Positions 1 through 33,448 of a stretch of DNA of 33,448 bases are shown here, piece after piece. The position numbers and the translations under genes were made by a program. This DNA comes from Chitinispirillaceae bacterium (GTDB lineage: Bacteria > Fibrobacterota > Chitinivibrionia > Chitinivibrionales > Chitinispirillaceae): contig JAFGIN010000150.1 in the NCBI GenBank assembly GCA_016929595.1, forward strand, positions 1 through 33,448, in the 5' to 3' direction. Every line of letters begins with the position of its first letter. The stretch's first letter is position 1. The notes beneath the pieces are model-generated. The model had not been told where the DNA came from. It worked only from the letters and a program-made list of their open reading frames with translations, and did no database searches.

Positions 1-146
1 CACCCAATCACCCAATCACCCAATCACCCAATCACCCAATCACCCAATCACCCAATCACCCAATCACCCAATCACCCAATCACCCAGTCACCCAATCACC
101 CAATCACCCAGTCACCCAGTCACTCAGTCACCCAGTCACTCAGTCA
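1..146. repeat. 8-bp tandem repeat array (18 units, CACCCAAT type)
   Basis: Eighteen head-to-tail 8-bp units fill positions 1-144 with no spacer. Units from the window edge up to position 80 are all CACCCAAT. Towards the DUF362 gene they diverge to CACCCAGT and CACTCAGT. On the minus strand each unit begins with TGA, and the unit entered by the DUF362 gene supplies its stop codon (144-146). The array continues past the window edge, so its full length is unknown. It looks like a slippage-prone minisatellite lying just downstream of a gene. No function is visible. Confidence 0.95.
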
Positions 147-1052
147 AACCGTAATTTCAGATATCATCGAAGAATCAACATTCCCGAAACCAAGGTCGCC
201 TGCAACTTTCATGTGCTTTATCTGTCGGCCTTCAAAAGTCTTACCATACCATGATGCAAGCGTAACCGAGTAACTATCAACAGCGACCGGATCTATCCCG
301 CCAACAAAAGTCTTCAGTTCTACCACTTTTCCGGGACCTGATGGTCCATTATCAAGAAGCGCACGTGTCGCATCGACAATACAGAGGTTTGGTTTGATAT
401 AATAGAGCAGATCTGCGGCTGCTTTGTGGAGATCCATTTTCCAGTGAAAGGCACCCCGGTCTTTGACAAGACCCATAAAGCCCTTGATATTAAGTGAGAC
501 TCCACCAGCACTGTGTGATTTTGCTGCAGGGAGGGAAATTAAACAGTTGCAGAGTCCAACTTCTTTTACTATGTCTACACTCTTAAGCTCCAGAGCCTTA
601 CTGTTAGTCTTTGTCTCGAATAGATTATCCTGTTTTGGTGTAAAAACAACCACGCCCTTGAGCTCTTTAACCGCTGCAGCGATACCGGTTTTTTCTTTGC
701 AAAGTTCCGGTTCTTTCAGTGTATTATCGCAGATGATAACACGCTTTGCTCCAGCATCAAGACACATTTTTGCCACCGTGAAAACAGCTTCAGGAGTAGT
801 TCCGGTCCCCCACTCCGGTGGATTGGCGAAACTCATATTTGGCTTTATCAAGACCCGCGCGCCAGGTTTTACAAAATGGGACATTCCGCCCATTTTTCCC
901 ACTATTTTCGGAATAATATCCGCTGCGCTGCCTTTACCAACATAGACTTCACTCTTTGATACGGGCTTAGTGGCATCCTGCGCCTGTGCTGTTGCCGCAA
1001 CAACCGCTGCTCCGGCAGCAGCCTGAACAAATTCTCTGCGTGTAATTGACAT
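144..1052 (-). CDS. Tat-exported DUF362 family protein
   Basis: A 302-aa protein. The N-terminus carries a twin-arginine signal (TRREFVQ at residues 4-10), then an Ala-rich hydrophobic stretch ending near AQAQDA, so export by Tat is predicted. The rest reads as a DUF362 domain: VLIKPNMSFANPP near residues 67-79, the conserved LPAAKSHSAGGVSLNIKG region and a C-terminal GGIDPVAVDSY stretch. DUF362 proteins are often encoded beside iron-sulfur proteins, but their reaction is poorly defined. A strong Shine-Dalgarno (AGGGGGA) lies 4 nt before the ATG. The NapH/NapG-like polyferredoxin is 269 nt upstream on the same strand, so a joint redox role at the membrane is plausible but inferred. The stop codon lies in the first unit of the 8-bp tandem array. 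Confidence 0.88.
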   Translation of the reverse strand: MSITRREFVQAAAGAAVVAATAQAQDATKPVSKSEVYVGKGSAADIIPKIVGKMGGMSHFVKPGARVLIKPNMSFANPPEWGTGTTPEAVFTVAKMCLDAGAKRVIICDNTLKEPELCKEKTGIAAAVKELKGVVVFTPKQDNLFETKTNSKALELKSVDIVKEVGLCNCLISLPAAKSHSAGGVSLNIKGFMGLVKDRGAFHWKMDLHKAAADLLYYIKPNLCIVDATRALLDNGPSGPGKVVELKTFVGGIDPVAVDSYSVTLASWYGKTFEGRQIKHMKVAGDLGFGNVDSSMISEITV

Positions 1053-1155
1053 TTTATCCCCCTGGACTTGAAATTTGTTTCTTATATTTTAATCTGCTCT
1101 CCCCTGGACAAGTTCAGGAAGAACATGCTTCAGTTGTTCGCACTCTTTTACACGC

Positions 1156-1180
1156 CTCATCCTGAGCTTCTCGAAGGATG
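1156..1180. repeat. REP-like palindrome (CATCCT...AGGATG)
   Basis: CATCCT at 1158-1163 pairs with AGGATG at 1175-1180. An inner GAG/CTC pair and a small bulge leave a CTT loop. This is the form of the widespread short intergenic palindromes built on TCATCCTGAGC. Only one copy is visible in this window, so its repeat status rests on recognition and not on an alignment. Confidence 0.5.
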
Positions 1181-1232
1181 TTTACTGTCTTACTCAGTTT
1201 AGCGCATTTCTTTTTTTCAGTACGCTCCCCCT

Positions 1233-1252
1233 TGATCCCGAGTACAGGATCA
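1233..1252. repeat. Second short palindrome (TGATCC...GGATCA)
   Basis: TGATCC (1233-1238) and GGATCA (1247-1252) form a 6-bp stem around an 8-nt loop, followed by GAATGAG. Like the element 50 nt away, it resembles dispersed intergenic palindromes built on TGATCC/GGATCAGAATGA. Confidence 0.4.
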
Positions 1253-1321
1253 GAATGAGTAGGTTACTGTCAGTTCGCATTTTACCAAAACCCAACTTGA
1301 GTTCTCTCACCCAAAGCTAAA

Positions 1322-3010
1322 TTACTCCAGAAATGCATCTGGCAATTTCTGCTCTCCCCCACCCTGCTGCTGTTGCCCCAGTCCGTAGGGATCAGAACTG
1401 ACCGGAATCACTGCATCATCCTCATCGATAAAGGGGGATGACCCAAAGTGCTCACTGTCGGATTTATGACGTAATTTGTCGATGTCCGCCATCTCCGTCT
1501 CTGTCATGTAAGGACCTTTGAGACGTCTGTTTTCTCCAAAACGATAGACGACAATTGCAGCCGTATCAAAAACCGGACAATGCTGCTCGCACATGCCGCA
1601 ACCAACACAGAGATCTTCATTTACAACAGGGGCCCTGATAACTCCATCAACCGTTTTAACCTCACGCCCTTCGATAGCATTATAGGGACACACTTCATCA
1701 CATACGAGGCAGTGCCTGTTCTGCTCCCAGGCTATACAGCGATGCCTGTCAATGATTGCAGTACCAATACGAACGAACTTCTTCTCCTTGATACCAAGTT
1801 TATTAATCGCTCCGGTCGGGCAGACATATCCGCATAGTGTACATTTCTCCTCACACCCGGCGATTCGCGGCACAACTTTTGGAGTATAGATCCGGTTAAA
1901 ACCATCAAAAAATGTTGATGGCTGCAGGGCATTCGTTGGACAGGCTTTGATACATGTTCCACATCCTATGCATTTTCCCAGAAATTGTGATTCGGGAACA
2001 GCACCAGGGGGGCGAATCATCCGGCCCGTTTCATCCCGCTTTGAAACCCCTGTAGTCCGGAACATAGGTATCAATGCAAGACCACCCAGCGCTCCGTTTA
2101 CCAGATGCCTGCGCTTGAGATCGGGACCGGAAACGAGTACATCTGCCTTTGGTACAAACCTGAAACTGGTACAGGACTCTTTGAGATCAGTACACTCACC
2201 ACACTCAATACATTCTGATACATTGGTAAGCTTTGAGTTTTTTTCTGAAATTGCATGAACCGGACATGATTTTACACAACGCATACAACTGTTGCACTTG
2301 TTCTCATTGACAACCCTTTTAAACAGAGTAAACCTGCTCAGCAAGCCGAAAAAAGCACCGCTGGGACAAATGTACTGACAGAAAAAGCGCCTGTCCCAGA
2401 ATCCCCCTGCAAAGATAAGAAACGCACTTACAAATGTTGCAGCAATTCCATAGTATAGAGGTAATCTCTTTGGCAAAAATCCGTACAACGTTGTCTCAGC
2501 TGTCGGCATCAGTGTACCGGAAAATCTTAAAATGTCAGTACCGATAACAGTAATGATCGGATCGAAAATATAGGTAAAAAGACGTGTCGTAAAGGAAAGC
2601 GGATCAAAGTACAATGTAAATATTCCGCCAAAAACAGCAAAAATTATCAATGCACCCATAAACATGTATTTAAACCTTTGTACATACTGCGGGGGCCGTC
2701 GGTGCCGGGATCGCATTTTTGAAAAAACATAACGATCAAAAAAGTCGATCATAGCGCCAAGCGGGCAGAAGTAGCCACAGAAAACACGTCCCAGAACGAC
2801 GGTAAGGCCAATAACAAGTACACCGATTATCACATTTTCTATCTGAACTGAATGCGACGCCAGAAAAGTCAATAGCGTGGCAAACGGGTTGAACTTCATC
2901 AGAAAATCACTGTCGAAGGTCAAAGCCGACGGGAGCTTATGAGCAAAAAAGAATAATGCAGAGAATAGCAGGAAAAAAACGACTTGGACAAAAATCCGAA
3001 TTTTCTTCAT
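1322..3010 (-). CDS. Membrane polyferredoxin, NapH-NapG (MauN-MauM)-like fusion
   Basis: A 562-aa membrane iron-sulfur protein. Residues 1-230 are NapH-like: about five membrane segments with two CX3CP motifs (CGYFCP at 78-83, CQYICP at 211-216). Two ferredoxin-type Cys clusters follow at 239-249 and 267-280. At 299-313 there is an internal twin-arginine-like stretch (KRRHLVNGALGGLAL). It is followed by a NapG/MauM-like part with RPPGAVPE at 333-340 and CX2CX2CX3CP-type clusters near 347, 386-397, 434-441 and 468-478. NapH and NapG together oxidise quinol and pass electrons to periplasmic reductases, so the fusion probably moves electrons between quinone and an outside partner. The tail after about 515 is acidic and ends in a Gln/Gly-rich stretch. 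The start is the ATG at 3008-3010, 6-7 nt after GGAAGGA. A GTG one codon earlier is less well spaced. The downstream partner is the DUF362 protein. Confidence 0.85.
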   Translation of the reverse strand: MKKIRIFVQVVFFLLFSALFFFAHKLPSALTFDSDFLMKFNPFATLLTFLASHSVQIENVIIGVLVIGLTVVLGRVFCGYFCPLGAMIDFFDRYVFSKMRSRHRRPPQYVQRFKYMFMGALIIFAVFGGIFTLYFDPLSFTTRLFTYIFDPIITVIGTDILRFSGTLMPTAETTLYGFLPKRLPLYYGIAATFVSAFLIFAGGFWDRRFFCQYICPSGAFFGLLSRFTLFKRVVNENKCNSCMRCVKSCPVHAISEKNSKLTNVSECIECGECTDLKESCTSFRFVPKADVLVSGPDLKRRHLVNGALGGLALIPMFRTTGVSKRDETGRMIRPPGAVPESQFLGKCIGCGTCIKACPTNALQPSTFFDGFNRIYTPKVVPRIAGCEEKCTLCGYVCPTGAINKLGIKEKKFVRIGTAIIDRHRCIAWEQNRHCLVCDEVCPYNAIEGREVKTVDGVIRAPVVNEDLCVGCGMCEQHCPVFDTAAIVVYRFGENRRLKGPYMTETEMADIDKLRHKSDSEHFGSSPFIDEDDAVIPVSSDPYGLGQQQQGGGEQKLPDAFLE

Positions 3011-3459
3011 CACACATCCTTCCAGAGAGCTGCAATATTAAAAATTTAAATTATTTCGCCATCATCACCAATAGTATAATGTTTTGAGAACAAACCTACT
3101 TAAAAATTTTAACAATCTCATAGCGTTACAGAAATAATTCGCCCGAAAAACCCTTTTTTCGACCGATTTGAAAAGAATACCGCTCAAAATCATTACTGGT
3201 ATCGTAACAATGATACATTACAAAGTTCACCAGATAAATCCAGATTAGACAATAAGACCGTTACTGAGCGCTGGCAACAGGAACTTCCAAAAAGCATATT
3301 TAACAATATTTATATTTGCTATTCAGTATTCATAAGCCAGAAATTCAGCTCATTACCTTATGCTTTTTTCTCTGGATTCTGGATCTTGAATTCTGTATTC
3401 TGACTCCCTGTGAGTAATTAATCGATATAAATCAATACAAAAAAACCTGGAGAAATTAC
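3011..3459. other. Divergent intergenic region, AT-rich
   Basis: These 449 nt separate the minus-strand polyferredoxin from the plus-strand aminotransferase and must hold both promoters. No ORF is credible. The part nearest the aminotransferase (3321-3417) carries repeat-like TTCTG/GAATTC-rich sequence that recurs after that gene. A short inverted repeat, GTATC/GATAC, lies near 3200. No promoter stands out clearly enough to call. Confidence 0.5.
3387..3417 (-). repeat. Intergenic repeat, upstream inverted copy
   Basis: Read on the minus strand, this segment contains GGAGTCAGAATACAGAATTC. It matches the plus-strand segment at 4670-4700 closely (TTACT...CAGGAGTCAGAAT.CAGAATTCA), so two inverted copies bracket the aminotransferase gene. 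The family resembles dispersed intergenic repeats built on ATTCTG/GAATTC. Confidence 0.55.
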
Positions 3460-4656
3460 ATGACTGAGTTTTCAAACAGTGCCAAACAGATGCGCTCATC
3501 TGAAATCAGAAGATTAATGAAACTGGCAGCGGACCCATCAATTATCTCGTTTTCCGGTGGAATGCCCGCCAATTCACTCTTCCCGGTAGATGTTGTTGAT
3601 GAATTGTACAATAGTCTTTCAACCGAGCTTAAACAGGTCGCTCTTCAGTACGGACCAACCCCGGGTTATCCACCACTACTTGAATCACTGAAAAAATATC
3701 TGAACTCCCGTGGAATCCCGACTGAAAATCAGCAGATCATTATAACAACCGGTGCCCAGCAGGCATTGAACCTTGTTGCAAAAATATTCCTCAATCCGGG
3801 TGATCATGTCATCACTGAATATCCATCATTCATAGGTGCACTTGCAGCGTTCAAATCATATGAAGCAACTCTTACCGGCATTGCACTTGATAATGATGGT
3901 ATTGACCTCAAGCAGCTTGAAAAAACACTTGATGAAAAGGTATCGCAAACCAAACTTCTCTATATAAGTCCTTACTTCCATAACCCCGCAGGAATTATCT
4001 ACAGTAAAAAACGTAAAGAAGACCTGCTGAAACTGCTCGAAAACAGAGATCTCTGCCTCATTGAAGATGATCCCTATGGGGAACTCTATTTCCGTAACGA
4101 AGATAAAGAGCTTACCATTCCAATGAAAGCAATGGGTAAAGAACCGGTTCCGATCTGTTATATTGGCACGTTTGCAAAGATTTTCGGCCCGGGACTGCGC
4201 CTGGGTTATCTTCTTGGACCAACTGAAATTGTTGAAAAATGCGAACTAGCCAAACAATCCATGGATGCCTGCACTTCAACGATAACACAGGTGCTTGCGG
4301 ATCAATACCTTCGCAAAGGCAAACTTAATCCGTACCTTGACAAACTTCGTCCGGTTTATGCACGACGGGCACAGATAATGCTCTCTGCACTGAAAAAGTA
4401 TATGCCTTCACAAATAACCTGGACAACCCCACAGGGTGGCTTCTATGTCTGGGTCACCATGCCCGATACAATGGATTCCTCCGCTGTCTTTGCGGAAACA
4501 ATCAAACACGGGGCTGCATTTGTCATTGGAAGCGCATTCGATCCCAATGGAACAAAAAACAACTCCTTCCGACTTGCATTCTCACATACCCCGGAAGAAC
4601 GCATCGAAGAAGGGATCAAAATTATCGCGGAAGCTATACGTAAAGTCTATTTTTAG
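3460..4656 (+). CDS. PLP-dependent aminotransferase, class I/II (2-aminoadipate/aromatic type)
   Basis: A 398-aa fold-type I aminotransferase. Visible landmarks are FSGGMP at 31-36, the YGPTPGYPPL substrate loop at 64-73, the TTGAQQALNL cofactor segment at 96-105, HNPAG at 174-178 and EDDPYGELY at 202-210. The PLP-binding lysine is K240 in TFAKIFGPGLRLGY, and the carboxylate-binding Arg lies in FRLAFSHTP near the C-terminus. This matches the MocR/LysN-like group (2-aminoadipate, branched-chain or aromatic amino acid aminotransferases). The substrate cannot be told from sequence alone. The ATG is preceded at good spacing by GGAG. The gene stands alone on its strand and is bracketed by related intergenic repeats. 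Confidence 0.93.
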   Translation: MTEFSNSAKQMRSSEIRRLMKLAADPSIISFSGGMPANSLFPVDVVDELYNSLSTELKQVALQYGPTPGYPPLLESLKKYLNSRGIPTENQQIIITTGAQQALNLVAKIFLNPGDHVITEYPSFIGALAAFKSYEATLTGIALDNDGIDLKQLEKTLDEKVSQTKLLYISPYFHNPAGIIYSKKRKEDLLKLLENRDLCLIEDDPYGELYFRNEDKELTIPMKAMGKEPVPICYIGTFAKIFGPGLRLGYLLGPTEIVEKCELAKQSMDACTSTITQVLADQYLRKGKLNPYLDKLRPVYARRAQIMLSALKKYMPSQITWTTPQGGFYVWVTMPDTMDSSAVFAETIKHGAAFVIGSAFDPNGTKNNSFRLAFSHTPEERIEEGIKIIAEAIRKVYF

Positions 4657-4669
4657 TAAAAGTGAAACG

Positions 4670-4700
4670 TTACTGCTCAGGAGTCAGAATCCAGAATTCA
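4670..4700 (+). repeat. Intergenic repeat, downstream copy
   Basis: This segment begins 14 nt after the aminotransferase stop. It contains CAGGAGTCAGAATCCAGAAT and is an inverted match to 3387-3417. A further degenerate copy with CTGAATTCTGAATACC lies at 4812-4828. The stretch TTC.(C/T)(A/G)AGCCAGAAAT at 4791-4807 is a direct match to 3329-3345. Confidence 0.55.
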
Positions 4701-4869
4701 GTACTTAGGATAGGAACCTGACATTCCATTTGAACAATGAATTCCAGCTGAAAAATTGTCCCGCTTGCCGAAGACGTATTTTTTCTCATTCTTCACGAGC
4801 CAGAAATATCTACTGAATTCTGAATACCCGTAGCAGTAGCAAAAAAGCATCTGCTATACATTTACATAT

Positions 4870-4900
4870 AAAAAAAGTAAAGAGCACCTGCGCCCTTTAC
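4870..4900 (-). terminator. Rho-independent terminator of the argF-kaiC-regulator operon
   Basis: On the minus strand GTAAAGGGC pairs with GCTCTTTAC (9 bp, one G-U) around a 6-nt loop, and a run of seven T follows directly. It lies 19 nt after the last response regulator and closes the block of same-strand genes that starts near 12560. Confidence 0.85.
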
Positions 4901-4919
4901 TATCAGAAGAATACCAAAG

Positions 4920-5366
4920 TCAAGCTGGTTTTCCGGTTCCGTTTCCTGGTGCTGCACTATTTTCAATATCCTCGTGATACAGGTTCCAGGCATTCTGGAC
5001 AGTCTCAGCAACTTTCACCCTGTTGAAAGGCTTGAATAAGCAGGGGTACCTTATAGTTTTATAAATTTTCACCAGCGTATGTTTAGGATTGTACCCAAAC
5101 CCTGTCATTAACGCCATCTGTGAAGGAATTTTTTTATCTTTTATCATACTGATAAATTCATATCCATCCATGTCAGGCATCGCGATATCGGTAATAACGA
5201 GGAAGTAGGGCCTTTCCTCCATAACCTTAAATGCTTCGGTGGTTGAAGAAACAGTTGTAACTTCCCATCCCAGAGATTCCAGATAAATCTTTAGAAACTC
5301 CAGGACATCTTCCTCATCATCCACGGCCAGGATTCTGTTATTTTTTTCCTTTATTGCAGAGCTCAT
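4920..5366 (-). CDS. Single-domain response regulator (CheY-like)
   Basis: A 148-aa protein consisting of one receiver domain. The acidic pair is D16/D17 (AVDDEED), the phosphoacceptor is D60 (ITDIAMPDMDG), the switch Thr is T88 (LMTGFG) and the conserved Lys is K112 (LFKPF). There is no output domain. A Gly/Pro-rich tail of about 15 residues ends the protein. I chose the ATG at 5364-5366. A TTG ten codons upstream keeps the frame open but has no ribosome site. The ATG has AGGA about 17 nt upstream and overlaps the preceding regulator gene by 29 nt, so translational coupling is likely. It is the last gene before the terminator. Confidence 0.88.
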   Translation of the reverse strand: MSSAIKEKNNRILAVDDEEDVLEFLKIYLESLGWEVTTVSSTTEAFKVMEERPYFLVITDIAMPDMDGYEFISMIKDKKIPSQMALMTGFGYNPKHTLVKIYKTIRYPCLFKPFNRVKVAETVQNAWNLYHEDIENSAAPGNGTGKPA

Positions 5367-5721
5367 ATGTTTTATCAATAAGTTCCTGTTTTCCAAACGG
5401 TTTCGTTATATAAGCATCGGCATTCATAACATGAAGACCGACCATTTGATCAAACTGTTGCGATTTTGCAGTGAGAATTGCGATGGGTACACCACTGAAC
5501 GATGCATCACTTCTGATTATCTTAAAAACAGCCCAGCCATCCATTTTCGGCATCGAAAGATCCAGTAAAATAGCATCAGGACGATACTCTTTTGCTTTTT
5601 CGTATGCTGATTCCGGATCAAGAACTGTCATAACAGTAAAATCCTGTGTCGTTTCCAACACTAATTTTACAAGATCTGCAATATCGTTGTCATCCTCAAT
5701 CACAAGAATTTTTTTCGACAT
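5338..5721 (-). CDS. Single-domain response regulator (CheY-like)
   Basis: A 127-aa receiver domain alone. E9-D10-D11 form the acidic pocket, D54 (LLDLSMPKMDG) is the phosphoacceptor, T84 (ILTAKS) is the switch residue and K107 (ITKPFG) completes the site, so it should be phosphorylatable. With no DNA-binding or enzymatic output it must act by protein contact or as a phosphorelay stage. AAGGGAT precedes the ATG at good spacing. It lies 12 nt after the small membrane protein gene and overlaps the next regulator gene. No histidine kinase is encoded nearby, so the phosphodonor is unknown. Confidence 0.9.
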   Translation of the reverse strand: MSKKILVIEDDNDIADLVKLVLETTQDFTVMTVLDPESAYEKAKEYRPDAILLDLSMPKMDGWAVFKIIRSDASFSGVPIAILTAKSQQFDQMVGLHVMNADAYITKPFGKQELIDKTYELCNKGKK

Positions 5722-5733
5722 ACATTAGATCCC

Positions 5734-6027
5734 TTAAGCCTTAAAAGCGGAAAAGAGCCATTTCCAATAAACCATGCAAACCACAAAAGCTGCCAGACCA
5801 GCTATAAATCTTATAGCCAGCGTCAAGAGAGGAAATAGTTGATTATTAAAATATACAGAAATGAAATCGATACCCGATGCACATAAAATCAGTATTGATG
5901 TTATATAAAAGATGGTAAAAAAGGGCCTGATTTTCATGGCTACACCCAGACGTTGACTTAAATAGGCAAGCACAACCATAAGCAGTATCGACGAAATATC
6001 CAGTAATACAAGTGCTTGAAGATTCAT
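5734..6027 (-). CDS. Small membrane protein, three predicted TM helices
   Basis: A 97-aa hydrophobic protein I do not recognise. Three membrane segments can be seen at about residues 4-24, 34-54 and 65-90, with basic residues between the first two (SQRLGVAMKIRP). Its gene starts 4 nt after the stop of another small membrane protein and is followed by two receiver proteins, so it belongs to the KaiC/response-regulator operon. A sensory or membrane-anchor role is only inferred from context. Confidence 0.75.
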   Translation of the reverse strand: MNLQALVLLDISSILLMVVLAYLSQRLGVAMKIRPFFTIFYITSILILCASGIDFISVYFNNQLFPLLTLAIRFIAGLAAFVVCMVYWKWLFSAFKA

Positions 6028-6031
6028 GATA

Positions 6032-6337
6032 TCACTTCTGAATTTTACTCATGGTAATAAATAATGCAATAATGCTTATAATTGAAGCCACACCGCTTCC
6101 CAAAAGCACTATGACCGAAATTATACCGACAAGTGAGCCTGAGCCGGAAGTATAAAAGTTCAAAGGAATAAAAAACAGAGCAAGTGCAATTGCAACAATG
6201 AAACCTGCTTTCGGCGATGATCTTTGAAGGCTTTTCTTATAGAAAGAAGAGATAAGGAACGCAAAAAAATTGAGCGAACAACAGAACAGGATGTAGCTGA
6301 TTAGAAGTCCCGATTCTAATGTCTTCAAAACCATCAT
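6032..6337 (-). CDS. Small membrane protein, three predicted TM helices
   Basis: A 101-aa hydrophobic protein with membrane segments near residues 10-32, 45-61 and 70-95 and a basic loop (YKKSLQRSSPK) after the first. I know no family for it. Two ATG codons stand in tandem at the start. The GGA upstream is about 15 nt away, and the gene begins 6 nt after the kaiC-like stop, so coupled translation is likely. It pairs with the following small membrane protein, and both sit between the KaiC-like ATPase and the response regulators. Confidence 0.75.
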   Translation of the reverse strand: MMVLKTLESGLLISYILFCCSLNFFAFLISSFYKKSLQRSSPKAGFIVAIALALFFIPLNFYTSGSGSLVGIISVIVLLGSGVASIISIIALFITMSKIQK

Positions 6338-6343
6338 CAGTTT

Positions 6344-7114
6344 TTATTTTTTTCCGAAAACGTTAACAAATGCATCCTGTGGTGTTAAATGAGCATTACC
6401 GCTCATGATACCTTCACGACCACTGAATTTGGCCTCGACCTCAATCCCTTTTGAGCCGATCCTGAAACACCTGATATCCTTCTGATGATCACTTCCGCGC
6501 ATCTTCAGGATACAAAGGGCTTTCTCGATCGCACTGTCAATTTCCACATACCTCAGCAGGGTATATGAATCAACTATAAAGGGTATTTTGCTGGAAACCT
6601 GAGAAACCTGGCCGAAGAGATTATCATTTTCTCTGAGGAGAATACTGGACACCCCCTCACGTTTAAGAGCATTGATCATTCTGCGCTCAATATCCCGCAG
6701 ATCAAACTGATCGATACCCAGCGACTCAAAATGGGTCATACTGTCGATAACAACCCTTTTAACACCAAGATCCTCTATTATTTTGACAAACTGACCATCA
6801 ACTTTATCAATTTCATCAAGAGTTGTCTGCGGGTCAGAGAAAATAAGCTTCAACTTTCCTTCATTTTCAAGTTTTTTTAAATCCCAGCCAAACTGCATCG
6901 CATCATGATAATACTGCTGAGGAAACTCCTCGAAAGTAATTATCAGCCCCGGTTCCTTAAACTGCACAATGCCATTATAAACAAACTGTATGGCTAAGGT
7001 TGTCTTTCCAGTACCCGGAGCACCTTCAAGAAGATTTGCTGACCCGGGAAGTAACCCCCCTGATAACATCTTATCAAGAGCCTTGATTCCAAACTGAACA
7101 CGTTCCTCACTCAT
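6344..7114 (-). CDS. Single-domain KaiC-like RecA-superfamily ATPase
   Basis: A 256-aa protein matching one KaiC domain. Walker A is GAPGTGKTT (31-39), the catalytic Glu pair is E62-E63 (ITFEEFPQQ), Walker B ends in D124 (RVVIDS), and KMRGSDH at 204-210 is the typical beta-strand motif near the subunit interface. Clock KaiC has two such domains. This protein has one and lacks the Ser-Thr autophosphorylation pair of the CII domain, so it is a signalling ATPase and not evidence of a circadian clock. GAGG precedes the ATG by about 8 nt. It lies 14 nt after argF and just before two small membrane proteins and two receivers, a context common for KaiC-like signal-transduction ATPases. Confidence 0.88.
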   Translation of the reverse strand: MSEERVQFGIKALDKMLSGGLLPGSANLLEGAPGTGKTTLAIQFVYNGIVQFKEPGLIITFEEFPQQYYHDAMQFGWDLKKLENEGKLKLIFSDPQTTLDEIDKVDGQFVKIIEDLGVKRVVIDSMTHFESLGIDQFDLRDIERRMINALKREGVSSILLRENDNLFGQVSQVSSKIPFIVDSYTLLRYVEIDSAIEKALCILKMRGSDHQKDIRCFRIGSKGIEVEAKFSGREGIMSGNAHLTPQDAFVNVFGKK

Positions 7115-7128
7115 CTAAGTAAACCTCG

Positions 7129-8055
7129 TTAAGAAAACAGATGTACGATGACAGATTTTTGAACATGAAGCCTGTTTTCAGCTTCATCAAAAGCGATTGA
7201 ATTTTTTGAATCCAGCACATCACTGGTGATCTCTTCTTCTCTATGGGCAGGCAGACAATGTGAAACAAAAACATCCGATGGAGCCATTGACATCACCTGC
7301 ATATTGACCTGAAAGGGAGAAAAGTCCTTTTTACGGGATTCCTGTTCCTTCTCCTGCCCCATACTGGCCCAAACGTCTGTATAGATAAACTGCGCATGGT
7401 TTACTGCACTTTTAAGATCCTGAGTAAAATCAAACTTTGAACCGGTACAATTTCCTATATCGACGCAACTATTAATAAAAGATTCCGGGGGCAGGTACTT
7501 TGAAGGGGACACTAATGTAAAGTCATATCCCAGTTTTGCACATAAAATCATTATTGATTTGCATACATTGTTACCATCTCCTATAAAAACGACCCTGCAT
7601 TTCTTAAATTCACCAAGTCGTTCATGGATGGTTAAACCAAAGGCAAGTGCCTGACAGGGATGAAATTCATCGGTGAGCGCATTGATCACCGGTACGGAAC
7701 TATATTTTGCCAGCTCTTCGACCGTGCGGTGACTGAAAGTTCTTGCAATAATCAGATGAACGACCCTCTCAAGAGTCCTTGCAATATCCTGTACACTCTC
7801 CCGGCTACCCATACCAATCATGTCTGATACCAGGTTAATTGGATTTCCACCTAGTTCGTTTATGGCCGTTTCGAAAGTAATTCTAGTACGAAGTGACGGT
7901 TTCTCAAAAACCATTACACCGGTCCGACCTTTCAAAACCTGCGGGTCAGCTATTAATCGATTTCTTTTCAGATCTTGAGCTCTTGTGATAATTGCCTTTA
8001 TCTCTTCCGAAGAGAGCTCCATCAGAGACAAAAGATTTTTTTTGGAACTATTCAT
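7129..8055 (-). CDS. argF: Ornithine carbamoyltransferase
   Basis: A 308-aa enzyme that makes citrulline from ornithine and carbamoyl phosphate in arginine synthesis. The carbamoyl-phosphate loop is SLRTR (54-58; the usual form is STRTR). The conserved FHPCQ is at 131-135, the ornithine-binding DVWASMGQE at 227-235 and HCLPAHR at 266-272. Length is normal for the family (about 305-315). The SMG and HCLP motifs favour OTCase over aspartate carbamoyltransferase. N-acetylornithine or N-succinylornithine variants cannot be fully excluded. GGAAG lies 7 nt before the ATG. It is followed at 14 nt by the KaiC-like gene, and no other arginine gene is present in the window. Confidence 0.93.
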   Translation of the reverse strand: MNSSKKNLLSLMELSSEEIKAIITRAQDLKRNRLIADPQVLKGRTGVMVFEKPSLRTRITFETAINELGGNPINLVSDMIGMGSRESVQDIARTLERVVHLIIARTFSHRTVEELAKYSSVPVINALTDEFHPCQALAFGLTIHERLGEFKKCRVVFIGDGNNVCKSIMILCAKLGYDFTLVSPSKYLPPESFINSCVDIGNCTGSKFDFTQDLKSAVNHAQFIYTDVWASMGQEKEQESRKKDFSPFQVNMQVMSMAPSDVFVSHCLPAHREEEITSDVLDSKNSIAFDEAENRLHVQKSVIVHLFS

Positions 8056-8175
8056 TCAAAAACTTCCGTTCGGAGATAAATTCATTAGATATTTCATTAA
8101 TATAAATGTTAGGCACCATGTAACAGCAAGTATTTGAATTTAAAATTGCTTATACTCCGAAGTTTCAACAAAAAA

Positions 8176-9801
8176 TTAACTGTTCTTGTTATTTTTGAGG
8201 TTCATTGACATTAATTTTGAAAGAGGTACTATCATACCAATCAGTGCGGCAAGGCATACGAGTAAACAGGCAACAACGAACCAGTCGCCCCATTGAAGGT
8301 ACCTGGTATCAACTGACTGCATATTTACCTGAGAATTCAGGATCTGACGAACATAAATGGGAGTCTTTTTAACTACCCTTCCATAGCTATCAACAACCAT
8401 ACTGATACCGGTATTAGCACACCTCACCATCGGCCGCCCATTCTCCACCGCCCTTATCTGAGCCATGGCTGCGTGTTGATACGGCCCGCTTGTTTTACCA
8501 AACCACCCATCATTGGTGATGGTTACAATCAGCTCCGCCCCGGTTTTAACTATTTCACGTACAAACGCCGGGTAGATAATTTCATAACAGATAAATGGAG
8601 AGACTCTCAACGAATCACTGATTTTCAGGACCATCTGCACCTTCCCTCTTTTAAAATCAGCTTCGCCCAGGTTTGTCCTTGACAATATAGGGAACACACC
8701 CTCAAACGGTAATGCTTCACTAAACGGAACCAGTTTCATTTTATTGTATATTACAGGATAAAGGGTGTCCGGCTTGAACAGAAAAGCTGAATTGTACACG
8801 AGATAGTCATCCGCTACCCCTTCAGGAGCTTTGTCCCAGTGCAGCCCCCCAAGAATCAGGGGCGTACGAATTGAATTAACTAGCGAAACAACTTTATTAC
8901 GGTACTCCGAACGTCTGGAGAGAAAACAAAGCAAAGCACTCTCCGGACCGATAATCAGATCCGGTTTCTGCTGTGATGCCAAAGTGACCATAGAATCTGT
9001 AATCGAGAAAGCTGTATCGAGCGAGTTTACTCCCCATTGCAGTTGATTAAGATTACTCTGAATCAATGCTACATTTATTTTTCTGCTCTCTTTGCTGCTA
9101 CCAGAAATACGGTGTGCACCCCAGATCGAAATACCACAGAAAAACAGTGCCAAAACACCCAGATGTATCCACCGCGGTACAATATCACTGTTAATGGAAT
9201 AACTTTTCAGCAGATCCCAGAAGAGACAATTTGTTAAAACAATCAAAAACGTCAAACCCCAGATACCGGTAACCGATGTAATCTGAATAACTGGTGTAAA
9301 GGGAGTAAATGAATATCCAAGAAAAGACCAAGGGAACGATATCTCCCCCAGAGTCCTTAGAAAGTCGATACAAACCCAGAGTGCCGGAAAAAACAGGAGG
9401 TACAACCTTGGAAATTTTTGTGTGAGCACCCTGAAAGACATCGCAGCACAGAAATAAAAAAAACCAAAAAAGAGTGCGATCAATACAACACCGATCAGAA
9501 TAAGATGCCATAACCCTTCAGCAGTAACAAACCCGATCCAGAAATATTGAGATATTGATGCAAAAAAACCAAACAGCGACGAATGGATCATCGTTTTTTT
9601 CAAAGAAGGTTCTGTTGCAAAGGCCATAAGAGGGATTAAAACCACAAACGACAGAAACGGAAAGAGAACAAATACCGGGTTAAATGTGTGGTTAAATGGA
9701 GGTTGAGACAATGAGAAAAGAAGGCCGGTGATTACTGGAATCCACCACCGGTTTTTATCGCGTATATACCTTCCGGTTTTTTCTATAATTATTTGCAGCA
9801 T
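8176..9801 (-). CDS. lnt: Apolipoprotein N-acyltransferase
   Basis: A 541-aa inner-membrane enzyme that adds the third acyl chain to lipoproteins. About six N-terminal membrane helices (residues 20-230) precede a nitrilase-like periplasmic domain (about 242-490), and one more helix lies near 505-527. The catalytic triad is visible: E287 (GPES), K356 (NKMKLVPF) and C405 (FICYE). It is a marker of a Gram-negative envelope. The ATG lies 13 nt inside the end of the upstream FecR/PKD/FGE gene with no clear ribosome site, so translation is probably coupled to it. A 120-nt gap without a visible terminator separates it from argF. Confidence 0.95.
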   Translation of the reverse strand: MLQIIIEKTGRYIRDKNRWWIPVITGLLFSLSQPPFNHTFNPVFVLFPFLSFVVLIPLMAFATEPSLKKTMIHSSLFGFFASISQYFWIGFVTAEGLWHLILIGVVLIALFFGFFYFCAAMSFRVLTQKFPRLYLLFFPALWVCIDFLRTLGEISFPWSFLGYSFTPFTPVIQITSVTGIWGLTFLIVLTNCLFWDLLKSYSINSDIVPRWIHLGVLALFFCGISIWGAHRISGSSKESRKINVALIQSNLNQLQWGVNSLDTAFSITDSMVTLASQQKPDLIIGPESALLCFLSRRSEYRNKVVSLVNSIRTPLILGGLHWDKAPEGVADDYLVYNSAFLFKPDTLYPVIYNKMKLVPFSEALPFEGVFPILSRTNLGEADFKRGKVQMVLKISDSLRVSPFICYEIIYPAFVREIVKTGAELIVTITNDGWFGKTSGPYQHAAMAQIRAVENGRPMVRCANTGISMVVDSYGRVVKKTPIYVRQILNSQVNMQSVDTRYLQWGDWFVVACLLVCLAALIGMIVPLSKLMSMNLKNNKNS

Positions 9802-12560
9802 CTGAAACCGACATAAAAATACTTCTTGCCCCGTTCAAGTTGTACCTTTGAATTACACAAACTTCTTTCCGGCCCATTTTGCCATGACCCGCCATAAACC
9901 TGCGGATCAGGGCCATCTGAATAAACCCACTCCGCCGCATTTCCACTCATATCATAAACCCCTGCAGATCCGACACAATCATTAAAATACCCCGATACGG
10001 CAGGTTTGTTTTTACTGAATGCGTTCCCAAGATTGTTGCATTTATCCACTGTATACTTTTTTCCATAGGGATATCTCCACTTTTTTTCATCACTGCGACA
10101 GGCGATCTCCCACTCCTGAGCAGTACAGAGTCTTTTTCCCGCATCTTTACACAACTGCACAGCCTCCTCATACGAGAGATCCAGACTCGGCAACGAGTTC
10201 TTTTTATTGGGCCATTCGTAAGTATCTATGCAAAAGTGACCATTTTCTATCGTTTCCATCTCATCAGGACAGATAACTATCTTTACCGAATCCAGAGAGC
10301 TGGCACTATCATCATCTGTCACTTTCAATACCGCAACAGAATACTCCATAAATTCATGCTCCACAAACCCAGTGTCTGATGATTTCCAGTCGAATGTTCC
10401 ATCTGCATTAAAATCCCAGGCATATTCACCTATATTTTTCTCAGCATCAACAGCTTTACCCTTCAGTTTTACCTTCTTTCCGGATTTTGAAATAATATCC
10501 GCTCCCGCATCTGCAACAGGTGCAGTGTTGGTAACCTCCACAACGGCATCATCTGAAAAAGAATCTCCCTCCTCCGTGTATACCGTCAGGCAGATTTTCT
10601 TTGAACCGCTTTTTCTGAAAACCCATGTGGCTGAAGGCAGATGTACAGATTCTGTGTCAGCCTTTCCATCCGCATCAAAATCCCATGAATACTTTACAAT
10701 ACGGCTATCCTTATCCGCCGCACTTCCATTAACTGTCAGTGGAGAGTTCACGGCAGTTGTATAGGGCCCTCCAGCATTAACATTAGCAATACTGTTTACT
10801 ATGATTAAAGGCTTCGATATGCTTGCACGCTGTTTCTTTTCGTCAACGATACTGCAGGTAACGGTATAGGCTCCCCCGGTACCCAGAGAAATATTTACCC
10901 GATTCTTTTTCTCATCAGGTGCAATCTGCTCAGGTCCCTGTACAGACCACTGATAATCGGTTACCGGAAATTCCGGTTTATCGGGTATGCAGGTCAACGA
11001 TATCGTATCGCCAACGTGTGCAGTATCAACACAATCGATTTTCCTTATCCCCAGCCCCTTGACAACATAAACTTCAGATGCAACAACACTGCAGGCACCC
11101 AGCCTGTCACATACCTGAACAATAATTTTTTTCTTTCCGGGTATATCGAACCTATACACAAGAGATTGTTCGTTTGTGAACTTTGAATCTGATGGAACAT
11201 CCCACACGCCGTCACCATTGAGATCAAAACGCATTTTCAGTTCATCAGAATGTTCACCAGGATCCACACTCCCTGATGCATCAATGGTTATATTTTCATT
11301 TATTCTGATAAACTCCGGAGTAATTTTTACCGCAGCAGAAGGAGGGGTGTTTACCACAATTTTCTTTGAAGCCTTGATGATGACATCAGTGCCTATCCGT
11401 GCCTCTGCTCTGATAAGATTAATTCCATCCCTGGAAAATATGATCTTTGATGCACTTGCCGTCGTGCCGAATTTACCTCCGGCAGGGACATCAAAGGTAC
11501 CATCACCGTTTATATCGAATCGGTAGCCAACCTTCTCTTTCGATGATTTTGACCTCCTCAACCTCGCGATAATATTTACCGGCTCACCAGGCTTTACAGA
11601 AGACGGAACCGAGAGCTGCAAAGACGGCTTTACATTTATTACCAGAGTAAACTCATGAAAAACGATATTTGAATCACGGTCAACAATGTGAATCTTTACC
11701 TTTTCTTCATTTTCACGAAGTGGTTTATATCTGATTTTACCACGCAAAGAATCGATCACCATGCCCTCTGGCCCCGAAGCAAGATAGTAACGAATGGGAA
11801 AGCCTTCCGGATCCTGTGCAGATATAACCTCAGAGTACAGTTCTCCAGGATGCGCGGCTTCACCAGGGGTAGAGAGAATCTGCGGGGGCATCGATACCGA
11901 CGATAATGCCTGAAGAGTACAACCGGTTTTTGCAAGAGTTTTTTCTATGATTGAACTGCCGGCCCAGACCTTCAACACCTCAAGTTCACTTGCAGAAGGC
12001 GCCTGCAGCTCCATCCGTTCATTTCCCACTCTGGAGATTCTGCTGCAGGCTGGTACCTCTGTTATTGTCCCTTTATCAGCAATGATAACATCACCCATTA
12101 ACACTGTCGAGATAATCTCATCAGTTTCTTTATTGTAATACAATGAAAAAATAGCGTTAATCGCCGTAAGTTTCAATAAATTTACAGAAATTATGATCGA
12201 ATCTTTGCCGGGCCCATCCTCAGCGCAGTTGTAAAAACACTCTCCACTTACAAGAGATATCGTTTTTTTTGAAGATGAAGAGGTTCCCGCAACGATCTCT
12301 GTGCCAACATGACATCTTAATTTTGCACCGGTGATAAAACGTATCTCAGCACTTGACTGACCATCCCCAACCCTGATCCGGTCTCCGGATTTGAGTTTCA
12401 ATTCTTTTGACAATGCAACTTTAGCATTGTTTCTTTCCAGTAACACATCCCCGCTGCTTGCACTTATTACAGGAGCAATTGAATCCGGAACCTCACACTT
12501 CATTGTGATCAGAAAAAGGGCAATAAGTCCGGCAGCATAAACCGGTCCCGAATGATTCAT
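9789..12560 (-). CDS. Exported multidomain protein: FecR-like, PKD/Ig repeats, FGE-sulfatase-like domain
   Basis: A 923-aa envelope or surface protein. A hydrophobic export segment spans residues 9-20. C22 follows, but Thr-Met-Lys before it is a poor lipobox, so lipidation is uncertain. Then come a FecR-like domain (about 37-165), an Ig/cadherin-like domain (about 228-312), PKD/Ig-type modules at about 315-405, 406-500, 505-588, 592-676 and 680-764, and a C-terminal formylglycine-generating-enzyme/SUMF1-like domain (about 766-923; GKRLCTAQEWE, DMSGNAAEWV, YGGSW, FRCC). Four modules carry a D.(N/D)(G/A)DG loop (DINGDGTFD, DLNGDGVWD, DFDADGKAD, DFNADGTFD) that may bind calcium. Such FGE-like domains in surface proteins are usually structural or binding modules. 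AAGGAG precedes the ATG by 8 nt, and a good promoter lies about 90 nt upstream. The end overlaps lnt by 13 nt. Confidence 0.85.
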   Translation of the reverse strand: MNHSGPVYAAGLIALFLITMKCEVPDSIAPVISASSGDVLLERNNAKVALSKELKLKSGDRIRVGDGQSSAEIRFITGAKLRCHVGTEIVAGTSSSSKKTISLVSGECFYNCAEDGPGKDSIIISVNLLKLTAINAIFSLYYNKETDEIISTVLMGDVIIADKGTITEVPACSRISRVGNERMELQAPSASELEVLKVWAGSSIIEKTLAKTGCTLQALSSVSMPPQILSTPGEAAHPGELYSEVISAQDPEGFPIRYYLASGPEGMVIDSLRGKIRYKPLRENEEKVKIHIVDRDSNIVFHEFTLVINVKPSLQLSVPSSVKPGEPVNIIARLRRSKSSKEKVGYRFDINGDGTFDVPAGGKFGTTASASKIIFSRDGINLIRAEARIGTDVIIKASKKIVVNTPPSAAVKITPEFIRINENITIDASGSVDPGEHSDELKMRFDLNGDGVWDVPSDSKFTNEQSLVYRFDIPGKKKIIVQVCDRLGACSVVASEVYVVKGLGIRKIDCVDTAHVGDTISLTCIPDKPEFPVTDYQWSVQGPEQIAPDEKKNRVNISLGTGGAYTVTCSIVDEKKQRASISKPLIIVNSIANVNAGGPYTTAVNSPLTVNGSAADKDSRIVKYSWDFDADGKADTESVHLPSATWVFRKSGSKKICLTVYTEEGDSFSDDAVVEVTNTAPVADAGADIISKSGKKVKLKGKAVDAEKNIGEYAWDFNADGTFDWKSSDTGFVEHEFMEYSVAVLKVTDDDSASSLDSVKIVICPDEMETIENGHFCIDTYEWPNKKNSLPSLDLSYEEAVQLCKDAGKRLCTAQEWEIACRSDEKKWRYPYGKKYTVDKCNNLGNAFSKNKPAVSGYFNDCVGSAGVYDMSGNAAEWVYSDGPDPQVYGGSWQNGPERSLCNSKVQLERGKKYFYVGFRCCK

Positions 12561-12897
12561 ACAGTATTCTCCTTAAAGAGCTATTTACAATAATCCACAA
12601 AGTGCCCCAGGCACAATATGGTTAATTTTATTTATCAGATATTATATTGTACGTTCAAAGCAGCAACAGTGTCAACGTCGAAAAGTAATGCATTCCCATG
12701 TCATCGTTTAAAAAGTACCATAAAACTGAAAACCATCTCTTTTTTCACCCGATTTTATCAAAATGGTAAGCTGTTTTTTTTAAATGCCGCACACCATCGC
12801 AGGCAGAATGAATCTAGTATAGAAGGGGCTGCAGAAAGCGTTTTAACCAACACTCATTTTTGACATGTAAGAATATGGTAGAGGATAAAAGCGATTA
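12561..12897. other. Intergenic region upstream of the FecR/PKD/FGE gene
   Basis: These 337 nt lie between the terminator of the FlgM-like gene and the FecR/PKD/FGE start. They contain the sigma70-type promoter at 12646-12675 and a 5-bp hairpin GTGCC/GGCAC (12602-12614) inside the predicted 5' leader. An 81-codon plus-strand reading frame (12618-12863) has no ribosome site and no recognisable features, so I do not call it. Confidence 0.5.
12646..12675 (-). promoter_or_regulatory. Sigma70-type promoter of the FecR/PKD/FGE-lnt operon
   Basis: On the minus strand a perfect TTGACA (12670-12675) and TACAAT (12646-12651) are separated by 18 nt. Transcription would start near 12640, giving a leader of about 80 nt before the ATG at 12560. 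This is the clearest promoter in the window and probably drives at least the surface-protein gene and lnt. Confidence 0.6.
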
Positions 12898-12926
12898 AAA
12901 ACGAAAAACTGAATAATTCTCGTTTT
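12898..12926 (-). terminator. Probable terminator after the FlgM-like gene
   Basis: On the minus strand AAAACGAGAA and TTTTCGTTTT form a 10-bp, mostly A-T stem with one G-U, and the hairpin overlaps the last base of the TAA. The bases after the stem are TAATCGCTTTT, so the U-tract is short. A modest terminator. Confidence 0.45.
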
Positions 12927-13191
12927 AAACAGTCTGGTCAAGTGCGGAAGCAAATCCATGGCTCAGGTCATCAAGAACAGCATCTGAATCATAAAATCCT
13001 GATTTTATTTTTGATTTTATTGACAACAGCAAAGCTCTGCGTTCTTCGAAAAACTGCTCCGAAGGCGGCAGGGATGAATTATTATCTCCCCCCCCCTTTT
13101 TCGGTGAAACAGCACTCTGGTTCTTAAAACCAGACTCCGTTTTTTTCTTTACCTCTATCGGTAAGGAATTTCGAAGGTTATGTATAATCAT
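12925..13191 (-). CDS. Small protein, possible FlgM-like anti-sigma factor
   Basis: An 88-aa protein. The C-terminal 40 residues (FEERRALLLSIKSKIKSGFY, then DSDAVLDDLSHGF) resemble the FlgM pattern of an Arg-led helix, an I..G.Y turn and a final helix. The N-terminal half is polar and low-complexity (KKGGGDNNSS), as in disordered FlgM. The match is only by eye. I chose the ATG at 13189-13191 because GAGG lies 8 nt before it. An upstream ATG at 13231-13233 has no ribosome site. A run of nine G (plus-strand C9 at 13088-13096) lies inside the coding region. No flagellar genes are near, so the role in sigma28 control is a suggestion. Confidence 0.55.
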   Translation of the reverse strand: MIIHNLRNSLPIEVKKKTESGFKNQSAVSPKKGGGDNNSSLPPSEQFFEERRALLLSIKSKIKSGFYDSDAVLDDLSHGFASALDQTV

Positions 13192-13238
13192 CTCTATAAC
13201 CTCTAAAGTTTCATTAAAATTCTTCCGATACATTATAT

Positions 13239-13311
13239 GTAAGGAATTGCCGTTTCTCCTACCTTACGATACGAGGGACAAAAGCTTAAAGCTTTTGTCC
13301 TTTTTTATTTT
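13239..13311 (+). ncRNA. Possible small RNA ending in a strong terminator
   Basis: A hairpin with GTAAGG (13239-13244) and CCTTAC (13262-13267) is followed 8 nt later by the perfect terminator at 13276-13311. Nothing on the plus strand encodes protein here, so the pair could be the 3' end of an untranslated or antisense RNA. I cannot identify a convincing promoter. TATAAT at 13183-13188 lacks a matching -35. Confidence 0.2.
13276..13311 (+). terminator. Strong Rho-independent terminator on the plus strand
   Basis: GGACAAAAGCT and AGCTTTTGTCC make a perfect 11-bp stem with a TAA loop, followed by TTTTTTATTTT. Read on the minus strand, the sequence after the stem is CTCGTATC, so only the plus orientation works as an intrinsic terminator. 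No plus-strand gene precedes it. Confidence 0.8.
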
Positions 13312-13323
13312 CTGCATCCAATC

Positions 13324-13365
13324 GCCGGGAGATACTTGATCTCCTTTAAAAGTATCGGCTTTTTT
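13324..13365 (+). terminator. Second plus-strand terminator-like hairpin with an alternative fold
   Basis: GCCG/CGGC plus ATACT/AGTAT form a 9-bp stem with a 4-nt bulge, directly followed by six T. A competing hairpin GGAGAT/ATCTCC (13328-13333 with 13339-13344) cannot form at the same time. It stands 12 nt beyond the first terminator, also in plus orientation. Confidence 0.55.
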
Positions 13366-13433
13366 GATGGAAACTTTAGCTCAAATTCAAAAAGGAAATA
13401 CTTCCGATCCCGACCATGCATGCGCAGCTTTAA

Positions 13434-15227
13434 TCACCCGGCATCCCCGCTGAGTAGTTCTTTCTCTGGCTGTCTCTCAGTCTGGCAGTCAGGCCGTCGT
13501 TCGTCCCCTTTTCCCGCACTACGGCGTTTTCTCACCGCAACAACTACCAGTGCAACCGCAAGTATCATCATAAGCACATCAGTGGTAAAAAGTACATAGT
13601 TGCTGCTTTTGAGATATTTTTGAGCTAACAATATAAGTGAGAATATGGTAGTGACGATCATAAAAATCGCCGGAATCAGGACAAAAAAGTTCCTCTTTTT
13701 CCGGGTCGAAAGCCATGCTGCCAGAGTTATCAATGTCAATGCCGCCAGAAGCTGATTTGCAGTACCGAAAATCGGCCAGATTGCACTGAACGCATTCGTA
13801 AATGCAAGAACAAGCATCAGAACAACCGATAAAAGTGAATTGAACAGATAACTTTTCATCCATCCGGGTGTTTTCACAAAAAGAATAGACCATAACTCCT
13901 CGAATAAATAACGGTTGATCCGTACCGCAGTATCCAATGTTGTCGCAACGAACCCTTCAACAAGCAAAATCCCGAATATTGTACCCCACACCATCGGTAT
14001 GTTCAGTCCTCTGTGAACAAGTCCGCTCATTGCAAGCGCAAATGCCAGAATGGGGTTTGAATTTCCATTCTCTGGAAAGATTATTCCAGAAAGATCGTCA
14101 AAACCGATACCACAGCTTAAAGCAATGACCACACCCACAGCAAGCAAGGACTCCAGCAGCATCCCACCGTACCCGATTGTTTTTGCCGCTTTTTCACTGG
14201 TGACCTGTTTTGAGACTGTCCCGCCGGTGACCAGGGCATGGAATCCGGAAATGGCTCCGCAGGCGACAGTAATAAAAAGAACCGGCCAGATAAGCCCCAG
14301 CTTCAGATTTCCCTCCTGCAAATTGAAAAGTGGCGCTTCAACGATCGCACCGGAAAAACCGGCACCGATAGCTCCCAGGACAAGGAGTATTATCCCTCCG
14401 TAAAGAATATACGCATTGATAAAATCGCGTGGCTGAAGTATAATCCAGACTGGAACACCAGCAGCAAACAGTGTATACACCGACAGGGTAATCATCCACA
14501 CGGTTTTATCCAGACTTACGGGAAAATAGACACCGGCAAGCACTGCTATCACACTGATAATTATTGCGGCGATCGTTACAATTGCAACTGAAACGTTCTT
14601 TTTATAATTGAGGAAACCGATCAGAGGAGCAAAAATAGTAATTACTATTACCGATGTAGAAGCTATGCCCCCGATCTTTCCCATGGTGATCCCATCCACA
14701 ATGACAGTTTTTAGAATGGTTTGATCTGCCTGCAGTCTCAGCGTCTCAAGAGAAATCATTGATGTCAGAGAAGTTGCTGATGCCACAAGAAATGCAGATG
14801 TCACAAGGACGATCATAAGGATCGTAAAAATGATCATCAGGGCGAATCCCGGTTTGCCGAGTGATGATCGGGCGATTTCGGCAATCGACCTCCCCTTTTC
14901 GCGAATTGAAACAAACAACGAAACATAATCATGCACCGCTCCGATAAATATACCACCGATGATAAGCCACATCCAGACTGGCAACACCCCGAATATTATT
15001 GCCATCGTCGGTCCGAGAATAGGACCCGCTCCAGCAATTGATGAAAAATGGTGTGCAAAAACGATCTGATTTTTTGTTGGACAGTAATCTTTACCATCAT
15101 TGAATTCAACTGCCGGAGTTTTTGCGGAAGAATCAGTCCCGAGTATTTTTGATACAAAGCCTGCATAAAACCGATATCCCAGAAAAAGCGCTATTAAGGC
15201 AACCAGCATCAGAACAAGAATATTCAT
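13434..15227 (-). CDS. cstA: CstA family carbon-starvation/peptide or pyruvate transporter
   Basis: A 597-aa multi-pass membrane protein with about 15 hydrophobic segments. The family signature is clear near the N-terminus: DGKDYCPT at 44-51 and HHFSSIAGAGPILGP at 59-73. CstA proteins take up peptides or pyruvate and are often induced on carbon limitation. The protein is shorter than E. coli CstA (about 700 aa), as are many homologues outside enterobacteria. Its last 30 residues are charged and polar (RKRRSAGKGDERR). GGAG precedes the ATG by 7 nt. The gene stands alone on its strand, divergent from the MCE gene. The two plus-oriented hairpins beyond its stop would not terminate it. Confidence 0.93.
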   Translation of the reverse strand: MNILVLMLVALIALFLGYRFYAGFVSKILGTDSSAKTPAVEFNDGKDYCPTKNQIVFAHHFSSIAGAGPILGPTMAIIFGVLPVWMWLIIGGIFIGAVHDYVSLFVSIREKGRSIAEIARSSLGKPGFALMIIFTILMIVLVTSAFLVASATSLTSMISLETLRLQADQTILKTVIVDGITMGKIGGIASTSVIVITIFAPLIGFLNYKKNVSVAIVTIAAIIISVIAVLAGVYFPVSLDKTVWMITLSVYTLFAAGVPVWIILQPRDFINAYILYGGIILLVLGAIGAGFSGAIVEAPLFNLQEGNLKLGLIWPVLFITVACGAISGFHALVTGGTVSKQVTSEKAAKTIGYGGMLLESLLAVGVVIALSCGIGFDDLSGIIFPENGNSNPILAFALAMSGLVHRGLNIPMVWGTIFGILLVEGFVATTLDTAVRINRYLFEELWSILFVKTPGWMKSYLFNSLLSVVLMLVLAFTNAFSAIWPIFGTANQLLAALTLITLAAWLSTRKKRNFFVLIPAIFMIVTTIFSLILLAQKYLKSSNYVLFTTDVLMMILAVALVVVAVRKRRSAGKGDERRPDCQTERQPEKELLSGDAG

Positions 15228-15394
15228 AGAGCCACTCCAGATGTAAGGATGGTATACTAATAATACCTGTAATGTGCACCAGACTCAGGGCATATCGGTT
15301 TTTAACCCTTCTCAGGTGTACAAGTCAGGTGGTAAAAAATCATTCTATAAAATACATTGAACTCAGCGCAGGCAAACAGCTATCTTTAATCACT

Positions 15395-16288
15395 ATGAAC
15401 GATCGAACTATAGGCTATCTCTGCATTTCAGCATCAGTTATCATAACTGCAATAGCTGTCTTTTTCCTGATTTCAAAATCCGCTGTACCATCAGAGATCC
15501 GCACCATTGAATTTCCAGATATTTCAGGGTTGAATTTTATCAAAACTGACGATCCGGTAACAATAAAGGGTATGGTGATTGGAAAAGTATTATCCACAGA
15601 GATCAGCAACGATCAAATTCTCGTAACTGTTTTCATGAACCGTCATTTTGACATTTGCAGTGATTATTTTATCAGCATTGGTGCCCAGGGGGTCATGGGA
15701 GGTCGATTTCTCAATATCGAACCTGGAATATATTCTCAATCAGTTATTCCCCCGCAACAACGCCTGAAAGGCTCTATTCTTCCCAGCCCGCCGGAAGCGA
15801 TATCCGGAATGCAGAAACTGGTTACCGCCATACAGGAGTTCAACACTCTTTCAAATCAGTTGCTTTACGGTGACAGTACCGTTGAATCGTTTGTAGCACT
15901 CTTTGAAAAAGCGGTTAAAGCAACCGATTCTCTGAGCTGTGGACTAGTAAAGAAAAGCAGGCTTGCATCTGAAAACATTGCGAAGTTTACAGATACATTA
16001 AACAGTCTGGTCACACAATGTAATAATCTGAAAATAACTTTTTCAGGACTTGTCCCCCCAGCACTTGACAGTTTAGACCTATTCCTCACAGAAGGTATTC
16101 AGATGGTTGAGCAGGTTGACTCCGCAATAGTAAACTGTGGTGAACTTATCAATAAATACGGGAATCATGACTTTTCATCATTTGATGAAAATATCCGATC
16201 GATTCAGAATGGACTCTGTTCACTCAGTGTAAAAATGAAGAGCATCCAGGAGAATGGGCTCTATCTTCCTGTCAGGCTGAAACGATAA
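15395..16288 (+). CDS. Orphan MCE/MlaD domain protein
   Basis: A 297-aa protein with one N-terminal membrane anchor (residues 7-27), an MCE domain (about 38-112; DPVTIKGMVIGKVLSTEI, then GAQGVMGGRFLNIEPG) and a long, probably helical C-terminal part. MCE proteins form periplasmic channels for lipid transfer with an MlaE permease and MlaF ATPase. Neither is encoded here. The frame is open from 15272. I chose the ATG at 15395 because it puts the anchor at the usual place, although no good ribosome site precedes it. A GTG near 15329 with AGGTG upstream is an alternative. The 3' end overlaps the convergent gene by 17 nt. Confidence 0.82.
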   Translation: MNDRTIGYLCISASVIITAIAVFFLISKSAVPSEIRTIEFPDISGLNFIKTDDPVTIKGMVIGKVLSTEISNDQILVTVFMNRHFDICSDYFISIGAQGVMGGRFLNIEPGIYSQSVIPPQQRLKGSILPSPPEAISGMQKLVTAIQEFNTLSNQLLYGDSTVESFVALFEKAVKATDSLSCGLVKKSRLASENIAKFTDTLNSLVTQCNNLKITFSGLVPPALDSLDLFLTEGIQMVEQVDSAIVNCGELINKYGNHDFSSFDENIRSIQNGLCSLSVKMKSIQENGLYLPVRLKR

Positions 16289-16943
16289 TACTGTTTTCCT
16301 GTGACCAGGAATCAAGCTTCTGCATGACCAGACCATATGTATCCTCAATCAGGCTGGCAGTTTTTTCCGTAAGTTCACCCAGAATCTCTTTTGCCTGCTT
16401 AAATCCATCATCAATGGCATCTTTTATCTGATTAAGATACTCTTCACCGGAAGCTTCGACTGCGCCATAAAAAGAAACTGCAAATTCAACAATCCGGGTA
16501 GATGTATTTTCTGCGCTCCAGTACTCAGGGAGTTCCATCTGCTTTTGAGGCTGCACTTCTGAACCCGCAGGTTCTTTAACACCAAAGAGTGATTTCAGTA
16601 AGGAATTTTTAAGAGCTTTAAATTCATTCTTAATATATGATGCAAGCTCCTTAATCTTTTCAGGATCTGTTTCCATTTGGAGATTCATCACCGATTCACT
16701 GTATTCAAGGGCTTCATAACTCAGTGAGACCGTATCTCCGTCATCAGAGGTAAATTCCATTGCCATTGAAGTTTTTAAGTATGATCTGGTAGTTAAAGAA
16801 GCTGATAACCGATTATTTGGAGAATCAAAGAGATTTTCTCTGCCAACGAGCCTTCCGGATGTGGAATGGTTGTATGTGGAGTGGTTGTAAGAGGATGAAA
16901 CTGATTGCATAAATGTTGCCTGATCCATTCCGACTGATGTCAT
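16272..16943 (-). CDS. Hypothetical protein, DUF5610-like
   Basis: A 223-aa soluble protein without signal peptide. The N-terminal 40 residues are Ser/Asn/His-rich with a duplicated YNHST. The C-terminal half (about 140-215: EYWSAENTSTRIVEFAVSF, IDDGFKQAKEILG, DTYGLVMQKLDSW) resembles my memory of DUF5610, a family of unknown role. That link is by eye only. AGGAGG lies 4 nt before the ATG, a strong start. It is convergent with and overlaps the MCE gene, and its own promoter region abuts the probable oriC. Confidence 0.7.
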   Translation of the reverse strand: MTSVGMDQATFMQSVSSSYNHSTYNHSTSGRLVGRENLFDSPNNRLSASLTTRSYLKTSMAMEFTSDDGDTVSLSYEALEYSESVMNLQMETDPEKIKELASYIKNEFKALKNSLLKSLFGVKEPAGSEVQPQKQMELPEYWSAENTSTRIVEFAVSFYGAVEASGEEYLNQIKDAIDDGFKQAKEILGELTEKTASLIEDTYGLVMQKLDSWSQENSIIVSA

Positions 16944-17262
16944 ACTTCCTCCTTGATTTTTGTTCTTCTTCCCCGCTGATGTATAGTTCGGTATTTCATT
17001 AAAAAAACTTTAGTACTACTTTCAGGTATATTTTCTTCTTTTTTCTAAAATCTGATACATTGGATCTGCATTTTTAATCCCTTTTTCGATGATTTTCAAT
17101 TCCATTTTTTTTTATATATCATTGAAAAAATAAGTGCACCGAATTAACGACAGCGGGCATTATCTTTTGTAATATTTTTTTTTACAAAAATCTAATTTTT
17201 GCTTTGAGTTTTTTCTAAGGAATAGTATATTGAAATAACAATAATTCATGTAATGATTTGAA

Positions 17263-17307
17263 TGTTGATAACTTAATGTGGATAAATGGTGGAAAGGTTG
17301 TGAATAA
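17263..17307 (+). promoter_or_regulatory. Cluster of three DnaA boxes
   Basis: TGTTGATAA (17263-17271), TGTGGATAA (17277-17285, perfect complement of TTATCCACA) and TGTGAATAA (17299-17307) all point the same way, with start-to-start spacings of 14 and 22 nt. The two outer boxes differ from consensus at one base each. Confidence 0.65.
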
Positions 17308-17464
17308 GTCATTAGTAACTTTTGAGCAAAAAAAAGTTTCTACAATGTTAATTTTCCCAGCCACTTATTTTTCAACTTATTAAGCGTATCAATTCAGTAT
17401 GCTCCTTCATTTGTTAATTTGAAATTACTATCAGCAGTTTTTACATATGGTATATTTAAGGGTA

Positions 17465-17473
17465 TGTTGATAA
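17465..17473 (+). promoter_or_regulatory. DnaA box abutting the dnaA start codon
   Basis: TGTTGATAA ends one base before the ATG of dnaA and lies between AAGGG and the start codon. DnaA bound here could repress its own gene, as is known for dnaA promoters in several bacteria. The autoregulation is inferred. Confidence 0.45.
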
Positions 17474-17474
17474 C

Positions 17475-18857
17475 ATGTTCGCAAACGACTATTCTCAAAA
17501 TCTCACAGAAGCTTCGCCTTGGCAAATTTGTCTCAGTAAAATTATGGATAAAGTTGGGCCATCCAGTTTCGAAACGTGGTTTCGGACAACAGATCTTACA
17601 CTCGGTTCCGACGGACATGCAAAAATCCAGGTACCAAATCAATTTTTCGCAGATTTTATTGAGGAGCATTTTGCCGAACTGATATCAGAAGTCCTTACTG
17701 AAACGCTTATTCCGTTTACAAAGCTCTCCTTTGTTCCAATTCAGAAGGACTGGAAGATCGTCCAACCTATTTGCGAAGAGATTGTTATAGCCCAGACTAG
17801 AACAATCCCAAAAAAAGTTGAACACAAAGAGCTTTTCCATCATAATTACACTTTTGATAAGTTTGTCGTTGGTGATGGAAACCGTATGGCCCATGCAGCA
17901 TCACTGGCTGTAGCTGAGGCTCCGGGGAAAACATCGTTCAATCCATTGGTAATTTACGGTGGAACAGGTCTTGGTAAGACACACCTTCTTCAGGCGATAG
18001 GGCATTTTGCTCAGGGTGAAGGTACAGCTGAACATGTTGTTTATCTAACCAGTGAAGAATTCACGAATCAGTATATTAATTATGTAGTACATAAGAAGGA
18101 TTCCACCTCATTCTACAAAAAATTTCATGATGTAGACCTTCTGCTCATTGATGATATTCAATTTTTCAGTGGAAAGGTTGGAACTCAAAAAGAATTCTTT
18201 AGAATTTTTAATAAACTTCTTCTGGAAAACAAGCAGATAGTGCTGTCATCAGACCGCCAGCCGGATCTTATTCCCGATATGATGGATCATATTATTAACC
18301 GGTTCATGGGAGGGTTGATCACCGATATTCAGCCGCCTAATCTTGAGACACGAATGGCGATTTTGCGTAAAAAAGCTGAAATTGACGGATTAGCACTTCC
18401 CTCTGAAGTTATTCAATATATTGCAGCACAAATTACTTCAAATGTGCGTGAGCTTGAGGGCACTCTCATTAAATTGATCGCCTCGTCATCATTCACCGGA
18501 AGAGATATTACACTAGAAGTTGCAAAAGAGCTCTGTGGTGATGTCATGTCGCGAAAAGAAGAGCGTATCTCAATAAAATTGATTCAGGAGAAAGTAGGTC
18601 AGGCGTTTGATATTGGTCCAAATCAGTTATCAGCACATACAAGAAAGCGCGAAGTTGTCCTTCCCCGTTCAGTTGCCATGTATCTGTGCAAGAAATGGAC
18701 AAAGCAGTCACTACGTACTATAGGGCTTGATTTTGGCGGCAGAGATTATTCAACAGTGATCCATTCAGCCCGCAAAATTGAAGCTGAGCTGGAAAAGAGT
18801 GAAGAGCTGAGGCAAAAAATCGCATCAATCGAACTTGAACTTGAAGCGCTCAAATAA
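17475..18857 (+). CDS. dnaA: Chromosomal replication initiator protein DnaA
   Basis: A 460-aa initiator of normal length. Domain I is residues 1-90 (SSFETWF at 30-36). The AAA+ ATPase begins near 122 (YTFDKFVVGDGNRMAHAA), with Walker A GGTGLGKTH (162-170), Walker B LLIDDIQFF (223-231) and the arginine-finger region INRFMGG (274-280). Domain IV has the DNA-binding signature GLDFGGRDYSTVIHSARKI (417-435). The ATG has AAGGG 12 nt upstream with a DnaA box between them, and a start further in would delete domain I. The gene is monocistronic here: the next gene is convergent, and dnaN does not follow as it does in many genomes. Confidence 0.98.
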   Translation: MFANDYSQNLTEASPWQICLSKIMDKVGPSSFETWFRTTDLTLGSDGHAKIQVPNQFFADFIEEHFAELISEVLTETLIPFTKLSFVPIQKDWKIVQPICEEIVIAQTRTIPKKVEHKELFHHNYTFDKFVVGDGNRMAHAASLAVAEAPGKTSFNPLVIYGGTGLGKTHLLQAIGHFAQGEGTAEHVVYLTSEEFTNQYINYVVHKKDSTSFYKKFHDVDLLLIDDIQFFSGKVGTQKEFFRIFNKLLLENKQIVLSSDRQPDLIPDMMDHIINRFMGGLITDIQPPNLETRMAILRKKAEIDGLALPSEVIQYIAAQITSNVRELEGTLIKLIASSSFTGRDITLEVAKELCGDVMSRKEERISIKLIQEKVGQAFDIGPNQLSAHTRKREVVLPRSVAMYLCKKWTKQSLRTIGLDFGGRDYSTVIHSARKIEAELEKSEELRQKIASIELELEALK

Positions 18858-18865
18858 AACTCCCG

Positions 18866-19213
18866 CTACTCTTTTTTTATAGAGAAAGACGCTACAGCAT
18901 CATCAACACTGTCATACAGTTCAACTTTCTTTACAAGATTTGTGATCTCCAACAGATTTTTTACCAGTTGATTAACTAAAGCTATTTTAATATCACCCTG
19001 TTTTGTTATAAGTTTTTTCTTGGCAGTTACAATTACGGCAAGACACAATGAGCTTATATAGCTTGTATCAACGAGGTTCAACACAATTTTTGTTTTTCCA
19101 TTATCAATTAAATCAATCAACCGGTTTTTAAAAAGATTGACGTTTTCCTGCAAGACATTTCCCTCGATCGCTACCTCAACAACTTCACCGGTTTCCCGAA
19201 TCCTGATCTTCAT
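18866..19213 (-). CDS. STAS-domain anti-sigma factor antagonist-like protein
   Basis: A 115-aa protein made of one STAS domain. The phosphorylatable Ser is probably S51 in LVDTSYISSLCLAV, matching the DSS/DTS site of SpoIIAA and RsbV. Such proteins switch partners by Ser phosphorylation. The frame is open 12 codons further upstream, but I chose the ATG at 19211-19213 because GGAGAGGG lies at ideal distance. It lies 49 nt after the GGDEF/HD-GYP gene on the same strand, so co-transcription is likely. No RsbW-type kinase or PP2C phosphatase is in the window. Confidence 0.88.
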   Translation of the reverse strand: MKIRIRETGEVVEVAIEGNVLQENVNLFKNRLIDLIDNGKTKIVLNLVDTSYISSLCLAVIVTAKKKLITKQGDIKIALVNQLVKNLLEITNLVKKVELYDSVDDAVASFSIKKE

Positions 19214-19262
19214 GTTAACCCTCTCCGGTCTATTAATAATTAACCTCATTTTTACAGATATT

Positions 19263-21641
19263 TTATACAGACACCTTTTTTCTGCGGGTTTTAGTTACAC
19301 ATTCAAAGACATTCACTGCAGCACTCACAACATCCGGAGCGAATTGAGTTCCACTCCCTTTCCGGATCTCCAGAAGAGCATCTTTCCAGCACAATTTTTT
19401 TCTATAAGTTCTTCCGGAAGTCATGGCATCTATCGCATCGGCAACAGCAATTATCCTTGCACCAACAGGAATCTCCCTTCCTTTGAGTCCATAGGGATAT
19501 CCTTTTCCATCAAACCGTTCATGGTGGTGAAGTATTAACGGTATCTCTTTTTCCAGAAATTTCATATCGCGAAGTATGTTGACTCCCGCTTCAGGATGAT
19601 GCTTCAGGACTTCAAGCTCTTTTTGTGTCAGAGTATCCTTTTTTGTCAAAATCCCCTCGCTTACACTGATCTTTCCGACGTCATGAAGAAGACCTGCATA
19701 CCCGATTACTTCTATTTCATTTTCGGGCAGTTTCATTTTTTTTGCTATGTCAACCGAATATCGGGAAACGTTTTGAGAATGCTCTTTTGCGAACGGATCC
19801 TTTGCATCGACCGCCTTTACAAGAGCATTTGTGGATTGAATATAGATAGCACGCATCTGATTAGATAAATCAACGAACTTGCCTTTCATGTATTCATAGC
19901 TGTCCATATCCAGAAGCTGTTCATGCTGATACTCGATAGCTTTCCAGACACGTATAAGATTTCTCCCGTCATTTTTTGCTTTATAAAGAGCTGTGTCAGC
20001 CCGTTCCACCAGTTCCTGCTTGGACTGGATGTCAGTTTTACACTCCGCAATCCCGATGCTTACTGTAACATGAATTTTTGTACCGCCGCAGTCGAACTCC
20101 CATTTCTCTATTGCAGCCTGAAGTTTACTTGCAAATTTCAGTGTTTCCTCAGCATCCAGATTGGTAACCACCATAAATTCTTCACCACCATATCTCCCAC
20201 AGATATCTACTTCACGAGAATTGGATTTTATTATCTTTGATAACTGACGTAACACCTGATCACCGAACTGATGTCCCCAGGTATCATTGATCATTTTAAA
20301 ATGATCGATGTCTATCATCATACAGGAGATAATTCCGCCATAGCGTTTGATACGTTTATATTCAAAATCGAACCGTTCCTGAAGAAACCGGTGATTATAT
20401 AATCCTGTCAATCCGTCCGTAATGGACAGTTCAATCAGTTCCTTATTTTTTTTATCTAACTCCTCCATGAGAATTTTTTCGGATGCAAGCGCAAACCGAA
20501 GGTCATCAAGGCTTTTTTTAAGCTGTTTTTCAGCTTTTTTACGGGCAGTTATATCTGATTGCAACCCGGTAATTCTTGTTGCTCTTCCGGAACGATCACG
20601 TGAACATTCGCCTTTAATCGATATCCATAACCAGTTGCCACAGATGTGTTTTATACGGTACTCAAACTCAAAGGTATCCAGTGTGCCCTCAATATGTTCT
20701 GTCAATTTTTTTCTAAAACGTTTCAAATCGAGCGGATGGATTTTTGCGAACCAGCTTTTCAGACTCCACTTGAATTCAACCCCGTGAATCCCCACCAGAT
20801 CATTCCATCTGCTGTTGAAATGGCAGATATCAGTTTTAAGATCCCAATCCCACAAACCATCCTTTGAACCTCTTATTGCGAGTTCATATCGTTTTTCGCT
20901 CTCCCGCAGTGCCTCTTCAGCATATTTGCGCATCGAGATATCGCGAATAGAAAGCAACAATGCCGGCCGGCCGTTCCAGAATATCTCAGTACTTCTTATA
21001 TCAAGTATCTTTCCTGCCCGGGTACGTATTTCCCTCGACAGTGTTTCTCCCAGATCAATCGGAAGGAGCTCAAATCTACTTACATCCGCAGAATTGTACA
21101 GCATCAGACATGCAGTGGCATTAGAAAAGATAATTCTCTTTTTTCTGTCACAGATTACTATTCCATCAGGAGAATCAAGAATACTGTTTAACAAGCAAAA
21201 CTCATAGATCTGTAAATCACCATTCCATTCTGTTCTGCCGGCACCATTTTTTTTATCTCCAAGAGCTGCATGTACCGCATCAATAATTTCTTCTGGACGC
21301 ACATCTGTCTTGCAGAGAATCCGTTTGCACTTTATTGAGGGCAGCCTTGATGATGACTGATTTTTCATTCCAATAATCGGGGGCACTTCAGCTGCGGCAA
21401 GAGTTGCAGTAATAAGTCTGCATCGTGGATCAGATACTTTTAAACCGAAAAATATGATATCAACAGCGCGAGAATCGATGCAATTTTGAATCTCCGAAAT
21501 ACTGCAGCTTCTGATGAAATGCCATGAAATTTCTTTATCCTGAAGCAGATATTTTTTGATTCTGGAGCATATCAGCTCATTGTCATCAATGAATAGTATG
21601 TTTTTTTTGACTTTCTGTTTTTTTTTTGAAATAACGCTCAT
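19263..21641 (-). CDS. Receiver-PAS-PAS-GGDEF-HD-GYP cyclic di-GMP protein
   Basis: A 792-aa cytosolic signalling protein. Residues 14-127 form a receiver-like domain with the acidic pair D19/D20 and K111, but the phosphoacceptor position is Gly (IIFFGLKVSDP), so it is degenerate. PAS domains lie at about 147-245 and 250-370, then a coiled segment, a GGDEF domain (about 405-565) and an HD-GYP domain (about 605-785). The cyclase site is GGEEF at 485-489, an active variant, with an intact inhibitory RxxD (R477-D480) five residues before it. The phosphodiesterase has HDVGK (653-657), HHHERFDGKGYP (705-716) and SGRTYR, so both synthesis and breakdown of c-di-GMP are possible. No strong ribosome site precedes the ATG. 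It is followed by the STAS gene. Confidence 0.92.
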   Translation of the reverse strand: MSVISKKKQKVKKNILFIDDNELICSRIKKYLLQDKEISWHFIRSCSISEIQNCIDSRAVDIIFFGLKVSDPRCRLITATLAAAEVPPIIGMKNQSSSRLPSIKCKRILCKTDVRPEEIIDAVHAALGDKKNGAGRTEWNGDLQIYEFCLLNSILDSPDGIVICDRKKRIIFSNATACLMLYNSADVSRFELLPIDLGETLSREIRTRAGKILDIRSTEIFWNGRPALLLSIRDISMRKYAEEALRESEKRYELAIRGSKDGLWDWDLKTDICHFNSRWNDLVGIHGVEFKWSLKSWFAKIHPLDLKRFRKKLTEHIEGTLDTFEFEYRIKHICGNWLWISIKGECSRDRSGRATRITGLQSDITARKKAEKQLKKSLDDLRFALASEKILMEELDKKNKELIELSITDGLTGLYNHRFLQERFDFEYKRIKRYGGIISCMMIDIDHFKMINDTWGHQFGDQVLRQLSKIIKSNSREVDICGRYGGEEFMVVTNLDAEETLKFASKLQAAIEKWEFDCGGTKIHVTVSIGIAECKTDIQSKQELVERADTALYKAKNDGRNLIRVWKAIEYQHEQLLDMDSYEYMKGKFVDLSNQMRAIYIQSTNALVKAVDAKDPFAKEHSQNVSRYSVDIAKKMKLPENEIEVIGYAGLLHDVGKISVSEGILTKKDTLTQKELEVLKHHPEAGVNILRDMKFLEKEIPLILHHHERFDGKGYPYGLKGREIPVGARIIAVADAIDAMTSGRTYRKKLCWKDALLEIRKGSGTQFAPDVVSAAVNVFECVTKTRRKKVSV

Positions 21642-21984
21642 TAGATACCCGGACTCTCTGATAATTTGATGTGAAAATCGGGCAGCACCTGTTTCAAGAC
21701 TTTTGTATTGTATAATTCAAACGGTGAAAAGGCAAGAATTCTGAGTGCCGTTACGGAAACAGCTGGGAAAATCTGGTCTATGAGATAAGTCTTTAAGCTC
21801 AAATAAGATACTCTCATAGACAATCTATGATATTCAATTAAAATACGGCTATTTGCCACTAACAGTCCATCAGATCTTGAGGCAGGATTATTTGTGTCTG
21901 CCCTGATGCCTGAAATATTGTCGAGCAATCAAGTTTTTTTTACTTACCTATACTCTTATTTATTATATTACGGTAGGTGTCGAT
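21642..21984. other. Divergent intergenic region
   Basis: These 343 nt separate the minus-strand c-di-GMP gene from the plus-strand exported protein and must hold both promoters. A minus-strand frame covering most of it starts only at TTG and has no recognisable content. Upstream of 21985, TTTACT and TATTAT-like hexamers at roughly normal spacing could be a promoter for the next gene, but the match is weak. Confidence 0.4.
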
Positions 21985-22356
21985 ATGAAAAAAATGTTTC
22001 TTGTTCAATCGTCTCGTTCGTTTACAGGGTTTCTTTGGATATACATCTTCTTTTCCCTGCTTTTCTTTGGCAATAGATCATTAGGTGATGATACAAATTG
22101 TAACGTTGGGTTTCATCCACACGAACATGTCCTTACCATACTGGAATCACAATCAGCGCCTACCCCTTCCGATTATTGTTTTCAGTTATACCACTGCAAC
22201 ATTTCAATTGACAATGATGATTTACAATCTGGTAATTTCATCTTAAACCGCATTTCAGATCCATTTTCTACGAAAAACCCTACTCCATCCATTCATCAAC
22301 GGAAGAAAAACTCTTCCATTACCATTCGAATGTTATCCTCAGTTCTTATCGTTTAA
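21985..22356 (+). CDS. Small exported protein of unknown function upstream of atpB
   Basis: A 123-aa protein with a plausible signal peptide: MKK, a hydrophobic core over residues 15-28 (GFLWIYIFFSLLFF) and a likely cleavage site near the GDD at 34-36. The mature part is polar, with three Cys (TNCN, DYCF, YHCN), a His-rich HPHEH and a basic C-terminus. I know no family for it. TAGGTG lies a few nt before the ATG. It precedes atpB by 129 nt, the place where atpI or other accessory genes often sit, but it does not look like AtpI. It may be a clade-specific gene, or a chance ORF. Confidence 0.45.
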   Translation: MKKMFLVQSSRSFTGFLWIYIFFSLLFFGNRSLGDDTNCNVGFHPHEHVLTILESQSAPTPSDYCFQLYHCNISIDNDDLQSGNFILNRISDPFSTKNPTPSIHQRKKNSSITIRMLSSVLIV

Positions 22357-22443
22357 ATGTTTCGGGTATATAACACCTGTAAGTAAAAAATTGCTGGTGT
22401 ATGCAGCTTTGTAAGTTTGTATGCAAATTCCAGTGTAGATATG

Positions 22444-22457
22444 GTACAATATTGTAC
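22444..22457. promoter_or_regulatory. Perfect 14-bp palindrome upstream of atpB
   Basis: GTACAATATTGTAC is a perfect palindrome ending 28 nt before the atpB start codon, the form of a dimeric regulator's operator. The inner TACAAT could also be a -10 hexamer. No cognate regulator is encoded in the window. Confidence 0.35.
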
Positions 22458-22485
22458 TGCCTGTTTAAAATGAAGTCTTAATTCT

Positions 22486-23349
22486 ATGCAAATTCATACA
22501 CTGTTTTTTATCAAAATTCTTTTAGCATTATCAATCTGTACATCTTTTGCAGAACAGAACCAGGAGCCTCTTGATCTTTCAGCTACGCTCCTGGAGCACA
22601 TATCTGATGGTCACGAGTGGCATCCGCTTCCATTTCTGAAGCCAATCCACCTTTCACCACTTTCTACCGGATCAGTTCAAATACCCTTTACTCAACACAT
22701 TTTAATGATGTTGATTATTGTGGTAATTCTATTCGGAGTTTTTATTCCGGCATTTTCTTCCAAAAAAATTCTTCCAGGTAAAACGGCAAACATTCTTGAA
22801 CCAGTAATCTTTTTTGTTCGGGATTCACTTGTTTATCCTGCAATGGGAAAAGAATCGGGCGAAAAATGGCTGCCATTTTTTCTGACTCTTTTCTTTTTTA
22901 TCCTCCTTTCAAATCTGTTGGGGTTAATACCTGCATTCAGCACTATAACCGGAAATTTCAGTATTACAGTTGCACTTGCGTGTATCGTATTTTCAGTCAT
23001 TTTTTTTCATGGATTTTCCAAATGTGGCTTTATCGGTTTTTTCAAAAACATGATTCCCAAAGGAATGCCTTTACCAATAGCATTATTTGTATTTTTACTT
23101 GAGCTCTTTGGACTTTTGATCAAAAACAGTGTTCTTGCGGTGCGATTATTTGCAAATATGATGGCAGGTCATCTTGTGATTGGCTCTTTGCTGGTTCTCA
23201 TTTTTATTATACATCCATTGGCTGTGTTTGTATCTGTCCCGATGGCAGTAGCGATCAGCCTGCTGGAAGTTCTTGTAGCGTTTATTCAGGCTATGGTATT
23301 TACAATGTTATCAGCAATTTTCATAGGTATGGCAAGCAGTCAACATTAA
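22486..23349 (+). CDS. atpB: F1Fo ATP synthase subunit a
   Basis: A 287-aa membrane subunit forming the proton half-channels. The essential Arg is R220 in AVRLFANMMAGH (218-229), matching E. coli R210. LLSNLLGLIPA (140-150) and the C-terminal EVLVAFIQAMVFTMLSAIFI helix are typical. Residues 1-24 look like a cleavable signal peptide (FFIKILLALSICTSFAEQ), followed by a hydrophilic stretch before the first membrane helix near 70. Similar N-terminal extensions occur in Bacteroidota and relatives. The ribosome site is poor. First gene of atpBEFHAGDC, with 49 nt to atpE. Confidence 0.96.
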   Translation: MQIHTLFFIKILLALSICTSFAEQNQEPLDLSATLLEHISDGHEWHPLPFLKPIHLSPLSTGSVQIPFTQHILMMLIIVVILFGVFIPAFSSKKILPGKTANILEPVIFFVRDSLVYPAMGKESGEKWLPFFLTLFFFILLSNLLGLIPAFSTITGNFSITVALACIVFSVIFFHGFSKCGFIGFFKNMIPKGMPLPIALFVFLLELFGLLIKNSVLAVRLFANMMAGHLVIGSLLVLIFIIHPLAVFVSVPMAVAISLLEVLVAFIQAMVFTMLSAIFIGMASSQH

Positions 23350-23398
23350 ACAGAAAACGACAAATTTAAATATTTCAACTCTTTTTTGGAGGTAACAG

Positions 23399-23653
23399 AT
23401 GGCAGATCTTACAGCATTAACCAACATGTCAAATTTTGCAGATTACGCTGCAGCTGCGATTTCAGTGAGCATAATCGTAATAGGTGCAAGCGCAGGTATC
23501 GGTTTTATTGGAAGCAAAGCACTAGATGCCCTTTCACGACAACCGGAATCCAAAAATGATATCATGTCTCTTATGGTTATCAGTGCTGCTCTTATTGAGG
23601 GTATTGCATTCTTTGCTGCAATTATCTGTTTATTGATAGTGTTTACAAAATAA
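23399..23653 (+). CDS. atpE: F1Fo ATP synthase subunit c
   Basis: An 84-aa two-helix protein of the rotor ring. The loop SRQPE between the helices and the carboxylate Glu in AALIEGIAFF are conserved. Aligned by eye on the RQPE loop, the Na+-ring ligands are absent: the first-helix Gln position is Ile, and the Ser-Thr after the Glu is Gly-Ile. Proton coupling is therefore predicted. A strong GGAGG precedes the ATG by 6 nt, consistent with the high copy number of this subunit. Confidence 0.96.
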   Translation: MADLTALTNMSNFADYAAAAISVSIIVIGASAGIGFIGSKALDALSRQPESKNDIMSLMVISAALIEGIAFFAAIICLLIVFTK

Positions 23654-23663
23654 TGGAGACTGA

Positions 23664-24194
23664 ATGAACACACTGGATACTGTTGCAGTTGTTGAACACG
23701 CTGCAAGTGGTGGTGGCCTTTTCGATATCGACCCGGGTCTCATGATCTGGGCGTGGGTAGTTTTCGGAATTCTCTTTTTTATTCTTAGTAAATTTGCATG
23801 GAAGCCAATGATGGAGTCTGTCAAGGCACGGGAAAAAATACTTTCTGATGCTGTTGAACATGCAAAAAAAACTAAAGAGGAGCTCGAAAATATCGCAGCT
23901 CGTCAGGAACAGATGCTTAAGGAAACCCAGGAACACTCAAATCAAATTATTGAACAGGGAAGAAAAAGTGCAGATACGGCAGCCAGAGACATTCTGGAGA
24001 AAGCGCAAAAAGAATCCTCTGTTCTCCTTGAAAGGGCCCGCCAGCAGATTGAAGCCGAAAAACAGCAGGCTATTCTTGAGATCCGTGAGCAAGCTGTCGA
24101 TCTTGTCCTGAAAACCTCGGAAAAACTTATCTTTGATGTCATGGATAAGGATAAACACCGGAATCTGGTAAGGAAGCATCTGGAGGAGTTATGA
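23664..24194 (+). CDS. atpF: F1Fo ATP synthase subunit b
   Basis: A 176-aa peripheral-stalk subunit. One membrane helix (about 26-44, LMIWAWVVFGILFFILSKFA) is followed by the charged WKPMMESVKAREKIL and a long, highly charged coiled-coil helix to the end. GGAG lies 5 nt before the ATG. Its stop overlaps the atpH start by 4 nt (ATGA), so the two are translationally coupled. Confidence 0.95.
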   Translation: MNTLDTVAVVEHAASGGGLFDIDPGLMIWAWVVFGILFFILSKFAWKPMMESVKAREKILSDAVEHAKKTKEELENIAARQEQMLKETQEHSNQIIEQGRKSADTAARDILEKAQKESSVLLERARQQIEAEKQQAILEIREQAVDLVLKTSEKLIFDVMDKDKHRNLVRKHLEEL

Positions 24195-24754
24195 TCGAAG
24201 ATGCCGTCAGTAAAAATTACGCAACGGCGCTGTTTGCATCCGCTTCAGAAGCTGGTCTTATCGATACGGTAAAAACAGACCTCAGCCATATTTCGAGTTG
24301 TGTACAGGAAGATCCGGCTGTGTTTCTTCATCTATCTTCACCATCGATAAGGGGAGATATCCGCTGCAGTATAATCGAAAAAGCGTTCAGTAGTACTTTA
24401 CACGAAAAGACTATGAACTTTTTAAAAGTAGCAGCCCGTAACAACAGGTTAGACAAACTTGATTCAATAATCGAAGCATTTGCATTACTTGTAAATGTAT
24501 CAGAAAAAATTACTGATGCATTTGTTGAAAGTGCCTCTATCCTTTACGATGAAGAAATGAGTCTTCTGAAAAGGACTCTGGAAAAAAAGTTCGACTATAC
24601 ATTCAATATGCATTATAAAGTTAAACCTGAACTTCTGGGCGGGTTTACCGTCCGTATCGATTCTCAACTTATTGATAAAAGTATTTTCGGCGCAATAAAA
24701 GAGATGCGCCTCCAATTGAAACAGTGTAACATCACCTCCACTGTTGGTGAGTGA
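24191..24754 (+). CDS. atpH: F1Fo ATP synthase subunit delta
   Basis: A 187-aa subunit (OSCP type) that joins F1 to the b stalk. [14 protein letters not shown] near the N-terminus and [20 protein letters not shown] near the C-terminus are the family's conserved ends. The start overlaps the end of atpF, with GGAGGAG just upstream inside atpF. It ends 11 nt before the atpA ATG. Confidence 0.94.
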
Positions 24755-24765
24755 ATGGAAATCAT

Positions 24766-26943
24766 ATGGCAACGACAGTAAAATCAAATGAGATCATCTC
24801 TATTCTGAAAAAAGAGATCGAAGCATTCAGTCCTCAAGCCAGTCAATCTGAAATTGGTGAAGTATTACAGACTGGAGACGGCATCGTCCGGGTTTACGGA
24901 CTTACATCAGTGATGTCAGGCGAACTTGTTGAGATTGAAATTCCAGGTAAAAGCCCTGTGACAGGCATTGCCCTTAACCTTGAAGAAAGTTATACAGGGG
25001 TAGTGCTTCTGGACGAAGCAGGAAGTGTAAAGGAGGGTTTTGCAGTAAAACGTACTGGCGCTATAGCATCAGTACCTGTTGGCGAAGAACTGCTTGGCAG
25101 GGTTGTTGACCCGTTAGGACGGCCTGTTGACGACGGACCTCCACTACACACAGTATTGAGGATGCCTATCGAGCGTAAAGCACCTGGTATTACAGCGCGC
25201 ATGGATGTTTGTGAACCGATGTACACCGGAATAAAAGCGATTGATGCGCTGGTACCTATTGGAAGAGGTCAGCGCGAACTTATTATTGGAGATAGACGTA
25301 CGGGAAAGACAGCTATTGCCATCGATGCTATTATCAATCAGAAAAACAGAGCACCTGAAGATAGAATGCACTGTTTCTATGTAGCGATCGGTCAGAAGCG
25401 ATCCACTGTTGTCCGTGTTGTTGACAAACTTAAAGAGATGGGTGCCATGGAATACACAACGGTGGTATGTGCTACAGCCAGTGATCCGGCACCGCTTCAG
25501 TACATCGCGCCTTATGCAGGATGTACAATGGCAGAGTATTTCAGGGATAATGGAAAACATGCTCTTATTATTTACGACGATCTTACAAAACAGGCTCAGG
25601 CGTATCGCCAGCTCTCACTACTGCTGAGACGCCCCCCCGGTCGTGAAGCATATCCAGGAGATGTTTTTTACCTTCATTCTCGACTTCTTGAACGTGCTGC
25701 AAAGCTCAGTAAAAAACTGGGTGGCGGTTCGCTTACCGCATTGCCTATTGTAGAGACACAGGCAGGTGATATTTCTGCGTATATTCCTACAAATGTCGTT
25801 TCTATCACCGATGGACAGATCTTCCTCGAAAGCCATCTTTTCAATTCGGGACTGCGCCCGGCAATTAACGCCGGTATCTCGGTTTCCCGTGTAGGTGGGT
25901 CAGCACAAATAAAAGCGATGAAACAGACAGCGGGTACACTGCGGCTTGACCTCGCACAATTCAGGGAACTTGCATCGTTCAGTCAGTTCAGCGCCGATCT
26001 TGATGCAACCACCAAGGCACAGCTTGCCCGTGGAGAACGACTTACAGAACTTCTCAAGCAGAAGCAATACCAGCCTCTCAATGTAATGAATCAGGTAATG
26101 ATTCTCTATGCCGGAACACGCGGCTTCCTTGATCGTTATGCTGTTAACAAACTGGGTGCCTACGAACGTCATCTGCACACGTTCCTTGAATTAAAATACA
26201 GTGATTTTATGAAGCGATTGCAGTCAGCAGGGCAACTTACCACAGATCTTGCCAAAGAAGCTGAAGAGGTACTTCACGATTTCGAAAAAATGTTCGATCC
26301 ATCATTCTCTGCAGATAAAATCGATGAAGGGTTTACTGCTGCACTTGCGATAGCTCTTGGCAGTACCGGAGGAAAACATCGCCGGGAAATTCTCCACATT
26401 ATCGAACGTGCAACTGCAAAAGAGCTCTCCTCGCCATCACTGCAGGGTGAAATTGAAGAGGCGCTCAATTCAGGGAATTCAGCAAAGGATGATAAATTCG
26501 ACCTTATCGTTAAATCCTGCATCATTCTTGACATAGATACCCCCTGCAGTTTACAGGAACTTTTCAGAACAGCAGCAAACGAACTGTCAAAAACTTTACA
26601 GGTTGACGAGGAACTCATTTATACCAAACTTAAAGAACGTGAAGAAAACAGTTCCACAGCACTTACGCCTCTTTTTGCGGTTCCCCACTTTATAGTACCC
26701 GGCAATAAAAAATTCCAGCTTCTGGCGGTCAGGAGTAAACCTGGAATACATTTCAGTGTGAGTGCGCCGGAGGTTCATGCGATCTTTTTCCTTGCCGGTA
26801 CCATAGATGAGCGTAATACGCATCTTCTATCACTTGCTACTGTTGCGCAGGTTGTCGATGATCATGATTTTGAATCCAAATGGACCAAAGCCCTCACTAT
26901 AGAGGAGTTGCGTGCTCTCATTCATTCCGGAAAACGGTTATAA
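24766..26943 (+). CDS. atpA: F1 ATP synthase alpha subunit fused to a PTS EIIA type-2-like domain
   Basis: A 725-aa protein; normal alpha is about 500-510. Residues 1-510 are a complete alpha subunit: P-loop GDRRTGKT (175-182), the catalytic-interface Arg R375 ([10 protein letters not shown]), QYQPL at 434-438. A mainly helical linker covers about 511-580. Residues about 583-718 read as a PTS EIIA fructose/Ntr-type domain: [16 protein letters not shown], a [19 protein letters not shown] segment, then [11 protein letters not shown] with the phosphorylatable-type His at H641, and [13 protein letters not shown], all in family order. The frame is open throughout. I chose the ATG at 24766 (GGA 6 nt upstream) over a GTG five codons earlier. 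No separate alpha gene is present, so every F1 should carry three EIIA-like domains. Phosphorylation and regulation are inferred. Confidence 0.93.
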
Positions 26944-26996
26944 GGAATTGCCGATTGATAACTCAAAATACATGACAAAGATCAGGGATGCACGAT

Positions 26997-27881
26997 ATGC
27001 AAAGTATACGAGAATTTAATGATAAACTCAAAAGTCTGAAAAACACCCGGAAGATAACCGGTTCCATGAAACTGGTTTCCACCGTAAAGTTTCAGAAATT
27101 TTCACGTTTAAAACCGTCAGCGGTTCGCTTTTCTCAATCGGTCGACATCGCCGCTTCGAAAATTCTGTCTTTTGAAAGGTCGGTAAAATCCAAAAATAAA
27201 AAAAGTGAAACAAGAGGTAATAAAGCTTTGATCCTTTTTTTTACAGCCGATAGAGGATTATGTGGAAGATACAACACTAATGTGTTTCGTGAAACACTCA
27301 GGATCAGCGAACAATTAAAAAACGACAGCTTGGTACCAGTTTACTGTTGCAGCGGCCTGAAAGGCTATACTTACCTTTCCCGATACAATCTTGACTGTGA
27401 TCACTTCTTCAACAGCGCCTCGGCAAATCCCGACGTCAGACATGCAGACGAGATTGCCCGCTACTGCCTTTCAAGGTACCTGTCCGGTGAGATCAATTCT
27501 GTTTACCTCGTTTATTCACTGCGTAGATCATCGCTTTCCGAAGAAGTAATCCATAAAAGGGTATTACCTTACGAACCAGAAGATGGAACAGCGTCTCAAG
27601 AAACTGACAGTCTGAAAGATAATCTGATCCTTGAGAATAAACCTGAAGTGGCGCTGAAACAGATGTATCAGATGAAAATGTTCTCCAGCGTTTATAAGAC
27701 GCTGGTTGAAGCCGCCGAAAGTGAGCATAGTGCCCGGATGAATGCAATGGAAACTGCTACCACTAACTGTGACAGAATGATCCAGTATTATCAGCAGCTT
27801 CGAAACAGGGCACGTCAGACCGCAATTACAACGGAGCTCAGTGAAATTGTTACTGGTAAAGAAGCTCTGGAACAAAACTGA
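26997..27881 (+). CDS. atpG: F1 ATP synthase subunit gamma
   Basis: The 294-aa central rotor shaft. The N-terminal helix LKNTRKITGSMKLVSTVKF and the C-terminal RNRARQTAITTELSEIVTGK are the conserved ends that form the coiled coil inside alpha3beta3. FFTADRGLCGRYN is the conserved Rossmann-like start. I chose the ATG at 26997 with AGGGA upstream. An ATG three codons earlier (26988) is equally in frame and cannot be excluded. It follows the atpA stop by 53 nt and precedes atpD by 43 nt. Confidence 0.95.
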   Translation: MQSIREFNDKLKSLKNTRKITGSMKLVSTVKFQKFSRLKPSAVRFSQSVDIAASKILSFERSVKSKNKKSETRGNKALILFFTADRGLCGRYNTNVFRETLRISEQLKNDSLVPVYCCSGLKGYTYLSRYNLDCDHFFNSASANPDVRHADEIARYCLSRYLSGEINSVYLVYSLRRSSLSEEVIHKRVLPYEPEDGTASQETDSLKDNLILENKPEVALKQMYQMKMFSSVYKTLVEAAESEHSARMNAMETATTNCDRMIQYYQQLRNRARQTAITTELSEIVTGKEALEQN

Positions 27882-27888
27882 ACTATAA

Positions 27889-29351
<1,463 letters not shown>

Positions 29352-29352
<1 letters not shown>

Positions 29353-29642
29353 TGAAAACTTTTTTATGTAAATTAGTTACACCAGAAAAGGTTCAGTTTG
29401 AAGCTTCAGTCTGGCAGGTATCGATTCGAAACAACGAAAGCAGTTTCGCAATGCGGGCAAACCATGCAGACTTGTTTTTTACTGCAGAATCAGGGATTCT
29501 TGAGATCGCCGCAACCGAGACTTCACGCCAGAAATGGGAGCTCAGCGATTCGATTCTGGAATTTCGGAATAATGAGTGTTCGATAATCTCCCGAAGTGCC
29601 CAACTTATTGGTGGAGGAAATCAGCAGACCGAAAAACGGTAA
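29352..29642 (+). CDS. atpC: F1 ATP synthase subunit epsilon, short form without C-terminal helices
   Basis: A 96-aa subunit covering only the N-terminal beta-sandwich (CKLVTPEKVQFEASVWQVSI, then MRANHADLFFTAESGILEI) and ending in a polar tail. Typical epsilon is 130-140 aa and carries a C-terminal helical hairpin that inhibits ATP hydrolysis. That part is absent, and the sequence after the stop does not encode it in the same frame. Short epsilon subunits are also known in Bacteroidota and Chlorobi. Last gene of the operon, start coupled to the atpD stop. Confidence 0.92.
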
Positions 29643-29903
29643 AAACAGGAGTTATGAGCCAGCAGTTCTTTTTAAACACTCATCGCTGATCCTTTGATCG
29701 CAATATCAGCCCGGATTGTGCACAATTTTTTGACTATTCTCACCTGAATGTTATAAATTATCTTATACGTTTGGTTAAATAAATCTCTAACCTCTATTCG
29801 TACTCAAATGTGGCACAAATCAAAGCTCCCGTTTTAATTTGTGTGAGCAAACGTTTATAGTGGCCAACACTGATCATTTTTATTCTCAGAATAAGGTTAT
29901 AAC
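29643..29903. other. Intergenic region between atpC and the ligase-ACP-acyltransferase gene
   Basis: These 261 nt contain several inverted repeats but no clear U-tract terminator. GCTGAT/ATCAGC (29685-29710) may be the end of the atp transcript. A perfect 12-bp palindrome ATTGTGCACAAT (29715-29726) followed by TTTT is weak as a hairpin. CACAAAT/ATTTGTG (29814-29843) is listed separately. An 11-codon frame at 29654 (AGGAG 3 nt before its ATG) is too short to call. Confidence 0.4.
29814..29843. promoter_or_regulatory. Inverted repeat CACAAAT...ATTTGTG
   Basis: Two 7-bp arms (29814-29820 and 29837-29843) separated by 16 nt end 60 nt before the next start codon. It may be an operator for the downstream gene or a weak transcript-end hairpin. 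No U-tract follows. Confidence 0.3.
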
Positions 29904-32579
29904 ATGAACAGACATGTTTATATAGAAATTCTCCATGATACGATTCAACGGAACAGACAAAGGAATTGTCTGCATATCAAACGCGTCGGGAAATATACCG
30001 ATTGGACCTACGGTGATTTTCACAGAGATCTTAATCGCCTCACATCCTATCTGAAAAAATGCGGCTTGAAAAAGGGCGATAATGCGATAGTAATAGGTGA
30101 AAACAGCCCTGAGTGGGTTATCGCACACCATTCGATTATCCTCACGGGGGCCTGTGCAGTACCGGTTGATCCAAACATTCCACCAGCGGAAATAGAATCG
30201 ATCACCACCATTACTGAAGCAAAGATCATTTTTTGTACTTCAACATACCTTAAAATGTTCAAAGGTTTCAAGGTTCAGTATTCATTTATTGACAAAATAA
30301 TCAACCTTGACCCGCAGTCTGACGAAAAAGAAAGCATTTCAAAAGCGCTCAGAGCAGGAAATGTTGATAGAGATGCATTTGATCTGGAGTGCGCACCTGA
30401 TGACCCGATGGTCATAATATTTACATCTGGAACTACAGGTAACGCAAAAGGGGTCATACTCTGTCAGAAAAACTTTACCGCAGTTTGTCATTACGCAGTT
30501 CCGAGAATGAAACTGAAACCACAGGATGTTGCATGCGCAGTCCTCCCGTTGCACCATGTTTTCGGGTTTGCCGCCTGTATCGCCGGTCCGCTGTCTGCCG
30601 GAACAAGTATCGTTTTTGTTCCACATGTTAAAGGGCCACTCATCCTTGAAGCACTTCGGGATAAAGGGGTTACCTATCTTCCTGCAGTTCCGAAGATGCT
30701 GGCACTTTTTTACGACACGATACTTCATAACGTAAAGAAAAAAGGACCGGCTGTTGTAACCATGTTCTCCACAATGAATGCATTGAGCAGGACTGTCGGC
30801 AACAGACTGGGAGATTCATTCCAGCGCAGCCTTTTTGCAACAGTGCACAAGTCGTTTGGTGGAAAACTTCGCCTGATCATTTCCGGAGGAGCTGCCCTCA
30901 ACAAAAAGCACTGGAACGGCTTTCGTCAGCTCGGATTTACGATTGTTGAAGGATACGGATTGACAGAAACTTTTGGTCCGATAACGGTCTCGCCCGGAGA
31001 AAATGCGAGACTGGGTTCAGTTGGTCCGGCTCTCAGCGAAAACGAAATCAGGATCGATTCACCCGATCATAATGGTATTGGTGAAGTATTACTGAGAGGA
31101 ACCTGTGTTTTTAAAGGGTACTATAAAAATCCCGAACAGACAGATCTTGTATTTGACCAGGAAGGCTGGTTTCATACGGGAGACCTCGGCAAACTGGATA
31201 AAGATGGTTTTCTTTATCTGTCTGGCCGTAAGAAGGATATGATCGTTCTAGACAATGGAAAAAATGTATATCCGGATGAACTTGAGGATTTCTATGGAAC
31301 TTCACCGTTAATCGAAGAGATAGGCGTTTTTGGTATTGTCAACGAGGGTTGCGAAATTGTGGCAGCCGCAATTGTCCCAACAAAGGAGATTTGCAGCTCC
31401 AAAACTGTCACAGATGCAGCCAACATACTCTTCGATGAACTTACACGAATCGGAAAAACGCTTCCTGTTTACAGACGTATCACCGATTTTGTAACACTTT
31501 ACACACCACTCCCCCGTACGACAACCCGAAAAATAAAAAGACACGACCTCAAAAAAATATACAACTCCATTAAACGCAAGTCTGCCAATAAAACATCCGG
31601 CACAGAACAGCTTTCGGTTATGGAAATTGCCATGATGGAAACACTTGAATATGCTGGTACTATAAAAGCGATAATGGTTGCAGCACCGAAAACAGACGAA
31701 AGAATAATAAATCCGCGTTCCCACCTTGAAATAGATATAGGACTCGATTCTCTGGAAAAAATTGAGCTGCTCACCGTAATCGAAAAACAGTTCGCCGTTA
31801 CGGTTGAAGACGCTGTTTTTGAAAAAATGGAAACGGTCGCAGATGTAGTATCGCTCCTTCTGGAAAACAGGCTTAATAAAGGGCCATCCACAGTATCAAG
31901 TATTCTGAATTTCAAAGCGCGGCTTTTGAACAATACACCTGATTACATCAAATTCCCTGAAAAATCCAAACTCTTTGATACGGTATTACCACAACTGAAT
32001 AAACTAAACCCAGCCTTCTGTCATGCCAGTGAGGTTAAAGGGCTGGAGAAAATCAATAATATCATCTTGCCGATGATCTTCATTGCAAACCACAATAAAC
32101 CAGAAGATTTTCTCATGCTGCTCGAATCTCTTCCTCATGTAATACGAAAGGAAACGGTTACATTCAATGATCCATTATTTAAAGGATCTCTTTCAAAATT
32201 GCACTTTTTCCAGGATCACATTCTTCCCCTTGAAAAACCGAATGATCCGCTTGAAATACTGAAAATGTCCATATCAGTCATAAAAAGCGGCAGGAATCTC
32301 ATTCTGTTTCCTGAAGGAATTATCAGTAAACCAGGCATTCTCGGATCATTCAAAAGTGGTGCCTGCCTGCTTGCAAAAGAAACAGATGCAATGATCGTTC
32401 CGATAAAAATTACAGGGCCATATCATTTACAATCAAAATTCATCCATTCGAAGAAAACAGGACTTGTCATAGGAATGCCTCTGCAGTACAATGATCTTTT
32501 CGACGATAAAACGGATGCGATTCAGGCACCGGTGAGCGATGCCTCTGCGGCATTGCGCAAAATCATTGAAAGGTTATAA
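29904..32579 (+). CDS. Acyl-AMP ligase - acyl carrier protein - LPLAT acyltransferase fusion
   Basis: An 891-aa, three-part enzyme. Residues 1-550 are an AMP-forming ligase: FTSGTTGNAKG (173-183), EGYGLTETFG (349-358), FHTGDLG, GRKKDMIVLDNGKNVYP, and the catalytic Lys K543 in PRTTTRKIKR. Residues about 570-655 are a carrier domain with the phosphopantetheine Ser S616 in GLDSLEKIEL. Residues about 690-890 are a PlsC/LPLAT acyltransferase with HX4D (H730-D735, NHNKPED) and FPEG (802-805). It probably activates a fatty acid, loads it on its own carrier and transfers it to a lysophospholipid or other acceptor. E. coli Aas combines the same activities in the opposite order and without a built-in carrier. 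AAGG lies 7-8 nt before the ATG. The acyl chain and acceptor cannot be told. Confidence 0.92.
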   Translation: MNRHVYIEILHDTIQRNRQRNCLHIKRVGKYTDWTYGDFHRDLNRLTSYLKKCGLKKGDNAIVIGENSPEWVIAHHSIILTGACAVPVDPNIPPAEIESITTITEAKIIFCTSTYLKMFKGFKVQYSFIDKIINLDPQSDEKESISKALRAGNVDRDAFDLECAPDDPMVIIFTSGTTGNAKGVILCQKNFTAVCHYAVPRMKLKPQDVACAVLPLHHVFGFAACIAGPLSAGTSIVFVPHVKGPLILEALRDKGVTYLPAVPKMLALFYDTILHNVKKKGPAVVTMFSTMNALSRTVGNRLGDSFQRSLFATVHKSFGGKLRLIISGGAALNKKHWNGFRQLGFTIVEGYGLTETFGPITVSPGENARLGSVGPALSENEIRIDSPDHNGIGEVLLRGTCVFKGYYKNPEQTDLVFDQEGWFHTGDLGKLDKDGFLYLSGRKKDMIVLDNGKNVYPDELEDFYGTSPLIEEIGVFGIVNEGCEIVAAAIVPTKEICSSKTVTDAANILFDELTRIGKTLPVYRRITDFVTLYTPLPRTTTRKIKRHDLKKIYNSIKRKSANKTSGTEQLSVMEIAMMETLEYAGTIKAIMVAAPKTDERIINPRSHLEIDIGLDSLEKIELLTVIEKQFAVTVEDAVFEKMETVADVVSLLLENRLNKGPSTVSSILNFKARLLNNTPDYIKFPEKSKLFDTVLPQLNKLNPAFCHASEVKGLEKINNIILPMIFIANHNKPEDFLMLLESLPHVIRKETVTFNDPLFKGSLSKLHFFQDHILPLEKPNDPLEILKMSISVIKSGRNLILFPEGIISKPGILGSFKSGACLLAKETDAMIVPIKITGPYHLQSKFIHSKKTGLVIGMPLQYNDLFDDKTDAIQAPVSDASAALRKIIERL

Positions 32580-32671
32580 TTTTGGGTCCATCCATAGGGT
32601 TCAACAATGAAACTATCCGACATAGTGAAAATGGGATCACACACATTATTTTTAAATTTGCGGGATTAAAT

Positions 32672-32693
32672 TTCCAACACATTGATGTTGGAA
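32672..32693. promoter_or_regulatory. 8-bp hairpin in front of the methyltransferase gene
   Basis: TTCCAACA pairs perfectly with TGTTGGAA around CATTGA and ends 21 nt before the start codon, just upstream of the GAGG ribosome site. No U-tract follows, so it is not an intrinsic terminator. An operator or leader structure is possible. Confidence 0.35.
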
Positions 32694-32714
32694 TATCGAT
32701 GAGGAAATTAAATT

Positions 32715-33353
32715 ATGCTGACAAATAGACAACATCAAAGATTAATCAGTGATTATTATGATGCCGAAGCTCCATTGTATGCTGAAAAATATCATAACGA
32801 ACTGGACACTAAACCCTATGATCGATATATCCTGTCCCGATTTTCTAACTACATTCCCCCTGCAGGTATCATTTGCGAAATAGGATGTGGCCCGGGCCAG
32901 GTCAGCGGATACCTCAATAAGGGGAATAAAACAATCTTCGGACTGGATCTTTCTTTGTGCATGCTTAATGAGGCAAAAAAATCGCATCACTTCGACGATA
33001 CTGTAAAAGGAGACTATTTCACAATGCCATTCAGAGATGAGTCGCTTGATGGAATTCTGGCCTTCTACTCTATTGTACATGATGAAACCACACAGATTGA
33101 ACAGCTCCTGTATGAAATCAGAAGAGTGTTAAAAATGAACGGAAAGGTTCTTTTATCTTTCCATACAGGCAATGAGAGAATCTCTACAAGCAATAAAAAA
33201 GACAGTATTGAATACATCTTTCATGATACCGAACAAGTGTACGACTATATCATCGAGTCTGAATTTTTAATTCTTGAAGGTGTTGTTCGACTCCCCTACC
33301 CCGATGCAGAATTTCCAAGCAAGCGCACATACTTTCTGCTGGAAAAGGATTGA
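32715..33353 (+). CDS. Class I SAM-dependent methyltransferase
   Basis: A 212-aa protein of the Methyltransf_11/25 type. The SAM-binding motif I is CEIGCGPGQ (54-62), the acidic ribose-binding residue is D78 (GLDLS), motif II-like GDYFTMPF is at 99-106 and LDGILAFYSIVHDE follows. The ending YPDAEFPSKRTYFLLEK is common in this group. Substrate is unknown. GAGG lies about 10 nt before the ATG. It is 135 nt after the acyltransferase fusion on the same strand and may have its own promoter. Confidence 0.88.
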   Translation: MLTNRQHQRLISDYYDAEAPLYAEKYHNELDTKPYDRYILSRFSNYIPPAGIICEIGCGPGQVSGYLNKGNKTIFGLDLSLCMLNEAKKSHHFDDTVKGDYFTMPFRDESLDGILAFYSIVHDETTQIEQLLYEIRRVLKMNGKVLLSFHTGNERISTSNKKDSIEYIFHDTEQVYDYIIESEFLILEGVVRLPYPDAEFPSKRTYFLLEKD

Positions 33354-33448
33354 AGTGATATTAAATGTTATCTCCCACACTTGCATCATATCTTCTTAGA
33401 ATTTTTCTTACATTATTATAGTGCACAAAAATCGACTATGCAGCCTTA
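33354..33448. other. Window end, no feature seen
   Basis: These 95 AT-rich nt after the methyltransferase stop show no ORF start, terminator or repeat that I can support. Confidence 0.5.

Follow-up and report, generated by a model that had tools for sequence, protein, structure and literature searches.

The 33,448-nucleotide stretch analysed here (hereafter the window; contig JAFGIN010000150.1 of a Chitinispirillaceae bacterium) carries a gene for an 891-aa protein in which a ligase, an acyl carrier and a PlsC-type acyltransferase are joined in one chain. With a probability of roughly one half, we read this protein as a self-loading acyl-ACP synthetase of the FAR-less ElbD-like kind, with an acyltransferase that uses an acceptor other than lysophosphatidate (LPA). 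We infer that its AMP-forming ligase, probably one for long-chain fatty acids, would activate a free fatty acid with ATP, that the activated acyl group would be loaded onto the pantetheine arm of the protein's own carrier at Ser616, and that the C-terminal PlsC-fold acyltransferase would then transfer the acyl chain to its acceptor. This acceptor would most likely lack a terminal phosphate and be a lipid or carry an amine, and would not be LPA. The acyl-ACP may also pass to separate PlsB-like and PlsC enzymes. Against this reading, loading of the carrier in trans, or release of acyl-CoA by the ligase, could occur instead.

Domain organization of the protein

The gene is a single uninterrupted open reading frame on the forward strand (29904..32579, +), which starts with ATG and contains no internal stops; all parts of it described below lie on the same (+) strand. 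A search of its domain architecture found four Pfam domains, each exceeding its curated gathering cut-off. The AMP-binding (adenylation) domain covers residues 15–407 (29946..31124; PF00501, E 2.7e-72) and includes the P-loop TSGTTGNAKG (residues 174–183, 30423-30452), in which T174–G179, K182 and G183 are invariant among the aligned relatives. It is followed by the C-terminal lid, AMP-binding_C_3 (residues 445–554, 31236..31565; PF23562, E 2.2e-5), with K543 in LPRTTTRK (31530-31532), and by the acyl carrier (PP-binding) domain (residues 587–651, 31662..31856; PF00550, E 1.8e-7), where the DSL motif is present as LDSLEKIEL with the putative attachment Ser616 (31749-31751). The PlsC-type acyltransferase domain comes last (residues 710–836, 32031..32411; PF01553, E 4.2e-11), and the best structural match of its AlphaFold model is the Thermotoga maritima PlsC (5kym). 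It contains catalytic motif I, NHNKPED (residues 729–735, 32088..32108, with N729, H730 and D735), and motif III, FPEGIIS (32307..32327, FPEG being residues 802–805). Among the aligned relatives from the order, N729, D735, S616 and K543 never vary; at H730, one sister family alone has Arg. The model of the full-length structure (pTM 0.57) is too loose for judging contacts between the domains.

Three modules in one chain with a carrier of its own had been proposed in the sequence-only reading, together with an order opposite to that of E. coli Aas; the Pfam domains AMP-binding, PP-binding and Acyltransferase in the one frame bear out the former, and the latter agrees with Aas, in which the acyltransferase comes first. 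The accompanying statement that all motifs are intact stands for TSGTTGNAKG, LDSLEKIEL, the H and D of motif I and FPEG, but not for the equivalents of PlsC Lys105 and Arg159, which are replaced by Asp756 and Ile807. No Rfam match was found within the window, and a scan for promoters and terminators around the gene gave matches no more numerous than in shuffles.

The 6.6-Mb genome contains one copy of the protein, and the remaining matches there are weak and confined to the adenylation domain. Most of the other strong AMP-binding matches in this genome fall within giant NRPS-like frames; contig C182 (about 68.5–91.5 kb) carries such a giant NRPS-like gene, a frame of 8715 aa with many AMP-binding domains. 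An additional ligase of 514 aa, nearest to PRK06187 and exosortase-associated models, adjoins an 87-aa open reading frame of carrier size. We rejected an NRPS adenylation domain as an explanation of the window's ligase, since the whole-chain relatives are ligase-ACP-acyltransferase proteins and acyl-CoA ligases lead its NCBIfam matches.

Relatives and distribution

Full-length orthologues with 52–59% identity are present in eight other genomes of the window's family (f1), and more distant ones occur elsewhere in its order and phylum. Scanning named genomes returned nothing with a single-sequence query and many relatives with an alignment query; it added fourteen more proteins with the full-length ligase-carrier-acyltransferase chain, whose assemblies are labelled Nitrospirota, Acidobacteria, Alphaproteobacteria, Verrucomicrobia and Planctomycetota, among others. 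Because the same chain is found in eight other complete family members and in about 25 more distant proteins, it is not a chance open frame or an assembly join; judged from this distribution, the chain is real and old. In a quick ligase-plus-carrier tree, supported by SH-aLRT values only, the nine members of the window's family form one supported group, which is nested in a group of 18 from their order and phylum and is well separated from the FAR-bearing proteins.

Residues of the acceptor site

The catalytic residues of the acyltransferase are conserved: all nine family members retain H, D, F, P and E in the motifs, and the HX4D pattern of PlsC and LPA acyltransferases is present in motif I. 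The acceptor site is altered. A review of LPAATs (PMC6688108) names R159 and K105 of T. maritima PlsC as proposed ligands of the LPA phosphate and reports strong inhibition of LPAAT-alpha when the EGTR Arg is mutated. We compared these positions using the T. maritima enzyme and the window genome's own PlsC as references. The window protein has EGII in place of EGTR, with Ile807 (32322-32324) at the Arg159 position, and Asp756 (32169..32171) at the Lys105 position. The latter is Asp or Glu in 9/9 family members and Lys in the six canonical sisters, those with K and EGTR (L037–L040, L043 and L044); the former is Ile, Val, Met or Thr in 9/9 and Arg in the canonical sisters. The stretch T751–756 has no gaps in the family and its sisters, so the alignment is secure there. 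Of the columns with a basic residue in each of the six sisters, only 756 is acidic in all nine family members, a change that was probably one ancestral event, so that nine sequences do not count as nine independent events. Loss of the basic residue of motif II was also considered and rejected, the window protein having Lys and six of the nine family members K or R.

Since both proposed phosphate-binding residues are gone throughout the family, the Lys exchanged for an acidic and the Arg for an aliphatic residue, plain acylation of LPA is unlikely. E. coli Aas, annotated as a 2-acyl-GPE acyltransferase, has Ser and Ile at the two positions, and such a loss is therefore compatible with activity on another acceptor. 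Taken by these residues, the acyltransferase probably acts on an acceptor other than LPA or is being lost. We suggest only tentatively that the acyltransferase of this bacterial family, charge-inverted at its LPA phosphate site but still catalytic and fed in cis by its own ligase and carrier, yields an acylated product not described before, which might be a cationic lipid acylated at N or O.

Divergence, change and loss of the acyltransferase

Mean identity within the family is 67% for the N-domain of the ligase vs 36% for the acyltransferase, and from such alignments the ligase and carrier are the conserved core of the protein. On a fixed tree, the ratio of acyltransferase to ligase tree length is 2.8 in f1 vs 1.45, 1.0 and 0.56 in three sister groups; by this measure the acyltransferase of the window's family evolves about twice as fast, relative to its ligase, as those of the sister clades. 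In one draft genome (G017), the homologue of the window's family ends directly after the carrier, and none of the three frames downstream contains a remnant of an acyltransferase. In G017, G001 and G011, which belong to one genus, the same position is occupied by a convergent gene of similar length (706–726 aa); the G001 copy, the one analysed with Pfam, is a histidine kinase. The two homologues of sister family f3 read NR where motif I should have NH. These two observations, which rest on draft assemblies, hint that the acyltransferase may not be indispensable everywhere.

The main rival to the favoured reading sees the acyltransferase as an appendage that is decaying or serves structure only, with the ligase-carrier pair supplying acyl-ACP to other enzymes. 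An acyltransferase that diverges about two times more than its ligase would predict (ratio 2.8) fits decay as well, as do the end of the G017 protein after the carrier, with its neighbour placed as in G001 and G011, and the change of the motif I His to Arg in both f3 members. However, H, D, F, P and E are kept in all nine members at a mean identity of about 36%, and the domain has family-wide constraints of its own (acidic 756, D781–P782 and K787), unlike a domain in free decay; moreover, G017 is one draft genome. We regard decay as unlikely.

In f3 (L041:8920-12832 and L042:8322-12237) the gene abuts or overlaps a same-strand gene of about 405 aa, which is an MFS transporter by Pfam in L041. 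The pairing recalls lplT-aas, and here an acyltransferase without its catalytic His stands beside an MFS-type neighbour.

Gene neighbourhood and lipid genes of the host

The gene lies 261 bp downstream of atpC and is followed by a methyltransferase gene. At the loci of twenty relatives, neither neighbour recurs, the examined neighbours are mutually unrelated, and no conserved gene neighbourhood indicates a product. A functional link to the ATP-synthase operon was rejected in view of the 261-bp gap after atpC and the lack of atp neighbours at the relatives' loci, and an operon with the downstream gene because no match to the methyltransferase was found there. This lack of a conserved neighbourhood counts against the favoured reading, as does the lack of acyltransferase activity of ElbD in vitro.

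The lipid genes of the host bear on the acceptor. PlsY (PF02660) was not found in nine genomes (seven of f1 and two of f3, the window's own included), nor was DegV/FakB (PF02645) in the own genome or eight relatives; the control genomes matched in both cases. With neither in the own genome, it makes sense for fatty acids to be taken up or recycled through an ATP-dependent ligase, which agrees with the recycling role suggested earlier. The genome also encodes a separate canonical PlsC (NCBIfam AGP_acyltrn, with EGTR intact) and a PlsB-like protein of 368 aa, so the LPA step need not depend on the fused acyltransferase. An ordinary recycling enzyme that passes acyl groups from the internal carrier to LPA, yielding phosphatidic acid, would agree with the PlsC fold and its match to 5kym, with the relatives that keep the canonical K and EGTR, and with the nine genomes of the order without PlsY; we nevertheless consider it improbable, given the loss of both proposed LPA-phosphate residues in the window's family and the separate PlsC.

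The protein might instead reacylate lysophospholipids (phosphodiesters) as Aas does, with the domain order reversed. Its ligase, carrier and acyltransferase would suffice for Aas chemistry, and Aas itself, with S and I, lacks the Lys and Arg at both altered positions. Yet the acyltransferases of the family are no closer to Aas (14–21% identity) than to T. maritima PlsC (20–25%). A search for PS decarboxylase gave no match in ten family genomes, which makes lysoPE unlikely as acceptor; for this reason Aas, although the nearest enzyme of known function in which the Arg is lost, does not apply directly. An LplT-like partner was also rejected: MFS genes adjoin in f3 (two genomes) and in G006, and their NCBIfam matches include no LplT model. 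We hold this Aas-like role to be doubtful. As a separate point, the phospholipid pathway of a group without a PS decarboxylase or PlsY match may be unusual.

The window and its genome hold further observations on the ATP synthase and on EIIA domains. At 24751-26943 (+), an F1 ATP-synthase alpha subunit (730 aa) is fused C-terminally to a PTS EIIA type-2 domain (residues 588–725, E 2.5e-17). Full-length fused orthologues with 59–68% identity occur in G010, G017 and G037, from two families, and G010 additionally has an unfused AtpA; the likely phosphorylation-site His (H646 in AVPHF) is kept in all four fused copies. The fusion could link PTS phosphorylation to the ATP synthase, and a small literature search found no paper titled on such a fusion. 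The epsilon subunit (29352-29642) has only 96 aa, with a Pfam match to the N-terminal beta-sandwich domain only and the C-terminal helices not found. On contig C183 of the same genome, a 478-aa protein (L156:2358-3794) combines an N-terminal EIIA with a C-terminal match to the diadenylate cyclase DacZ, and its gene is directly downstream of a gene for a PlsB-like acyltransferase. EIIA type-2 domains are numerous, with nine matches in the own genome and all 21 genomes searched positive, and many of the matches in this genome and its relatives lie within long open frames.

Comparison with known systems

Single-chain ligase-carrier-transferase enzymes are widespread and mostly uncharacterised. 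A clade with fixed catalytic residues and flipped acceptor-site charges offers D756 and I807 as concrete residues for the question of the acceptor, and the canonical sisters, the His-less sister family and the relative without an acyltransferase serve as natural controls.

E. coli Aas (acyl-ACP synthetase/2-acyl-GPE acyltransferase, PRK08043) likewise has a ligase and a PlsC-type acyltransferase in one protein and shares Ile at the EGTR Arg position with the window protein, but its acyltransferase is N-terminal to the ligase and it has no internal carrier. The fused NCBIfam models PRK08633 and PRK06814 match the window protein with 147 and 151 bits vs cut-offs of 1221 and 1349, and PRK08043 is not among its best 25 NCBIfam matches. 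The T. maritima PlsC has the same fold and the HX4D and FPEG catalytic motifs; it differs in Lys105 and Arg159, and the window domain differs from it in being fused to a ligase and a carrier.

The closest kind is that of ElbD. The protein of Myxococcus xanthus has the architecture FAR-ACS-ACP-AT; work in vitro confirmed that its ACS and ACP are active and detected no activity of the acyltransferase, and FAR-less ElbD-like proteins were reported from other phyla (PMC9131029). The window protein has the ACS-ACP-acyltransferase order of these FAR-less proteins in one chain. Two proteins from the scan, L050 (Acidobacteria, 1458 aa) and L051 (Myxococcales, 1494 aa), have the order NAD_binding_4/Sterile-AMP-binding-PP-binding-Acyltransferase, and the window ligase is only 28–40% identical to these FAR-bearing proteins, M. 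xanthus ElbD itself being compared by description. Unlike ElbD proper, which has a role in ether-lipid synthesis, the window protein has no N-terminal FAR: its AMP-binding domain begins at residue 15 and it gives no match to PF07993. Presence of PF07993 as an indicator of FAR was rejected as too general, since it matches all 14 control genomes. Among the examined neighbours (atpC and the methyltransferase in the window, none conserved in the relatives), no pattern resembling the elb operon (elbB, C and E) was seen, and the window acyltransferase differs from ElbD in the altered acceptor site. On this comparison of domains, the architecture is already known from ElbD-like proteins without FAR; the overall kind of protein is thus familiar, and the change at the acceptor site is its new element.
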